Source of the DNA: Oceanihabitans sediminis
GTDB lineage: Bacteria > Bacteroidota > Bacteroidia > Flavobacteriales > Flavobacteriaceae
DNA length: 64,000 nt
Direction of reading: 5' to 3'
Assembly (NCBI RefSeq): GCF_003337215.1
Contig: NZ_QPIG01000002.1
Span: 1 to 64,000, forward strand
Shown: in pieces, positions 1-64,000 of the stretch
Layout of the letters: every line of letters starts with the position of its first letter
Position numbering within the stretch: the stretch's first letter is position 1
Notes under the pieces: generated by a model
The model's database searches: none
What the model was told of the DNA's origin: nothing
What the model saw: the letters and a program-made list of their open reading frames with translations, nothing else
Translations under genes and position numbers: made by a program

Positions 1-1120
1 GCATCAATCACATAAGTATCTGAAGCTTGCAGAACCGCTGAGCCATCTGGTTTATTTCCATCTGCTGTTACATTGTTAGTAATGTTTCCAGCATTTACAT
101 CCTCTTGTGTTACAGTATATGGATTCGCAGTGAATACCCAAGTTTCCGTAGGATCTAGGATGTTATTAGCATTCGTATCACCAGCAAGAGTAAGGGAAGC
201 AGTAATATTTCCACCAAGTAAATCATCCATAATCACGATATCACTGATAGATACTTCACCAGTATTGTTTACTGTGAAAGTATACACTATTTGATCTCCT
301 TCCGATACACAACCACTAGCATTGGAGGTAGCTGCTTTAACGATACTGATTCCGCCATCGTTACATAATGTAACATCTGGGTTTGTAGCATCAATCACAT
401 AAGTGTCTGAAGCTTGTAATACCGCTGAACCATCTGGTTTATTTCCATCTGCTGTTACATTGTTAGTAATGTTTCCAGCATTAACATCGTCTTGTGTTAC
501 AGTATATGGATCTGCAGTGAATACCCAAGTTTCTGTAGGATCTAGGATGTTATTAGCATTCGTATCTCCAGCAAGCGTTAGAGACGCAGTAATATTTCCA
601 CCAAGTAAATCATCCATAATCACGATATCACTGATAGATACTTCACCAGTATTGTTTACTGTGAAAGTATACACTATTTGATCTCCTTCCGATACACAAC
701 CACTAGCATTGGAGGTAGCTGCTTTAACGATACTGATTCCGCCATCGTTACATAATGTAACATCTGGGTTTGTAGCATCAATCACATAGGTATCTGAAGC
801 TTGAAGAACCGCTGATCCATCTGGTTTATTACCATCTGCTGTTACATTGTTAGTAATGTTTCCAGCATTAACATCGTCTTGTGTTACAGTATATGGATCT
901 GCAGTGAATACCCAAGTTTCTGTAGGATCTAGGATGTTATTAGCATTCGTATCTCCAGCAAGCGTTAGAGAAGCAGTAATATTTCCACCAAGTAAATCAT
1001 CCATAATCACGATATCACTGATAGATACTTCACCAGTATTGTTTACTGTGAAAGTATACACTATTTGATCTCCTTCCGATACACAACCACTAGCATTGGA
1101 GGTAGCTGCTTTAACGATAG
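1..1120 (-). repeat. Tandem 387-bp repeats, near-identical, inside the adhesin gene
   Basis: The unit recurs exactly every 387 bp: the same motif (gcatcaatcacata) starts at 1, 388 and 775. Each unit encodes 129 residues in frame. Counted along the coding strand there are two complete units (about 1120-734 and 733-347) and a third running off the left edge. By eye the copies differ at only a few positions, many of them synonymous. The array ends at about 1120, where the sequence switches to the last SprB-like repeat. The true copy number lies outside the window. Confidence 0.93.
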
Positions 1121-4100
1121 TGAAGCAAGCATCCAAAATCGTAACAGGTAAATTGAAAGTACAACCTTTTGAATCTGTAATTATTACATTGTATGTAGTA
1201 TTCGATAAATTAGTAGCAGTATCAGAAGTTTCAGCAGTTGCATTATCCCATAAATAGGTATAAGGCGGTGTACCACCGGACGCTATAATTGTTGCAGTAG
1301 CAACTTCTTTACCACAAAGTGTCGTTGTTTGTGATTGTACGGAAGCGATTAATGCAGTTGGTTCGCTAATAGTAACGGAATTCGTAGTAGTACATCCATT
1401 ATCATCTGTAATGGTTACATTATAGGTTCCGGCAGGAATGTTATTTAGATCTTCGGTAATTGCACCATTACTCCAATTATAAGAATAAGGAGGAGTTCCA
1501 CCAGTAACGCTTAGGTTAACAGAACCTTCTGCTTGTCCGTTACAAAGAACATCTTCAGAAGTAAGAGAAGAAGCCAATGCGTCTGGTTCATTAATAGTTA
1601 CGGAATTTGTAGTAGTACATCCATTATCATCTGTAACAGTTACATTATACGTTCCGGCAGGAATGTTACTTAGATCTTCGGTAGTTGCCCCATTACTCCA
1701 ATTGTAAGAATAAGGAGGAGTTCCTCCAGTAACGCTTAGGTTAACAGAACCTTCTGCTTGTCCGTTACAAAGAACATCTTCAGAAGTAAGAGAAGAAGCT
1801 AATGCGTCTGGTTCGTTGATATTAACGGAATTTGTAGTAGTACATCCATTATCATCTGTAATCGTTACATTATACGTTCCGGCAGGAATGTTACTTAGAT
1901 CTTCGGTAGTTTCACCATTACTCCAATTGTAAGAATAAGGAGGAGTTCCTCCAGTAACTGTTAGGTTAACAGAACCTTCTGCTTGTCCATTACAAAGAAC
2001 ATCTTCAGAAGTAAGAGAAGAAGCCAATGCGTCTGGTTCATTAATAGTTACGGAATTTGTAGTAGTACATCCATTATCATCTGTAACAGTTACATTATAC
2101 GTTCCGGCAGGAATGTTACTTAGATCTTCGGTAGTTTCACCATTACTCCAATTATAAGAATAAGGAGCAGTTCCTCCAGTAACGCTTAGATTAACCGAAC
2201 CTTCTGCTTGTCCATTACAAAGAACATCTTCAGAAGTAATAGAAGAAGCCAATGCGTCTGGTTCGTTGATAGTTATGGAAGTATTTGCATTACAAGCTGT
2301 ATTATTATCAGTAACTGTAACTTCATAGGTTCCTGCAGGTAAATTATTAACATTTGGAGTATTTATATTTGGATCTAATATTCCATTATATGTCCAAGCG
2401 TATGAATAATCTCCAGAACCACCTGAAACAGTTAAAGTTATTGTTCCATCATTATTTTCATTACAAGTTTCATTAGTTGATTCTTCTGTTATTACAATAT
2501 CGTTATATACTGAAACTTGAATTGGAACTTTGTTACCTACACAATTATTATCAAAACCTTCCGCAGCATAATAGGTGAATTCACCAGTAGTATTGGTTGG
2601 TGGAGTGAAGCTAGTTTGACCTACTGTACTTGGATTATTATCAGGGTAAAAATAAAGTGTGTAAAGTGGGTTTGTTGTTATTCCTGAAAGTGGTTCAGCT
2701 ACTTCATCTACACAATAAGTATAGTTGTTAACTGTAGGTTCTGTAGTTATATTTACAACTTGTATGGTAAAAAGATAGATACAAGTAGTATCCCCTGGAG
2801 GAACTGCATAATATGTTTTAATTCCTGGTGTAGCAGGAAAAGGATTAGAATTTGTGTATTGAATTGTTGATGGCCCTACAGGATACTCATTGTAAAATGA
2901 GGAAGCAGGAGGGAATTGAGAAGAAACCTCTGATAAAGATATGGTTGAGCTATTAGAGTTACAGAAATAAAATCTTCTTTCGTCTGTAATATCTAAACAG
3001 TTATCTGCAATAAATTGAGCTGAATCAATATCAATAGCTATAGGCTCTACATTAGGTTCTCCTTGGCAGATACCATTTTCTTGATATCCTTGAATTAAAG
3101 GCAACGAATAATTATTACCAGAAACCACTCCTTCACCAGCAATATGTCCTCCTAAAATTACAATTCTAGGTTCACAACTTTCATTAACAAGTATAGAACA
3201 GTCTTCTGTAGATCTTAGTTCAAAAGTTATATCTGCTAATAAGGTATTTAAATCTGTGTTTAATGGTATATAATCTAGTTCCCAAACTATAGCTCCGGTG
3301 GAACCTTCATTAGGGTCGTAGTAAGGTGCTTGCTGCTGTACATTAGAGTCATATACATTATAATTAATACTTGGATTAACGTATGTAGAAGTAAAAGGAA
3401 TAGGAACAACAAGTTTTGCGTTTTGAATAGCCTCTGTTCCTTTGTTTCGTATTTCAATACCATACTCAATAACATCTCCTGGTTCCACAACGATATTAGA
3501 CCCAGAAGGAGGAACGCCATTAATTGTGTTAGTAGCTAGTACACCCTCTGAAACCGGTATATAGGCATCTACAGACATTGCCATATTAAATATTATATAA
3601 GTGTCTTGGTTAGATCCATATCTAAACTTAGTTTGGGTTTGACCATTAGAGATTAGTGATTTGTCTGCATTGTTTAGTTCAAACATGCTAATGTCTAAAC
3701 CTGTATTATTAACTACGTTAGGATTTCTAGGATTACCACCTGTTTGAATAGAAGAGTTAAAAAAGTTATTAGTAGAATTTCCTGAATGATTTAAGGATAC
3801 CCAAGCATTGTTGTTAGGGTTGGCATCATTTACGTTAGCAGATTTAATAATTTGAAAGTAATCACCTGAAATTCCTTTGTCTCCTTCACCTGCCATAAGA
3901 CCTAATTTGACATTAACATCTCCAGATTGTACTGCATTGAAACCTGAAACTGGTAATTGATAATTTAAAGTAGAACTTCCTTGAACATATGCATAACCAT
4001 CAAAAAGTGTTACATCTCTCCAATTCATTTTAGAGTTCTCATATACTACCACAATACCCCATCCACCGTAATATCCGGTAGTACCTCCATTTCCTTCAGA

Positions 4101-4676
4101 TAAAGCTATATCTGCAACCCAATATTCACCAATACCATTGTTTTTTAATTGATCTGTTACTTCAACATAACCTGCATACATATTATTTGATCCAGGGAAT
4201 TTAATATCATTAGAATTAGCAACATAAGTTCTGTAAGTGGCATCTTGAGGACCTTTTAATTTAACAGTTCTTTGTTGGATTGTGGTTACAGTACTAGCTG
4301 CTCTTCCTGTCCAATAAAGGCCAGCATAAATAATATTTGAACATTCAGGGCTTGCACCATTTTCATTTGAGAAAGTTAATGTAGCAGAAGACGAGTTAAT
4401 TGTTGAAAAGTCACCATCTTCATCAACATATATCATTTCATTCCTACTATTGTTACTATCAACATCGTAAGTTTCCAACGTTAAGTTAGAGTTACCTATA
4501 AGTGTAAAGTCTCCTTTTATATTATAGATTTTTACATCAGGAGAATATTGTGATGAACGTTGGGTAAAAGGCTCTATTACTTGAGCAAAAGAATTGCTAG
4601 CAAACAAACAAATAAGTATAAAGATACTTATGGTGGTTTTTTTGTAGAAAATGGATTTTATAGTAAACTTTTTCAT
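1..4676 (-). CDS. Giant repeat-rich surface adhesin with SprB-type repeats, C-terminus beyond the window
   Basis: The frame stays open on the minus strand from an ATG at 4676 to the left edge, about 1558 codons, so the C-terminus is missing. The protein begins MKKFTIKSIF and has a signal peptide ending near NSFAQ (about residue 36). Residues 40-400 form a beta-rich secreted domain, followed by a DUF11-like segment (VVEPGDVIEYGIEIRNKG). From about residue 725 to 1185 come six SprB-like repeats of about 75 residues (core PPYSYNWSNGETTEDLSN, then PAGTYNVTVTD). From about 1185 on come near-identical 129-residue repeats resembling DUF7507 or conserved-repeat domains, with a putative calcium site (DTNANNILDPTETW). 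Such proteins are usually exported by the type IX system and serve adhesion or gliding. The C-terminal sorting domain that would prove this is not visible. The small secreted protein 34 bp upstream is probably co-transcribed. Confidence 0.85.
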   Translation of the reverse strand, partial: MKKFTIKSIFYKKTTISIFILICLFASNSFAQVIEPFTQRSSQYSPDVKIYNIKGDFTLIGNSNLTLETYDVDSNNSRNEMIYVDEDGDFSTINSSSATLTFSNENGASPECSNIIYAGLYWTGRAASTVTTIQQRTVKLKGPQDATYRTYVANSNDIKFPGSNNMYAGYVEVTDQLKNNGIGEYWVADIALSEGNGGTTGYYGGWGIVVVYENSKMNWRDVTLFDGYAYVQGSSTLNYQLPVSGFNAVQSGDVNVKLGLMAGEGDKGISGDYFQIIKSANVNDANPNNNAWVSLNHSGNSTNNFFNSSIQTGGNPRNPNVVNNTGLDISMFELNNADKSLISNGQTQTKFRYGSNQDTYIIFNMAMSVDAYIPVSEGVLATNTINGVPPSGSNIVVEPGDVIEYGIEIRNKGTEAIQNAKLVVPIPFTSTYVNPSINYNVYDSNVQQQAPYYDPNEGSTGAIVWELDYIPLNTDLNTLLADITFELRSTEDCSILVNESCEPRIVILGGHIAGEGVVSGNNYSLPLIQGYQENGICQGEPNVEPIAIDIDSAQFIADNCLDITDERRFYFCNSNSSTISLSEVSSQFPPASSFYNEYPVGPSTIQYTNSNPFPATPGIKTYYAVPPGDTTCIYLFTIQVVNITTEPTVNNYTYCVDEVAEPLSGITTNPLYTLYFYPDNNPSTVGQTSFTPPTNTTGEFTYYAAEGFDNNCVGNKVPIQVSVYNDIVITEESTNETCNENNDGTITLTVSGGSGDYSYAWTYNGILDPNINTPNVNNLPAGTYEVTVTDNNTACNANTSITINEPDALASSITSEDVLCNGQAEGSVNLSVTGGTAPYSYNWSNGETTEDLSNIPAGTYNVTVTDDNGCTTTNSVTINEPDALASSLTSEDVLCNGQAEGSVNLTVTGGTPPYSYNWSNGETTEDLSNIPAGTYNVTITDDNGCTTTNSVNINEPDALASSLTSEDVLCNGQAEGSVNLSVTGGTPPYSYNWSNGATTEDLSNIPAGTYNVTVTDDNGCTTTNSVTINEPDALASSLTSEDVLCNGQAEGSVNLSVTGGTPPYSYNWSNGAITEDLNNIPAGTYNVTITDDNGCTTTNSVTISEPTALIASVQSQTTTLCGKEVATATIIASGGTPPYTYLWDNATAETSDTATNLSNTTYNVIITDSKGCTFNLPVTILDACFTIVKAATSNASGCVSEGDQIVYTFTVNNTGEVSISDIVIMDDLLGGNITASLTLAGDTNANNILDPTETWVFTADPYTVTQDDVNAGNITNNVTADGNKPDGSAVLQASDTYVIDATNPDVTLCNDGGISIVKAATSNASGCVSEGDQIVYTFTVNNTGEVSISDIVIMDDLLGGNITASLTLAGDTNANNILDPTETWVFTADPYTVTQDDVNAGNITNNVTADGNKPDGSAVLQASDTYVIDATNPDVTLCNDGGISIVKAATSNASGCVSEGDQIVYTFTVNNTGEVSISDIVIMDDLLGGNITASLTLAGDTNANNILDPTETWVFTANPYTVTQEDVNAGNITNNVTADGNKPDGSAVLQASDTYVID
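1340..2270 (-). repeat. Tandem 225-bp SprB-type repeats inside the adhesin gene
   Basis: The motif gaacatcttcagaagtaa recurs at 1547, 1772, 1997 and 2222, a constant 225-bp period of 75 codons. Each unit encodes one SprB-like repeat with the PYSYNWSNG and AGTYNVTVTDDNGC cores. A diverged unit flanks the array on each side (about 1120-1345 and 2270-2500). The inner copies are almost identical in DNA, which points to recent duplication or gene conversion. Confidence 0.9.
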
Positions 4677-4710
4677 GCTGATATAAGTTTTACGTTGTTC
4701 TGGTTATTTA

Positions 4711-5205
4711 TTATTGAGGAATATTTATGCCGAAATAATTAAGAATATTTGTTGAAGGTACATTGGTAAACATGCTTTCAACTTGTTGCTTTGTGGTTTC
4801 AATTTCACAATCAATATAGATGCATTTAAGGTTTGTGATACTTGAAAATGTTTTAGAATAATTTACTCTAGTGTTTAAATCGTTTAAACTTTTAACTTTG
4901 ATAATTATCGACTCCACACTGCTTAATTCAAAGTTACTTATAGATGAAATAGAAGCAACATCCATATAAAGTCGTTTGAAGTTTGGATCTGCAAATTTTA
5001 GGTTGCCGTTTTCAATAACACCACTTTTTAAATGATCATATAGATAATACTGAAGCTCTTTATTTACATTCTTTTCGGTACTTCTTAAGGTATTGTTGTT
5101 AGTGAATAATGGCACATCATTTTCTTGTGCACTTACTTTACTTGAAAAAATAAAAATTAGTAATAGTAGGAATGAAAATTGAAGAATAGCTCTATGCTTT
5201 TTCAT
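4711..5205 (-). CDS. Small secreted protein of unknown function, upstream of the adhesin
   Basis: I chose the ATG at 5205, giving 164 residues that start MKKHRAILQF with a clean signal peptide ending at VSAQ. An upstream in-frame ATG at 5241 would add 12 residues in front of the signal peptide and overlap an inverted repeat. The mature part is about 140 residues with a Ser/Asn-rich, leucine-patterned composition (for example SSISNFELSSVESIIIKVKS) and two cysteines close together (LKCIYIDCEIE). I do not recognise a family. The gene ends 34 bp before the adhesin start on the same strand, so they probably form an operon. A role in export or anchoring of the adhesin is only a guess from position. 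Confidence 0.7.
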   Translation of the reverse strand: MKKHRAILQFSFLLLLIFIFSSKVSAQENDVPLFTNNNTLRSTEKNVNKELQYYLYDHLKSGVIENGNLKFADPNFKRLYMDVASISSISNFELSSVESIIIKVKSLNDLNTRVNYSKTFSSITNLKCIYIDCEIETTKQQVESMFTNVPSTNILNYFGINIPQ

Positions 5206-5237
5206 AATTCTTAGATTAAAGGATTTAATTAAATATG

Positions 5238-5253
5238 ACATACTTATGTATGT
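5238..5253. promoter_or_regulatory. Inverted repeat upstream of the adhesin operon
   Basis: ACATAC-TTAT-GTATGT is a perfect 6-bp inverted repeat with a 4-bp spacer, lying 33 bp upstream of the chosen start of the small secreted protein. Its position suits an operator. No regulator is assigned. Confidence 0.4.
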
Positions 5254-5666
5254 GTAAAATGTTACTTGTTTTATAAATAATACTGTATAACAATATCTTA
5301 AGATATTGCTGAGGGAAGAATATTGATCTTACAATATAAAGGGGCGGTAGTTTGGGATTTTTTTCAATTTGGTCATAGGTTTTAATTAATAGCTAGGATA
5401 AATTAACAGCGATTCTTCAATCAAATCAAAAAAAAATGTTAAATAGCTTAAATATTCGTTGAGATGATTTTCAAAAACATTTCATCGAGAAAAAGGAATG
5501 ATTAGCCGATAAGCTTTTTTAGATATCTTCTGTTTAGTGCTTTAATAAAACATCTTTAACAATAAAATTTAATTATATAATTGTTTGCCTTACTTTTATA
5601 GTATATAATTTGTAAAGGATAAAAGGATATGACTTTTATTTTTGATAGCTTTTTAATAAGAAGAAA
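5254..5666. other. Intergenic region between the divergent adhesin operon and the polyphosphate operon
   Basis: About 410 bp hold no open frame that looks coding. Apart from the 18-bp palindrome listed separately, I see AT-rich DNA with a loose promoter-like stretch at about 5581-5612 (TTG followed by TATAATTTG, one base off the TAnnTTTG consensus) that could serve the sixA-like gene. The region should carry the promoters for both divergent units. Confidence 0.5.
5291..5308. promoter_or_regulatory. Perfect 18-bp palindrome, possible operator
   Basis: CAATATCTTAAGATATTG reads the same on both strands. It sits 86 bp upstream of the chosen start of the small secreted protein, in the region shared with the divergent sixA-like gene. 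No T-tract follows, so a terminator is unlikely. A dimeric regulator site is the simplest reading. Confidence 0.4.
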
Positions 5667-6155
5667 ATGAAAAAACTTATAATTGTTCGACATGCAAAAT
5701 CTACTTGGAATGAAGGAGTTTCAGACCATGATAGAAGTTTGAAAAAGAAAGGAATTGAAGATGCTAAAATTGTTTCTGAACATTTTAAACAGTTAAACAT
5801 ACATCCAGATCAAGTAATTTCTAGCACAGCTAAAAGAGCTAAACTAACTGCTGAAATATTTTTTGAAAATTTAAAAATAGATACTAATAGTATTCATTTT
5901 GAAAAAAATATATACGATTTTACTGGAGATGAACTCATCGAGACAATAAAATCCACAAAAGACCATGTAGAAACCTTAATGGTTTTTGGTCATAATTATG
6001 CCATTACTAATTTTGTAAATAACTTTGGCGATAGGTTTATTGAAAATGTCCCAACAAGTGGTTTGGTAGTTATAGAATTTCATGTAGATTATTGGAAATA
6101 TATTTATAAAGGTCAAACAATAAATATTATCTTTCCAAGAGATTTAAGAGAGTAA
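5667..6155 (+). CDS. SixA-like phosphohistidine phosphatase (histidine phosphatase superfamily)
   Basis: The 162-residue protein starts MKKLIIVRHAKSTWNE, the RHA/G motif whose His9 would be the phosphorylated nucleophile. Further conserved parts are SSTAKRAKLTAEI (second Arg) and VFGHNYAITNF (second His). Length and the RHAKS form match SixA-type enzymes, which remove phosphate from phosphohistidine in phosphorelay or PTS proteins. No signal peptide is present, so it is cytosolic. It lies 83 bp upstream of polyphosphate kinase on the same strand. This linkage suggests a role with the polyphosphate enzymes, but the substrate cannot be told from sequence. Confidence 0.85.
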   Translation: MKKLIIVRHAKSTWNEGVSDHDRSLKKKGIEDAKIVSEHFKQLNIHPDQVISSTAKRAKLTAEIFFENLKIDTNSIHFEKNIYDFTGDELIETIKSTKDHVETLMVFGHNYAITNFVNNFGDRFIENVPTSGLVVIEFHVDYWKYIYKGQTINIIFPRDLRE

Positions 6156-6238
6156 ATTATATTGCTATTAAGGTAATCTAAAGCTAATTTTTATAGCATT
6201 TACTTTTATAAAATATGTTTTAAAAAGAAATAGATTTC

Positions 6239-8302
6239 ATGACAAAATCAGATAAACAAAATAATATATATATAAATAGAGAAATAAGCTGGCTAAATTT
6301 TAACGCTAGAGTTTTGCAAGAAGCAGAAGATGAAAACGTTCCTTTAATAGAACGTTTACGTTTTTTAGGTATTTTCTCGAATAACTTAGATGAATTTTTT
6401 AAAGTACGATATGCAACAGTAAAGCGTATTGTAGAAGCTGGTAAAAGCGGAAAAAGTGAACTTGGGGGTGTACAATCTAAAGAAGTATTAGAAATAATCA
6501 CTAAAATAGTAATAAAGCAACAAAGTGAAAGTTTAAAGATTTTAAGCGAGATTGAGAAAAAGCTAGAATCTGAAAATATTTTTGTTATTAACGAAACTGA
6601 AATAAACGAAAAACAACAAAAATATATCAAAAGCTACTTCATCCAAAAGGTGAGTCCGGCATTGGTTACTATTGTTTTAAATGATTCTGTAGAACTTCCA
6701 AACCTTAAAGATAGTGCAGCATATTTAGCTATAAATATGGTGATGAAAGACGGTAAAAACCAATATGCTTTAATTGAAATCTCTAAGGCTATGGATAGGT
6801 TTGTTGTGCTACCTAAAGAAGATGATAAAAATTATATCATTATGGTAGACGATTTACTTCGTTACTGTTTAGATGATATTTTCAATATTTTTGATTATAA
6901 GAGCATTACAGCACATATGATCAAAATAACTAGAGATGGAGAGTTAGATTTAGATAGCGATTTAAGTAAAAGTTTTATTGAAAAAATTTCCGATAGTGTA
7001 AAACATAGACAGATTGGTGATCCCGTAAGATTTGTTTATGATAAAACTATTGATAAGAAAACCCTTCAATATTTTATGGCTAAAATGGCTATAGAAAATA
7101 CCGATAGCGTTATTCCAGGAGGAAGATATCATAACCGAAGAGATTATATGGCCTTTCCAAGTCTTGGAAGAAACGATTTACTATATAATAAAATCGAACC
7201 TTTGCCAATTAAAGGTTTGAGTCTTGAAAATAGTATCTTTAGTGAAATAGCTAAAAAAGACTATTTACTTTATGCACCATATCATACTTTCTCTTATGTA
7301 GTAAAGTTTTTACGAGAAGCAGCTCTTGACCCAACAGTAAAATCTATAAAAATTACTATTTACCGTCTAGCACAAATTTCACATGTAGCAAGTTCTTTAA
7401 TTAATGCCGCTAAAAACGGAAAAAAAGTAACTGTTTCTATTGAGATTCAAGCACGTTTTGACGAGCAAGCCAATATAGATTATGCAGAACAAATGGAAAA
7501 CGAAGGTGTTAATTTGTTTTTTGGCGTACAAGGCTTAAAAGTGCATAGTAAAATGTGCGTAATTGAACGCGAAGAAAAGAATAAAATTAAACGATACGGA
7601 TTTGTTAGTACAGGAAATTTTAATGAGTCTACAGCAAAGATTTATACCGATTATACCTTATTTACTTCCGATCAAAAAATACTGAAAGACATAAACAAAG
7701 TGTTCAGTTTCTTTGAAACAAATTACCGTGTATTTAGATATAAACACATTATAAAATCTCCGCATTATACCAAGTCGGCATTCTTCAAATTAATTGACAA
7801 AGAAATAGCAAATGCTAAAGCTGGTAATCCAGCATATATAAGACTTAAGATGAATAGTATGTCTAGTTATAAAATGATAGACAAGCTATACGAAGCAAGT
7901 AGAGCAGGGGTTAAAATTCAATTGATTGTAAGAGGACTTTGTTGCTTGATTCCTGGTAAAAAAGGAATGAGTGAAAATATTGAAGCAATAAGTATCGTAG
8001 ATAAGTTTTTAGAACATACAAGGCTTTTCATTTTCTGTAATAACAACGACCCTAAAGTATATATTTCTTCAGCCGATTGGATGACAAGAAACATAGACCA
8101 TAGAGTAGAGGTGAGCTGTCCTATTTACGATGAAGATATCAAACAAGAATTAATTGATACTTTTAATATTTGTTGGAGCGATAATGTGAAGGCAAGAATT
8201 TTAAATGAAAAACAGAATAATAAATATAAACGTAATAATAAGCCAAAAGTACGCTCCCAATTTGAAACGTATAATTATTACTTAAAAAAGAACGAAGAAT
8301 AG
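6239..8302 (+). CDS. ppk1: Polyphosphate kinase 1
   Basis: The 687-residue protein has the full PPK1 layout: N-terminal domain (INREISWLNFNARVLQEA), head domain, and two C-terminal catalytic domains. His436 in VHSKMCVIE corresponds to the autophosphorylated histidine of the E. coli enzyme, and His621 in NIDHRVEVSCPI to the second essential histidine. The segment STGNFNESTAKIYTDYTLF is also typical. It makes polyphosphate reversibly from the gamma-phosphate of ATP. Its stop codon directly abuts the start of the Ppx/GppA gene, so the two are translationally linked, with the SixA-like gene upstream. Confidence 0.97.
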   Translation: MTKSDKQNNIYINREISWLNFNARVLQEAEDENVPLIERLRFLGIFSNNLDEFFKVRYATVKRIVEAGKSGKSELGGVQSKEVLEIITKIVIKQQSESLKILSEIEKKLESENIFVINETEINEKQQKYIKSYFIQKVSPALVTIVLNDSVELPNLKDSAAYLAINMVMKDGKNQYALIEISKAMDRFVVLPKEDDKNYIIMVDDLLRYCLDDIFNIFDYKSITAHMIKITRDGELDLDSDLSKSFIEKISDSVKHRQIGDPVRFVYDKTIDKKTLQYFMAKMAIENTDSVIPGGRYHNRRDYMAFPSLGRNDLLYNKIEPLPIKGLSLENSIFSEIAKKDYLLYAPYHTFSYVVKFLREAALDPTVKSIKITIYRLAQISHVASSLINAAKNGKKVTVSIEIQARFDEQANIDYAEQMENEGVNLFFGVQGLKVHSKMCVIEREEKNKIKRYGFVSTGNFNESTAKIYTDYTLFTSDQKILKDINKVFSFFETNYRVFRYKHIIKSPHYTKSAFFKLIDKEIANAKAGNPAYIRLKMNSMSSYKMIDKLYEASRAGVKIQLIVRGLCCLIPGKKGMSENIEAISIVDKFLEHTRLFIFCNNNDPKVYISSADWMTRNIDHRVEVSCPIYDEDIKQELIDTFNICWSDNVKARILNEKQNNKYKRNNKPKVRSQFETYNYYLKKNEE

Positions 8303-9208
8303 ATGTTATCTATAAAAAAATATGCGGCTATTGATATTGGTTCCAATGCGGTACGACTATTAATAGCAAACATAATCGAAGAAAAAGGAAAAGAAACCCG
8401 CTTTAAAAAAAGCTCGTTAGTACGTGTCCCTATTCGTTTAGGAGGAGACGTGTTTTTGAAACAGAAAATATCCAAAGAAAACACCCAACGTATGTTGGAC
8501 ACCATGTTAGCTTTTAAGTTGTTAATGAAATCACATAAGGTTGAAAAGTATAAGGCCTGTGCTACTTCTGCAATGCGTGAAGCTAAAAACGGAAAAAAAG
8601 TAACGGATTTAATTCTAGAAAAAACCGATATAAAAATTGATACTATTAATGGTGAAGAAGAAGCTGCAATAATTGCTGCTACCGACTTGCATGCTTTTAT
8701 AGATAAAAACAAAAATTATCTATATGTAGATGTAGGAGGAGGAAGTACCGAGTTTACGGTTATTCATAAAGGAGAAACCGTAACTTCAAAATCCTTTAAA
8801 ATAGGAACCGTTAGACTTTTAAACGATATAGTTAAAAAGGAAACATGGCAGGAATTAGAAAAGTGGATTAAAGAGAATACTTCAAACTATGACAAAATAG
8901 ACCTTATAGGATCTGGTGGAAATATTAATAAGATTTTTAAAATTTCTGGAAAATCTATGGGGAAACCATTAACGTATTTTTACCTAACTAGTTATTATAA
9001 TACTCTACAGTCTTATTCTTACGAAGAACGTATTTCGGAACTTGATCTAAATCAAGATAGAGCAGATGTAATTATTCCGGCAACTCGAATCTATTTATCT
9101 GCTATGAAATGGAGTGGCGCAAAAGACATTTATGTTCCTAAAATAGGATTGGCAGACGGAATCATAAAAAGCATGTATTATGATACGGTTTCTAGTAATT
9201 CGCAGTAA
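8303..9208 (+). CDS. Ppx/GppA-family phosphatase (exopolyphosphatase)
   Basis: The 301-residue protein shows the actin-like ATPase fold signatures of the Ppx/GppA family: AAIDIGSNAVRLLIA near the N-terminus, the phosphate-2 motif YVDVGGGSTEFTVI near residue 140, and LIGSGGNINKIF. It is the short two-domain form without the C-terminal HD domain of E. coli Ppx. The start codon follows the ppk1 stop with no gap. A synthesis and degradation pair for polyphosphate is the natural reading. Hydrolysis of pppGpp is an alternative activity for this family. Confidence 0.92.
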   Translation: MLSIKKYAAIDIGSNAVRLLIANIIEEKGKETRFKKSSLVRVPIRLGGDVFLKQKISKENTQRMLDTMLAFKLLMKSHKVEKYKACATSAMREAKNGKKVTDLILEKTDIKIDTINGEEEAAIIAATDLHAFIDKNKNYLYVDVGGGSTEFTVIHKGETVTSKSFKIGTVRLLNDIVKKETWQELEKWIKENTSNYDKIDLIGSGGNINKIFKISGKSMGKPLTYFYLTSYYNTLQSYSYEERISELDLNQDRADVIIPATRIYLSAMKWSGAKDIYVPKIGLADGIIKSMYYDTVSSNSQ

Positions 9209-9400
9209 AAAACAGCCTTTTATCTTTTAAATGTTTTATTTTAATTAATTTGATTTATATTTAATTAACTAATCATCTAAACAGAAAAGGTTTGAACTAA
9301 AGACTGTTATGAGTATAGATTTTAAACTAAAGCTCTCAAACGTTCTCTTAGGAGTTGCGTATAAAATTTAGATTATTATTCTTTAATTCCATTTAATTGT

Positions 9401-9408
9401 TATTTTTG
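9401..9408 (+). promoter_or_regulatory. Flavobacterial -7 promoter element (TATTTTTG)
   Basis: TATTTTTG fits the Bacteroidota TAnnTTTG consensus and lies 30 bp upstream of the ATG of the outer-membrane protein gene. A -33 TTG is not exact (TTC at the expected spacing). Confidence 0.5.
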
Positions 9409-9438
9409 TTATCTAACCATTTAATATAATCATCCATT

Positions 9439-9966
9439 ATGAGAAAAAAATTACTTTTACTAGCATTTTTAGTTACAGGTGTTTTAGTACAAGCACAAGA
9501 TGTAACTTCAGGAATTCGTGTTGGTTTAAATATTTCTAACTTAGATTTTGAACCACATCCAGAATTTGAAAATGCACATAGAAACGGATTTGCTATCGGA
9601 GCATTTGTTAATTACCCTCTTTCAGAAAAAGTTTCTTTAATGCCAGAATTAGTTTATTCTGCAGAAGGTGGGAAAGCTAAAGAATTACGAGCTAATTATA
9701 TTCAACTACCTGTTACATTAAGATTTCATTTCGGAAACCTTTCAGTTGGTGTTGGTCCACAAGCAAATTTAAAAGTTTGGGAATATGAAGATGGTTATAA
9801 AAACTTAATTCTTTCGGGAGTTGGTGGATTACAATATGACATTTCAGATACATTCTTTTTAGATGCTAGATTTAACTACGGATTTACTAATATACTAGAA
9901 GATAATCCAGCTGGTATTGAAGCTAAGAACTCTACCATTCAAGTAGGATTCGGATTAAAAATCTAA
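9439..9966 (+). CDS. Outer-membrane beta-barrel protein (porin-family fold)
   Basis: The 175-residue protein has a signal peptide (MRKKLLLLAFLVTGVLVQAQ) followed by short alternating strands typical of small eight-stranded barrels: SGIRVGLNISNLDF, GFAIGAFVNYPL, VSLMPELVYS, ANYIQLPVTLRFHFG, and a C-terminal strand STIQVGFGLKI. This matches the OMP_b-brl family that is abundant in Bacteroidota. The gene has its own promoter element and ends at a strong terminator, so it is probably monocistronic. The precise function is unknown. Confidence 0.8.
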   Translation: MRKKLLLLAFLVTGVLVQAQDVTSGIRVGLNISNLDFEPHPEFENAHRNGFAIGAFVNYPLSEKVSLMPELVYSAEGGKAKELRANYIQLPVTLRFHFGNLSVGVGPQANLKVWEYEDGYKNLILSGVGGLQYDISDTFFLDARFNYGFTNILEDNPAGIEAKNSTIQVGFGLKI

Positions 9967-9989
9967 TTAGTTTTCTATATATAATAAAA

Positions 9990-10020
9990 AAGCCTTCAAT
10001 AAATTTGAAGGCTTTTTTTT
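9990..10020. terminator. Bidirectional rho-independent terminator
   Basis: AGCCTTCAA and TTGAAGGCT form a GC-containing stem around a short loop, with an A-run before and a T-run after. It can serve both the outer-membrane protein gene and the convergent miaE. Confidence 0.9.
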
Positions 10021-10021
10021 A

Positions 10022-10603
10022 TTATCCGTGAATAGTTTCACTTTTGCTTAAATCTTTCATGATTTCAGCTTCATATTCTAAAAGAGCTTGCCATTTTTCA
10101 TCAACTTCTTTTCTATCTCCATATTGTCTAGCAAACCCTAAAAACATTGTATAATGATTTGCTTCGCTAACCATTAGGTTTCTATAAAAAGTAGCAAGTT
10201 CTTCGTCTTGTAATTCTTCAGAAAGTAATCTAAAACGCTCACAGCTTCTAGCTTCAATTAAAGCTGCATACAGCAACCTATGAACTAATTGATTTGTTCT
10301 GCTACCTCCTTTAGGAAAGAACTTTAAAAGGGCTATTACGTATTCATCTTTTCTATCTCTACCAAGTGTCCAACCGCGTTCTAAAATTTTATCGTGTACC
10401 ATTTTAAAATGGCTAATTTCTTCTTTTACAAGTGCAACCATTTCTTGAACTAGATCTGTATATTCTGGAAAACTAACTATTAAAGAAATAGCTGTACTTG
10501 TTGCTTTTTGTTCGCAAAAGGCATGGTCTGTAAGTATGTCTTCAATATTTTTTTCTACTATATTTACCCAACGCGGATCGGTTGGTAATTTTAATCCTAG
10601 CAT
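10022..10603 (-). CDS. miaE: tRNA-(ms2io6A)-hydroxylase MiaE
   Basis: The 193-residue protein starts MLGLKLPTDPRWVNIVE, typical of MiaE. It carries the carboxylate and histidine ligands of a ferritin-like di-iron centre: DHAFCEQKAT, KEEISHFKMVHDKI, EARSCERFRLL and VSEANHYTMFL. The enzyme hydroxylates the isopentenyl side chain of 2-methylthio-isopentenyladenosine at tRNA position 37 using oxygen. Length matches the family. The gene stands alone between a shared terminator and dnaX, about 100 bp away on the same strand. Confidence 0.95.
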   Translation of the reverse strand: MLGLKLPTDPRWVNIVEKNIEDILTDHAFCEQKATSTAISLIVSFPEYTDLVQEMVALVKEEISHFKMVHDKILERGWTLGRDRKDEYVIALLKFFPKGGSRTNQLVHRLLYAALIEARSCERFRLLSEELQDEELATFYRNLMVSEANHYTMFLGFARQYGDRKEVDEKWQALLEYEAEIMKDLSKSETIHG

Positions 10604-10700
10604 GTTAATTTGTTTTAAAGGTTTTTCCTTGATTAAATATTTATCTGAATGGTATAAACTAAATAGCTCAATATCTCAAAGGGTAGAAGACTAGCAAGTC

Positions 10701-12428
10701 TTAGACATCTAGATCGAAGGTTTTTCGAAGTAATTCTATAATTGGGTTTTTCTCAGCAAGTTTTTCGAATTTATCCTGAGAACTATACACGTATTTTTTT
10801 TCTAGTTCTTCATTTATAACAATATCTAATGTGATATCGTAATTGTTTAGTTTCTTTCTTATATAACCTAACAGGTGATATTGATTACGTTCCACTTCCA
10901 CTTTATTCGTTTCATTAGGGTAAACAACATTTATAGTGGTTCCAGAAACTTTAGGGGTGTCTATAGATAAAATGGAAGCTAAATTATGCCTTCCGTTTTT
11001 CTCTAATTTTTTTACATAAGCATTCCAAGTTTCAACAAGAGCTTCTTCTGTAAAAGGATCTTTAGGTAAATCTTCCTCATCATGAACTACTTCCATTTGC
11101 TTGATAAGGTGCTCTTTTTTTAATCGAATACTTTTTAAAGAAAGTGCTGATGTCGATTTTTTCTTTGCATTTAAATCAAGCTTAGGTGTTTCTACCTTTT
11201 TAGTTTCTGTTTTAACAGATTGCGAAGGCGTTACCTTAGTTACTGAAACTTCTTCTTTTTTAGAAACTGTTTGAGGAGCAATCTTCGGTTTTGTTACAGA
11301 AACAGGTTTGATTCCTAGTTTTGCAAAGTAGGAAGGTGGAATTATGTAGTTTTTGCTATTTTTTTTTTCTCCATCAAAAGTGATAGAGGCAAGCTGCATT
11401 AGAGTTAGTTCAACGAGTAACCGCTGATTTTTACTGCTTTTGTATTTTAAATCGCATTCATTTGCTAAGTCAATTCCTTTTATTAAAAAGTCTTGCGAAG
11501 CTTTTTTACACTGAATTTGATATTTTTCTTTGGTTTGTTCACCAACTTCTAAAAGTTCTAAAGTTTGCGGATTCTTACAAACTAATAAATCTCTAAAGTG
11601 GCTAGCAAGTCCAGCAATATAGTGGTGACCGTCAAAACCTTTAGATAAGGTATTATTGAATTGCATTAACAATTCCGGAATTTTATTCTCTAATATTAAA
11701 TCGGTACTTGTGAAATAGGTTTCGTAATCTAGAACATTTAAATTCTCTGTTACTGCTTGACGTGTTAGGTTTTTTCCTGAAAAACTTACCACACGATCAA
11801 ATATAGAAAGCGCATCACGCATTGCACCATCAGACTTTTGAGCTATAATATGAAGTGCATCGTCTTCGGCTTCAATACCTTGTTCTTGTGCAATGTATTT
11901 TAAATATTCCTTCGCGTCTTTTACGGTAATTCGTTTAAAATCGAATATCTGACATCTAGAAAGAATAGTAGGTATGATCTTATGTTTTTCAGTAGTTGCA
12001 AGAATAAATATACAGTGTTTTGGCGGCTCTTCCAATGTCTTTAAAAAAGCATTAAATGCTGCTTGAGAAAGCATGTGAACCTCGTCAATAATATAGACTT
12101 TATATTTACCAACTTGCGGCGGTATTCTTACTTGATCGGTTAGGTTTCTAATATCATCAACCGAGTTATTAGAAGCGGCATCTAATTCAAAAACATTAAA
12201 TGCAAAATCCTCGTCTTCTTTTTCTGTACCATCACTATTAATCATTTTAGCAAGAATACGTGCACATGTTGTTTTACCAACTCCACGAGGTCCTGTAAAT
12301 AGAAGTGCTTGCGCTAAGTGATTGTTTTCAATAGCATTTAATAAAGTATTTGTAATAGCAGATTGACCAACAACATCTTTGAATGTTTGTGGTCTATATT
12401 TCCTTGCCGATACTACAAAATGTTCCAA
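10701..12428 (-). CDS. dnaX: DNA polymerase III subunit gamma/tau
   Basis: The 575-residue clamp-loader ATPase has Walker A GPRGVGKTT at about residues 46-54, the Walker B region IDEVHMLSQAAFNAFLKTLE, sensor 1 LATTEKHKI and the SRCQIFDF motif. Domain III and a Lys/Thr/Ser-rich linker (about residues 370-450) precede a C-terminal region that in tau contacts the polymerase and DnaB. The zinc module usually found between Walker A and the ELDAASNN motif is missing: residues 61-80 carry no cysteine. I did not see a convincing slippery site for a gamma frameshift. Confidence 0.95.
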   Translation of the reverse strand: MEHFVVSARKYRPQTFKDVVGQSAITNTLLNAIENNHLAQALLFTGPRGVGKTTCARILAKMINSDGTEKEDEDFAFNVFELDAASNNSVDDIRNLTDQVRIPPQVGKYKVYIIDEVHMLSQAAFNAFLKTLEEPPKHCIFILATTEKHKIIPTILSRCQIFDFKRITVKDAKEYLKYIAQEQGIEAEDDALHIIAQKSDGAMRDALSIFDRVVSFSGKNLTRQAVTENLNVLDYETYFTSTDLILENKIPELLMQFNNTLSKGFDGHHYIAGLASHFRDLLVCKNPQTLELLEVGEQTKEKYQIQCKKASQDFLIKGIDLANECDLKYKSSKNQRLLVELTLMQLASITFDGEKKNSKNYIIPPSYFAKLGIKPVSVTKPKIAPQTVSKKEEVSVTKVTPSQSVKTETKKVETPKLDLNAKKKSTSALSLKSIRLKKEHLIKQMEVVHDEEDLPKDPFTEEALVETWNAYVKKLEKNGRHNLASILSIDTPKVSGTTINVVYPNETNKVEVERNQYHLLGYIRKKLNNYDITLDIVINEELEKKYVYSSQDKFEKLAEKNPIIELLRKTFDLDV

Positions 12429-12665
12429 TCTTTCTGAATTTATTTAAGCAATAAAATTACTACTTTTTGCTGAAGAAACAAAGTTAAAAATAAGCTTTGA
12501 AATACATAAGTTTCTAATCTAAATTTAATAGGAGTTATTAACAAAACAAGGTATGTCTTTCAGAAATTATCTCCGATTAATCAAGTTCTATAGTTATTTA
12601 TAAATATCTTGGATTTCCTCTTAATTTAAGCTGTTTGTTTTAGATATTTCTAGAAATAGTTTTAA

Positions 12666-12673
12666 TAACTTTG
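12666..12673 (+). promoter_or_regulatory. -7 promoter element of the RNase P RNA gene (TAACTTTG)
   Basis: TAACTTTG matches TAnnTTTG and ends five bases before the first paired base of the RNA at 12679, which is where transcription should start. No TTG is seen at the ideal -33 distance. Confidence 0.65.
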
Positions 12674-12678
12674 CAGGC

Positions 12679-12989
12679 AAGTAGATTGCCTTATCGCTGT
12701 TTCGATTTATCGAGATGGAGGAAAGTCCGAACACCGTAGTGTAATCATAGTGGTTAACGACCACCAGTCGTGAGGCTAGGAAAAGTGCAACAGAAAGTAT
12801 GTACAGGTAATGCTGTAGTGAAACCGGGTAAACTCTATGTGGTGCAATGTCATGTAAACTAGTGTTTGAGCGTGCACGCGCGATGCTAGAGGGTAGACAG
12901 CTAAAGTTTATTAGTAATAATAAACGCAGATAAATGATAAGGGGCATTTTTTTAGAAAAATGTACAGAATTCGGCTTATAAATTTACTT
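12679..12989 (+). ncRNA. rnpB: RNase P RNA (bacterial type A)
   Basis: The conserved core is clear: GGAGGAAAGTCCGAACACC at 12717-12735 (P4 and CR-I) and ACAGAATTCGGCTTA at 12964-12978 (CR-V and the 3' half of P4). The ends pair perfectly as helix P1: AAGTAGATT at 12679-12687 with AATTTACTT at 12981-12989, including one G-U pair. The span is about 311 nt, somewhat compact for a type A RNA. It is the catalytic subunit that matures tRNA 5' ends. A promoter element precedes it and a terminator follows at once. Confidence 0.95.
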
Positions 12990-12997
12990 GATTAAAC

Positions 12998-13030
12998 AAG
13001 CCCTTTGCTAAATGCAAAGGGCTTTGTTTT
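12998..13030 (+). terminator. Terminator of rnpB
   Basis: AAGCCCTTTGC and GCAAAGGGCTT form a strong stem with loop TAAAT, followed by a T-rich run. It directly follows the RNase P RNA and can also act for the convergent NTF2-like gene. Confidence 0.9.
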
Positions 13031-13043
13031 TACTTTAAAAGTT

Positions 13044-13571
13044 TTAGTTTTTTGGTGGAATTACTTCATATCCTAGTTCTTTTGCTACTTCTAGATTGTC
13101 ATAATAAATTCTGCTGGATATAATTTTATTATCTTTTATTCTAGCAGTTAATTGGTAAGGCATTTCAATAGTTTTTCCGTTTAGCATATAGCTATAGGTT
13201 CCCCATTGTGAAACCCAATCTCCTTTATGATTTCCTTTTATTACTCTAAATGTTTGTGATACAAATTCAACTTTTTCATTGGTTCGGTATTTATGTACTT
13301 TAGTCCAAGACTCTAAAGTTTCCTTTTTATTAATGGAATCGTTTATAGAAGGACCATACCCGATATATTTTTCATCTAGAAGTATTTCAACCGTTTCCAT
13401 CTTATCATAAACTAAAGCGTTTACATAATCACTTAAGATTTTAATAGTAGCTTCTGGCTCTGGATTTTCTACAACAATTTCTTTGTAGTTTAAAGATTTT
13501 TCTTGGGCGTAGGTGAATAAGTTTACTAATAGAAAGCTTAGTAATAATACTGTTGTTTGTAAAGTTTTCAT
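13044..13571 (-). CDS. Secreted NTF2-like (SnoaL or DUF4440-type) protein
   Basis: The 175-residue protein has a signal peptide (MKTLQTTVLLLSFLLVNLFTYAQ). The mature part looks like the cone-shaped NTF2-like fold: an N-terminal helix region (ATIKILSDYVNALVYDKMETVEILLDEKYIGYGPS), a central segment with WTKVHKYRTNEKVEFVSQTF, and C-terminal strands (WGTYSYMLNGKTIEMPYQLTARI). Bacteroidota carry many such proteins of unknown substrate. The fold call rests on pattern, and a function cannot be stated. Confidence 0.6.
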   Translation of the reverse strand: MKTLQTTVLLLSFLLVNLFTYAQEKSLNYKEIVVENPEPEATIKILSDYVNALVYDKMETVEILLDEKYIGYGPSINDSINKKETLESWTKVHKYRTNEKVEFVSQTFRVIKGNHKGDWVSQWGTYSYMLNGKTIEMPYQLTARIKDNKIISSRIYYDNLEVAKELGYEVIPPKN

Positions 13572-13785
13572 AATTTCATGTATTTAATTAATAGTTCATT
13601 AATCCATAATGAAGCATAGTTAATTAAAAACAAGATTATGTTTCTAATACATTCGTTTTGCAGAAAAAGGGTTTTCTAAGGGAGAAAACGGTTTTTAATT
13701 TCAACTAAGATAGTAAAAACTTAACTTTAGATGTGTTAAATATTGGCCAATTGATGTTTATGTAAGAAAGTGAATACAAAGTTTT

Positions 13786-14334
13786 TTATTCTTCTTCCGC
13801 TAGTTCAAAAAAGCTAAACATATTACCGCCATAACTTTTTGAGTAGGAGAAATTAGGTAAATGCGAAAGTTTTGTGTGTTTAGAATGTTCTATAATTAAA
13901 ACACCTTCTTCTTCTAATAAGTTATTTTGAAATACAAGTTCTGGTATTTTAGAAAAATCTTCTAGAGGAAAATCATAAGGGGGATCTGCAAAAATAATAG
14001 TACTAGGTGTAGTAGTTTTTTCTAAAAAAGTAAACACATTGCTTTTAATGGTTTGTATTGGCATTTTAAAGCCTTCAGCGGTTTCGTTTATAAAACGGAT
14101 GCAACCATAATCTGCATCTACACTTGTTATCTGTTTGGTGCCTCTTGAAGCAAACTCGTAACTTATATTTCCTGTTCCGCTAAATAAATCTAATACAGAA
14201 ATCTCATCAAAATAGTAAAGATTATTAATGATGTTAAACAGGGCTTCTTTAGCCATATCTGTAGTTGGTCTTACTGGTAATTTCTTTGGTGCAGTAATTC
14301 TTCTTCCTTTATATGTTCCAGATATTATTCGCAT
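13786..14334 (-). CDS. rsmD: 16S rRNA (guanine966-N2)-methyltransferase
   Basis: The 182-residue Rossmann methyltransferase begins MRIISGTYKGRRITAPK and has the RsmD landmarks RPTTDMAKEALFNII, the SAM-binding LDLFSGTGNISYEFASRG (about residues 48-65) and the catalytic DPPY at about residue 117. It methylates N2 of G966 in 16S rRNA. Its ATG overlaps the stop of the DUF3822 gene by one base (TAATG), so translation is coupled. The same pairing occurs in other Bacteroidota. Confidence 0.95.
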   Translation of the reverse strand: MRIISGTYKGRRITAPKKLPVRPTTDMAKEALFNIINNLYYFDEISVLDLFSGTGNISYEFASRGTKQITSVDADYGCIRFINETAEGFKMPIQTIKSNVFTFLEKTTTPSTIIFADPPYDFPLEDFSKIPELVFQNNLLEEEGVLIIEHSKHTKLSHLPNFSYSKSYGGNMFSFFELAEEE

Positions 14335-15155
14335 TAAAAGCTATGTTTTAAAATATAATTATTGTGTTTTAGTTCTTTGGTATTTTCTATAAGATAGTTA
14401 GTGTTGGTTTTACCAAACTGTATATGTCTTATGTACTTATAAGCTATATTATAAAGTGAATCGTCTTCCTTTATGTTTCCTAATAATACAAGTTTTACTG
14501 TTTCAGGGTTTAGCTGTAGTTGTTCGGCAGTAAAAAGTATATAATATATAAAATCTTCTGCTGTATTATAGTTAAAGGTATTGTATAAAGTTAGTTTTCC
14601 TTGGTTGCTAACTATTATTTCAAAATGTGTATCACTTATATGAACATACATTTTTTTGTCCTCTGCATGCTTTTCTGCTTGTAAAATCTCTTCTATTAAA
14701 ATAGTAGAGTAGTGCTTGTAGTTAAAGGTTCCAAACCTATCGTACAAATAGTTGTTTATATTTACGTAAGGTACGTAAATATTTATACTATCATTAATAT
14801 GGATTTCATCTTGAGCTATAAAATCCGTTTGTAAAATTTTTGTGTTAAACTTTAAATAGTCGGCAATAGCATCTTCCTCAAATAAAGGTTTTGGTACTAG
14901 AGTAGAAAGTTCATTTACATAAATTACATGAATAGTTCGGAAGCTATCTAGAAGTGCTTCTTCGTTATTAAAAGCATCTTTTAAATGGTCTAAAGTATTA
15001 AAAGGTGTTTGCTTTTCAGAAAAGGGAATATGCTTTAAATAACAGATGCTATTAGCTTCTGTATTTAAAACACAAAAAGAAAGTCCATTCAAGCTTATTT
15101 GAATGGACAATTCTTTAATAGATAATATGTTTGTTTTATTATTCGCTGTCACCAT
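14334..15155 (-). CDS. DUF3822 family protein
   Basis: The 273-residue protein has the features I associate with DUF3822: an N-terminal ELSIQISLNGLSFCVLNT and the central FNYKHYSTILIEEIL, with an actin/ASKHA-like look (VHISDTHFEIIV). The family is found in Bacteroidota, next to rsmD, and its function is unknown. The start overlaps the end of the upstream membrane-protein gene by 17 bp and its stop overlaps the start of rsmD, so the three genes are tightly coupled. Confidence 0.8.
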   Translation of the reverse strand: MVTANNKTNILSIKELSIQISLNGLSFCVLNTEANSICYLKHIPFSEKQTPFNTLDHLKDAFNNEEALLDSFRTIHVIYVNELSTLVPKPLFEEDAIADYLKFNTKILQTDFIAQDEIHINDSINIYVPYVNINNYLYDRFGTFNYKHYSTILIEEILQAEKHAEDKKMYVHISDTHFEIIVSNQGKLTLYNTFNYNTAEDFIYYILFTAEQLQLNPETVKLVLLGNIKEDDSLYNIAYKYIRHIQFGKTNTNYLIENTKELKHNNYILKHSF

Positions 15156-15876
15156 AAGTTTTTGGCCAGTTTCCGCTAGTATTAACTTGATCTAAAGATC
15201 CAACTTTAATAGCGTTTCCGTTAACACCATCAACCGATACTACTTCGTTTTCTTGTGCTACTAAATCTTTGTCCTGATCAGCTAATATAACATTCTTTAA
15301 AATCTTTGCTTCAAATACTGGGATTTTAGGCTTTCCTTCTTCACCAATAAAACCAGATTTCATTTCAATTTTAGCACCTTCGATACTAGGGATTTCCATC
15401 ATTGTTTTATATCTGTTAGATTTCTTAAATAAAGAATCTTTTACAGGAACTGTTCCTAAAGTATCAATAACAGTAATATCTTTAAAAGTTTCAACTCCAC
15501 CGTAAAGTTTTGTTGCTTCTTCATCTAATACTGTTTCTACTCTACGTTGCGTAATAGTAAATTCTGCGGTATCAATAAATTTAATTAAGTTTTCAAAGTT
15601 TGGTGCAAAAGTACCAGTTACTTGTCTGTGTGCTAATTGAGAATCTCTAACATCAATCATTTTTTCAATTACAGCAGCATAACGTTTTTGTTTTACTTTG
15701 TTAAATTTAATAGGCTCATAGATAGAGTTGAAAGTTTGGTAACCTAAAAAAGCTATTAAAGCTATAAGGGCTATCATTAAAACAGGTCTTAATTTATTAG
15801 GTATAAACTTGTCAACAAGCCAAACCAAGCCAATAGTTAAAAGAATTACTGCAACTGCAATTAGTATTATATTCAT
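15139..15876 (-). CDS. Membrane-anchored protein of unknown function
   Basis: The 245-residue protein has two hydrophobic segments at the N-terminus (residues 2-21, then about 31-48) and a soluble part of about 195 residues that contains RRVETVLDEEATKLYGG. I recognise no named family, although similar proteins occur beside DUF3822 and rsmD in Flavobacteriaceae as far as I recall. It is the first gene of the overlapping three-gene operon and has a -7 element upstream on the minus strand. Confidence 0.7.
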   Translation of the reverse strand: MNIILIAVAVILLTIGLVWLVDKFIPNKLRPVLMIALIALIAFLGYQTFNSIYEPIKFNKVKQKRYAAVIEKMIDVRDSQLAHRQVTGTFAPNFENLIKFIDTAEFTITQRRVETVLDEEATKLYGGVETFKDITVIDTLGTVPVKDSLFKKSNRYKTMMEIPSIEGAKIEMKSGFIGEEGKPKIPVFEAKILKNVILADQDKDLVAQENEVVSVDGVNGNAIKVGSLDQVNTSGNWPKTYGDSE

Positions 15877-15910
15877 AATATATTAATTAAATTTTATTAA
15901 AGGTCTTTCG

Positions 15911-15918
15911 CAAATCTA
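15911..15918 (-). promoter_or_regulatory. -7 promoter element for the DUF3822-rsmD operon (TAGATTTG)
   Basis: On the minus strand TAGATTTG fits TAnnTTTG and lies 34 bp upstream of the operon's first ATG. A minus-strand TTG sits 24 bp further upstream, slightly beyond the usual spacing. Confidence 0.5.
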
Positions 15919-15964
15919 CAATTTTTTTTTAATCGTTAAAACCAAAGAGCATAAAAATCATTAC

Positions 15965-15972
15965 TATATTTG
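15965..15972 (+). promoter_or_regulatory. -7 promoter element for the helicase gene (TATATTTG)
   Basis: TATATTTG fits TAnnTTTG and lies 28 bp upstream of the helicase ATG. It forms a divergent pair with the element at 15911-15918. Confidence 0.5.
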
Positions 15973-16000
15973 ATGAAAAATTTCCAGACAGTCTAAATAA

Positions 16001-17428
16001 ATGAATGCATCCAAATTTTATACCCTTATAAAACAACAGTTTCCGTTCCAAACAACGCCAAAACAGGATATTGTTTTATTGCAACTTTCTGAGTTTATTT
16101 TTTCAAAATCTCCAAATCAGCTTTATTTATTAAAAGGATATGCTGGAACAGGAAAAACAACCATAATTGGTACCATTGTTACGCATTTATGGCAAGCTAA
16201 AAAAAGCGCCGTACTTATGGCACCAACCGGTAGAGCGGCTAAAGTAATTTCTAATTACTCCAAGAAAGAAGCTTTTACTATTCATAAAAAAATATATTTC
16301 CCAAAGAAGGAAAAGGGTGGAGGAGTAAAATTTGTTTTACAGCCTAATAAGCATAAAAACACTATTTTTATCGTGGATGAGGCTTCCATGATATCTGATA
16401 CACCTGGAGAATCTAAGTTTTTTGAAAACGGATCTTTGTTAGATGATCTTATGCAATATGTGTATTCTGGTCACCAATGTAAACTATTATTAATTGGAGA
16501 TACGGCTCAATTACCGCCAGTTAAGTTAGATTTAAGTCCGGCCCTAGATGAAAACACCTTGAGTTTGAGTTTTAATAAGGATGTTATTAAAATGGAGCTA
16601 GATGAAGTAGTTCGTCAAAATCAAGATTCCGGAATCTTAGAAAACGCAACGATTCTTCGAGAAACATTAACAAGTGCTTTTTTAGATACTTTTAAATTCA
16701 ATTTGAAAAGCTTTACAGATATCATCCGACTAGTTGACGGCTATGAAATTATGGATGCTATAAACGACTCCTACAGTAATTTAGGAAACGAAGAAACCAC
16801 CATAATTGTTAGAAGTAATAAACGAGCAAATCTGTATAACCAACAAATAAGACAACGTATTCTATTTAATGAAAACGAAATATCTGCGGGAGATTATTTA
16901 ATGGTTGTTAAGAATAATTACTTTTGGATTAAACCAACTACCGAAGCTGGTTTTATTGCAAATGGAGATATTATTGAGGTTTTAGAAATATTTTCTATTC
17001 AGGAGTTATATGGTTTTCGCTTCGCGGAAGTTAAAATACGCATGGTAGATTACCCTAGAATGAAACCATTTGAAACCGTTTTACTTTTAGATACTATTTC
17101 AGCTGAAACTCCTTCCTTAGCTTATGAAGATTCTAATAAACTCTATCAAGAAGTTCAAAAGGATTATGAAGATGAAACTAGTAACTATAAGAAGTTTATA
17201 AAAATAAAAGGAAACAAACACTTTAATGCGCTTCAAGTAAAATTTTCTTATGCTATAACTTGTCATAAATCACAAGGTGGACAATGGAATACCGTTTTTG
17301 TAGAGCAACCTTATTTACCAAACGGAATAGATAGAGATTATCTGCGTTGGTTATATACAGCAGTTACAAGAGCTAAAGAAAAATTGTATCTTATTGGTTT
17401 TAAAGAGGAGTTTTTTGAAGAAATATAA
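16001..17428 (+). CDS. RecD-like SF1B DNA helicase
   Basis: The 475-residue ATPase has Walker A LKGYAGTGKTT at about residues 44-54, motif Ia APTGRAAKV, Walker B FIVDEASMISD, motif III LLIGDTAQLPPV, and C-terminal ITCHKSQGGQWNTVFVEQP and YTAVTRAKEKLYLIGF (UvrD_C_2). It belongs to the AAA_30/RecD2-Dda group of 5'-3' helicases but is short, without the long N-terminal region of RecD2. No RecB or RecC gene is near, so a stand-alone repair or replication helicase is likely. It is often annotated as a RecD-like or exonuclease V alpha-type helicase. Confidence 0.9.
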   Translation: MNASKFYTLIKQQFPFQTTPKQDIVLLQLSEFIFSKSPNQLYLLKGYAGTGKTTIIGTIVTHLWQAKKSAVLMAPTGRAAKVISNYSKKEAFTIHKKIYFPKKEKGGGVKFVLQPNKHKNTIFIVDEASMISDTPGESKFFENGSLLDDLMQYVYSGHQCKLLLIGDTAQLPPVKLDLSPALDENTLSLSFNKDVIKMELDEVVRQNQDSGILENATILRETLTSAFLDTFKFNLKSFTDIIRLVDGYEIMDAINDSYSNLGNEETTIIVRSNKRANLYNQQIRQRILFNENEISAGDYLMVVKNNYFWIKPTTEAGFIANGDIIEVLEIFSIQELYGFRFAEVKIRMVDYPRMKPFETVLLLDTISAETPSLAYEDSNKLYQEVQKDYEDETSNYKKFIKIKGNKHFNALQVKFSYAITCHKSQGGQWNTVFVEQPYLPNGIDRDYLRWLYTAVTRAKEKLYLIGFKEEFFEEI

Positions 17429-17447
17429 GTTTAAAACAATTTGTTAA

Positions 17448-18014
17448 ATGACAACAGAAGCTATTTTAAGTATATTTTTAGGTGTGGGTTTAGCTGCATC
17501 TGTTGGTTTTAGAGTATTTGTACCATTATTTGCTTTAAGTCTAGCATCCTATTTTAATGTTTGGGAACTTAATGAGTCTTGGCAATGGGTTGGTAGTTTA
17601 ACAGCTGTTATAACCCTTGGCGTTGCAACTATTGTAGAAATATTTGCATATTATATCCCGTTAGTAGATAATCTTTTAGATTCTATTGCAGTGCCATTAG
17701 CCGCCATTGCAGGAACCGCTGTGATGGTTTCTACTGTTGCCGATTTAAGTCCGGTAATCACATGGGCTTTAGCCATTATAGCAGGAGGAGGGACGGCTGC
17801 TGCAATTGCAGGAACATCTAGCGTAGCTCGTGTTGCTTCCACTACAACAACAGGAGGCTTAGGTAACCCTATAGTTTCTACAGCAGAAACAGGAACCTCT
17901 ATAGTAATGGCAGGAATATCTTTGTTTGTCCCTGTATTAGGCTTTATTTTAGTAATATTTTTGTTGTTTATAATATTTAGACTTTATAAAAAGTTTAAAA
18001 CTACTAAGGCTTAA
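17448..18014 (+). CDS. DUF4126 family membrane protein
   Basis: The 188-residue protein is almost wholly hydrophobic with about five membrane segments, and carries the Gly/Ala-rich pattern typical of DUF4126: [18 protein letters not shown] at the start, a [20 protein letters not shown] segment, and [20 protein letters not shown]. It starts 19 bp after the helicase stop, so it may be co-transcribed. No function is established for the family. Confidence 0.8.
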
Positions 18015-18031
18015 AATCCTTTTTAAAGTTA

Positions 18032-18039
18032 TATTTTTG
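18032..18039 (+). promoter_or_regulatory. -7 promoter element of kdsB (TATTTTTG)
   Basis: TATTTTTG fits TAnnTTTG and lies 22 bp upstream of the kdsB ATG, just after the DUF4126 stop. It suggests that kdsB starts its own transcript. Confidence 0.5.
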
Positions 18040-18061
18040 TTATTCTAGTATAATATTTAAT

Positions 18062-18790
18062 ATGAAAATAATCTCCATGATTCCGGCACGATATAGTGCT
18101 TCTCGTTTTCCAGGTAAGCTGATGCAAGACCTAAATGGCAAAACAGTAATTCTTCGAACTTATGAAGCTACAAAAGCAACAAATCTTTTTGATGATGTTT
18201 TTGTTGTAACAGATAGTGAAATCATTTTTAATGAAATAACAAGCCATGGAGGAAAAGCAATAATGAGCATCAAAGAACACGAATGCGGAAGTGATAGAAT
18301 TGCCGAAGCTGTTGAAAACTTAGATGTAGATATTGTTGTAAACGTACAAGGAGATGAACCTTTTACCGAAGTTGCTTCACTTAAAAAACTGATTGAAGTT
18401 TTTAAAGACGATGCTGATAAACAAATAGATTTAGCTTCATTAATGGTTCATATTACAGAGGAAGAAGAAATAAAAAACCCCAATACGGTTAAGGTTATTG
18501 TAGATCAAAACAACTTTGCACTGTATTTTTCTAGAAGTCCAATTCCGTTTCCTAGAGCAACAGATGTTGGTGTGAAATACTTTAAACACAAAGGTGTTTA
18601 TGCGTTTAGAAAAGAAGCATTACTAGACTTTTACAGATTGCCAATGCTACCATTAGAAGCTTCAGAGAAAATAGAATGTATCCGTTATTTAGAATACGGA
18701 AAGCGAATTAAAATGGTAGAAACAAATGTGCAAGGAGTTGAAATTGATACTCCAGAAGATTTAGAAAAAGCTAAAAAACTCTGGAAATAA
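18062..18790 (+). CDS. kdsB: 3-deoxy-manno-octulosonate cytidylyltransferase
   Basis: The 242-residue nucleotidyltransferase starts [20 protein letters not shown], the CTP-binding signature. It continues with [22 protein letters not shown] (magnesium-binding Asp), [11 protein letters not shown] and the C-terminal [13 protein letters not shown], all typical of KdsB. It activates Kdo as CMP-Kdo for the lipopolysaccharide inner core. It heads a plus-strand group with a HAD phosphatase, a KdnB-like oxidase and an acyltransferase, which points to envelope sugar and lipid synthesis. Confidence 0.96.
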
Positions 18791-18816
18791 CCCCTTTTTA
18801 ACCGAAACTTAGACTA

Positions 18817-19533
18817 TTGAATAAAGAATACCAACATATTAAAGTCATTGGATTTGATGCAGATGATACGCTTTGGATTAACGAAACCTATTTTAGAGAA
18901 GCAGAAGAGAAATTTGCAAAAATTTTAGGAGCTTTTGAAACAACCAACAAGGTAGATCAAGAACTTTTTAAAGCACAAATAAGTAACTTACCATTATATG
19001 GCTACGGCATCAAGGGTTTTATTTTATCTATGGTCGAAATTGCTTTAGAACTATCCAATTATACACTTTCTAATAAAGCTATAGAGCAGATTCTGAATAT
19101 AGGAAAAGATATGCTTAATAAACCAGTAGAGTTATTAGATGGCGTAGAAGAAACTCTAGAAAAATTATCCAATAAATATAAATTAATAGTTGCCACAAAA
19201 GGCGATTTATTAGATCAAGAACGAAAGTTAGAAAAATCTGGTTTACTAGATTATTTTCATCATATTGAAGTGCTAAGTGATAAAAAAGAAGAGAATTATT
19301 CGAAACTTTTAAATCGTTTAGACATTAAACCTTCTGAATTTTTAATGATAGGAAATTCTATGAAATCCGATATCCTTCCTTTGGTTAATATTAAAGCAAA
19401 TGCCATTCATATTCCATTTCATACCACTTGGGCACACGAACAAGTAAGCGAAAGAGAAACGAATGGAAAAACCTATAGAACCTTAAAAAGTTTGAAGGAG
19501 CTTCCTGATTTACTAGAAAAAAATGGAGGTTGA
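18817..19533 (+). CDS. HAD-superfamily hydrolase
   Basis: The 238-residue protein has the HAD motifs FDADDTLW (nucleophile Asp near residue 14), LIVATKGD (motif II), a lysine in the DKKEENY region, and FLMIGNSMKSDILP (motif IV). The only possible start between the upstream in-frame stop (18799) and the first motif is TTG at 18817, so this gene uses a TTG start. It follows kdsB by 26 bp. The substrate is unknown. A link to Kdo-type sugars is inferred only from position. Confidence 0.85.
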   Translation: MNKEYQHIKVIGFDADDTLWINETYFREAEEKFAKILGAFETTNKVDQELFKAQISNLPLYGYGIKGFILSMVEIALELSNYTLSNKAIEQILNIGKDMLNKPVELLDGVEETLEKLSNKYKLIVATKGDLLDQERKLEKSGLLDYFHHIEVLSDKKEENYSKLLNRLDIKPSEFLMIGNSMKSDILPLVNIKANAIHIPFHTTWAHEQVSERETNGKTYRTLKSLKELPDLLEKNGG

Positions 19534-19674
19534 TATAGTTGAAATTTTCACGAACAGAACCTTAAAATGATAACTTCAAATACATAGAAAATCATATTTA
19601 GGTTTATTTTCAGAAATATTTCAGAAAAGATTAAATAAGTAATAACTTTACAAATAAAGACTAAAAAGAAGTCT

Positions 19675-20757
19675 ATGAGCTATAAAAATTATCCAATGGT
19701 ATCTAGAGTCGTTTTTGGACGAGGAAGTTTCAATCAACTGAATGAAATTTTATCACCCAAAAGGTTAAACACAAAAGCTCCGTTTATATTTTTAGTTGAT
19801 GATGTATTTAAAGGAAACGCTTGGTTAACATCTAGAATTCCTTTGTCTTATGAAGATAAACTATTATACATTTCTGCAGCAGAAGAACCTAAAACATCGC
19901 AAGTTGATGCACTTGTAGAAGAAATAATACTTACCCATAAAGAAAGACCTTCTGGAATTATTGGTATTGGAGGAGGGACCCTATTAGACTTAGCAAAAGC
20001 TGTATCTATCATGCTTACCAATAAAGGAGAGTCTAAAGATTATCAAGGTTGGGATTTGGTGAAAAATCCAGCAATTTATCACGTAGGTATTCCTACTATC
20101 TCAGGAACTGGTGCAGAGGTTTCAAGAACCACCATACTTACAGGACCACAAAGAAAACTTGGAATTAATAGCGATCACACGCCTTTTGATCAAGTTATTT
20201 TGGATCCAGAATTAACACAAGGTGTACCAAAAGACCAGTGGTTTTATACTGGTATGGATTGTTATGTACATTGTATTGAATCTTTAAACGGAACGTATTT
20301 AAATGCTTTTAGTCAAAGTTATGGTGAAAAAGCTTTAGCACTTTGTAAAGAAATTTTTCTTGAAGGAAGTTTAGACGTACAAGAATCTGCAGATAAATTA
20401 ATGATGGCTTCCTGGCACGGAGGAATGAGCATTGCTTATTCACAAGTTGGTGTTGCACATGCTATGAGTTACGGACTTAGTTATTTATTAGGAGTAAAAC
20501 ACGGAGTAGGTAATTGTATTGTTTTTGAACATTTAGAAGAATATTACCCTGAAGGTGTTGCCATGTATAAGGCAATGCGTGAAAAACATAATATTAGTAT
20601 ACCACAAAATATTTGTGCTAATTTAACAGACAAAGAATTTGATATTATGATAGATGTTTCTTTGAGTTTAGAACCGCTCTGGGAAAACGCTATCGGTAAA
20701 AATTGGAAGAATATCATTACAAGACAAAAGCTAAAAGAACTTTATCAAAAGATGTAA
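19675..20757 (+). CDS. kdnB: Iron-containing alcohol dehydrogenase, KdnB-like Kdo 8-oxidase
   Basis: The 360-residue protein is a group III iron-dependent dehydrogenase: IGIGGGTLLDLAKAVSIML for NAD(P) binding, ISGTGAEVSRTTIL, and metal ligands in GMDCYVHCIESLNG, GVAHAMSYGL and VKHGVGN. The opening VSRVVFGRGSFNQL and the FLVDDVFKGN segment resemble, from memory, KdnB of Shewanella oneidensis, which oxidises C8 of Kdo before the aminotransferase KdnA makes 8-amino-Kdo. Its place two genes after kdsB supports this. No kdnA lies in the window, so the pathway assignment is an inference, whereas the enzyme family is certain. Confidence 0.75.
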   Translation: MSYKNYPMVSRVVFGRGSFNQLNEILSPKRLNTKAPFIFLVDDVFKGNAWLTSRIPLSYEDKLLYISAAEEPKTSQVDALVEEIILTHKERPSGIIGIGGGTLLDLAKAVSIMLTNKGESKDYQGWDLVKNPAIYHVGIPTISGTGAEVSRTTILTGPQRKLGINSDHTPFDQVILDPELTQGVPKDQWFYTGMDCYVHCIESLNGTYLNAFSQSYGEKALALCKEIFLEGSLDVQESADKLMMASWHGGMSIAYSQVGVAHAMSYGLSYLLGVKHGVGNCIVFEHLEEYYPEGVAMYKAMREKHNISIPQNICANLTDKEFDIMIDVSLSLEPLWENAIGKNWKNIITRQKLKELYQKM

Positions 20758-20758
20758 T

Positions 20759-21322
20759 ATGATGCATTGGTTAGCAAAATTTATTTACTTTAAAATATTA
20801 GGATGGAAAATGGTAGGTAATACTACTTTTTCTAAAGATACCATTAAGAAAGCGGTATTTATTGCAGTGCCTCATACTAGTTGGCATGATTTCTATATAG
20901 GTGTTTTATTACGAAAAACAGTTAATATAAAAACTAACTTTGTAGGTAAAAAGGAGTTATTTAAATGGCCATTTGGTTGGTATTTTAGATCTGTTGGAGG
21001 AAGAGCCTTAGACAGAACTCCTGGGCAAAATAAAGTAGAAGCAATTGCTAAATTGTTTGATGAAAATGAAGAGTTTAGATTAACATTGGCTCCAGAAGGA
21101 ACAAGAAAAAAGGTTAGCGAATGGAAAACAGGTTTTTATTATATAGCTAAAAAAGCAAATGTTCCTATTATCATGTTTACCATGGACTTTGAAAATAAAC
21201 AAAATAAAATATCAGAACCTTTTTACCCTACTGATGATATGGAAGCAGATTTCGCTTTCATGCATAACTTTTACAAAGGAGTGAAAGGAAAAGTTCCAGA
21301 AAAATCTTTTGATGTTGAGTAG
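20759..21322 (+). CDS. Small lysophospholipid/glycerophosphate-type acyltransferase
   Basis: The 187-residue protein has PlsC-family motifs: VPHTSWHDFYIG (the HX4D catalytic pair), FVGKKELFKWPFGWYFR, and LAPEGTRKKVSEWKTGFYYIA (the PEGTR motif). The N-terminus is only moderately hydrophobic. It starts one base after the kdnB stop, and two ATG codons stand in tandem at 20759 and 20762. Members acylate lysophosphatidic acid or other lipids. Linkage to the kdsB-kdnB genes suggests envelope lipid work, but the acceptor cannot be read from sequence. Confidence 0.85.
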   Translation: MMHWLAKFIYFKILGWKMVGNTTFSKDTIKKAVFIAVPHTSWHDFYIGVLLRKTVNIKTNFVGKKELFKWPFGWYFRSVGGRALDRTPGQNKVEAIAKLFDENEEFRLTLAPEGTRKKVSEWKTGFYYIAKKANVPIIMFTMDFENKQNKISEPFYPTDDMEADFAFMHNFYKGVKGKVPEKSFDVE

Positions 21323-21353
21323 CTTTAATCAGTTTTTAATGCTTTAGAACCTT

Positions 21354-21367
21354 TTAGAATATTCTAA
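21354..21367. promoter_or_regulatory. 14-bp palindrome in a 180-bp gap
   Basis: TTAGAATATTCTAA is a perfect palindrome between the convergent acyltransferase and the secreted-protein gene. No T-run follows directly, so a terminator role is doubtful. It may be chance in AT-rich DNA. Confidence 0.25.
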
Positions 21368-21503
21368 TTTGCTTCATTAATTTTAAGGTGTACGAGTAAT
21401 TAAACGAATTATATTTCATTTATATTTCCTTTAGAGGATTTGATTCTATTCACTAATATCTTCAAAATACAACTTTTGCCTAATAGATGTTTAGAGTATA
21501 TAA

Positions 21504-22988
21504 TTACTCCGTTTCTACTTTGAAGTTTTTCATTTCGTTTAATGGTTCAATTACGTTGTAGTCAGACCAAATAGAAGCATCAAAGGATTTTCTCTTTTCA
21601 TATTCTATTCTAGTTTCTTCTGTAAAACTTTCATAATCACTAGCAGATAAATCACTTCTTGACAAAATAAGAAGTTCGGATTTTCCCTTAAAAGTTCCTT
21701 CCATTTTAAAATTGAAAGCAACCTTATTGCGGCTGTTATCCATTTCAATAAATTTAATAGGTCTGTTTATATAAAAATACCTGTCTGTTTGGTTGTTTAT
21801 ATAACTAGGATAATAGTAGTTATCTGCATCTTTTTTATAAACCACAATGCCTTTTTGATTCTTTTCAACGTATTTTATTCCTAACAACAATTTTAAGTTT
21901 AATTTTTCACCAACTCTACCCTTATAAAAACTATAATCAGTTCTAATAACAGCAAAAGTATCGTTGGAAATATATAAAGTACCAGTGTACAAGGCAGCAG
22001 ATCTACTTGGTTTAAAACTTATGATATAAACCATTTCGTTACCTAAAAAAGTGACGTCTTTTATTTCATACTCATAGTTGCTAGTATTGGTAACAAAGTC
22101 TAATTGAGATTTATCATTTATAAAACTACTGTTTTTTATTAGTTTGAATGTTTCGTTTTTTGCAAGGCGAAGTGTATTAACTGTATCTTGCTTTTTTTGT
22201 CTATCCTCTCTATTCATAGAAATAGAATCACCTACTTTAAACAAGCCAGACTTAATAGTGTAGAACTTATCTTTATCAAGGTGTTTCATTACTATTTCTT
22301 GACCACGGTCAGAAATACTTTCTATAGATTGATCATTTCGTTCATCAAGAAGACTTACAGCTTTTTCAACTTCTAGTTTTGCTTTTTCTTTATTTAAAAT
22401 CTTTAGATACCCAATAAAATCGGTATACTGTTTGGATTTATTTTTTAGTAGAGACCTTTCTAACTTATCAAAATCATTGTTAAAAGCTTCTAATTGTTTC
22501 CTTTTAAAATTGCTAGATTTTTTTATCTCAAAATCTGCATTATCACCAATTACATATTCCGTTTTTCTACTAAATATTTTATATTCATCTAGCTCTAGTT
22601 TGTAATTGTTTTTCAGATTTTTATTTACATAAATCATGATAGAATCTACGGAAAGAGATTCGTGATTTAAAACAACTTCGGAGAGTTCATTAATTTTTTC
22701 GTTTAAAACATATTCTTTTGAAGTGAAGTCTTTGAGAAGCATCTCATTTTTTTCAAAACCCAAACAGGAAATACTAACAGAATCTGTTTCTGTAAAACCT
22801 TTTGTATCTATTGAAAAATTTCCTTCCTCGTTAGAAATCACTCCGTAATTACTTCCAATTTGTATGGTAGCAAAAGGTATTTCTTCATTGTTTGTAGATA
22901 TTACTTTACCGGAAACCGTTTGAGCTTGCATTAAATGCATACTTAATAAACTAGTTGCAAAAGCTAATAAAATAGATTTACTTTTCAT
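21504..22988 (-). CDS. Secreted protein with N-terminal carboxypeptidase-regulatory-like domain
   Basis: The 494-residue protein has a signal peptide ending at MQAQ (about residue 23), then a CarboxypepD_reg-like beta-sandwich (VSGKVISTNNEEIPFATIQI, ISNEEGNFSI, residues 24-95). The remaining 400 residues form a soluble domain with repeated charged, beta-rich segments such as DTFAVIRTDYSFY. Proteins with this layout are common in Bacteroidota, often tied to the cell surface without a TonB-dependent barrel. The gene stands alone. Function unknown. Confidence 0.75.
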   Translation of the reverse strand: MKSKSILLAFATSLLSMHLMQAQTVSGKVISTNNEEIPFATIQIGSNYGVISNEEGNFSIDTKGFTETDSVSISCLGFEKNEMLLKDFTSKEYVLNEKINELSEVVLNHESLSVDSIMIYVNKNLKNNYKLELDEYKIFSRKTEYVIGDNADFEIKKSSNFKRKQLEAFNNDFDKLERSLLKNKSKQYTDFIGYLKILNKEKAKLEVEKAVSLLDERNDQSIESISDRGQEIVMKHLDKDKFYTIKSGLFKVGDSISMNREDRQKKQDTVNTLRLAKNETFKLIKNSSFINDKSQLDFVTNTSNYEYEIKDVTFLGNEMVYIISFKPSRSAALYTGTLYISNDTFAVIRTDYSFYKGRVGEKLNLKLLLGIKYVEKNQKGIVVYKKDADNYYYPSYINNQTDRYFYINRPIKFIEMDNSRNKVAFNFKMEGTFKGKSELLILSRSDLSASDYESFTEETRIEYEKRKSFDASIWSDYNVIEPLNEMKNFKVETE

Positions 22989-23036
22989 AAGGTGGTTTTA
23001 TTATACAACGATTAATAAACTTAAATGTAACAAAAC

Positions 23037-23067
23037 AAGCCTAAACTTTCGTTTTAGGCTTTTCAGT
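23037..23067 (-). terminator. Terminator of the YebC-family gene
   Basis: AAGCCTAAA at 23037-23045 pairs with TTTAGGCTT at 23053-23061, and on the minus strand a T-rich run follows. It lies 30-60 bp after the YebC-family stop. Confidence 0.7.
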
Positions 23068-23095
23068 TTGTTTGGGTTGAATCCCGATAAATATT

Positions 23096-23821
23096 TTACT
23101 CTTCGTCTGTAGACTCTTCCATTGTGTGATATACGTTTTGTACATCATCATTTTCTTCTAGTTTTTCAAGAAGTTTTTCTACATCTGCAGCTTGTTCTGG
23201 AGTAAGCTTTTTGGTTACTTGAGGAATACGTTCAAATCCTGATGATAGTATTTCAATACCGCGACGTTCTAATTCTGCTTGAATAGCACCAAAGCTTTCA
23301 AAAGGTGCATAGATTAAAATTCCGTCATCATCTATAAATACCTCTTCAGCACCAAAATCAATAAGTTCTAATTCTAATTCTTCAGGGTCTAATCCTTCTG
23401 CATTTACTCTAAAGTTACAAGTATGATCAAACATAAAAACTACAGATCCTGAAGTTCCTAAGCTACCATCACATTTGTTAAAATAACTTCTTACATCGGC
23501 AACAGTACGTGTATTATTATCTGTAGCAGTTTCTACAAGAACAGCAATTCCGTGAGGAGCATATCCTTCAAAAACTACTTCTTTATAGTCTCCTTGACTT
23601 TTATCACTTGCTCTTTTAATGGCTCTTTCAATATTGTCTTTAGGCATGTTTACTGCCTTAGCATTTTGAATTACTGCTCTTAAACGCGAGTTTGTATCGG
23701 GATCAGGACCACCTTCTTTTACAGCCATTACAATGTCTTTACCAATACGAGTAAATGCTTTACTCATGGCAGACCAACGTTTCATTTTACGTGCTTTACG
23801 AAATTCAAAAGCTCTTCCCAT
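23096..23821 (-). CDS. YebC/PmpR (TACO1) family protein
   Basis: The 241-residue protein begins MGRAFEFRKARKMKRWSAMS and continues with GPDPDTNSRLRAVIQNAKA and NMPKDNIERAIKRAS, the DNA- or ribosome-binding signature of the family, then FEGYAPHGIAVLVE and SGSVVFMFDH. It is full length. Classical annotation calls it a transcriptional regulator, whereas later work on the family points to a role in translation of difficult motifs such as polyproline. Which role holds here cannot be decided from sequence. Confidence 0.93.
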   Translation of the reverse strand: MGRAFEFRKARKMKRWSAMSKAFTRIGKDIVMAVKEGGPDPDTNSRLRAVIQNAKAVNMPKDNIERAIKRASDKSQGDYKEVVFEGYAPHGIAVLVETATDNNTRTVADVRSYFNKCDGSLGTSGSVVFMFDHTCNFRVNAEGLDPEELELELIDFGAEEVFIDDDGILIYAPFESFGAIQAELERRGIEILSSGFERIPQVTKKLTPEQAADVEKLLEKLEENDDVQNVYHTMEESTDEE

Positions 23822-23972
23822 TAAAGTTTAAGTTTTTAGCTTGCAGCTAGGTGCAAACAGGTTAATAATTAGTTCTTGTGACAAATATAAAAATAAGTAG
23901 TGCAAACTACAACAGTTTTCTGCTATCTAAATACAGGTTTTTTAACATGAACCCAACAAGGAAATAGTGTTG

Positions 23973-24266
23973 TTATTCGTCTTCTGGAATTACAATTGCA
24001 TCAATAGCTTCTGCTAGTTTAAAATCTTTTTTTGTTACACCGTTTACATCGTGTGTAGAAAGTGAAATTTTTAAAACATTATACAGATTACTCCAGTCGG
24101 GATGATGGTTTTGTGCTTCACATTCAAAGGCTATTCGGCTCATCGCACTAAAGCAATCTTTAAAATTATCGAATTCAAATTCTGCATGAATAGCATCGTC
24201 TTCAAAATACCAATCAGGAAATTGTAATATTCTTTTTTCTATGTCTAATTCTGTAAGTTTTTCCAT
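23973..24266 (-). CDS. 4a-hydroxytetrahydrobiopterin dehydratase (pterin carbinolamine dehydratase)
   Basis: The 97-residue protein has the PCD signature ECEAQNHHPDWSNLYNVL with the two catalytic histidines, followed by ISLSTHDVNGVTKKDFKLA. It recycles the pterin cofactor of aromatic amino acid hydroxylases. No hydroxylase gene is in this window. It lies 23 bp downstream of the RmlD-like reductase gene on the same strand, so they may share a transcript. Confidence 0.92.
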   Translation of the reverse strand: MEKLTELDIEKRILQFPDWYFEDDAIHAEFEFDNFKDCFSAMSRIAFECEAQNHHPDWSNLYNVLKISLSTHDVNGVTKKDFKLAEAIDAIVIPEDE

Positions 24267-24289
24267 GTTTTTTTATTTTAATTAATAAT

Positions 24290-25120
24290 CTATAAAATAC
24301 TCATTTTTATGACATTTTTACTTTGAATTTGCAAGTTATTTGGTAGCATATTGTTTTTTGGTAGAACAGCTAAATATCTGTCGTCATTTGTAGTGTACAC
24401 TTGTTTGTAGATTGGTTTATATGAAATTATAGAATCGACTATACTTTTTATAAATTCATCATGGTGAATTAAATCTGTACTCCCCAAATGAAAAATACCA
24501 GTTTTATCTCTATTAATGATATAATGTACTTGTTGTGATAGTTTATAATCTGTAGTTACATTAATTATTAAGTTTGGAAACACTTCAATAGGTGATTTTT
24601 CATGTAGCAATGTTTTTATTTCTTCTATTCTAGGAGAGCCAGCTCCAAAAACCATAGGTAGTCTTAAGATAGCCCATTTTCTTCTAGGTAAACGCATGAG
24701 CATATTTTCAATTTTAATCTTAAAGTGTCCGTAAACACTTTGACTGAAGGTTTTGTCATACTCATAGCTCGGATAGTTTTTATAAGCATCAAAAACATTT
24801 GCCGAAGACAAGAAAAGAATTTTGCAGTTATACTGACTAAGATATTCGGCTATATGTAGATGCGCAATATACTGCGTTGCAAAATTACCGCGAAGCGCTG
24901 AAATAATAATAGTAGGTTTCGTTATTTCTAGTATTTCTACAATATCATCTTCTTCATGGTTATAGTGAAAAAACTGCTTATTATTATCTAAAGCTTTGGT
25001 GGGAGTAGCGTAAGTACCAAAAACCCTAAAGTATGCGTAAAGCTCTTTGTAAATAGCATTTCCTATAAAACCATTTACTCCGAGTATTAAAATTTTATGC
25101 TTGTTTATTATCTCCTTCAT
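24290..25120 (-). CDS. NAD(P)-dependent epimerase/reductase of the extended SDR (RmlD-like) family
   Basis: The 276-residue protein has the Rossmann motif ILGVNGFIGNAIYKEL near the N-terminus, LFLSSANVFDAY before the active site, and a YGHFK (YxxxK) catalytic pair near residue 150. Its shape is that of sugar-nucleotide reductases or epimerases such as dTDP-4-dehydrorhamnose reductase. No other dTDP-sugar gene is near, so the substrate is open. Confidence 0.8.
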   Translation of the reverse strand: MKEIINKHKILILGVNGFIGNAIYKELYAYFRVFGTYATPTKALDNNKQFFHYNHEEDDIVEILEITKPTIIISALRGNFATQYIAHLHIAEYLSQYNCKILFLSSANVFDAYKNYPSYEYDKTFSQSVYGHFKIKIENMLMRLPRRKWAILRLPMVFGAGSPRIEEIKTLLHEKSPIEVFPNLIINVTTDYKLSQQVHYIINRDKTGIFHLGSTDLIHHDEFIKSIVDSIISYKPIYKQVYTTNDDRYLAVLPKNNMLPNNLQIQSKNVIKMSIL

Positions 25121-25159
25121 TCCTTCAAATCCTCAATATTTGCAATCTATTAAATTAAT

Positions 25160-25209
25160 AAAAGTTACTAAGTATGTATCCTTATACGGATATTAACCTA
25201 GTAACTTTT
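25160..25209 (-). terminator. Terminator of gcvT (long cruciform-forming repeat)
   Basis: AAAAGTTACTA at 25160-25170 is the exact inverse of TAGTAACTTTT at 25199-25209, and a second inverted repeat (TATCC-TTATA-CGGATA) lies inside the loop. On the minus strand a T-rich run follows the stem. It is placed 30 bp after the gcvT stop. Confidence 0.65.
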
Positions 25210-25237
25210 ACTTTATTGTAGTTATATAAAATAACTT

Positions 25238-26308
25238 TTATCCTTTATAGAAAGGTAATTTTACAACCGTTGCAGGTACTGCTTTCTTTCTGATTTGAAT
25301 GTGAATTTTACTATCAACATCAGAAAATACTACAGGTACATACCCTAAACCGATTCCTTTTCCTAACATAGGACTCATTGTTCCAGAGGTTACTTCCCCA
25401 ATCTTTTTTCCTTGTCCGTCAACAATATCATAACCTTGACGAGGAATTCCTCTTTCATCTAGTTCAAAAGCAATTAACTTACGTTCTACACCGCGACGTT
25501 TTTCATCTTCTAAAGCTTCAGAATTTGTGAATTTTTTAGTGAATTTAGTTACCCATCCTAAGCCAGCTTCAAAAGGTGAAGTAGTATCATCTATATCATT
25601 TCCGTAAAGGCAATATCCCATTTCTAATCGTAAAGTATCTCTTGCTGCAAGTCCGATAGGTTTTGCTCCAGCTTCAACAACTTTATCCCAAATTTGCTTT
25701 ACTTCATCGTTTTTGCAATAAATTTCAAATCCGCCACTTCCTGTATACCCAGTTGCTGAAATAATTACATTTTCAATTCCTGCAAAATCTCCAACTACAA
25801 AATTGTAAAATTTGATAGCTGCTAAATCATGGCTAGAAAGATCTTGCATAGATTCAACTGCTTTTGGGCCTTGAATTGCTAGTAACGAATAGTCTTCACT
25901 TAAATCACGTATCGTAGCGCCAACATCATTTCTATCTTTAATCCAGTTCCAATCTTTTTCTATATTACTTGCATTTACAACAAGCAAATACTGGTCTTCT
26001 TTTAATTTGTAAATAATTAAATCATCTACAATTCCACCATCTTCATTAGGTAAGTAGCTGTATTGCGCTTTTCCAACAGTAAGTTTGCTAGCATCGTTGC
26101 TACATACTTTTTGAATTAAGTCTAAAGCATGAGGACCTTCAATCAAAAACTCTCCCATGTGGCTAACATCAAAAACACCAACGCTTTTACGTACAGTTTC
26201 GTGTTCTATATTTACACCGTCGTACTGAACAGGCATGTTAAAACCTGCAAAAGGAACCATTTTTGCTCCTAAAGCTTCGTGAGTAGATGTTAAAGCAGTA
26301 TTTTTCAT
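25238..26308 (-). CDS. gcvT: Aminomethyltransferase, glycine cleavage system T protein
   Basis: The protein from ATG 26308 (356 residues) begins [22 protein letters not shown], the usual GcvT start. It has [26 protein letters not shown] for folate binding, [30 protein letters not shown] and a C-terminal [17 protein letters not shown]. An ATG at 26377 is in frame but lies at the likely transcription start and adds 23 non-homologous residues. The enzyme transfers the methylene unit of glycine to tetrahydrofolate. Genes gcvH and gcvP are not in the window. Confidence 0.96.
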
Positions 26309-26335
26309 ATCAAATTGTTTTTTGTTTTTTAGATT

Positions 26336-26353
26336 GTCTTCTATTATGAAGAC
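26336..26353 (-). other. Hairpin in the gcvT leader
   Basis: GTCTTC-TATTAT-GAAGAC is a perfect 6-bp inverted repeat between the presumed transcription start and the gcvT ATG, so the leader RNA can fold there. It is too small to be a glycine riboswitch, and the known aptamer core is not seen. Confidence 0.4.
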
Positions 26354-26374
26354 ACTAAAGATTATGTTGCAACA

Positions 26375-26382
26375 CAAAAGTA
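26375..26382 (-). promoter_or_regulatory. -7 promoter element of gcvT (TACTTTTG)
   Basis: On the minus strand TACTTTTG fits TAnnTTTG, giving a leader of about 60 nt before the ATG at 26308. It argues against the more distal ATG at 26377. Confidence 0.5.
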
Positions 26383-26467
26383 TTGAAAAATATTGAGTTG
26401 GATTAAGAATAAAATTATTAAAAAAGGAAAAATTATTTCTTAAACGAAAGTTATTTAGAAATAAAGA

Positions 26468-27268
26468 TTACCACCAAACAACGAAGCATTTTTGAGTTTT
26501 TCCGTTCGGGGATTTTAACCAACACATAGGAGATAGACTTTTGCTTAAAAGAGATGATAATTCTTCTGAAAAAGCATCAAAATTTAGCCAGTTAACTTGA
26601 GGATTCACTTCAGAAAGCCAATCTATTTTTTTAGGTATATAAAACTTACAATCTTTAAATTTCTGAAGTTCTTGTTGGTTTATATAGAAGCCTTTAATAC
26701 AAGATTTATTTATGATTTTAAATTCCTGATTTTGTTTGTTTAGTGGGATAAATAATTGTGCTTTAAAATTAACTTTTTGTTGGATTTTAGTTACATCTAA
26801 GTCCAGACTTTGAAGCAGTGGTTTGGTTAAAGGGTGATAAAGTAATGGTAACTGTTTTTCTTTTAACTTGTTAAGCTTTTGGTTTAAACTATCTTTTCTG
26901 TTAGGACCAATCCAATGGTCTATTTCGGTAGTGCCTACAGTTGCATCATACAAATAAAACTTATAGATAACCTCTAGATGTATTGGTGATTTTTTCTGTT
27001 TAAGTAAACAATCTAGTTCCCCTTTAGTGATTTTTCTGTCTTGTATCTGAATGTTTTCAGCAAGAATAGAAGTGTCTTTATCATGTTCTAATTGATGAGA
27101 AACAAAGCGTTCAACCAATTTGCCAAGTCTAAGTCTTTGTTCTAAAGAATTATGAAATTGAAAATCTTTACTAGATATTTCAAGTTGGTCTAGTCCAAAA
27201 TCTGAAGCATTTTCCCAAAGATTTGGTGTGTTTATAAAGCCTAGATATGGATTCCTTAAGTTGGTCAT
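26468..27268 (-). CDS. DUF1853 family protein
   Basis: Starting at ATG 27268 the protein has 266 residues, beginning MTNLRNPYLGFINTPNLW. An in-frame ATG at 27301 would add 11 residues. Segments typical of DUF1853 are LGKLVERFVSHQLEHDK, TKGELDCLLKQKKSPIHLEVIYKFYLYD and EIDHWIGPNRKDSLNQKL. The ELD-13-HLEVIYKF pattern resembles a PD-(D/E)xK nuclease core (E...D...ExK), so a nuclease-like fold is possible, but no activity is known to me. The gene stands alone. Confidence 0.8.
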   Translation of the reverse strand: MTNLRNPYLGFINTPNLWENASDFGLDQLEISSKDFQFHNSLEQRLRLGKLVERFVSHQLEHDKDTSILAENIQIQDRKITKGELDCLLKQKKSPIHLEVIYKFYLYDATVGTTEIDHWIGPNRKDSLNQKLNKLKEKQLPLLYHPLTKPLLQSLDLDVTKIQQKVNFKAQLFIPLNKQNQEFKIINKSCIKGFYINQQELQKFKDCKFYIPKKIDWLSEVNPQVNWLNFDAFSEELSSLLSKSLSPMCWLKSPNGKTQKCFVVWW

Positions 27269-27413
27269 TAATAAATGAAGTTTACGATAAATCAATAACA
27301 ATTAGTATAGAAAAGAATGAAGAAAAGCAGATTTACTAATACTTTTATTTACAGAATTTCTTTGCTTCAAGAAAAGTATTACTTTTACTTCAATTAAAAA
27401 AATAAGAAGACAG

Positions 27414-28967
27414 GTGAAAATATTTTCAAAAGAACAAATCTACGAAGGAGATAGTTTAACAGCCCAAAAGCAGAACATTACTTCTACAGAATTAATGGAA
27501 CGCGCAGCTACCCGAATTTTCGATTGGATGCATTTACGCATGCAAGGTGCACAAGTGCCTATTCATGTTTTTTGTGGTATTGGTAATAATGGTGGAGACG
27601 GGTTGGTTTTGGCAAGGCATTTAATTACACATGGCTATAATGTACACGTGTATATTATTAATTATAGTGATACCCGTTCTAAGGACTTTTTATTGAACTA
27701 TGACAGAATAAAAAATGTTACTAAAAAATGGCCTTTATTAATGACCAACGCAAAGGAATTGCCGGTTATTAATCCTGATGATATCATTGTAGATGCCATT
27801 TTCGGAATTGGTTTAAATAGACCTATTGATGATTGGGTTAAAGTTTTATTTCAGCACCTTAGAGCATCCAAAGCATTTACTCTTTCAATTGATATTCCTT
27901 CCGGTTTATTCACCGATAAGCTTCATGCAGATGATAATGAAGTGATTTGGGCAAATTATACCTTAAGTTTTCAAACGCCTAAATTATTATTCTTCTTACC
28001 GGAAACAGCTAAATTTACTACCCAGTGGGAAGTTTTAGATATAGGTATAGATCCGGAATATTTATATAATACACAGACAACTTATGAGTTAGTAGGTAAA
28101 ATGGAAATGCTTCCATTATACAGACCTCGTGAGAAATTTTCAAACAAAGGAACCTACGGGCATGCGCTAATTATAGGAGGAAGCTTCGGAAAAATAGGGT
28201 CTATAACTTTAGCTAGCAGATCGGCATTATCTGCTGGAGCAGGTTTAGTTACTTCTTATGTACCTAAGTGCGGCTATCAAATATTACAAACTTCGTTTCC
28301 GGAAGCTATGGTAATAACAGATAAAGAAGAAGAAATTATTTCTAATATTCAGTTTGATATAGAACCTAGTGTCATTGCATTTGGTGTAGGAGTGGGTACA
28401 GCTCATAAAACAATAGATGCTTTTGAATCTTTCTTAAAAACGAATAAAACTCCTTTAGTAATTGATGCAGACGGATTAAATATTCTTTCTAAAAAGAAAA
28501 GCTTATTAAAATTACTTCCAAAACAAACTATTTTAACTCCACATCCTAAAGAATTAGAAAGGTTAATAGGAACCTGGAAAGATGATTTTGATAAATTAGA
28601 AAAAACAAAAGCTTTATCTAAAAAACACGATTTAATCATAGTTATTAAAGGCGCAAATACCATTACGATATATCAAGATAAAGGATATGTAAACACTACA
28701 GGTAATCCAGGTCTAGCTACTGCAGGAACCGGAGATGTTCTTACAGGAGTAATCACTGGATTAGCAGCACAAGGATACGAACCAATTGTGGCTACACTTT
28801 TCGGGATATATTTACATGGAAAAGCTGCAGATATTGCTGTGGAAGATTTAGGATATCAAAGTTTAATTGCAAGTCACGTTATTGAAGCTTTAGGAGAAGC
28901 CTATATAGACTTGTTTAAACAACCGGAAGCTCCTCAAGTAGAAGAGGAGGAGACTGAGAAAAAGTAA
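27414..28967 (+). CDS. nnrD: Bifunctional NAD(P)H-hydrate epimerase / ADP-dependent NAD(P)H-hydrate dehydratase
   Basis: The 517-residue fusion protein has an N-terminal YjeF_N epimerase domain (residues 1-215, with HVFCGIGNNGGDGLVLARHL and DAIFGIGLNRPI) and a C-terminal ribokinase-like dehydratase domain (GHALIIGGSFGKIGSITLAS, LTPHPKELERLIG, and GNPGLATAGTGDVLTGVI with the catalytic Asp). It repairs hydrated NAD(P)H. The start is GTG at 27414. The C-terminus carries a short acidic tail (EEEETEKK). It is a monocistronic housekeeping gene. Confidence 0.95.
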   Translation: MKIFSKEQIYEGDSLTAQKQNITSTELMERAATRIFDWMHLRMQGAQVPIHVFCGIGNNGGDGLVLARHLITHGYNVHVYIINYSDTRSKDFLLNYDRIKNVTKKWPLLMTNAKELPVINPDDIIVDAIFGIGLNRPIDDWVKVLFQHLRASKAFTLSIDIPSGLFTDKLHADDNEVIWANYTLSFQTPKLLFFLPETAKFTTQWEVLDIGIDPEYLYNTQTTYELVGKMEMLPLYRPREKFSNKGTYGHALIIGGSFGKIGSITLASRSALSAGAGLVTSYVPKCGYQILQTSFPEAMVITDKEEEIISNIQFDIEPSVIAFGVGVGTAHKTIDAFESFLKTNKTPLVIDADGLNILSKKKSLLKLLPKQTILTPHPKELERLIGTWKDDFDKLEKTKALSKKHDLIIVIKGANTITIYQDKGYVNTTGNPGLATAGTGDVLTGVITGLAAQGYEPIVATLFGIYLHGKAADIAVEDLGYQSLIASHVIEALGEAYIDLFKQPEAPQVEEEETEKK

Positions 28968-28993
28968 AAATAAGAGAAAGTATAATCCATAAA

Positions 28994-29024
28994 AAAACCA
29001 CTCTAAATTAGAGTGGTTTTTTAT
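28994..29024. terminator. Bidirectional terminator
   Basis: AACCACTCTAA and TTAGAGTGGTT form a tight stem flanked by an A-run and a T-run between the convergent NnrD-type gene and the TlpA-like gene. Confidence 0.9.
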
Positions 29025-29037
29025 TTAGAATTCCGAA

Positions 29038-30066
29038 TTATAATAACTCGTTAAGTACTTCTTTTATTTTCTTGCTAGATGGTCTAGGAGCATCTGGACT
29101 AACAATTTTTCCGTCAGGATCTACTAAGATAAATCTAGGAATCCCGTTAATTTTATAATCTCTAATAAATTGAGAGTTCCATCCTTTAGGAGCAAATAAT
29201 TGAATTCCAACTAGGTTTTCATCAGCTACCATAGCTCTCCAGTTTTCATTTGCTTTTTCCCAAGAACCTTTATGTGCTTTATCATCATCAATAGAGATAC
29301 TTAAAAACTGAATGTTCTTGTCTTTGTACTCTTCCTCTAATTCTTTAATTGCAGGAATTTCAACTTTACATGGTCCACACCAAGTAGCCCAAATATCTAT
29401 ATATGTGTATTTTCCTTTTAAATCTTCTAAAGAAGTTGTTCCTCCTGCATAGTTTTCATAATCTACAAAAGTAGGAGATTCTGTTCCTGCAGGTAATTCT
29501 GCTTTTAAAGCAATTTTCTGATCAATATATCTTTTATAGGATCCTAGCATTGGCTCTAAACTCTTATTTGCAGAGTTTACTACGGTTGTATCTATGTTTT
29601 TATTACTGTTATAGAATTCGCTTAATTCAGATTTAATATCATTAAAAGCTTTTTCAACACTTGCAGAGTCTAAATCTCCTAATTTATCTAAATCTAAAAG
29701 TTTCTCTTCAAGTAAAGCTTTTTCAGCGATAAAATTACTGTGTTCTGCTCCAACACCTGTGTATTTCGCAGTTTCATCAAAAAGTTTGGTATCAATAGTC
29801 ATTTGTAAATCAAAACCATTCTTTAAGAATACGTTGGTGCTTTCGCTTCCATCATAAAGATTGTAAACTCCTGGTTCAACCTTTAAAGTATCTTTAAAAG
29901 TTCCGTCTTCGTTTACTTTTATAGTTTTAGAATATGTTCTAGTTCTAACCACTAGAGAATCACTGTTTTTATTTGAAATAGTCCCTGAGAAAGTTACGTA
30001 GTCTTTAGGTTCTTCTTTACAAGCAACTATGCTCAAAGCACATAATGCTATTATAGTTTTTTTCAT
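29038..30066 (-). CDS. TlpA-like thioredoxin-fold lipoprotein with N-terminal DUF4369 domain
   Basis: From ATG 30066 the protein has 342 residues and begins MKKTIIALCALSIVACKEE, a lipoprotein signal whose lipobox cysteine is in IVAC. Residues 25-120 resemble DUF4369, a beta-sandwich common before thioredoxin domains in Bacteroidota. A helical linker follows, then an AhpC/TlpA domain with the redox motif WATWCGPCKVEIPA and the cis-Pro loop NGIPRFILVD. It probably reduces or shuffles disulfides of exported proteins at the inner or outer membrane. Confidence 0.9.
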   Translation of the reverse strand: MKKTIIALCALSIVACKEEPKDYVTFSGTISNKNSDSLVVRTRTYSKTIKVNEDGTFKDTLKVEPGVYNLYDGSESTNVFLKNGFDLQMTIDTKLFDETAKYTGVGAEHSNFIAEKALLEEKLLDLDKLGDLDSASVEKAFNDIKSELSEFYNSNKNIDTTVVNSANKSLEPMLGSYKRYIDQKIALKAELPAGTESPTFVDYENYAGGTTSLEDLKGKYTYIDIWATWCGPCKVEIPAIKELEEEYKDKNIQFLSISIDDDKAHKGSWEKANENWRAMVADENLVGIQLFAPKGWNSQFIRDYKINGIPRFILVDPDGKIVSPDAPRPSSKKIKEVLNELL

Positions 30067-30185
30067 TTTTTTATATTTATGTTTTTTCAAAAATAGACAA
30101 AAAATGAATTTATGAATAATTTATTAAGGATAAAAGTTGCACAACTTAATAGGATTGATGATTTTTGAAACTCATAAATAATATC

Positions 30186-31712
30186 ATGAGCGAATTTCAT
30201 CATATATCTTCAGAAAAATTAGACATTGTAACGATTTACAATATTTTTAAAGACAAGAAAAAACTTAAATTGTCTTATGAAGCAATTCAAAGAATAACGA
30301 ATTGTAAAGAATATTTAGACAATAAACTAAAAGAAGCAGAAAAGCCTTTTTACGGAATTAACACCGGATTTGGTTCTCTTTATAATGTAGAGATTTCTAA
30401 GAAAGACTTAACGAAGTTACAAGAAAACTTAGTAATGTCTCATGCTTGCGGAACCGGAGATAGAGTTCCAGAGAATATTGTAAAAGTGATGTTGCTTTTA
30501 AAAATTCAATCTTTAAGCTACGGACATAGTGGCGTGCAGTTAGAAACTGTAAATAGGTTGATAGACTTTTTTAATAATGATATTTTTCCGTTTGTTTATA
30601 CACAAGGTTCTCTTGGAGCATCGGGAGATTTAGCTCCTTTAGCACATTTAGCTTTACCCTTAATAGGAAAAGGAAAAGTTGTTCATAATAAGGTTGAATA
30701 TACAGCAGAAGAAATATTAGAAAAATTTGATTGGAAGCCAATTCAATTAGAAGCAAAAGAAGGATTAGCACTTTTAAACGGAACACAATTTATGAGTTCG
30801 TATGGTGTGTATCTTTTAATGATGTCGCATAAAACTTCTTATTTAGCAGATCTTATTGCTAGTATTTCATTAGATGCTTTTGATGGTAGAATCGAACCAT
30901 TTCATGATTTAGTACATCAGGTTCGTCCGCATTTAGGACAATTAAAGGTTGCAAGACGTTTTAATGAATTCCTAAAAGGAAGTGAATTAATTACAAGAGA
31001 AAAACAACACGTTCAAGATCCATATTCTTTTAGATGTATTCCACAGGTACATGGAGCGACAAAAGACACTTTAGATTTTGTTGAAAAAGTTATAGTTACT
31101 GAAATAAATTCGGTTACAGATAATCCTAATATTTTCCACGAAGAAGATTTAATTATCTCTGGTGGAAACTTCCACGGTCAACCACTAGCTTTAGCATTAG
31201 ATTATTTAAAAATTGCTATGGCAGAAATTGGAAATATTTCGGAAAGAAGAACCTTCCAATTAGTTTCTGGTTTACGTGGTTTACCAGCATTCCTAGTAGA
31301 TAACCCAGGATTAAATTCTGGTTTTATGATTCCGCAATATACAGCTGCAAGTATTGTTAGTGCCAACAAACAATTAGCTACTCCAGCAAGTATAGACAGT
31401 ATTGTATCTAGTAACGGACAAGAAGATCACGTAAGTATGGGAGCAAATGCAGCAACTCAAGCTTATTCTTTAATAAGAAATGTAGAACGTGTTATCGCAA
31501 TTGAATTAATGAATGCTAGTCAGGCAATAGCTTTTAGAAACCCTTCAAAAACCTCTCCTTTCTTAGAGTCTTTCTTAGAGCAATACAGAAAAGAAGTTTC
31601 TTTTGTAGAAAAAGACAGAGTTTTACACGATGATATAGAAGCATCTATTGATTTCTTAAGTAAAGTAGATATTGAAGTAGAAGAATTATTTTTAAATAAT
31701 TACGGAATTTAG
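30186..31712 (+). CDS. hutH: Histidine ammonia-lyase (HAL/PAL/TAL family)
   Basis: I chose ATG 30186 (508 residues, MSEFHHISSEKLD) over a TTG 21 bp upstream. The MIO-forming triad Ala-Ser-Gly is at residues 145-147 in GSLGASGDLAPLAHLA. The motifs YGINTGFG, LVMSHACGTG (Ser-His at the substrate selectivity position, as in histidine lyases), GGNFHGQPLAL and QEDHVSMGANAATQA are all present. It deaminates histidine to urocanate. No hutU, hutI or hutG is next to it here, so the pathway is scattered or the substrate may differ. Confidence 0.88.
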   Translation: MSEFHHISSEKLDIVTIYNIFKDKKKLKLSYEAIQRITNCKEYLDNKLKEAEKPFYGINTGFGSLYNVEISKKDLTKLQENLVMSHACGTGDRVPENIVKVMLLLKIQSLSYGHSGVQLETVNRLIDFFNNDIFPFVYTQGSLGASGDLAPLAHLALPLIGKGKVVHNKVEYTAEEILEKFDWKPIQLEAKEGLALLNGTQFMSSYGVYLLMMSHKTSYLADLIASISLDAFDGRIEPFHDLVHQVRPHLGQLKVARRFNEFLKGSELITREKQHVQDPYSFRCIPQVHGATKDTLDFVEKVIVTEINSVTDNPNIFHEEDLIISGGNFHGQPLALALDYLKIAMAEIGNISERRTFQLVSGLRGLPAFLVDNPGLNSGFMIPQYTAASIVSANKQLATPASIDSIVSSNGQEDHVSMGANAATQAYSLIRNVERVIAIELMNASQAIAFRNPSKTSPFLESFLEQYRKEVSFVEKDRVLHDDIEASIDFLSKVDIEVEELFLNNYGI

Positions 31713-31742
31713 ATTTTCTAAAAACAAGAATAAAAAATAAAA

Positions 31743-31777
31743 AAAAGGGCTTATTTAAGTTAAATAAGCTCTTTTTT
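31743..31777. terminator. Bidirectional terminator after hutH
   Basis: AGGGCTTATTTAA and TTAAATAAGCTCT form a long stem with A- and T-runs on the two sides, between convergent hutH and the small protein gene. Confidence 0.85.
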
Positions 31778-31789
31778 ATGGATGTATTT

Positions 31790-32170
31790 TTAATAACCAA
31801 GTTTCTTTTTCATATTACAAAGGTTATCGGCCCAAAGTATCGCATCTTCTAAATCTTCAAAAATTTCAAATGGTTTATTTAAAAATGCTTTTTCATAAAT
31901 AGCATTTTTAATACCTGGTTTTTCTTTAGAAACAACCACAAAACCAGCTAAAGCTGAAAACTTGGAAGTTTCAAAATAAATAGTAGGATCCACCGAATAA
32001 GAATTTATTCTATGTGTAATGTACACAAATGGTCTGTCTTTAAAATGATCCATAAGTACTTGTGTTTGTAAGTTGCTTTTTTCTTGCGAAACAACTTCTC
32101 CTTCATTGATAGTACTTATAACATAGTTTTCAAAGAAGACCATTTTGCAAAAGCTTAGTTCGATAGTCAT
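31790..32170 (-). CDS. Small SpoIIAA/STAS-like protein of unknown function
   Basis: The 126-residue cytosolic protein alternates strands and helices: FFENYVISTINEGEVV, RPFVYITHRINSYSVDP, FSALAGFVVVSKEKPG, and the C-terminal FLNKPFEIFEDLEDAILWAD. The last segment resembles the end of SpoIIAA-like or STAS folds. No catalytic residues are visible. The gene lies between hutH and clpC with about 75 bp to clpC on the same strand. The fold call is tentative. Confidence 0.6.
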   Translation of the reverse strand: MTIELSFCKMVFFENYVISTINEGEVVSQEKSNLQTQVLMDHFKDRPFVYITHRINSYSVDPTIYFETSKFSALAGFVVVSKEKPGIKNAIYEKAFLNKPFEIFEDLEDAILWADNLCNMKKKLGY

Positions 32171-32246
32171 GATTTTTATATCAAATTATTTAAAAAAACT
32201 CCATTATAATAATAGAGTCTTATAAACAATATTTTTTGATTAAATT

Positions 32247-34790
32247 TTAAGATTCAGCAGGTTTTTCTGCTTTTTCTGTTTTAATTTTTAATTCGTTTGT
32301 TTCACTATCTAAATCCATCATTATTTTATCACCTTCATCTAGCTTCGAATTAATAATTTCTTCCGCTAGCGTGTCTTCAATATATTTCTGGATTGCACGT
32401 TTTAATGGTCTTGCTCCGTATTGTTTATCGAAACCTTTATCCGCAATATAGTCTTTAGCAGCATCTGTCAATGTTAAGGTATAGCCAAGACCTTTAATTC
32501 TAATAAGTAGCTTCTTTAATTCAATATCAATAATTTTATTAATATCTTCTTTTTCAAGAGCATTAAATACTACAACATCATCAATTCTATTTAAGAACTC
32601 AGGTGCAAATGCTTTTTTAAGTGCATTTTCAATTACACCTCTTGCGTTTGCATCTTCTTGAGCCTTTTGTGAAGCAGTACCAAAGCCTACACCTGTTCCA
32701 AATTCTTTTAATTTTCTAGAACCAATATTTGAAGTCATGATGATTATAGAGTTTCTAAAGTCTATTTTTCTACCAAGACTATCTGTAAGATAACCGTCAT
32801 CTAAAACTTGAAGCATCATATTGAATACATCTGGATGCGCTTTTTCAATCTCATCTAATAAAACTACTGAGTAAGGTTTGCGTCTTACTTTTTCTGTAAG
32901 TTGTCCGCCTTCTTCATAACCCACGTATCCTGGAGGTGCACCAACTAATCTAGAGATAGCAAATTTCTCCATGTATTCACTCATGTCTATTCTAATTAAA
33001 GAATCTTCACTGTCAAATAATTCTTTAGCTAAAACTTTTGCTAATTGCGTTTTACCAACTCCTGTTTGCCCTAAAAAGATAAACGACCCAATTGGTTTAT
33101 TAGGATCTTTTAATCCAGCACGGTTACGTTGAATGGCTTTTACAACCTTTGCAACAGCTTCGTCTTGGCCAATTACTTTTCCTTTTATAAGTTCTGGTAA
33201 TTGTGCTAATTTATTACTTTCGGTTTGGGCAATTCTATTTACAGGAATTCCTGTCATCATAGAAACAACATCTGCTACGTTGTCTTCGGTAACAGTTACA
33301 CGGTTTAATTTCGTATCCTCTTCCCATTGTTCTTGGGCTATAGCTAAATCTTTTTCAATGCGTTTCTCATCATCACGTAATTTAGCAGCTTCTTCATACT
33401 TCTGTTTCTTGACTACAGATTTCTTTGTTTCCTTAACCTCTTCTAGTTGTTTTTCTAGCTCTAGAATTTGTTCTGGTACTTTTATGTTTGTAATGTGTAC
33501 TCGAGAACCTGCTTCATCTAAAGCATCAATTGCTTTGTCTGGTAAAAAACGATCTGTCATATATCTAGAGGTAAGTTTTACACAAGCTTCAATAGCTTCA
33601 TCTGTATAGTCTACATTATGATGTTCTTCATATTTACCCTTGATGTTATTAAGAATTTCAATGGTTTCATCTACAGTTGTAGGTTCTACAATAACCTTTT
33701 GGAATCTACGCTCTAATGCACCATCTTTTTCAATATACTGTCTGTATTCGTCTAGGGTAGTAGCACCAACACATTGAATTTCTCCTCTAGCAAGTGCAGG
33801 CTTAAACATATTGGAAGCATCTAAACTTCCTGTAGCGCCACCAGCTCCAACAATCGTGTGAATTTCATCTATAAAAAGAATAATATCGTCATTCTTTTCA
33901 AGCTCATTCATAACAGCTTTCATGCGTTCTTCAAACTGTCCTCTGTATTTTGTTCCAGCAACTAAACTTGCTAAATCTAGTGTTACAACTCTTTTGTTAA
34001 AAAGAATTCTAGACACTTTTTTACTTACAATTCTGTTAGCTAAACCTTCTGCAATAGCAGATTTACCTACTCCAGGTTCTCCAATAAGTAAAGGGTTGTT
34101 TTTCTTCCTTCTACTTAAAATTTGAGAAACTCTTTCTATTTCTTTTTCACGACCAACAACAGGATCTAGTTTTCCTTCCTCAGCCATCGCGGTTAAGTCA
34201 CGTCCGAAATTATCTAAAACAGGAGTTTTAGATTTTTTGTTAGACTTACCAGTAGGAGAGTTGAAAATATCCTTAGACGGATCATCTGGAGATGAAGTAT
34301 CATCGTCTGGAAATTCTGCCTTTGGTTCTATATAATTATCATCGTTTGTTATCATAAGCTTGAATTGTTCTTTTACGTTATCATAATCCACTTTTAGCTT
34401 ATTTAAAAGCTTTGTAGTAGGATCATTTTCGTTTCTTAAAATACACAACAGTAAATGTGCTGTGTTAATAGATGTACTTTGAAACAGTTTAGCCTCTAAA
34501 TAAGTTGTTTTTAAAGCACGTTCTGCTTGTCTAGTAAGATGTAAGTTTTTCTTTTCATTAAAAGCTATTGCAACATTAGGGTTTGCAGGGCTTAAAATTT
34601 CTACTTTACGTCTTAAGTGATTTAAATCAATTTCTAAAGCATTCAGAATGTTAATGGCTTTACCATTTCCATCACGCAATAAGCCAAGCATTAAGTGCTC
34701 AGTACCAATAAAATCGTGGCCTAAACGCAATGCTTCTTCTTTGCTAAATGCAATTACATCTTTTACTCTTGGTGAAAAATTATCATCCAT
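32247..34790 (-). CDS. clpC: ClpC-type ATP-dependent Clp protease ATP-binding subunit
   Basis: The 847-residue Hsp100 protein has a double Clp N-domain (residues 1-145), AAA module 1 with GEPGVGKS and ILFIDEIHTIVGAGG, a UVR-type segment (KYEEAAKLRDDEKRIEKDL) in the middle domain, AAA module 2 with GQTGVGKT and VLLDEIEKAH, and a C-terminal D2-small domain. The short middle domain with UVR marks it as ClpC rather than ClpB. It unfolds substrates for ClpP. The tail is Glu/Lys-rich. It diverges from gyrA across 262 bp. Confidence 0.95.
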   Translation of the reverse strand: MDDNFSPRVKDVIAFSKEEALRLGHDFIGTEHLMLGLLRDGNGKAINILNALEIDLNHLRRKVEILSPANPNVAIAFNEKKNLHLTRQAERALKTTYLEAKLFQSTSINTAHLLLCILRNENDPTTKLLNKLKVDYDNVKEQFKLMITNDDNYIEPKAEFPDDDTSSPDDPSKDIFNSPTGKSNKKSKTPVLDNFGRDLTAMAEEGKLDPVVGREKEIERVSQILSRRKKNNPLLIGEPGVGKSAIAEGLANRIVSKKVSRILFNKRVVTLDLASLVAGTKYRGQFEERMKAVMNELEKNDDIILFIDEIHTIVGAGGATGSLDASNMFKPALARGEIQCVGATTLDEYRQYIEKDGALERRFQKVIVEPTTVDETIEILNNIKGKYEEHHNVDYTDEAIEACVKLTSRYMTDRFLPDKAIDALDEAGSRVHITNIKVPEQILELEKQLEEVKETKKSVVKKQKYEEAAKLRDDEKRIEKDLAIAQEQWEEDTKLNRVTVTEDNVADVVSMMTGIPVNRIAQTESNKLAQLPELIKGKVIGQDEAVAKVVKAIQRNRAGLKDPNKPIGSFIFLGQTGVGKTQLAKVLAKELFDSEDSLIRIDMSEYMEKFAISRLVGAPPGYVGYEEGGQLTEKVRRKPYSVVLLDEIEKAHPDVFNMMLQVLDDGYLTDSLGRKIDFRNSIIIMTSNIGSRKLKEFGTGVGFGTASQKAQEDANARGVIENALKKAFAPEFLNRIDDVVVFNALEKEDINKIIDIELKKLLIRIKGLGYTLTLTDAAKDYIADKGFDKQYGARPLKRAIQKYIEDTLAEEIINSKLDEGDKIMMDLDSETNELKIKTEKAEKPAES

Positions 34791-35052
34791 AAATTATTCC
34801 TTTCTACATTAAAAATACTAAATTCCTACTCATTAAAATCAAAAACTATACCTTAATTTATAGGATATATGCTAATAGAGAAAAAATCTTCCAAAATTCA
34901 AAATAATTAAGGTCATACTTATCAACTAAAAATGACTGCAAAATTGTTAATAAAAATTCCTAAAAAAATCAAATGAAATGCCTTGCTATGACTGATGAAA
35001 GTGTTATATTAGCGTGTTTTGAAAAATACAGAATAATTTAATATTTATATAT
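34791..35052. other. Divergent promoter region of clpC and gyrA
   Basis: The 262-bp AT-rich gap must hold promoters for both genes. I see no exact TAnnTTTG on either strand, only near matches (TAGTTTTTG on the minus strand). No CtsR- or CIRCE-like repeat was found upstream of clpC. Confidence 0.4.
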
Positions 35053-37605
35053 ATGACAGAAGGAGAAAAACTCATTCCAATTAATATTGAAGATGAAATG
35101 AAATCGGCTTACATTGATTATTCAATGTCAGTCATTGTGTCACGTGCTTTACCGGATGTAAGAGACGGATTAAAGCCGGTACACAGACGTGTTCTTTTTG
35201 GAATGCATGAGCTGGGTATTAGAGCAAATAGCGCACATAAAAAATCTGCAAGAATTGTCGGGGAGGTTTTAGGTAAGTATCACCCACATGGAGATATTTC
35301 GGTTTATGATGCAATGGTTCGTATGGCTCAAGAGTGGAGTTTACGTTATATGCTTGTAGATGGTCAAGGTAACTTTGGTTCTGTTGATGGAGATAGTCCA
35401 GCAGCAATGCGTTATACAGAAGCACGTATGCGCAAAATATCTGAAGACATGTTGGCAGATATTGATAAAGAAACTGTAGATCATAAATTAAATTTTGATG
35501 ATACTTTAGAAGAGCCAACCGTTCTTCCTACAAGAGTACCAAGTCTTCTAGTTAATGGAGCTTCTGGAATTGCTGTAGGTATGGCTACTAATATGCCGCC
35601 TCACAACTTATCTGAAGTTGTTGATGGTACAATTGCCTATATCGATAATAAAGATATTGAGATTGACGAATTAATGAAACACATCAAAGCACCAGATTTC
35701 CCAACAGGAGGAACTATCTATGGCTATGATGGTGTTAAGGAAGCTTTCCATACAGGTAGAGGACGAATCATTATGCGTGGTAACGCAATTATTGAAGAAG
35801 TTCAAGGTAGAGAATGTATCATCGTTACAGAAATTCCTTATTTAGTTAATAAAGCAGACATGATTAAAAAGACTGCTGACTTAATTAATGAAAAGAAACT
35901 AGACGGAATTACTAGTATTAGAGATGAGTCTGATAGAAACGGAATGCGTATTGTTTACGTTTTAAAGCGTGATGCAATTCCTAATATTGTTTTAAATAAA
36001 TTATATAAATATACCGCTTTACAGTCTTCATTTAGTGTGAATAATATTGCACTTGTTAAGGGAAGACCAGAATTATTGAATTTAAAAGAATTAATTCACT
36101 ATTTCGTAGAGCACAGACATGATGTAGTTGTAAGAAGAACTACTTACGAATTACGTAAAGCAGAAGAAAGAGCACATATATTAGAAGGATTAATTATTGC
36201 ATCCGATAATATTGACGAAGTAATTAAAATCATTCGTGCGTCTTCTAATGCAGAAGAAGCTCGTAATAACTTAATCGAGCGTTTCAAACTTTCAGAAATA
36301 CAAGCAAAAGCAATTGTCGAAATGCGTCTACGTCAGTTAACTGGACTAGAGCAAGACAAATTACGTAGCGAGTATGAAGAAATCATGAAAACTATTGAAG
36401 ACTTAAAAGACATTCTTGCTAGAAAAGAAAGAAGAATGGAGATTATTAAGGAAGAACTTCAAGTCATTAAAGATAAGTATGGTGATGAGCGTCGTTCTGT
36501 TATTGAATATGCCGGAGGAGACTTAAGCATTGAAGATATGATTCCTAACGAAAAAGTTGTAATTACTATCTCGCATGCAGGGTACATCAAACGTACTTCT
36601 CTTTCTGAATACAAAACTCAAAATAGAGGAGGGGTAGGACAAAAAGCTTCAACAACTAGAAATGAAGATTTCTTAGAACATTTATTTGTTGGAACCAACC
36701 ACCAATATATGTTGTTCTTTACGCAAAAAGGTAAATGTTTCTGGATGCGTGTTTATGAAATTCCAGAGGGATCTAAAACTTCAAAAGGTAGAGCAATTCA
36801 AAACCTTATAAATATTGAGCAAGATGATAAGGTAAAAGCATTCATTTGTACACAAGATTTAAAAGACGAAGATTACATAAATAGTCACTATGTAATTATG
36901 GCTACTAAAAAAGGTCAGGTTAAAAAGACTGCTTTAGAACAATATTCTAGACCAAGAACTAATGGTATTAATGCTATTACCATTAAAGAAGACGATGAAT
37001 TACTAGAAGCAAAACTTACAACAGGTGAAAGCCAAGTGATGTTAGCACTTAAATCTGGTAAAGCTATCCGATTCGAAGAGGCTAAAACTAGACCAATGGG
37101 TAGAAACGCTTCTGGTGTTCGCGGTATTAGATTACAAGACGAAGTAACAGATGAGGTTATAGGAATGATTGCTGTAGATGATATGGAAAGTGATATTCTT
37201 GTTGTATCTGAAAACGGGTACGGTAAACGCTCTAGTCTAGATGACTATAGAATTACAAACCGTGGAGGAAAAGGAGTAAAAACTATTTCTATTACAGATA
37301 AAACTGGAAACTTAGTTGCTATCAAGAACGTATCAGATGCAGACGACTTAATGATTATTAATAAATCTGGTATTGCTATTCGTATGGCAGTTCAAGATTT
37401 AAGAGTAATGGGAAGAGCTACGCAAGGAGTGAAACTTATTAACCTAAAAGGTAAAGACTCTATTGCTGCTGTTGCTAAAGTAATGCATGATGAAGATGAT
37501 GTAGAATTAGATGAAGACGGAAATATTATTCCGAAAAACATAGAATCTACTAATGATAATGAGGATGGCATAACTCTTGATAATAACCAGGAAGAAGAAG
37601 AATAA
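35053..37605 (+). CDS. gyrA: DNA gyrase subunit A
   Basis: The 850-residue protein has the winged-helix and tower domains with catalytic Tyr121 in [10 protein letters not shown], and a six-bladed C-terminal beta-pinwheel with a GyrA-box-like NRGGKGVKT. The C-terminus is acidic. The quinolone-resistance segment reads [17 protein letters not shown]. Counting from Tyr121 (E. coli Tyr122), Ile82 corresponds to E. coli Ser83, and the acidic Asp86 is kept. Isoleucine here is unusual, because wild-type enzymes normally carry Ser or Thr. A TPR protein gene follows by 30 bp, probably in the same transcript. Confidence 0.97.
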
Positions 37606-37635
37606 CCCTCACAAATAATTTAACAAATTTAAAAA

Positions 37636-38880
37636 ATGAAAAAACAAGCAATTATAGCATTAGCATTAGGAGTTAGTGCATTTTCTTTCGCTCAAAAGAA
37701 AGAACTTAAATCAGCAGAAAAAGCTATTAATAAAAATAATTTTTCTGAAGCTACATCCCTTTTAAATGAGGTAGAATCTATGTTACCAGAAATGGATGGG
37801 AAATTAGCAGATAAATACTATTACCTTAAAGGATTAGCGATTTACGCTAACGGACAAGGAAATGAAAAAGTAGATGAAATTATCGCAAACTTTGATAAAG
37901 TAAAGGGAGCATACGAAACAGAAATTGCAGACACAAAGCAAAATATTGTAAACACTATATTAACAAAATCGAATGATTTATATCAGTCTGCTAAATATGT
38001 AGAAGCTTCTAAAGGATTCAAGAAATTATATAAACTTGTTCCTGCAGATACTACTTATTTATACTATGCTGCTGCAAGTGCAGTTTCTGGTAATGATTAT
38101 GACGCTGCTGCAGAAAACTACGAAGAATTAATCAAATTAGGCTATACTGGAATTGAAAAACAATACTCAGCAGTTAATAAAGAGACTGGTGAAGTAGAGT
38201 TTTTCCCTAAAAGTCAAAGAGATTTATTTGTAAGAACAGGATCTCATATTAAACCAGCAGAAACACTTACAAAATCTAGAAGAGGAGAAATAATTAAAAA
38301 CATTGCTTTTATCTATTTAAGCCAAGATAAAACAGAAAAAGCTCTTGCTGCTATTCAAAATGCAAGAAAAATGGATCCTAATGATGCTAATTTAATTGTA
38401 AACGAAGCAAACATTTACTATAAGAATGGTGATCAGAAAAAATACAAAGAGCTTATCGAGCAAGCAATTGAATTAGATCCAACTAATATTGATTTAATTT
38501 TCAACTTAGGAGTTGTTGCTGCAGAAAACGGTGAAACTGAGAAAGCAAAAGAATATTACAAAAAAGTAATTGAAATGGATCCTACTTATGTAAATGCACA
38601 AACAAATATGGCTGCATTAATTTTAAGTGGAGAAAATGCTTTAATCGAAGAAATGAATGGGTTAGGTACATCTAATGCAGATAACATTCGTTACGACCAA
38701 TTAAAAGAAGAGCGTACGCAGTTATATAGAAACAGTATTCCTTACTTAGAGTCTGTATTAAAAATACAACCAGACAACATTGATGTTGCTAGAACATTAA
38801 TGAATATTTACAGTGCAATTGATGATACTGTAAAAACAAAAGAAATGAGAGCTTTAATTCAGTCTCTGGAAAAGAACTAA
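37636..38880 (+). CDS. Secreted tetratricopeptide-repeat protein
   Basis: The 414-residue protein has a signal peptide (MKKQAIIALALGVSAFSFAQ) and TPR repeats throughout, for example AASAVSGNDYDAAAENYEELIKLG, IAFIYLSQDKTEKALAAIQNA and NLGVVAAENGETEKAKEYYKKVIEM. TPR proteins bind partner proteins, and this one would act in the periplasm. It is located directly after gyrA and before a strong terminator. Partners are unknown. Confidence 0.88.
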   Translation: MKKQAIIALALGVSAFSFAQKKELKSAEKAINKNNFSEATSLLNEVESMLPEMDGKLADKYYYLKGLAIYANGQGNEKVDEIIANFDKVKGAYETEIADTKQNIVNTILTKSNDLYQSAKYVEASKGFKKLYKLVPADTTYLYYAAASAVSGNDYDAAAENYEELIKLGYTGIEKQYSAVNKETGEVEFFPKSQRDLFVRTGSHIKPAETLTKSRRGEIIKNIAFIYLSQDKTEKALAAIQNARKMDPNDANLIVNEANIYYKNGDQKKYKELIEQAIELDPTNIDLIFNLGVVAAENGETEKAKEYYKKVIEMDPTYVNAQTNMAALILSGENALIEEMNGLGTSNADNIRYDQLKEERTQLYRNSIPYLESVLKIQPDNIDVARTLMNIYSAIDDTVKTKEMRALIQSLEKN

Positions 38881-38900
38881 TTAGAGATTTATATTACATA

Positions 38901-38934
38901 AAAAAGCCACTTCAATCGAAGTGGCTTTTTTTTA
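38901..38934. terminator. Bidirectional terminator
   Basis: AGCCACTTC and GAAGTGGCT form a stem around AATC with flanking A- and T-runs, between the convergent TPR-protein and NlpC/P60 genes. Confidence 0.92.
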
Positions 38935-39681
38935 TATAATCTTTTTTATAACTCGTAATTTATGAGTGTGCATCCGTTTGTCTGCATTATAAATTCCGGA
39001 GTGGTCTAATCTATCTATTCTTACTTTTCCATGTGCGTGAATAATATAATTATCTTTCATGATAATTCCTACATGCACAATATCACCTTCATTATTATCA
39101 AAAAAAGCTAAATCGCCAGGCTCACTTTCTTCAATAAAACTTAAAGCTTCTCCTTGTGTAGCTTGCTGAGAAGCATCACGTAACAATTTGTAACCATTTA
39201 GTTTATAAACCATTTGTGTAAAACCAGAACAGTCAATACCAAATGGTGTTTTTCCTCCCCATAAATAGGGAGCATTTAAAAATGAAAAAGCAGTTTTAAT
39301 TACATCTTCTTTTGGTTGTATCTCTTTTACGACAGAACCATCAAAGCTATGGTTTAAAAGTTCTAAACCATTTAAAGTAGAACCTAGTGGAATAGAATAT
39401 AAGTGATTGTCTTTATCTTGAACAAATTCAATTAAGTCGTTAGATAAAATAGGAGCTTGGTTGTTTAAAGAGTTATATTGCTCCTCTGTGATTTCAATAT
39501 ACTGCTTATTATCTATCCAACCTTCATAACCATCAAATGCAATACGGATTTTACTCCATGATTTTCGTTGCTCCAATATTTTAAAATAATCTCCATACAA
39601 AACTTGCGAAACTAGTTCGGCTTTGTCTGATGGCTCAAATCTTAATGGAACAATGCTTAAGTTACAAATTCCGTATTGCAT
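38932..39681 (-). CDS. NlpC/P60 (C40) cell-wall peptidase with SH3 domain
   Basis: The 249-residue protein has an N-terminal bacterial SH3-like part (residues 1-65, YGDYFKILEQRKSWSKIRI), a linker, then an NlpC/P60 domain with the catalytic Cys in FGIDCSGFTQMVYKLNG, the His in GDIVHVGIIM and the third residue in HAHGKV. Such enzymes cut D-Glu/diaminopimelate bonds of peptidoglycan peptides. No signal peptide is evident, which is common for this type in Flavobacteriia and may mean that it handles cytosolic muropeptides. It lies 34 bp downstream of the thiolase gene. Confidence 0.88.
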   Translation of the reverse strand: MQYGICNLSIVPLRFEPSDKAELVSQVLYGDYFKILEQRKSWSKIRIAFDGYEGWIDNKQYIEITEEQYNSLNNQAPILSNDLIEFVQDKDNHLYSIPLGSTLNGLELLNHSFDGSVVKEIQPKEDVIKTAFSFLNAPYLWGGKTPFGIDCSGFTQMVYKLNGYKLLRDASQQATQGEALSFIEESEPGDLAFFDNNEGDIVHVGIIMKDNYIIHAHGKVRIDRLDHSGIYNADKRMHTHKLRVIKKII

Positions 39682-39715
39682 TAATGATAAATAAATTTAT
39701 GAGGTTAAGTTAGAA

Positions 39716-40894
39716 TTAAGAACGTTCGATAACAATAGCAGAAGCACCACCACCACCATTACAAATAGCGGCTGCACCAATTTTAGCATTGTTTTGTTCT
39801 AATACGTTTAATAAAGTAATAATAATTCTAACACCTGAACATCCTAATGGGTGTCCTAAAGAAACAGCTCCACCATTTACGTTAACCTTATCATCTGTTA
39901 ATCCTAATATTTTCATATTAGCTAAACCTACAACAGAAAATGCTTCGTTAAATTCAAAATAATCTACATCTCCTAACGCAATTCCAGCTTTATCTAAAGC
40001 TTTTGGTAATGCTTTAGCAGGAGCTGTTGTAAACCATTTTGGTTCGTGCGCAGCATCTGCATAACCTTTTATAGTTGCTAAAGGTTTTAAACCTAATTCT
40101 TCTGCTTTTTCTTTACTCATTAATACCATTGCTCCAGCTCCATCATTAATAGTAGAAGCGTTAGCAGCAGTTACTGTTCCTTCTTTTGTAAATGCAGGAC
40201 GTAAAGATGGAATTTTATCCATTCTTACATTTGTATATTCTTCGTCTTTACTAACAATTACTGCTTCTCCACGTCTTTGAGGAACTTCTACAGGAACAAT
40301 TTCGTTATCAAATTTTCCTGCATCCCAAGCCGCAGCAGAACGACTATAAGATTGAATTGCAAAAGTATCTTGGTCTTCTCTAGAAAACTCATATTCTGTT
40401 GCACAGAGATCTGCACAAACTCCCATCGCATTTTGATCGTAAGCATCTACTAATCCGTCACGTTGCATACCATCTTCCATTTTAGCAGGACCAAATTTAG
40501 TTCCTGTTCTAGCGTGGTAGTAATGCGGAATTAAACTCATGTTTTCCATTCCTCCAGCAACAACAACATCTGCATCACCTAAAGCAATAGCTTGAGCGGC
40601 TTGCATAACTGTTTTCATTCCAGAAGCACATACTTTATTAATGGTAGTACATGGTACAGTATCTGGTATTCCAGCATAAATAGCCGCTTGTCTAGCTGGT
40701 GCTTGACCCGTTCCTGCTTGAACAACATTACCCATTAAAACTTCTTGAACCATTTCTGGTTTCAGGTTAATTTTATCTAATGCGCCCTTAATTGCTATGG
40801 CTCCTAATTTTGGAGCAGGAACTGAAGATAAAGCGCCTAAAAAACTACCAATTGGTGTTCTAGCGGCAGATACTATAACTACTTCTTTACTCAT
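39716..40894 (-). CDS. Acetyl-CoA C-acyltransferase (thiolase)
   Basis: The 392-residue thiolase has the acyl-accepting Cys in INKVCASGMKTV (near residue 88), FNEAFSVVGLANMK, SLGHPLGCSGVRI with the catalytic His, and CNGGGGASAIVIE near the C-terminus with the second Cys. It either condenses two acetyl-CoA (AtoB type) or cleaves 3-ketoacyl-CoA (FadA type). A size of 392 residues fits the biosynthetic acetyl-CoA acetyltransferases. No other beta-oxidation gene is adjacent. Confidence 0.93.
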   Translation of the reverse strand: MSKEVVIVSAARTPIGSFLGALSSVPAPKLGAIAIKGALDKINLKPEMVQEVLMGNVVQAGTGQAPARQAAIYAGIPDTVPCTTINKVCASGMKTVMQAAQAIALGDADVVVAGGMENMSLIPHYYHARTGTKFGPAKMEDGMQRDGLVDAYDQNAMGVCADLCATEYEFSREDQDTFAIQSYSRSAAAWDAGKFDNEIVPVEVPQRRGEAVIVSKDEEYTNVRMDKIPSLRPAFTKEGTVTAANASTINDGAGAMVLMSKEKAEELGLKPLATIKGYADAAHEPKWFTTAPAKALPKALDKAGIALGDVDYFEFNEAFSVVGLANMKILGLTDDKVNVNGGAVSLGHPLGCSGVRIIITLLNVLEQNNAKIGAAAICNGGGGASAIVIERS

Positions 40895-40993
40895 TGTGAT
40901 TTGCGTTTAAATTTAATTTATGCGAAAATAATCAAATTTTAGTAGAAATTAGAATGATACTTTATTAATAACAGTTTAAAAAGTATATTTTAT

Positions 40994-41001
40994 TACATTT
41001 G
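40994..41001 (+). promoter_or_regulatory. -7 promoter element of the 7TM-HD phosphodiesterase gene (TACATTTG)
   Basis: TACATTTG fits TAnnTTTG and overlaps the TTG at 40999 that would be an alternative start, so translation should begin at the ATG at 41020. Confidence 0.5.
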
Positions 41002-41019
41002 AGAACAGTAAAAATTACC

Positions 41020-43068
41020 ATGAAAGACTTCATAAATAGTATCTATAAAAATCATGCTTTAATTTATAAAGCCCTGCTGTTTATTTGTACAACAGTGTTA
41101 ATCGTTTATTTGTTTCCGAAACAAGGAAAATTCAAATACAATTTTATACAAGGAAAACCTTGGCAGTCTGAAAACCTATATGCTCCTTTTGATTTTGCTA
41201 TCAAAAAAACGAAACAAGAAATTGATGCAGAAAAACATCAAATTGAACAACAGTCAAACCTATATTTTAACTTAAATACAACGGTTGAAAAAAATGTTAG
41301 AGCAGCATATAAGCAAACATTTTATCAAACTTTTCCAGATTCTATTTCTAAGAACCAGTTAAACACTTTATATAAAACAGGAGAGCTTGTTTTAGATAAA
41401 CTATATAGTTACGGTGTTTTAAATGAAAACTTTAATTTTTCTGAAGAAAAGAAAAGTGTCATTCTAGATGGACAAATAACTGTTAAACAAACTAAGTTTG
41501 AAAACCTTATTCAGCAGAAAGATGTAACAACAACTATAAATAAACTCTTAAAAGCAAATCAGGTTGAAGGTTTTGAGATTCATTTTCTTTCTATATTTTT
41601 TGAAGTAGTAGAGCCAAATCTAAGCTTCAATAAAAAGCTCACCGAAAATGCTTTAAAAGATGAATTAAGCAAAATAGCATACACACGAGGAAGTATAAAT
41701 AAAGAGACTTTAATTATTTCTAAAGGGGAAGTAGTAGAAGGAGAGAAGTATCAAGTTTTAGAGTCTTTAAAAAACGAATATAAATCACAGGTATGGACAG
41801 CTTCAAACTATAACTGGGTTGTATTTGCTTATACTTTACTGGTTTTACTTGCCTTATTAATGCTGCTGCTTTTTTTAAGAAAATACAGACTAGACGTGTT
41901 TAATAACAACACGAAAGTTACCTTCATTTTTTTCAATGTTATAATGATGGTGCTTATAACAAGCTTCGTTCTTAACTATAATTCGCAGTATTTATATATA
42001 GTTCCTTTATGTATTCTTCCTTTGGTTTTAAAAGCTTTTTTTGATGCAAGACTCGGTTTGTTCACCCATGTTATAACAGTTCTTCTGTTAGGTTTAATTG
42101 TTCCGAATAGTTATGAGTATATGTTTTTACAGATTACAGCCGGAATTATTACCATCTTAACAGTTTCAGAACTATACAAACGTGTCAATTTATTTATTTC
42201 CGTAGGACAAATAACGCTTATTTATATCATTGCCTATTTTGCCTTTTTTGTAATTCATGAAGGAAGTGTAGACGCTATTCATTGGGAAACTTTTGGACTC
42301 TTTGTTTTATGTGGACTAGCAACCTTATTCGTACAACCTTTAATTTATGTTTACGAAAAGTTATTCGGATTGGTTTCAGATGTATCCCTATTAGAGTTAT
42401 CCGACACGAATTCTAAGCTTCTAAAAGAATTATCTAACAAAGCACCTGGAACCTTTCATCATTCGTTAAACGTAGCCAATTTAGCGGAAGCAGCAGCAAA
42501 CGAAGTGGGGGCGAATGCCATGTTAATTAGAGTAGGAGCGCTGTATCATGATATAGGTAAAATGAAAAACCCAACTTTCTTTACCGAAAACCAATCTACA
42601 GGCATCAATCCGCATGATGAGTTATCTCCAAAAGAAAGTGCTAACGTAATTATAGATCATGTCTTAGACGGCATTGAAATAGCGAAAAAGAATAACCTTC
42701 CAGATAGAGTTATAGATTTCATACGAACCCATCACGGTACAAGTTTGGTTTATTATTTCTATAAAAAAGAAAAGTCTATGAATGAAGAAGCTTCTAAAGA
42801 AGATTTTATTTACCCAGGACCGAAACCATTTAGTAAAGAAACTGCCATTTTAATGATGTGCGATAGTGTAGAGGCAGCATCTAAAAGCTTGAAGGAACCA
42901 ACCTCTTCTAAGATCGATACTTTTGTTGAAAATATCATAAATAAGCAGATGGAAAGCGAACAATTCCTAAATGCGAACATAACTTTTAAAGAAATTCAAT
43001 CTATAAAAAAAGTGCTAAAGCACAAGCTTGCAAATATTTACCATTTACGAATTGAATATCCCGAATAA
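41020..43068 (+). CDS. PgpH-like 7TM-HD phosphodiesterase, probably c-di-AMP specific
   Basis: From ATG 41020 the protein has 682 residues: one N-terminal membrane helix, an extracytoplasmic 7TMR-HDED-type domain (residues 60-260), seven membrane helices (about 270-445), and a cytosolic HD domain with FHHSLNVANLAEAAANEV, GALYHDIGKMKNP, FIRTHHGTS and MCDSVEAASK, which hold the metal-binding His/Asp residues. In Listeria and others this architecture hydrolyses c-di-AMP. The substrate here is inferred from the family. Confidence 0.92.
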   Translation: MKDFINSIYKNHALIYKALLFICTTVLIVYLFPKQGKFKYNFIQGKPWQSENLYAPFDFAIKKTKQEIDAEKHQIEQQSNLYFNLNTTVEKNVRAAYKQTFYQTFPDSISKNQLNTLYKTGELVLDKLYSYGVLNENFNFSEEKKSVILDGQITVKQTKFENLIQQKDVTTTINKLLKANQVEGFEIHFLSIFFEVVEPNLSFNKKLTENALKDELSKIAYTRGSINKETLIISKGEVVEGEKYQVLESLKNEYKSQVWTASNYNWVVFAYTLLVLLALLMLLLFLRKYRLDVFNNNTKVTFIFFNVIMMVLITSFVLNYNSQYLYIVPLCILPLVLKAFFDARLGLFTHVITVLLLGLIVPNSYEYMFLQITAGIITILTVSELYKRVNLFISVGQITLIYIIAYFAFFVIHEGSVDAIHWETFGLFVLCGLATLFVQPLIYVYEKLFGLVSDVSLLELSDTNSKLLKELSNKAPGTFHHSLNVANLAEAAANEVGANAMLIRVGALYHDIGKMKNPTFFTENQSTGINPHDELSPKESANVIIDHVLDGIEIAKKNNLPDRVIDFIRTHHGTSLVYYFYKKEKSMNEEASKEDFIYPGPKPFSKETAILMMCDSVEAASKSLKEPTSSKIDTFVENIINKQMESEQFLNANITFKEIQSIKKVLKHKLANIYHLRIEYPE

Positions 43069-43094
43069 TTTTCGAAAAAATATTCCAAAAAAAT

Positions 43095-43125
43095 TTGTGT
43101 TCTTTGATAAAAGAATATACATTTG
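43095..43125 (+). promoter_or_regulatory. Promoter of the tRNA operon (TTG-N20-TACATTTG)
   Basis: TTG at 43095-43097 and TACATTTG at 43118-43125 are separated by 20 bp, the textbook flavobacterial arrangement. Transcription would start near 43131, about 40 bp before the first tRNA. Confidence 0.75.
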
Positions 43126-43170
43126 CATCCGCATTTAAGAACAAATGCTGTTGTTCATATAAAGATTAAC

Positions 43171-43259
43171 GGAGAGGTGCCTGAGTGGCCGAAAGGAGCG
43201 GTTTGCTAAATCGTCGTAGGTGGAAACACTTACCCAGGGTTCGAATCCCTGTCTCTCCG
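43171..43259 (+). tRNA. tRNA-Ser (anticodon GCT)
   Basis: The 89-nt gene has acceptor arms GGAGAGG and TCTCTCC, a D arm with GAGTGGCCGAAAGG, the anticodon loop TTGCTAA, a long variable arm as expected for serine, and the T arm GGTTCGAATCC. It reads AGC and AGU codons. The CCA end is not fully encoded. Confidence 0.95.
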
Positions 43260-43288
43260 CAATTTTTCAATTTTATTGATAACTGTTT

Positions 43289-43363
43289 CGGGGTGTAGCG
43301 TAGCCCGGTTATCGCGCCGCGTTTGGGACGCGGAGGTCGCAGGTTCGAATCCTGCCACCCCGA
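43289..43363 (+). tRNA. tRNA-Pro (anticodon TGG)
   Basis: The 75-nt gene pairs CGGGGTG with CACCCCG at the acceptor stem, has the anticodon stem CCGCG/CGCGG around loop TTTGGGA, and the T arm GGTTCGAATCC. The anticodon TGG reads CCN codons. Confidence 0.96.
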
Positions 43364-43381
43364 CAATTTTTTTAGAGTTAC

Positions 43382-43455
43382 GGGCTCGTAGCTCAGCTGG
43401 ATAGAGCACCTCCCTTCTAAGGAGGCGGTCATAGGTTCGAATCCTATCGGGCTCA
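43382..43455 (+). tRNA. tRNA-Arg (anticodon TCT)
   Basis: The 74-nt gene pairs GGGCTCG with CGGGCTC (two G-U pairs), has the anticodon stem CCTCC/GGAGG around loop CTTCTAA, and the T arm GGTTCGAATCC. It reads AGA and AGG codons. It is the last gene of the three-tRNA operon. Confidence 0.96.
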
Positions 43456-43458
43456 CAA

Positions 43459-43490
43459 AAAGACTTACTGTTTCAGTAGGTCTTTTTTGT
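43459..43490 (+). terminator. Terminator of the tRNA operon
   Basis: AAGACTTACTG and CAGTAGGTCTT form a stem around TTT, followed by a T-run, immediately after tRNA-Arg. Confidence 0.88.
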
Positions 43491-43581
43491 TTTATATAGG
43501 TTTTCTAGAGTTTCATTAAAGGTTTTACTCATAATGTAACTTTAGGGTGATATTGTTGAAATGGGGGGTAGAGCTTTTTAA

Positions 43582-43598
43582 GGTACACTTTGGTACAC
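43582..43598. repeat. Short direct repeat GGTACAC downstream of the tRNA operon
   Basis: GGTACAC occurs at 43582-43588 and again at 43592-43598, separated by TTT. It is located in a 200-bp gene-free gap after tRNA-Arg, a place where integrated elements often leave scars. No integrase or tRNA 3' end duplicate is present, so this is only suggestive. Confidence 0.3.
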
Positions 43599-43622
43599 CA
43601 TAATTATTAAAGGGTATCATAA

Positions 43623-43665
43623 AAAAACGGAGAAAATAATTGTTAAATTATACTTCTCCGTTTTA
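43623..43665. terminator. Probable terminator of the GNAT-like gene
   Basis: AACGGAGAA at 43627 and TTCTCCGTT at about 43654 pair around an AT-rich loop, with an A-run before and a T-run after. It can act for the minus-strand GNAT-like gene. Confidence 0.7.
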
Positions 43666-43688
43666 CTATTTTAAAATGAAAAGCAGTT

Positions 43689-44810
43689 TTAATTTAACTC
43701 TTTTCTGTAAGTTTTTCTTCTCTTTATAACTTTAGGGTCAAAATGCTTCCAGATTTTTTGAATAGCATGGTTATTTGCTAGTTCTGGAGTTCGAATACAG
43801 TTCTGTATACCTTTTGCCGCAAAAGTCTTGTAATACTCGCTAAAAATGACTGCAGTAATACCTTTGTTTTGATACTCAGGTAAAATTCCAATTAAATAGA
43901 AAATAACATCTTTACTTTCTTTTTTAGCTTTCAGAAGTTTTAAGAATCCAAATGGAAATAGTTTTCCGTTAATTTCTTGTAATGCTTTAGAAAAAGAGGG
44001 CATAACAATAGCAAAGGCAATCATTTTGTCATCTTTATCAAAAACGTACTTAATGTATTCCGGATTAATAAAACCAATAAATTTCTTTTTAAAATATTCC
44101 TTTTGAATATCTGTTATCTCAACAAAAGAGGATAGGGAAGCGTAACTTTTATTAAATAAGTCAAACATCTCATCTGCATAAGGCATTACTTCTTTTGTTT
44201 TAGTAAAATCCTTTACATGTACTTGATAACGTTTTCTAATTAAAGCATCTGCTTTAGAGAAAACTTCAGGATCTATATTACTGAATGGAAAATGGCTCTC
44301 TATCCATTCTTTTTCTGGCCTATAGTTGTGCTTTTCTAAATGTGTTACATAATATGGGTGGTTGTACCAAGTAATCATGGTTCCAATGACATCATATCCT
44401 TCGGTTAGTACACCTACTTTATCCAAATTAGAGAAACCTACAGGGCCTTCTAGGTACTCTAAGTTATTCTCTTCACCAATTTCAGCAACCTTATCTAAAA
44501 GTGCTTTAGAGACTTCTAAATCATCTATAAAATCAAACCAACCAAAACGCATTTTCTTTTCGTTTTGCTTGTTTACTTCCAACCAATTGATGATTGCTGC
44601 AACTCTTCCTACAATTTTATTTCCTTTATAAGCAAGGAAGAAATAAGCATCGGCATCATTAAATACAGGGTTTTCCTTCTGATCGAAGGTTTTTAATTCC
44701 TGTGAAATTATTGGTGGAACCCAGTATTTTGAATCTTTGTAAAGTTGAAAAGGAAATTTAACAAATTCTTTGTATTCTTTTTTAGTGCGGACTTGCCTAA
44801 TGCTAATCAT
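43689..44810 (-). CDS. GNAT-like N-acetyltransferase-fold protein
   Basis: The 373-residue protein begins MISIRQVRTKKEYKEFVKFPF, typical of a conserved family of large GNAT-like proteins (YghO-type). Two GNAT-like halves can be made out: residues 1-130 (AYKGNKIVGRVAAIINW) and 200-370 (IAFAIVMPSFSKALQ, then FYLIGILPEYQNKGITAVIF, the acetyl-CoA-binding-like loop). The acceptor is unknown. It lies 15 bp downstream of the outer-membrane protein gene on the same strand. Confidence 0.8.
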   Translation of the reverse strand: MISIRQVRTKKEYKEFVKFPFQLYKDSKYWVPPIISQELKTFDQKENPVFNDADAYFFLAYKGNKIVGRVAAIINWLEVNKQNEKKMRFGWFDFIDDLEVSKALLDKVAEIGEENNLEYLEGPVGFSNLDKVGVLTEGYDVIGTMITWYNHPYYVTHLEKHNYRPEKEWIESHFPFSNIDPEVFSKADALIRKRYQVHVKDFTKTKEVMPYADEMFDLFNKSYASLSSFVEITDIQKEYFKKKFIGFINPEYIKYVFDKDDKMIAFAIVMPSFSKALQEINGKLFPFGFLKLLKAKKESKDVIFYLIGILPEYQNKGITAVIFSEYYKTFAAKGIQNCIRTPELANNHAIQKIWKHFDPKVIKRRKTYRKELN

Positions 44811-44825
44811 AAAATTATTAATTCT

Positions 44826-45803
44826 TTAAAAATCATCAAAATTCTGTTGTTGTTTTTCTTGTTTACTTTTTTTAGTTTCTTTCTTGGTCTTAGTTCTTAT
44901 TTTTTTACCAGGTTTAGGAGTATTATCTATCAATTGATCTTCATGAAAATCTAATCGGAAAGATGCACCAAGTGTAATTCCGAAAACAGAAGGAGTATCT
45001 TTAGTATTCAAAGTTACTGCTGTATCTAATTGAAAATTTTTGCTCCATAAATAAGCACCACCAAATCGAACTAAATTGTCAGCATAAAAATCGCTTTTTA
45101 TTCCGTGTGCTTCACCAAAAACAGCCCACTGCTGGTTAATTGCTTTTGTAAGTGTAAGTATATAAGAAAAATCAGATTGTGTAGATCCAATTCTATCTTG
45201 CATGAAATTCATTACATAAACCCAACCACCAACAAAATTATTCTGTGTAGCAATCATAACTTTAGGGCTTATTCCTTGAACTCCTGGAGCAGTAAACGGA
45301 TTGTCTTTAGAGTCAAAATTAACCCCTGCATAAATAGATACTGCAGGAATTAGCGACTTCCATTTAAATTTATGATTTGCCTTCCAGCTGTAAATGTTTG
45401 GCTTTTCTTCTTTTGCATGCCTGTAAGGGTCAAAAACTAAATATTTAAGACCAAAAGTGAAATGTTTGAAATTGCTAAAATCTGCTTCACTACTAATATT
45501 ATTGGTAAAAGTTCTGTTGGTGGATTGATAAATACCTTCCAAATTAATTTCTAAGTTCTCTAAAAATAAACCGTATCTAAGGCTGAAATCCACACCATAA
45601 CTTTCATCATCTCGTTGTAATCGAGAGTGTTTTTCATTTAGCATATATGGTCCAGCTTCAAACTGAATAACGTTAGTTCCTACAGAAAAGGCGCTTTTTG
45701 AAACTCCTGGTCTATTTGAATTTATAACTTCTGTGTACTGTGAAAATCCTGAAAAGGAAACTGCAAACACTAGAGTTACTAGATAGTATTTTAAAGACTT
45801 CAT
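44826..45803 (-). CDS. Outer-membrane protein resembling the MetA-pathway/phenol transporter family
   Basis: The 325-residue protein has a signal peptide (MKSLKYYLVTLVFAVSFSGFSQ), then NSNRPGVSKSAFSVGTNVIQFEAG, which is the characteristic start of a family of Bacteroidota barrel proteins annotated as putative MetA-pathway of phenol degradation (PF13557). Alternating strands run to SVFGITLGASFRLDFHEDQL. It ends with an unusual basic tail (KPGKKIRTKTKKETKKSKQ) after the barrel. A substrate cannot be assigned, and the phenol label should not be taken literally. Confidence 0.7.
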   Translation of the reverse strand: MKSLKYYLVTLVFAVSFSGFSQYTEVINSNRPGVSKSAFSVGTNVIQFEAGPYMLNEKHSRLQRDDESYGVDFSLRYGLFLENLEINLEGIYQSTNRTFTNNISSEADFSNFKHFTFGLKYLVFDPYRHAKEEKPNIYSWKANHKFKWKSLIPAVSIYAGVNFDSKDNPFTAPGVQGISPKVMIATQNNFVGGWVYVMNFMQDRIGSTQSDFSYILTLTKAINQQWAVFGEAHGIKSDFYADNLVRFGGAYLWSKNFQLDTAVTLNTKDTPSVFGITLGASFRLDFHEDQLIDNTPKPGKKIRTKTKKETKKSKQEKQQQNFDDF

Positions 45804-45825
45804 GTTTATTAGCGTTGGTTGAGTT

Positions 45826-45833
45826 CAAAGATA
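45826..45833 (-). promoter_or_regulatory. -7 promoter element of the outer-membrane protein gene (TATCTTTG)
   Basis: On the minus strand TATCTTTG fits TAnnTTTG and lies 22 bp upstream of the ATG at 45803. A divergent element at 45888-45895 serves the opposite gene. Confidence 0.5.
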
Positions 45834-45887
45834 TATATTTTATATTTTTTTTAAGTATTTATCCCATAAATTAAAACATAAGTATTG

Positions 45888-45895
45888 TATTTTTG
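45888..45895 (+). promoter_or_regulatory. -7 promoter element of the DUF4834 gene (TATTTTTG)
   Basis: TATTTTTG fits TAnnTTTG. It includes the TTG at 45893, so the true start of the next gene is the ATG at 45911. Confidence 0.5.
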
Positions 45896-45910
45896 TTAAA
45901 AAATAATTTT

Positions 45911-46195
45911 ATGTTGCAATTGGCATCTGTTACTGGAGTTGTAAAAGTGATTTTAATCATACTATTAATTTATTATGGTGTGAAAATCTTATCTCGAATA
46001 TTTGCTCCATTATTGTTGAAGTTTATAGCGAAAAAAGCAGAACAACGTTTTGGAGAACAGTTTGGTGGTTTTCATAACCAACAACAAAAACAACCTACAA
46101 CGAAAGAAGGGAAAATCACTATTGATAAAATGCCAGAAAACAGATCTTCAAATAAAAATGTTGGTGAATATGTAGATTACGAAGAAATTGACTAA
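45911..46195 (+). CDS. DUF4834 family small membrane protein
   Basis: From ATG 45911 the protein has 94 residues: one membrane helix (VVKVILIILLIYYGVKIL) followed by a short cytosolic part with FAPLLLKFIAKKAEQRFGEQFGG, a Gln-rich linker and the C-terminal NVGEYVDYEEID. This layout and the ending match DUF4834 of Bacteroidota. Its function is unknown. It precedes yfhO by about 30 bp and is probably co-transcribed. Confidence 0.8.
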   Translation: MLQLASVTGVVKVILIILLIYYGVKILSRIFAPLLLKFIAKKAEQRFGEQFGGFHNQQQKQPTTKEGKITIDKMPENRSSNKNVGEYVDYEEID

Positions 46196-46225
46196 ATTTC
46201 AACCTTATTGATATACATTTTATTC

Positions 46226-48643
46226 ATGCAATTCTCTATAAAAAAACTACTCCCACATTTTCTTATTTTCATTGGTTTTATACTAATTTCACTAGCATAT
46301 TTTAGTCCTGTTTTAAAAGGAAAACAAATATTTCAAAGTGATATTAAGCAGTATATTGGTATGTCTAAACAACAAACCGATTACAGGGAAGAAACCGGTG
46401 AAGAGACCTATTGGACAAACAGTGCTTTTGGCGGAATGCCAACCTATCAATTAGGGGCAAAGTATCCGCATAATTATATCAAAAAACTAGATTTAACTCT
46501 ACGTTTTTTACCTAGACCAGCAGATTATCTGTTCCTGTATTTTATGGGGTTTTATGTGCTTTTACTAGTACTTAAAATAGATTATAAACTAGCTGCTTTA
46601 GGTGCTTTAGCATTTGGGTTTTCAACCTATCTCATTATTATTCTTGGGGTAGGACACAACAGTAAAGCACACGCAATTGCTTACATGCCATTGGTTTTAA
46701 GCGGAATCATCCTCACCTTTAAACGAAAATACGTAGAAGGTTTTTTACTCACAGCAGTCGCAATGGCTTTAGAAATTGTAGCAAACCACTTCCAAATGAC
46801 TTATTACCTCATGTTATTGGTAATTGTTTTAGGAATTGCTTATTTGCTAGATGCTTATAGAAAACAAATACTTCCACATTTTTTTCAGTCTGTAGGAATC
46901 TTAATTCTTGCTGTTATTCTAGCAGTAGGTTTAAATGCTACAAATATTCTAGCTACCAAAGAATATGCAAATGAAAGTACTAGAAGTAAAAGCGAACTTA
47001 CCATTCAACCGGATGGTTCACCTAAAGAAGTAACTTCTGGATTAAGTAAAGAATATATTACCGAATATAGTTATGGATTTTTAGAAACTTTTAATTTATA
47101 CATCTCTAGAATAGTAGGAGGAGGGAATCATGAAGATGTAGGTAAAGACTCTGCTTCGTATGAGTTTTTTGTCAGTCAGGGAGTGCCTGCCTTACAAGCA
47201 AAAGAATATGTAAAACAAACACCTACTTATTGGGGAAGTCAACCTATTGTGGAAGCCCCTGCTTATGTTGGTGCTGTGGTTATTTTCCTTTTTGTTTTTT
47301 CTTTATTCTTAGTGAAAGGAAGAATAAAATGGTGGCTTGTTGGAGGAACTATCTTATCTCTATTACTTTCTTACGGAAAAAATCTAGGATTCCTAACAGA
47401 TTTCTTTATCGATTATGTTCCGTTATACAATAAGTTTAGAGCTGTAACATCCATACAAGTAATATTAGAATTGTGTATTCCTATTTTGGCAATATTCGGT
47501 TTATCACGCTTATTCAATAATTTTGAAAAGGATGAAGTAAAACTAAATGCCATAAAATATACCCTTGGAATAACAGCAGGATTAGCTTTATTCTTTCTAT
47601 TATTTAAAAACTCTCTAAGTTTTATGGGAGTAGACTTTGCTGGAGTAAACGACGGTTTTTATAAACAAAATTATGGACAGCGTTTTATTGATGCTTTACG
47701 AGAAGATAGAAAAATGTTATTCAGTCAAGACACCTTAAGAACCTTGATTTTAGTATTGCTTTCTGCAGGAACCGTATTCCTATTCTTAAAGAAGAAAATA
47801 TCTGAAAAACTTGTAATTATAGCCTTTGCTGCATTAATTCTATTTGATTTAGTTTCGGTTGATAGAAGATACGTTAACAACGATAATTTTGTTTCAGCCT
47901 TACAAGTGAAAAAACCTTATCAACCTAATCAAGCAGATTTAGAAATACAAAAGGATACATCACACTTTAGGGTTTTTGATATTACAGATCCTACAGCAAG
48001 AGCTTCTTATTTTCATAATTCAATAAGTGGTTATCATGCAGCTAAATTGAAGCGTTATGATGAACTTTTCGACTTTCATATTACCAAAAACAATATGAAT
48101 GTATTGAATATGCTTAATGCGAAATATATTATCGCTGAAGAGGAAGGTCAAATATTTCCTTTCACTAATACCGATGCTAATGGTAATGCTTGGTTTGTTT
48201 CAGAACTGAAAGAAGTTGCAACTGCAAATGAAGAAATCATAGCACTAGACAGTTTAAATACCAAAACAAAAGCTGTATTTCTTACTACGGAAGCTATTAC
48301 AAACAAAAATTTCAGAGTAGATTCTACAGCAAATATTTTGCTTCAAGAATTTAAGCCTAACTATTTAAAATACCAATCAAATAATACCAATAAAGGATTT
48401 GCTGTATTTTCTGAAATCTATTATGCAAATGGTTGGAATGCCTATATAGATGGTAATTTAGAGAAGCATTATAGAGTAAACTATGTTTTACGAGGAATGG
48501 AGGTTCCTGCAGGAAAACATACAATAGAATTCAAATTTGAACCAAAAGTTATACAGACTGGAAGTAGTATTGCTTTGGCAAGCTCTATTCTTTTAGGGTT
48601 ATTACTTCTTGGTGGAGTATATTTTAAAATAAAAAAGAAGTAA
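46226..48643 (+). CDS. YfhO family membrane protein
   Basis: From ATG 46226 the protein has 805 residues with about a dozen membrane helices in the first 560 residues and a periplasmic beta-rich C-terminal domain ending in a last helix. YfhO signatures include QSDIKQYIGMSKQQTDYREE, FGGMPTYQLG and GVGHNSKAHAIAYMPLVL. Bacillus YfhO is needed for lipoteichoic acid glycosylation, and in Bacteroidota the family is general and uncharacterised. It is followed by a glycosyltransferase and a flippase, which suggests work on lipid-linked sugars. Confidence 0.88.
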   Translation: MQFSIKKLLPHFLIFIGFILISLAYFSPVLKGKQIFQSDIKQYIGMSKQQTDYREETGEETYWTNSAFGGMPTYQLGAKYPHNYIKKLDLTLRFLPRPADYLFLYFMGFYVLLLVLKIDYKLAALGALAFGFSTYLIIILGVGHNSKAHAIAYMPLVLSGIILTFKRKYVEGFLLTAVAMALEIVANHFQMTYYLMLLVIVLGIAYLLDAYRKQILPHFFQSVGILILAVILAVGLNATNILATKEYANESTRSKSELTIQPDGSPKEVTSGLSKEYITEYSYGFLETFNLYISRIVGGGNHEDVGKDSASYEFFVSQGVPALQAKEYVKQTPTYWGSQPIVEAPAYVGAVVIFLFVFSLFLVKGRIKWWLVGGTILSLLLSYGKNLGFLTDFFIDYVPLYNKFRAVTSIQVILELCIPILAIFGLSRLFNNFEKDEVKLNAIKYTLGITAGLALFFLLFKNSLSFMGVDFAGVNDGFYKQNYGQRFIDALREDRKMLFSQDTLRTLILVLLSAGTVFLFLKKKISEKLVIIAFAALILFDLVSVDRRYVNNDNFVSALQVKKPYQPNQADLEIQKDTSHFRVFDITDPTARASYFHNSISGYHAAKLKRYDELFDFHITKNNMNVLNMLNAKYIIAEEEGQIFPFTNTDANGNAWFVSELKEVATANEEIIALDSLNTKTKAVFLTTEAITNKNFRVDSTANILLQEFKPNYLKYQSNNTNKGFAVFSEIYYANGWNAYIDGNLEKHYRVNYVLRGMEVPAGKHTIEFKFEPKVIQTGSSIALASSILLGLLLLGGVYFKIKKK

Positions 48644-48720
48644 TTAACGTATTTGCTTCGGTAGAAATTCACTACATAATTTCAATTTATATCATTTCTG
48701 CTATTGCAGTTTAAGAAAGA

Positions 48721-50010
48721 ATGAGCAAGAAGAAAGTACTTATTATAAGCTATTATTGGCCACCTGCAGGTGGACCAGGAGTACAGCGTTGGCTGAAGTT
48801 TGTAAAGTATTTACCAGAGTTTGATGTAGAACCTATTGTTTATATTCCTGAAAACCCAAACTATCCATTAAAAGATGAAAGTTTAACTTATGAAGTTTCA
48901 AACGATCTTACCATATTAAAACAACCAATAAGCGAACCTTATAAACTTGCTGGGTTTCTTTCTAAAAAAGGAACAAAATCAATAAGTAAAGGCTTAATTC
49001 CGGAAGCGAAAAAACAAAGCTTCGTAGAACAGGTCCTTTTAGCAATAAGAGGTAATTTCTTTATTCCAGATGCTAGAAAAAACTGGGTAAAACCTTCAGT
49101 AAACTATCTTTCAAACTATATTAAAAAACACCAAATAGACACAATCATAACTACTGGTCCGCCACACAGTTTGCATTTAATTGGTATGCAGCTAAAGGAA
49201 AAACTAGGAGTGAGGTGGATAGCAGATTTTAGAGATCCGTGGACAACCATAGGATATCATAAAGAGTTGAAGTTAACCAAAGCTTCAAAAGAAAAACATC
49301 TTGTATTAGAAAATAAGGTTTTAAATACAGCCGATCAAATTGTTGTTACCAGTAGTGTTACCAAGGAGGAATTTCAAGAAAAAACCAACAAACCTATTGC
49401 TGTAATTACCAATGGTTACGATACCCAAAAAACCGAAGCTATCGTTATGGATAAAAAGTTTACATTGGCTCATATTGGTTCTTTATTATCTAAAAGAAAT
49501 CCAGAAGTTTTATGGAAAGTTTTAAAGGAATTAACAGAAGAAAATAAAGAGTTTTCTAAAGAATTTCAGCTGAAGTTAGTCGGTGCTGTAAGTGAAAATG
49601 TGGTTAAAAGTATTGAAGCAGAAGGTTTAAGTGATTATTTACACTTGAATAGTTATGTTTCACATAATGAAGCTATTAAAATTCAAAAAGAATCTCAAAT
49701 TCTACTACTTATTGAAATTGATTCGGAAGAAACGAAGTGTATCATTCCAGGGAAATTATTTGAATATATGGTTTCCAATAGACCAATAATTGCAATTGGT
49801 CCAAAAGGTTCGGATGTTGAAAAAATTATTACCGAAACAAATACTGGAAACTATTTTTATTATTCTGATTACGATAGATTAAAAAGTGTACTTTTAAATC
49901 AATTTAATGCGTTTCAAGAAAACACATTACAATCACATCCTATAGGGTTACAAAAATACAGCAGAAGAGCTTTAACAAGTAAATTAGCCGAACTAATTCA
50001 TTTAGAATAA
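48721..50010 (+). CDS. Glycosyltransferase of the GT4 type
   Basis: The 429-residue protein begins with KVLIISYYWPPAGGPGVQRWL, the glycine-rich acceptor-side loop of GT-B enzymes, and shows ITTGPPHSLHLIGM, WIADFRDPWT, and in the C-terminal half LAHIGSLLSKRNPEVL and IPGKLFEYMVSNRPIIAIG, which includes the sugar-nucleotide-binding Glu. It has no membrane helix. It sits 5 bp before the flippase gene, so the two are coupled. Donor and acceptor are unknown. Confidence 0.9.
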   Translation: MSKKKVLIISYYWPPAGGPGVQRWLKFVKYLPEFDVEPIVYIPENPNYPLKDESLTYEVSNDLTILKQPISEPYKLAGFLSKKGTKSISKGLIPEAKKQSFVEQVLLAIRGNFFIPDARKNWVKPSVNYLSNYIKKHQIDTIITTGPPHSLHLIGMQLKEKLGVRWIADFRDPWTTIGYHKELKLTKASKEKHLVLENKVLNTADQIVVTSSVTKEEFQEKTNKPIAVITNGYDTQKTEAIVMDKKFTLAHIGSLLSKRNPEVLWKVLKELTEENKEFSKEFQLKLVGAVSENVVKSIEAEGLSDYLHLNSYVSHNEAIKIQKESQILLLIEIDSEETKCIIPGKLFEYMVSNRPIIAIGPKGSDVEKIITETNTGNYFYYSDYDRLKSVLLNQFNAFQENTLQSHPIGLQKYSRRALTSKLAELIHLE

Positions 50011-50015
50011 AACGT

Positions 50016-51473
50016 ATGGGAATTGTTGCTTCACAATCTATAAAAAACACCATCATTACCTATTTAGGTTTTGGTATTGGAGCAATTAATACCTTGTTTT
50101 TATATACACAGTTTTTAACTGCCGATTATTTTGGATTAATAGTCTTTATCCTTTCTACAGCTAATATTATGATGCCATTATTAATGTTTGGTGTAAATAA
50201 TAGTTTGATAAAGTTTTACTCCTCTTATAAAACTAGAAAACATCAAAACAACTTTTTAACCTTTATGCTTTTTTTACCTTTTTTGGTAATAATTCCGGTA
50301 GGTTTAATAGGTTCTCTTTTTTATGATACTATTGCAAGTTGGTTGGCAAAAGAAAACCATATAATTAAAGATTATACTTGGCTGATTTATGTGCTAGCAG
50401 TTGCCTTAGCTTATTTTGAAGTGTTTTTTTCATGGAGTAAAATTCATTTTAAATCCGTTTTCGGAAACTTTATGCGGGAAGCGTTCCATAGAGTAGGAAC
50501 TATGGTTCTATTATTAGCTGTTTATTATGAAAAGCTATCTGTAGAAGAGTTTATTTACGCTTTATCTTTCGTATATATTCTTCGTATGCTGATTATGAAG
50601 ATTTATGCTTTTAGTATTCGGTTCCCGAAATTATATTTAAATAAAAACTTTGATTATTTAAACGTTTTAAAATATAGTTTCTTAATTATTATTGCTGGCT
50701 CGGTCTCTATGCTACTTCTTGATTTAGATAAGTTTATGTTAGGAGAATTAATAGAGCTTGAAAACATCGCATATTATACAGTTGCTATATTCATAGCTAC
50801 AGTTATTGCTGTACCAGCAAGAGCTATGCATCAAATTGTTAATCCGCTAACAGCCTCTTTATTGAATGATAAGAAGAAGAAGGAGTTAGAGAAACTGTAC
50901 AAGACAAGCTCTATCACCTTATTTATCATTGGTGGATTTATATTTATACTTATCATCATAAATATAAATCAATTGTATACTCTTATGAATCCAGAGTATA
51001 GTCAGGGTTTATTTATTGTTTTTATTATCTCTATAGTGAAGTTAATAGATAATCTTTTAGGTAATAATAATGCGATTATTTTTAATTCTAATTACTATAG
51101 AATCATTTTAGTTTTTGGTTTTTGTATTGTAATTCTTGCTGTATTATTAAATTATCTTCTTATCCCAAAATATGGAATTGAAGGTGCTGCGGTTGCAAGT
51201 CTTATAGCTTTTCTCGTATATGATTTTTTAAAACTATGGTATGTGAATTTAAAGTTTAAAATGCATCCTTTTTCGGGCAAGACAATACATACTCTCGTAT
51301 TAATAACAGTATTCTGTTTGGCGTTTTATTTTTGGGAATTTCCTTTCCATGCTATTATCAACATAGCTTTAAAAAGTATTTTAGCAGGAATTGCATACGC
51401 TTTTATAGTGTTTAAATTCTCTTTATCTGAAGACCTCAATACTATCTTTAAAAAGGTTTTTAAATTAAGATAG
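50016..51473 (+). CDS. Oligosaccharide flippase (Wzx-like, MOP superfamily)
   Basis: The 485-residue membrane protein has 12-14 predicted helices. The start SQSIKNTIITYLGFGIGAINTLFLYT and the centre LLLDLDKFMLGELIELENIAYYTVAIFIAT are typical of polysaccharide exporters. It would flip a lipid-linked saccharide to the periplasm. The preceding glycosyltransferase and YfhO support a glycan assembly role, although no polymerase or ligase is in the window. Confidence 0.9.
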   Translation: MGIVASQSIKNTIITYLGFGIGAINTLFLYTQFLTADYFGLIVFILSTANIMMPLLMFGVNNSLIKFYSSYKTRKHQNNFLTFMLFLPFLVIIPVGLIGSLFYDTIASWLAKENHIIKDYTWLIYVLAVALAYFEVFFSWSKIHFKSVFGNFMREAFHRVGTMVLLLAVYYEKLSVEEFIYALSFVYILRMLIMKIYAFSIRFPKLYLNKNFDYLNVLKYSFLIIIAGSVSMLLLDLDKFMLGELIELENIAYYTVAIFIATVIAVPARAMHQIVNPLTASLLNDKKKKELEKLYKTSSITLFIIGGFIFILIIININQLYTLMNPEYSQGLFIVFIISIVKLIDNLLGNNNAIIFNSNYYRIILVFGFCIVILAVLLNYLLIPKYGIEGAAVASLIAFLVYDFLKLWYVNLKFKMHPFSGKTIHTLVLITVFCLAFYFWEFPFHAIINIALKSILAGIAYAFIVFKFSLSEDLNTIFKKVFKLR

Positions 51474-51489
51474 TAATAAGGCTAAAAAG

Positions 51490-51536
51490 AAAGTCCTATC
51501 ACGTTGCTTTGGGGTAAACTTGTGATAGGACTTTTA
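51490..51536. terminator. Bidirectional terminator with a long stem
   Basis: AAGTCCTATCAC at 51491 and GTGATAGGACTT at about 51522 form a 12-bp stem around a loop of about 18 nt, with A- and T-rich flanks, between the convergent flippase and the Arg-rich protein genes. Confidence 0.8.
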
Positions 51537-51565
51537 ACCAACTAAAAACTATAATTTTTCTTTTT

Positions 51566-52687
51566 CTATATTCTTCCTCTAGAATTTCTAGTTGTTCTAT
51601 TATTAGATCTGCTATTGTTAGAAGTGTTCCCTAATTGCTTTCTACCTCTAGGTGCACTAGCTTTCGTATTTGTTCTTGGTCTAGAAGTATTCTTCTGCAT
51701 TCTTGGAGAAGGTTTGGTTCTAGGATTTGTTGATACCGTATTTCTAGGTCTAGGTTTAGTTGTTTGAACTCTAGGACTAGATTGGGTTCTTGGTTTATTA
51801 GAAACTGTATTTCTAGGTCTTGTAGTATTTGTTTTTACTCTAGGAGCAGAACTATTATTTTGAGCAGTAGCTCTAGGTCTAGGTGTGTTTTGTGAGACTC
51901 TTGGCTTTGAATTATTGTTTCTAGGCGAAGATGTAGCAACATTATTTCTAGGTCTACTATTGTTTGGTCTTACATTATTTCTAGGCCTGTCATTTCCTCT
52001 TGTAGCTAATTCACTTCTTCTATGAATATTACTTCCACGTCTCGTAGCAACTGCTGTTGTGCGTCTGTAGTTGTTATTAAAAGGTCTTGTATATTTATAT
52101 CTAACAGGTCTGTAGTGTTGTCTGTAAGGCTTATTAAATACTACACAATGATTGTAGTGTGGGATTCTGTAATGTGCATGCCATGGTCTGTAAATATAAT
52201 GTCTGTTATAAATATTTATAAAACCAGTATAATGGGAGTATCTATTATATCTGTTATAATGAACGTATAAACCACCTATTTGTGTTATGTATCCATAATG
52301 GTTGTAGTTTATAAATACATTACCTACTTGACTTATACGTCCGTAGTAATCATAAAATACTGGAACATGTTCAATTTGAACGATTGCACCAAATTCATCA
52401 TATTGCACATATGCATTATAGTCGTAACCAGAATTAAAACTAATACTTGTATTACCGTGGTTTATAGAAACATTTACATTAGGACCATAATTAGGCATGT
52501 AAAAGTCAAACTGACCATCAGGAAAAACAGAAAATTCAATTCCTTGTTCTACAAATATGAAAGAGTTTCCATAACCTCTCTTAGAGGTATGTGAATGAAT
52601 ATCTTCTGATGTAGTGGTTGGGTTGGCGTTTACAGTAAATCCTGTAAATAGTAGGACAGACGTAAAAATTGCTAGTAACTGTTTCAT
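51566..52687 (-). CDS. Secreted Tyr/His- and Arg/Pro-rich low-complexity protein
   Basis: The 373-residue protein has a signal peptide (MKQLLAIFTSVLLFTGFTVNA). Residues 40-140 hold short YD-like motifs (YDEFGAIVQI, YDYYGRISQVGN, YNHYGYITQIGG). Residues 140-200 are extremely rich in Tyr, His and Arg. From about 205 to the end the protein is disordered and strongly basic, with many RPRNNV, PRPRNT and SPR units. I know no family with a proven function. Similar proteins in Flavobacteriia are left hypothetical. Binding to anionic polymers such as DNA or polysaccharide is an inference from composition. Confidence 0.75.
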   Translation of the reverse strand: MKQLLAIFTSVLLFTGFTVNANPTTTSEDIHSHTSKRGYGNSFIFVEQGIEFSVFPDGQFDFYMPNYGPNVNVSINHGNTSISFNSGYDYNAYVQYDEFGAIVQIEHVPVFYDYYGRISQVGNVFINYNHYGYITQIGGLYVHYNRYNRYSHYTGFINIYNRHYIYRPWHAHYRIPHYNHCVVFNKPYRQHYRPVRYKYTRPFNNNYRRTTAVATRRGSNIHRRSELATRGNDRPRNNVRPNNSRPRNNVATSSPRNNNSKPRVSQNTPRPRATAQNNSSAPRVKTNTTRPRNTVSNKPRTQSSPRVQTTKPRPRNTVSTNPRTKPSPRMQKNTSRPRTNTKASAPRGRKQLGNTSNNSRSNNRTTRNSRGRI

Positions 52688-52746
52688 AATTGTAAGTTTT
52701 AAAAATTGAACTTACTATGAGAGTTACAAGCATCGTGCCAAAAACA

Positions 52747-52785
52747 AAAAGCCTAATCTAGACATTTGTAAATTAGGCTTTTAGT
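52747..52785 (-). terminator. Terminator of ridA
   Basis: AAAAGCCTAAT and its inverse TTAGGCTTTT form a stem, and on the minus strand a T-run follows. It is located about 15 bp after the RidA stop. Confidence 0.8.
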
Positions 52786-52798
52786 ATATAATGAAGAA

Positions 52799-53179
52799 TT
52801 ATTTAATAGCTATACAGCTTATTTCAACATTTACAAACTTAGGAAGATTAGCAACTTCTACCGTTTCTCTAGCTGGAGCAGAGCTATCTTCAAAATACTC
52901 ACCGTACACTTCGTTTATTTGAGAAAAGTTATTCATATCACTAATAAAAATGGAAGTTTTAATAACATTCTCAAAAGTCATATCTGCAGCAGCTAAAACA
53001 GCTTTTAAGTTTTCCATTACTTGTTTGGTTTCCGTTTTAATATCTGCTAAAACCAATTCTCCAGTTTCCGGATGTAATGCAATTTGTCCAGAAGTATATA
53101 AAGTATTTCCTGCTAAAACAGCTTGATTATAGGGTCCGATAGGAGCAGGGGCGTTTTTTGTTGTAATTATTTTTTTCAT
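52799..53179 (-). CDS. ridA: RidA family 2-iminobutanoate/2-iminopropanoate deaminase
   Basis: The 126-residue protein has the RidA signatures APAPIGPYNQAVLAGNTLYTSGQ near the start, the central KTSIFISDMNNFSQINEVY and the C-terminal PARETVEVANLPKFVNVEISCIA with the active-site Arg. It hydrolyses reactive enamine/imine products of PLP enzymes. It lies 58 bp downstream of the LptD gene, and the pair may be co-transcribed. Confidence 0.95.
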   Translation of the reverse strand: MKKIITTKNAPAPIGPYNQAVLAGNTLYTSGQIALHPETGELVLADIKTETKQVMENLKAVLAAADMTFENVIKTSIFISDMNNFSQINEVYGEYFEDSSAPARETVEVANLPKFVNVEISCIAIK

Positions 53180-53197
53180 AGAAAATGTATGTATTTC

Positions 53198-53215
53198 TTT
53201 CCGTGAAAACGGAAA
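53198..53215. other. Intercistronic hairpin between lptD and ridA
   Basis: TTTCCGT-GAAA-ACGGAAA is a perfect 7-bp stem with a 4-base loop. No T-run follows on the minus strand, so it looks like an RNA processing or stabilising hairpin rather than a terminator. Confidence 0.4.
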
Positions 53216-53237
53216 CTAATTAATATGCAGATGCTAT

Positions 53238-55973
53238 TTATAATTGCTGATCTGGTTGTCTTCGTTTTTCGTATTTAATATCTTTTAAAATGCTTGATTT
53301 AATACCTATAAAGAAGTTCCATGAGCTACGAGTACTAAAAGGAACCCAAGAGAAATTCATTCTCCAACTTAATAAGTCGCGCTCAAAACGCAGTTGGGTA
53401 TAGGTGAAACCTTTGTTTTTTAAATCGTAACCAGATGAAGCTCCAACAGTCCATCGTGGTGCAAATTCAATATCTCCAGAAAACATTAAAGAATGAGAAG
53501 ATATTTCATTTTGTCTAATAGAGTTAGAGTAGTTTAAAGCATATGCAAGCCTTAAGTTCCAAGGTATTTTATATCGATATAATTCGCTTGGTTTTGTTTC
53601 GGTTTCCTCTTGTTCGTTATCATTAAAAGTTTGATCGGCAAAATCTTGAGCTACACCAAAAAGATCATCTGCACGACCACCGCTTCGTAAGTTTTCTTCT
53701 CTACTATTTCTTCTGCTTTTATCCTCACCACCAAAACTTGCATTGTTAAGATTGTAGTTCATGGTTAAGTTCGCACTAGTAAGTCTGAATAAACTTCCGC
53801 CATTATCAATATTAAACTTATCAATTCTTCTATTGTTATTATCTAAAGCATAAGGGTCTAAAACAGCACCGAAATTAATAGTTAATTTATCATTTAGAAT
53901 TTGTGTTCCTCCAGTCATTCTTACAGGACTCCAGTTTAAAGAATCTCCTGCTAAATTATAAGAGGTACTAAAGTTTAAATTATTTAATAAAGTGATTTTT
54001 TTAGCTTCGGTTGCCGTGCTATCTTTATCTCTTACTTTAGCTTCAAAATTATTAGATAAACTCAAACCTATAGAACTAGAGTAGGTTTTGTTTGGAGAAC
54101 CAAAAATATTCTCTTCAAAACGAGTAAATTCTACTTCTTCTAAAACATCTCCGTCAGCATTAACAACTTCAAAAGAATCATAATATCTATCAAAAGAAGG
54201 GTTGATATTATAACTTACAGATGGACGCATTACATGTCGAATTTTCTGAATTTTCGGTGTCTTTCCTTCTTTTTCAAAGTTAAACATACCATAAAGCGTT
54301 GTTCCTATGCTTGTGCTGAAATTGTAAGTTCTATAAGCATCGAAACCATTGTGGTCTGTAGTAACAACTTCATCTAAGTCTAAATCGTATTCTTTTCTAA
54401 TAGTTCTAAATGTCCAATTTTCTTGAAAATTAGAACTAGCACTTAAACTGAAATATTTAAAAAGTTTAAAGTTTGTGGATAGAGGAATACTATGCTGAAT
54501 ACCGCTTCTTGCATCATCCCACATTTCTTTTTTAAAGAAAAGAGAATCTTGTGTTGCAATTCGGTTTTCTGCTCTAAAGCTATATTGAAAGTTTATATTT
54601 TGAATAATTCCCTTTTTAGAACCAGTTTCACTAGCGAAAGGGAATATTCTACTAACGCTTGCTTGTAATGTTGGAAGCGTCATATTAATAGTTTCTGTAT
54701 TCGTGTTTTGTGAATGTGTTGCTGTAGCACTCATATTCACCTGCGGTTCTCCTTGAAAAGTTTTAGAATAACTTATAGAAGAAGATAGAGTGTTGTTTAA
54801 GAAACTAGGGGCGTTTATTTGGTTTATAGAGTTTTGATAATATTTACTAGAACCTAAGTTAACAGAAGCTGAAAACCTGGAATTAGGACTAGATTTAGGA
54901 TCTTGATTATGTGACCAACGAATATTATAAATAGTGTTTTTGGCATAATCTGAAAAACCTCGTTCACTAGTAATTAAGTTTTCATATCTAAAGCCTAGGT
55001 TACCGCTAAATTTATATCGTAAATTATATTTACTTTCTAAGCGCATACCATAACTACCATTGGTATAATAATCACCAAGCACAGCTAAATCTACATAGTC
55101 ACTTATAGCAAAATAATATCCTCCATTTTGCAAAAAGTATCCTCTTTGGTTTTGCTCTCCAAAACTAGGAAAGATAACCCCTGAAGTTTGTTTTTTAGTT
55201 AACGGAAAATACGCGAAAGGCAAACCAATTGGAGTTGGAACACCATATATAAACATATTAGTTAGTCCAGTTGCGACTTTTTCGTCTGGAACTACTTTTG
55301 CTTTACGAAGTAAAAAATAATATTCTGGATCTTCTCTATTTTTAGATGTGGTGAATTTGGCATTCTTTACAAAATAAACCGAATCATTTTCTTTTTTAGA
55401 AATTTCACTATCAAAATACCCACCAGCTTGTTCTGTTCTAGAATTGAAAATTAAAGCCTTTTCCGTATCTATATTAAATCGAATAGAATCCGGCTCTACA
55501 ATTTGCGCTCCTTGTTTAAAAATAGGATTTTGAGAATAATTTCCTAATGAGTCTTTTATTCTACCAGCGTAAACTTCATTTTTATTATAATCTATAACAA
55601 TAACTCCCGCCTTAATTTCCATATCTTCATATTGGATTTCAGCTTCATTGTATAAATAGAGTTTTTGCTCTTTATTATTAAAGGAAGTATAGTCTTTCGC
55701 TTTATAGGTTACAACATCTGTAAGGAATTCTGGTTTTGGTTTAATCGAATCTATTTTGGTAGAGTCTTGTCCTTTTTCTGTAAGTAAGGTAGTAGCGCCC
55801 TCATCTTTTTCTTTAGTTTCTATTACATCTCTTATATTTACAGAAATAGAATCTGCACTTTTTACAGGTTTGATTTCCCCTCCAGACTTTGGTCTGTCTT
55901 GAGCTAAGCCAACCATGTTGATAAATATGGTAAAACTTAGGGTAAAAAGTATTTGAAAGTTATTAATTCGCAA
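53238..55973 (-). CDS. lptD: LPS-assembly outer-membrane protein LptD (LptD_2 type)
   Basis: The protein of about 911 residues has a signal peptide, a periplasmic OstA-like domain (AEIQYEDMEIKAGVIVIDYNKN, with TEKALIFNSRTEQ) and a large C-terminal barrel (from ATGLTNMFIYGVPTPIGLPFAYFP onward) with many Tyr-rich strands. It inserts lipopolysaccharide into the outer leaflet. An ATG at 56078 is in frame, but a -7 element (TAATTTTG) lies downstream of it at 56028-56021, so I prefer the TTG at 55973, which puts the signal peptide at the N-terminus. The true start is uncertain. Confidence 0.88.
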   Translation of the reverse strand: MRINNFQILFTLSFTIFINMVGLAQDRPKSGGEIKPVKSADSISVNIRDVIETKEKDEGATTLLTEKGQDSTKIDSIKPKPEFLTDVVTYKAKDYTSFNNKEQKLYLYNEAEIQYEDMEIKAGVIVIDYNKNEVYAGRIKDSLGNYSQNPIFKQGAQIVEPDSIRFNIDTEKALIFNSRTEQAGGYFDSEISKKENDSVYFVKNAKFTTSKNREDPEYYFLLRKAKVVPDEKVATGLTNMFIYGVPTPIGLPFAYFPLTKKQTSGVIFPSFGEQNQRGYFLQNGGYYFAISDYVDLAVLGDYYTNGSYGMRLESKYNLRYKFSGNLGFRYENLITSERGFSDYAKNTIYNIRWSHNQDPKSSPNSRFSASVNLGSSKYYQNSINQINAPSFLNNTLSSSISYSKTFQGEPQVNMSATATHSQNTNTETINMTLPTLQASVSRIFPFASETGSKKGIIQNINFQYSFRAENRIATQDSLFFKKEMWDDARSGIQHSIPLSTNFKLFKYFSLSASSNFQENWTFRTIRKEYDLDLDEVVTTDHNGFDAYRTYNFSTSIGTTLYGMFNFEKEGKTPKIQKIRHVMRPSVSYNINPSFDRYYDSFEVVNADGDVLEEVEFTRFEENIFGSPNKTYSSSIGLSLSNNFEAKVRDKDSTATEAKKITLLNNLNFSTSYNLAGDSLNWSPVRMTGGTQILNDKLTINFGAVLDPYALDNNNRRIDKFNIDNGGSLFRLTSANLTMNYNLNNASFGGEDKSRRNSREENLRSGGRADDLFGVAQDFADQTFNDNEQEETETKPSELYRYKIPWNLRLAYALNYSNSIRQNEISSHSLMFSGDIEFAPRWTVGASSGYDLKNKGFTYTQLRFERDLLSWRMNFSWVPFSTRSSWNFFIGIKSSILKDIKYEKRRQPDQQL

Positions 55974-56020
55974 CGCTTTTAATGTATTTTTGTAAAAGTA
56001 TGGCTCGGTTTTTGAATTGC

Positions 56021-56028
56021 CAAAATTA
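56021..56028 (-). promoter_or_regulatory. -7 promoter element of lptD (TAATTTTG)
   Basis: On the minus strand TAATTTTG fits TAnnTTTG. It lies inside the longer reading of the lptD frame and about 48 bp before the TTG start at 55973. Confidence 0.45.
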
Positions 56029-56100
56029 CATATATTTTTTATGATTAATTTAATTTTACGCAATTTAAAATAATCCAATATTTAAATAGTTATTATTTGT

Positions 56101-57219
56101 ATGCAAACTAACAGATTATTATATAACATATCACTACTAATAGTATTAAGCTTTTTTGTTGGTACTTCATTTTCCTACGCTCAAAACAAGAAAAAGTTTG
56201 TTGTAGTTCTTGATGCAGGTCACGGTGGTCATGATCCTGGAAATCTAGGTAACGGCTATAAAGAGAAAGATATTGCGCTAAATATAGTTTTAGGAGCAGG
56301 AAAAGAATTAGAGAAAAACCCTGATATAAAAGTAATCTACACCCGTAAAACAGATGTTTTTATAAAACTACGCGAGCGTGCAGCAATTGCAAACAATGCT
56401 GATGCGGATTTATTCGTCTCTGTTCACTGTAACGCTTTTAGCAATCAAGCACACGGAACAGAAACCTTTGTTTTAGGTTTACATGCAAGTGAAAGAAACT
56501 TTGAAGTAGCTAAAAAAGAGAACGAAGTAATTTATCTTGAGGAAAATTATGATGTGCATTATGAAGGGTTCAATCCTAACTCACCAGAATCTTTAATAGG
56601 TTTAACTTTAATGCAAGAAGCATATTTAGACCAAAGTATTCAACTAGCACATTTAGTAGAATCTAATTTTGCTAATTCCTTAAAACGAAAGAGTAGAGGA
56701 GTAAAGCAAGCAGGTTTTTGGGTATTGCACAACACCTACATGCCTAGTGTTCTAATTGAAACAGGATTTTTAACGTATAAAAATGAAGGTGCTTATCTAA
56801 ATTCTAGTAAAGGTCAAAAAGATATGGCAACTGCAATTAAAGATGCTATTTTAAAATACAAGAAATCTTTAGATCAAAACATTGGGGAATCTGTTTTTAA
56901 GTTTGAAGACCCAATAGAAGATATAGAAGCTTCAGAAAAAGAGCAAATTATTAAAGATGTAGTTTTTAAGGTGCAAATTGCTGCAAGTTCCAAGAAACTA
57001 GAGCCTAAATCCTATAATTTCAAAGGTTTGTCGGATATCTCAAGAGACAAAGAAGGTGCACTTTATAAGTATTTTTATGGAAACACCTCCGATTTAGCAA
57101 AGGCGAAACAACTACATAAAACCGCTAAAAACAAAGGCTATACAACAAGTTATATTGTAGCTTTTAAAGACGGAAAAAAAATTAGTGTAGACGAAGCCTT
57201 AAAAACAAGTGCTAATTAG
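56101..57219 (+). CDS. N-acetylmuramoyl-L-alanine amidase with C-terminal SPOR-like domain
   Basis: The 372-residue protein has a signal peptide ending SYAQ (near residue 28), then an Amidase_3 domain with the zinc ligands in VVLDAGHGGHDPGN, KEKDIALNI and VSVHCNAF, and the catalytic Glu in VLIETGFLT. Residues 290-365 (VFKVQIAASSKKLEP to GYTTSYIVAFKDGKKI) form a SPOR-type peptidoglycan-binding domain, which targets denuded septal glycan. A role in daughter-cell separation is likely. It diverges from lptD with only 127 bp between the chosen starts. Confidence 0.93.
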   Translation: MQTNRLLYNISLLIVLSFFVGTSFSYAQNKKKFVVVLDAGHGGHDPGNLGNGYKEKDIALNIVLGAGKELEKNPDIKVIYTRKTDVFIKLRERAAIANNADADLFVSVHCNAFSNQAHGTETFVLGLHASERNFEVAKKENEVIYLEENYDVHYEGFNPNSPESLIGLTLMQEAYLDQSIQLAHLVESNFANSLKRKSRGVKQAGFWVLHNTYMPSVLIETGFLTYKNEGAYLNSSKGQKDMATAIKDAILKYKKSLDQNIGESVFKFEDPIEDIEASEKEQIIKDVVFKVQIAASSKKLEPKSYNFKGLSDISRDKEGALYKYFYGNTSDLAKAKQLHKTAKNKGYTTSYIVAFKDGKKISVDEALKTSAN

Positions 57220-57243
57220 AAGCATTCTTTGTAAATTTATTTC

Positions 57244-57251
57244 TAATTTTG
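57244..57251 (+). promoter_or_regulatory. -7 promoter element of the mlaD-like gene (TAATTTTG)
   Basis: TAATTTTG fits TAnnTTTG and lies 25 bp upstream of the TTG start at 57277. Confidence 0.45.
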
Positions 57252-57276
57252 TTCTATAATCAATCCTATATATAAT

Positions 57277-58224
57277 TTGAAGTTATCAAGAGAAGTTAAA
57301 ACTGCAATACTTGTTATTTCAGGAATTCTATTCCTTATAATTGGTATCAATTATTTAAAGGGAAAAAATATTTTTCAACCACAAAATGAATTTTATACAG
57401 AGTTCGAGTATAATGCATTAACTACCGCATCTCCAGTTACTATTAAAGGTAATAATGTAGGTAAAATTAATAGCATAAAATATGATTTCGAATCAGGAAA
57501 AACCCGAGTTTCATTTACAGTAGACAAAGGTCTTAAGTTTACTAAAAATAGTATAATTCGCCTTTACGAATTAGGAATTATGGGCGGAAATGGTATTGCC
57601 ATTATCCCATCTACAGAAGGAGAACTCGCTAAAAGTGGTGATTTTATTAAATCGGAAGTAGAAGAAGGTCTTGTAAAAAGTTTAACAAACAACTTCTCAG
57701 GTTTAAGCTCTGGACTAGACGGAACATTAGAATCTGCAGATTCTCTCTTAGTAAGTTTAAATAGAATAGTAGAAGACGATTCAGAAAAAGGATTAAAAAA
57801 CGCTATTGGCGAACTAAACGAAACTATAAAATCATTTAAATCATTATCTTACTCTTTCAATTCTTTAATTTCAAAGAATGATAAGAGTTTAACTGCTGTA
57901 ATTTCTAACTTCAATAAAGTTAGTGAAGACCTAGCAGTTCTTTCAACAGATTTAAAGGATGTAGAAATATCAAAAACCGTTAAAACTCTAGACCAAACCT
58001 TACTAAATGTAAATACGCTTTTAGCCGATTTAGATAATGGTGACGGTACTTTAGGAAAGTTATTAAAGGATGATAAATTATATGATAATTTAGAAGTAGC
58101 TTCACAACAACTGCGTGAATTATTACAAGATTTCAAATTAAACCCTGGTAGATACGTTAAAGTATCTGTGTTTGGGAAGAAAAATAATGAAGAATACGTT
58201 AAACCAGAAGACGAAAGACAATAA
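57277..58224 (+). CDS. MlaD-family (MCE domain) lipid-transport substrate-binding protein
   Basis: The 315-residue protein starts at TTG 57277 (MKLSREVKTAILVISGILFLIIGINYLKG in outline), with one N-terminal membrane anchor. Residues 38-115 are the MCE domain (FNALTTASPVTIKGNNVGKI by pattern, and LYELGIMGGNGIAIIPS). The rest is a long helical, coiled-coil-like region. It would bind phospholipids in the periplasm for an MlaFE-type ABC transporter, whose other genes are not in the window. It follows the amidase by about 57 bp. Confidence 0.88.
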   Translation: MKLSREVKTAILVISGILFLIIGINYLKGKNIFQPQNEFYTEFEYNALTTASPVTIKGNNVGKINSIKYDFESGKTRVSFTVDKGLKFTKNSIIRLYELGIMGGNGIAIIPSTEGELAKSGDFIKSEVEEGLVKSLTNNFSGLSSGLDGTLESADSLLVSLNRIVEDDSEKGLKNAIGELNETIKSFKSLSYSFNSLISKNDKSLTAVISNFNKVSEDLAVLSTDLKDVEISKTVKTLDQTLLNVNTLLADLDNGDGTLGKLLKDDKLYDNLEVASQQLRELLQDFKLNPGRYVKVSVFGKKNNEEYVKPEDERQ

Positions 58225-58236
58225 ACCAAATATTAC

Positions 58237-59550
58237 ATGAACTACTTACCAAATATTATTTTCGCAATTGCTCTAATTGTAGGCTTTGGCTACTTTGCTA
58301 GAAACGTAAAAAAACTTGTTCGTAATATCAAATTAGGACAAGATGTTGATGTTAGTGACAACCGTTCACAACGTTGGAAAAACATGATAAACATTGCTCT
58401 AGGGCAAAGCAAAATGGTAAAACGCCCTGTTTCAGGATTTTTACACGTAGTAGTATATATCGGTTTTATCATTATTAATATTGAGGTACTAGAAATTATA
58501 ATCGATGGACTTTTCGGCACACATCGTATTTTTTCACAAGTATTACCAGAAGCCGTTTACGGATTCTTAATTGGTTCTTTCGAGGTTTTAGCCTTCTTAG
58601 TATTTGTAGCAGTTGTTGTATTCTGGATAAGAAGAAATATTATCAAAATACAACGTTTCTGGAAATCAGAAATGAAAGGATGGCCTAAAAACGACGGAAA
58701 CTTCATTCTATACTTCGAAATGGTATTAATGATTCTTTTCTTAGTAATGAATGCTGCCGACACCACTTTTCAAAATATGGAGTCAGGAAATGTAATCAGT
58801 CAATTCATCTCACCTTTATTTTCAGGAATGTCTCCAGAATCTTTACATATTATAGAAAGAGGAGCTTGGTGGTTACATATTGTTGGAATATTAATTTTCT
58901 TAAACTACCTATACTTTTCTAAACATTTACATATCCTTTTAGCATTCCCTAATACTTTTTATGGTCGTGTAAATAACAAAGGACAACTAAACAACCTAGA
59001 GTCTGTAACAAAAGAAGTGAAGATGATGATGGACCCAGATGCCGATCCATTTGCAGCAGCACCAGAAGGAGCAGAAGACGAAACTCCAGCTAAATTCGGA
59101 GCAAGTGATGTGCAAGATTTAACATGGGTACAATTGCTTAACGCATATACATGTACAGAATGTGGTAGATGTACAAGCGAATGTCCTGCAAACCTAACAG
59201 GTAAAAAATTATCACCAAGAAAAATCATGATGGACACAAGAGACCGTCTTGAAGAAGTTGGAAAAAACATCGATGTAAACAACGGTGAGTTTAAAGATGA
59301 TGGTAAACAATTACTTGGAGATTATATTACAAACGAAGAAATCTGGGCATGTACAAGTTGTAATGCCTGTGTAGAAGCTTGTCCGGTAAGCATCGATCCT
59401 TTATCTATTATTATAGAGATGAGACGTTACTTAGTAATGGAGCAAAGTGCTGCACCAGCAGAATTAAACAATATGATGACAAATATTGAAAATAATGGTG
59501 CTCCTTGGCCATACAATCAAATGGACAGATTAAACTGGAAAAACGAGTAA
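58237..59550 (+). CDS. Membrane Fe-S oxidoreductase, heterodisulfide-reductase-like (HdrE plus two 4Fe-4S clusters)
   Basis: The 437-residue protein has about five membrane helices with histidines that could bind b-type haem (FLHVVVYIGF, WWLHIVGILIFLNYLYFSKHLHIL), like NarI or HdrE. The cytosolic part carries two 4Fe-4S motifs, CTECGRCTSECP near residue 306 and CTSCNACVEACP near residue 375. It starts 12 bp after the mlaD-like stop. The CCG-domain partner follows. Together they resemble membrane quinone-linked oxidoreductases such as HdrED. The substrate is unknown. Confidence 0.88.
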   Translation: MNYLPNIIFAIALIVGFGYFARNVKKLVRNIKLGQDVDVSDNRSQRWKNMINIALGQSKMVKRPVSGFLHVVVYIGFIIINIEVLEIIIDGLFGTHRIFSQVLPEAVYGFLIGSFEVLAFLVFVAVVVFWIRRNIIKIQRFWKSEMKGWPKNDGNFILYFEMVLMILFLVMNAADTTFQNMESGNVISQFISPLFSGMSPESLHIIERGAWWLHIVGILIFLNYLYFSKHLHILLAFPNTFYGRVNNKGQLNNLESVTKEVKMMMDPDADPFAAAPEGAEDETPAKFGASDVQDLTWVQLLNAYTCTECGRCTSECPANLTGKKLSPRKIMMDTRDRLEEVGKNIDVNNGEFKDDGKQLLGDYITNEEIWACTSCNACVEACPVSIDPLSIIIEMRRYLVMEQSAAPAELNNMMTNIENNGAPWPYNQMDRLNWKNE

Positions 59551-59559
59551 TATTATTTT

Positions 59560-59634
59560 GGCGTTACCCAAGGGTCGCGCTTTCGGCAGTCGCTCTCTGC
59601 GAGGAGCTTCAACAAATGCCTCAATCGCTAACGC
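59560..59634. repeat. GC-rich REP-like intergenic element with terminal inverted repeats
   Basis: A 75-bp block much richer in G+C than its surroundings starts GCGTTACCCAAGGGTCGCGC and ends with TCAATCGCTAACGC, so the tips (GCGTTA at 59561 and TAACGC at 59629) are inverted. From memory, similar elements of the type GCGTT-CCC...GGTCG(G)GCTTTC...CAATCCCTAACGC are scattered between genes in many Flavobacteriaceae. It lies between the two Fe-S subunit genes and could fold in their shared RNA. No second copy is in this window. Confidence 0.6.
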
Positions 59635-59675
59635 AGTAAAAAACAAAAACTAATTACCGAAAATCACAACATACA

Positions 59676-60467
59676 ATGAGCGAACTACTAAATGTGCCTA
59701 CAATGGCAGAGTTTATGGCAGAAGGAAAGCAACCAGACATTTTATTCTGGGTTGGTTCTGCTGGAAGTTATGATGATAGAGCAAAAAAAATAACAAAAGC
59801 ATTTGTTAAAATATTAAACAAAGCAGGAGTTAATTTTGCAGTATTAGGTACAGAAGAAAGTTCAACAGGAGATGTAGCAAAAAGAGCAGGAAACGAATTC
59901 TTGTTTCAAATGCAAGCCTTAATGAACATAGAATTATTAAACTCATACGAAGTAAAACGAATTGTTACTTGCGATCCGCATTCATTCAATTGTTTAAAAA
60001 ATGAATACCCTAGCTTAGGTGGTAATTACGAAGTTTTACACCATACGCAATTCATAAAAGAGTTAATCAGTTCGAAGAAATTAGATATAAAAGAGAGTGA
60101 TTATAAAGGGAAACAAATAACCTTTCACGACCCTTGTTATTTAGGAAGAGCAAACTCAGAATACGATGCGCCAAGAGAAGTGCTAGGTAGCTTAAATGCA
60201 AACCTAGTAGAAATGAAAAGAAGCAAAGAAAGAGCTTTATGTTGTGGAGCAGGTGGTGCGCAAATGTTTAAAGAACCTGAAAAAGGAGATAAAGACATTA
60301 ATGAACTTCGAACAGAAGATGCATTAAAAACAAATCCAGATATTATTGCTACTGCTTGTCCGTATTGTATGACTATGATGACAGACGGAGTAAAAGTAAA
60401 AGAGCAAGAACAAAAAGTAAAAGTTTTAGATATTGCAGAACTTATTGCTAGTTCACAAAACCTATAA
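59676..60467 (+). CDS. (Fe-S)-binding protein with CCG domains, HdrB/GlpC-like
   Basis: The 263-residue protein has CCG-type motifs: IVTCDPHSFNCLKNEYP near residue 110, then HDPCYLGR and ALCCGAGGAQMF, and IATACPYCMTMM near residue 230. These bind the unusual cluster of heterodisulfide-reductase-like subunits. No membrane helix is present. It is the catalytic-type partner of the membrane Fe-S subunit just upstream, separated only by the 125-bp gap that contains the REP-like element. Confidence 0.9.
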   Translation: MSELLNVPTMAEFMAEGKQPDILFWVGSAGSYDDRAKKITKAFVKILNKAGVNFAVLGTEESSTGDVAKRAGNEFLFQMQALMNIELLNSYEVKRIVTCDPHSFNCLKNEYPSLGGNYEVLHHTQFIKELISSKKLDIKESDYKGKQITFHDPCYLGRANSEYDAPREVLGSLNANLVEMKRSKERALCCGAGGAQMFKEPEKGDKDINELRTEDALKTNPDIIATACPYCMTMMTDGVKVKEQEQKVKVLDIAELIASSQNL

Positions 60468-60502
60468 TCTATTTCTTTTTAAAATTTCAAATTACAAGAT
60501 AC

Positions 60503-60988
60503 ATGTTAGTAGACTTTAATACATTACCGGAGGAATCTCGTGTTTGGATTTACCAAGCTAATCGTTCATTTACAGAACAAGAAATTGAAGAAATTTCTAA
60601 TAAATTAAATATATTTCTTGAAAATTGGGCTGCTCACGGAAGCGACCTACAAGCAGGATACAAAATTGTTTATAAGCGTTTTATTGTTATTGGCTTAAAC
60701 CAAAACAAGAACAATGCAACCGGTTGTTCTATCGATGCTTCTGTACATTTTATTCAAGGATTAGAGAAAGAATATAATGTAGATTTAATGGATAAAATGA
60801 ATGTTTCTTATAAACAAGGAGAATTCATTGCTTATAAAAACCTATCTGATTTTAGAAAAATGGCGAAACAAAAAGCTGTTTCTAAAAACACGATTGTTTT
60901 TAATAATCTTGTAAATACTGTAGCAGAATTTAAAGAAAATTGGGAAGTACCTGCAAGCGAAAGTTGGCATAGTAGATTTCTAAACTAA
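60503..60988 (+). CDS. Conserved small protein of unknown function (often labelled ABC transporter ATPase)
   Basis: The 161-residue protein begins MLVDFNTLPEESRVWIYQANRSFTEQE and contains LENWAAHGSDLQAGYKIVYKRF and a Cys in NATGCSIDASVHFIQGLEKE. From memory, orthologues in Flavobacteriia are called ABC transporter ATPase, but no Walker A, Walker B or LSGGQ signature is visible, so that name is not supported. It lies in the plus-strand run between the CCG protein and serB (7 bp before serB). The function is unknown. Confidence 0.85.
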   Translation: MLVDFNTLPEESRVWIYQANRSFTEQEIEEISNKLNIFLENWAAHGSDLQAGYKIVYKRFIVIGLNQNKNNATGCSIDASVHFIQGLEKEYNVDLMDKMNVSYKQGEFIAYKNLSDFRKMAKQKAVSKNTIVFNNLVNTVAEFKENWEVPASESWHSRFLN

Positions 60989-60995
60989 ACGATGC

Positions 60996-62219
60996 ATGAT
61001 CAATGAAATCTTCATACTTAACATTTCTGGGCAAGATAAACCTGGTTTAACTTCTAGCTTAACAAATGTTTTAGCAGAATATGGAGCTAAAATATTAGAC
61101 ATTGGTCAAGCAAATATTCACGATACACTTTCGTTAGGTTTTCTTATTGAAATTGAAGCTGGTAACGACTCCGCTACTGTTTTAAAAGATTTGCTTTTCA
61201 AGGCTTACGAACTTGGAGTTACTGCTAAATTTACACCAATTTCTATTGAGGACTACGAAAAATGGGTAGCTCTTCAAGGAAAAGACCGATACATCATAAC
61301 TGTTTTAGGTGAAAAAATTACTGCAAAGCAAATTTCTGAAATCACCAAAGTAATTTCAGAAAAGAACCTAAATATTGATGCTATAAAAAGACTTACCGGT
61401 CGTGCTTCTCTTATTAATAAAGAAGAACATCCTAGAGCATCCATACAGTTATCAATAAGAGGAAAAATAGATTGCAAAGAGGATCTTACTGCCAAATTCA
61501 TGCAAATTTCTAGCGATTTAGATGTAGATATAGCTTTTCAAGAAGATAATATTTACAGAAGAAATAGACGTTTAGTTTGTTTTGATATGGACTCTACTTT
61601 AATACAAGCGGAAGTAATTGATAAACTTGCAGAGTTAGCCGGTGTTGGAGAAGAAGTTAAAGCTATTACAGAATATGCTATGCAAGGCGAAATAGATTTT
61701 AACGAAAGCTTTATTAGAAGAATGCGCCTTTTAAAAGGTCTTAAAGAAGATGTTTTGCAAGAGGTTGCAGAAAATCTACCAATTACTAAAGGAGCAAAAA
61801 GACTTATAGATACCTTAAAACAATACGGTTTTAAAACTGCTATACTCTCTGGTGGATTCACTTATTTTGGAAATTATTTACAAAAAAAACTAGGTATAGA
61901 TTATGTATATGCTAATCAATTAGAAATTAAAGATGGTGTTTTAACTGGCGGTTATCTAGGTGAAATAGTAGATGGTAACAAAAAAGCAGAATACCTTAAA
62001 GAAATTGCTAGAAAAGAAGGTATTAACATAAGCCAAACCATTGCTATAGGAGACGGAGCAAACGATTTACCTATGCTAAATCTTGCCGGATTAGGAATTG
62101 CATTCCACGCAAAACCTACTGTAAAAGATAACGCTCAAAACTCGATTTCTAGTTTCGGTTTAGATGGAGTTTTATACCTTCTAGGGTATCACGATAAACA
62201 TATAGATTTACATCATTAG
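60996..62219 (+). CDS. serB: Phosphoserine phosphatase with N-terminal ACT domains
   Basis: The 407-residue protein has two ACT-like domains in the first 180 residues (FILNISGQDKPGLTSSLTNVL, then YIITVLGEKITAKQISEITK), followed by a HAD phosphatase domain with the nucleophile in CFDMDSTLIQAEVID, the AILSGGF motif II, and IGDGANDLPML (motif IV). It makes serine from phosphoserine, and the ACT domains probably sense serine. The ATG at 60996 follows the small conserved protein by 7 bp. Confidence 0.94.
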   Translation: MINEIFILNISGQDKPGLTSSLTNVLAEYGAKILDIGQANIHDTLSLGFLIEIEAGNDSATVLKDLLFKAYELGVTAKFTPISIEDYEKWVALQGKDRYIITVLGEKITAKQISEITKVISEKNLNIDAIKRLTGRASLINKEEHPRASIQLSIRGKIDCKEDLTAKFMQISSDLDVDIAFQEDNIYRRNRRLVCFDMDSTLIQAEVIDKLAELAGVGEEVKAITEYAMQGEIDFNESFIRRMRLLKGLKEDVLQEVAENLPITKGAKRLIDTLKQYGFKTAILSGGFTYFGNYLQKKLGIDYVYANQLEIKDGVLTGGYLGEIVDGNKKAEYLKEIARKEGINISQTIAIGDGANDLPMLNLAGLGIAFHAKPTVKDNAQNSISSFGLDGVLYLLGYHDKHIDLHH

Positions 62220-62380
62220 ATTTTTTCTTTCTTCCGTAAGGAGCAATTTTTCATTTAATGAATTTACTTTTAGTAAGTTCGTTGATAATTCTTCTAAAAT
62301 CTATCTTAAAGTCTATATAACTTCGCTTTAAAAATGTTATTTTGGCATAGTTTTAAAGCTATATTTTCAAAACTTATTTT

Positions 62381-64000
62381 ATGCGCTACTATTATCTTTT
62401 ACTAGCTATAGTCATATATCCAATTTTTAGTCAAGCACAAGACACAAACCCTTTACTTGCTAACGATGCTGTTTCCCAAAAGAAATGGGTGGATAGCCTT
62501 TATAACAACATGTCTCTTCAGGAAAAAATCGGGCAACTTTTTATGATTCAGGTATTCTCTAATCAAGGGCCACAGAATAAAGCCAAGATTGTTAAACAAA
62601 TTAAAGAACAGCATATAGGCGGAATTATATATTCAAATGGGGGACCTGTTAGACAAGCGAAACTAAACAACGAATTACAAGCTGCCTCTAAAGTTCCATT
62701 ATTAGTTGGTATGGATGCAGAATGGGGATTAAGCATGCGATTAGATTCTACATACGCTTTCCCTTGGAATATGACACTTGGCGCTATTAAAGATAATAGG
62801 CTAGTAGAAAAAACAGGAAAACATATTGGAGAACACTCTAAACGTCTAGGGGTACACTTTAATTTTGCTCCGGTAGTTGATATTAATACCAACCCTAAAA
62901 ATCCAATTATAGGGAATCGTTCTTTTGGAGAAGATAGAGATAACGTTACCGAGAAAGCTCTTGCATTTATGAAGGGAATGCAAGGAGCAGGAGTTCTTGC
63001 TAATGCAAAACATTTTCCTGGCCATGGAGACACAGAAACCGATTCTCATAAAACACTTCCTACAGTAGATTTTGATAGAAAACGTATAGATTCAGTAGAA
63101 TTATATCCGTACAGAAAACTTATAAAAGAAGGTCTGTCTAGTGTGATGGTTGCCCACTTAAACGTACCTAGTTTAGAGTCAAGAAGTGGTTTTCCATCTT
63201 CTTTGTCGAAACATATTGTTACAGATATTTTAAAAGAAAAACTAGGTTTTAAAGGTTTGATTTTCACCGATGCATTAACCATGAAAGGTGCAGCAGATTA
63301 TATTGATAAATCACTAGACGGAAGCGGTGCTAACAAGGTGCCTACTGGTGGAGAAATAGATTTAATGGCTTTTCTAGCAGGAAACGATGTTATGCTAATG
63401 TCTGAAGATCCTGAAAAAGGAATTAACAAGTTCGTAGAAGCCTACCATAAAGGTATTATTACCGAAGATCGTTTAGCACACTCGGTTAAGAAAATATTAC
63501 AAGCAAAATATAAAGTCGGTTTACATAATTACCAACCAATAGGGATAAATAACTTACACGCCGATTTAAACAGATTAAGAGACGATATTTTATACGAAGA
63601 GCTTTTAGAAAATGCAATTACCGTTGCAGAAAACAAAGCTGGATTACTTCCTCTAAGACAGCTAGAAACAAAAAGCATCGCTTATGTAAAGTTTGGCGAT
63701 GATGATGGTTCTGTTTTTTATAACGAATTAAAGAAATACGCAAGAGTTCATGAAGTAAAAGCAAATAGCTTAGAATCGCTTTCAGATAAATTAAAGCATT
63801 ATAATACAGTTATCATAGGCTTACACAGATCTAATGATAATCCATGGAAAAGCTATAAATTCACTAGTCAAGAACTTACTTGGCTATACGAAACAGCTAG
63901 AACCAATAATGTGATTCTTAATATTTTCGTTAAGCCTTATGCATTATTAGATATAGATCCTATCAACAATATTAAAAGTGTTGTTGTGAGTTATCAAAAC
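62381..64000 (+). CDS. Glycoside hydrolase family 3 (NagZ-like) secreted enzyme, C-terminus beyond the window
   Basis: The frame opens at ATG 62381 and runs to the right edge, 540 codons visible. A signal peptide (MRYYYLLLAIVIYPIFSQAQ) is followed by a GH3 N-terminal barrel with the catalytic-region signatures NAKHFPGHGDTET near residue 210 and LIFTDALTMKGAADY near 295, whose Asp is the nucleophile. After about residue 400 comes the GH3 C-terminal domain. Bacteroidota often fuse such enzymes to a beta-lactamase-type domain, which would lie outside the window. It probably releases N-acetylglucosamine from peptidoglycan fragments in the periplasm. Confidence 0.9.
   Translation, partial: MRYYYLLLAIVIYPIFSQAQDTNPLLANDAVSQKKWVDSLYNNMSLQEKIGQLFMIQVFSNQGPQNKAKIVKQIKEQHIGGIIYSNGGPVRQAKLNNELQAASKVPLLVGMDAEWGLSMRLDSTYAFPWNMTLGAIKDNRLVEKTGKHIGEHSKRLGVHFNFAPVVDINTNPKNPIIGNRSFGEDRDNVTEKALAFMKGMQGAGVLANAKHFPGHGDTETDSHKTLPTVDFDRKRIDSVELYPYRKLIKEGLSSVMVAHLNVPSLESRSGFPSSLSKHIVTDILKEKLGFKGLIFTDALTMKGAADYIDKSLDGSGANKVPTGGEIDLMAFLAGNDVMLMSEDPEKGINKFVEAYHKGIITEDRLAHSVKKILQAKYKVGLHNYQPIGINNLHADLNRLRDDILYEELLENAITVAENKAGLLPLRQLETKSIAYVKFGDDDGSVFYNELKKYARVHEVKANSLESLSDKLKHYNTVIIGLHRSNDNPWKSYKFTSQELTWLYETARTNNVILNIFVKPYALLDIDPINNIKSVVVSYQN

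Follow-up and report, generated by a model that had tools for sequence, protein, structure and literature searches.

The window, by which we mean the whole stretch of 64,000 nucleotides analysed here from the genome of Oceanihabitans sediminis, a marine-type flavobacterium (2.9 Mb in 20 contigs; genome G006 in our comparisons belongs to the same genus), contains a gene cluster at positions 18062–21322. The following features make up the cluster:

18062–18790, plus strand: kdsB, CMP-Kdo synthetase (242 aa; NCBIfam KdsB match)
18817–19533, plus strand: HAD-type hydrolase gene adjoining kdsB (238 aa, TTG start; above the Pfam cut-off)
19591–19641, plus strand: about 50 bases that resemble the 3' end of a CAT-like acetyltransferase gene
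19675–20757, plus strand: kdnB, Kdo 8-oxidase by sequence (360 aa; Fe-ADH above the Pfam cut-off)
20759–21322, plus strand: PlsC-like acyltransferase gene, a conserved neighbour (187 aa; above the Pfam cut-off)

The ORF list gives the order kdsB, HAD, kdnB, acyltransferase, all on the plus strand and with a single base between the last two. This agrees with an earlier sequence-only reading, which placed a KdnB-like dehydrogenase two genes after kdsB, with a HAD protein before it and an acyltransferase one base after it. KdsB scores 270.6 bits in a profile search, above its NCBIfam cut-off of 193. The upstream neighbours of the cluster encode a RecD2-like helicase and a DUF4126 protein, and the downstream ones, which lie on the opposite strand, a carboxypeptidase-regulatory-domain protein and YebC. 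The short stretch at 19591–19641 matches locus L073 at 76% over 51 bases in a nucleotide comparison (E 5e-4) and gives a weak match at the protein level (E 2.6). Relatives carry a CAT-like acetyltransferase gene at this place, and the stretch is a probable remnant of such a gene that has been lost.

Among solved structures, the dehydrogenase in the window is most similar to 5k8c, entitled '3-deoxy-alpha-D-manno-octulosonate 8-oxidase' (8.1e-137, 459 bits, full length), and it matches 3rf7, which its depositors call an iron-containing alcohol dehydrogenase, almost as well (2.9e-135, full length). The first match outside the KdnB group, Alcohol dehydrogenase 2, reaches 2.1e-25 and 93 bits. By these scores the likeness to KdnB is far beyond chance, and the claim that the dehydrogenase resembles KdnB of Shewanella is borne out. 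We take 5k8c and 5k8b (the KdnA match discussed below) to be the S. oneidensis KdnB and KdnA, which fits the titles of the entries, and 3rf7 is presumably a Shewanella protein too. Phylogeny, which had been proposed as a check, gives the same answer. A quick tree of 27 proteins groups the window KdnB with 5k8c and 3rf7 in a clade of 23 rows (97, starred), apart from E. coli FucO, YiaY and two other Fe-ADH-like proteins of the genome, all of which sit on long branches. KdnA-bearing organisms contribute 18 of the 23 rows (5k8c is counted among them); the remaining five are 3rf7 (KdnA not checked), the proteins of genomes G175, G202 and G226, and a protein from a viral contig. Residues D195, H199, H262 and H276, presumably the Asp/His/His/His metal ligands of Fe-ADHs, are invariant in 10 aligned KdnBs. 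One could also argue that the protein is an iron alcohol dehydrogenase of some other kind whose role, in fermentation or detoxification, is unrelated to Kdo, since its 15 NCBIfam matches include no KdnB model and are mostly to other Fe-ADHs, all far below cut-off. Given the difference in bit scores and the shared clade with 5k8c, we consider this next to impossible.

KdnA is encoded elsewhere in the genome. A DegT-family search gave 12 matches, and one of the six strongest, whose ORFs were inspected, begins in a way that we take to be KdnA-like:

C13:412262–413461 of the genome (G000), minus strand: kdnA, outside the window; best solved structure 5k8b

The match to 5k8b, '8-amino-3,8-dideoxy-alpha-D-manno-octulosonate transaminase', is strong (4.4e-143, 480 bits), and the next-best solved structure follows at 1.9e-55 and 192 bits. 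K186, presumably the PLP lysine, aligns with a lysine in 5k8b and is invariant in the three sequences compared. Only a ribB-like gene separates it from the nearby gene of an LPS export permease of the LptF/LptG type. The genome search for a KdnA-like aminotransferase suggested by the sequence-only reading has thus found an orthologue. That reading was right that kdnA is absent from the window but not that the route is incomplete: kdnA shares a contig with kdnB, at a distance of 392 kb, and with it the route is complete as far as KdnA, KdnB and KdsB go. The genome contains one KdsB only at E<=1e-20, and a WaaA-like Kdo transferase whose score of 183.7 bits falls short of the NCBIfam cut-off (438).

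KdnA and KdnB are strictly paired among relatives. In 60 related genomes KdnB (E<=1e-60) is found in 34, KdnA in the identical 34, and neither in the other 26 (kdn-positive and kdn-negative relatives hereafter). This pairing further argues against an unrelated role for the dehydrogenase. Across 296 genomes of the phylum, KdnB is present in 22 and a KdnA match in 82, in a scan that scored at most six candidates per genome; 63 of the 82 matches are weaker (1e-79 or worse) and are taken for paralogues. A strong KdnA (E<1e-110) occurs in 19 genomes, each of which also has KdnB. The three genomes with KdnB and no strong KdnA are G175, whose KdnB is divergent, G202 and G226, and scoring every candidate in these three gave no KdnA better than 5e-71. 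The KdnB-like proteins of G202 and G226 (42–43%) lie within apparent surface-polysaccharide clusters, judged by eye from the beginnings of the ORFs. Mapped onto the KdsB tree with G175 counted as absent, kdn presence requires 8 changes, and starred branches force 5 of these. Hence, the pairing of KdnA and KdnB is not a single inherited event. A plasmid search for KdnB gave no match, viral contigs gave one weak relative (38%), and none of the best 80 of 556 confirmed matches in genome contigs is titled Shewanella.

The gene order in relatives connects KdnB to KdsB. Among the named loci (the best 80 of the 556 confirmed), 79 have kdsB on the strand of kdnB and upstream of it; no kdsB is seen in the exception, L105, where the contig begins 1.5 kb before kdnB. 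In the same 80 loci the HAD gene is a neighbour in 66, the CAT-like gene in 20, the acyltransferase gene in 75 and kdnA in 1. In 11 of them KdsB and KdnB form a single ORF of 609–632 aa with a linker of some 10–20 residues. The records of this fusion include Aquimarina, Altibacter, Aequorivita and Gilvibacter, and the Aquimarina macrocephali fusion was read through. Genomes G033 and G018, which may overlap with the named records, also have KdsB~KdnB fusions. Five loci (L054, L055, L062, L067 and L215) show a run of kdnA, kdsB and kdnB, and 7 of the 34 kdn-positive relatives have kdnA and kdnB less than 5 kb apart. In G149 and G305 a kdnA–kdnB pair lies near the KdsB gene and, judged by eye, presumably also near KdsA-like and KdsC-like genes. 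Within the loci covered, five named Arenibacter species carry the kdsB–HAD–kdnB–acyltransferase cluster. That a Kdo-oxidising enzyme is fused with a CMP-Kdo synthetase strongly indicates a single pathway, and the fusions and the kdnA–kdsB–kdnB runs tie KdnB to activation of the CMP sugar.

Together, these observations make it highly probable that the genome encodes a Shewanella-type route to 8-amino-3,8-dideoxy-manno-octulosonate (Kdo8N) and a zwitterionic inner core. We identify the route genes by sequence and deduce their reactions from what the Shewanella enzymes do. KdnB would oxidise C8 of Kdo to an aldehyde with NAD, and KdnA would aminate the Kdo aldehyde with PLP. KdsB, the sole copy found in the genome, would then make the CMP sugar, and the WaaA-like Kdo transferase would place Kdo8N on lipid A. 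The resulting inner core would be less negative and zwitterionic. Alternatively, KdnA and KdnB could make 8-amino-Kdo for a capsule or another glycan while lipid A keeps plain Kdo, a destination that would suit the surroundings of the KdnB-like proteins in G202 and G226. We think that this is very unlikely, for the following reasons. First, only one KdsB was found in the genome. Second, kdnB is next to kdsB here, and next to it or fused with it in relatives. Third, residue 227 of KdsB tracks kdn presence, as described below.

The HAD protein and the acyltransferase had been put forward as possible further parts of the route, a side idea of the sequence-only reading that our results do not support. 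As dedicated steps they might include a phosphatase acting before KdnB, or an enzyme that acylates the sugar or lipid A. Their frequency at the 80 named loci and the start of the acyltransferase gene one base after kdnB would fit such roles, and the HAD protein (E<=1e-30) is commoner among kdn-positive relatives (28 of 34) than among kdn-negative ones (5 of 26). However, it is absent from six of the 34 and missing from all 11 fusion loci, and the acyltransferase (E<=1e-15) is found in 18 of the 26 kdn-negative relatives as well as in 32 of the 34. Furthermore, both genes occur in the kdsB cluster of genomes without kdnAB (HAD in G027, G146 and G008; acyltransferase in G027, G010 and G026). Because they adjoin kdsB where kdnAB is absent, both probably stand outside the 8-amino-Kdo route; we read them as genes that accompany kdsB without taking part in 8-amination, and dedicated roles seem unlikely to us. 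We also rejected the HAD protein as Kdo-8-phosphate phosphatase, which would be needless next to a canonical gene elsewhere in the genome:

C13:495275–495727: kdsC, above the curated cut-off

One residue of KdsB hints that the enzyme is adapted to the 8-amino sugar. The KdsB in the window has Glu227 two residues before Asp229. We compared this position in two sets of sequences. Set 1 holds KdsB from 33 of the 34 kdn-positive relatives and 26 rows from 25 kdn-negative genomes; G051 gave no KdsB match, G010 contributes two rows, and G005 was left out because stops in its assembly interrupt kdsB. Here residue 227 is the most telling column, with Glu in 32 of 33 kdn-positive and 1 of 26 kdn-negative rows; the other kdn-negative rows show Gly, Ser, Ala or Pro. 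Set 2 holds 73 KdsBs out of 222 KdsB-bearing genomes of the phylum, most of them taken from the head of the list rather than by random sampling, and leaves out the kdn-positive genomes G203 and G246, whose KdsB places were not listed. In this set Glu occurs in 13 of 15 kdn-positive and 1 of 57 kdn-negative rows, G175 (KdnB without KdnA) has Gly, and column 227 ranks second, behind residue 142, which has no single kdn-positive letter. Over both sets the counts are 45 of 48 and 2 of 83 (Fisher test 6e-29, kinship ignored). Restricting the rows to those with at least 50% identity to the window KdsB gives 45 of 45 and 1 of 42, with G217 and the three kdn-positive exceptions falling below this identity. 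Glu is also found in 79 of the 79 kdsB-holding named kdnB loci (best 80 of 556), where kdnA was sought within the loci only.

By alignment, position 227 corresponds to G233 of E. coli KdsB, two residues before Asp235, and the window Asp229 matches D219 of Aquifex aeolicus KdsB by alignment-table offset. In the part of the source covered, D219 is described as holding Mg-A (PMC3149649). Asp229 is presumed to be a metal ligand. The predicted model of KdsB has the expected fold (pLDDT 89.1). We hypothesize that KdsB has adapted to the 8-amino sugar with a preference exerted through Glu227, and our guess is that Glu227 could pair with the 8-ammonium group. A different candidate marker, the motif ECIR in place of EQLR (E. 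coli Q211), was rejected: kdn-negative G016, G022, G026 and G040 have ECIR, and kdn-positive G012 has EQLR.

Glu227 may instead be a marker of lineage and not a residue of substrate specificity, which we regard as a serious possibility, if somewhat less likely than not. A quick tree built without column 227 has 5 changes of Glu, which leaves 3 independent pairs on starred branches and 5 on all branches. In the 3 starred pairs kdn changes in the same direction in 2.8 on average and never in the opposite one, and so small a number of independent pairs puts significance out of reach of the sign test (median p 0.25). Three kdn-positive genomes (G042, G149 and G305) have divergent KdnAB, with KdnB in a separate subclade, and a KdsB of 36–37% identity without Glu, and G217 has Glu without kdnAB; together with G175 these genomes also count against the Kdo8N route. 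Against a mere lineage marker, the column is first in set 1 and second in set 2, which consists of other genomes, and G175, which lacks KdnA within a starred and otherwise kdn-positive clade, has Gly. The remaining exception, G027, has Glu without kdnAB and a cluster of kdsB, HAD, CAT-like gene and acyltransferase from which kdnB is gone; this looks like a recent loss.

The sequence-only reading of a possible 8-amino-Kdo core is therefore supported by the KdnA orthologue, the KdnB clade, the operons, the fusions, the co-occurrence and the KdsB residue. The relatives suggest that the same Kdo8N chemistry is common in Flavobacteriaceae. A broader reading, to which we would give an even chance, is that a large part of Flavobacteriaceae and scattered other Bacteroidota have swapped Kdo for zwitterionic 8-amino-Kdo, that KdsB has been retuned by Glu227 beside the catalytic metal Asp, and that some lineages channel the sugar through a bifunctional KdsB–KdnB fusion. 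If many Flavobacteriaceae indeed make Kdo8N, then our view of the sugar's rarity would change. The prediction would also provide a charge-based hypothesis for the flavobacterial outer membrane. With the residue in KdsB and the fusion enzymes at hand, substrate specificity becomes testable by a single point mutant.

In the passages of two reviews that we cover, Kdo8N is credited to Shewanella only (PMC3210612, PMC6357163) and is described as a hallmark of that genus; the Shewanella values given are a residue 1 Da lighter than Kdo, with C8 near 44–45 ppm (PMC6357163). The available text on the FeADH3 / cd08184 group of type III alcohol dehydrogenases has KdnB as the named characterised member and gives its sugar for Shewanella only (PMC5125639). 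For Bacteroidota, the section 11 text on Arenibacter certesii does not mention Kdo8N, the core figure lying outside this text (PMC4052302), even though five species of the genus carry the kdnB cluster. Both this and the attribution to Shewanella alone count against the predicted route. A term search of the main text of a Cellulophaga pacifica lipid A paper gave no mention of Kdo (PMC11065906). The parts covered of two further papers mention plain Kdo without a core structure for Bizionia argentinensis (PMC9478572) and report one Kdo for C. canimorsus (PMC3342949). We found no literature treating kdnB and kdsB together and no description of a KdsB–KdnB fusion enzyme in a search that covered mostly open-access papers. 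As far as our searches go, the strict kdnA/kdnB pairing in Bacteroidota, the fusion and the candidate specificity residue of KdsB are new, whereas the pathway itself is known from Shewanella and here predicted in another phylum.

With regard to structure, the model of the window KdsB shares its fold with E. coli KdsB (3k8d), KpsU (1gq9/1gqc) and A. aeolicus KdsB (2y6p), at Foldseek TM values of 0.86–0.93. The metal Asp is conserved in alignment with the known KdsBs, but E. coli KdsB, KpsU and the H. influenzae enzyme have Gly at the place of Glu227. The closest known system is the 8-amino-Kdo route of KdnA, KdnB and KdsB in Shewanella oneidensis, reportedly the subject of Gattis 2013 and Zachman-Brockmeyer 2016. 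The window KdnB and the genome's KdnA match 5k8c and 5k8b best and over nearly their full length, and kdsB lies near kdnB here. Unlike the S. oneidensis system, ours belongs to another phylum. Presumably different too are the distance of 392 kb to kdnA, the HAD gene between kdsB and kdnB and the acyltransferase gene after kdnB, and some relatives fuse KdsB to KdnB.

Between the HAD gene and kdnB, the window probably holds what is left, at the 3' end, of a gene for a CAT-like acetyltransferase:

19591-19641 (window), probable CAT-like acetyltransferase gene remnant, 3' end

Related species retain the CAT-like gene between HAD and kdnB, and it is found in 20 of the 80 named loci (the best 80 of 556 confirmed matches). 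In a genome of the same genus, kdsB itself is broken by stops, perhaps through sequencing error:

G005:C27:514745-515469, kdsB, assembled reading frame interrupted by stops

In the window organism, kdnA has envelope genes of the LolA-like and LptF/LptG-like kinds close by, together with an intervening ribB-like gene:

4462-9462 (locus L059, G000:C13), kdnA and envelope-type neighbours

Three further genomes carry more distant proteins:

5998-7077 (L212, genome G175), divergent KdnB (51%)
5998-7110 (L213, genome G202), KdnB-like protein
5992-7104 (L214, genome G226), KdnB-like protein

In G175, the divergent kdnB occupies the customary slot in kdsB-HAD-kdnB-acyltransferase, the genome has no KdnA, and KdsB residue 227 is Gly; the native kdnB looks to have been replaced. 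The G202 and G226 proteins (42-43%) are possibly oxidases acting on a different ulosonic acid. Their genes adjoin an apparent nonulosonate or surface-polysaccharide cluster, as judged by eye, and neither genome has a strong KdnA.

A divergent, second type of kdnA-kdnB occurs in L217 (G305) and L218 (G149), close to kdsA-, kdsC- and kdsB-like genes; KdsB there lacks the Glu of position 227. For Leptospira interrogans, table 3 of PMC8510873 lists a kdnB annotation along with neuA genes, and the gene so annotated in that table may be of the other KdnB-like kind.
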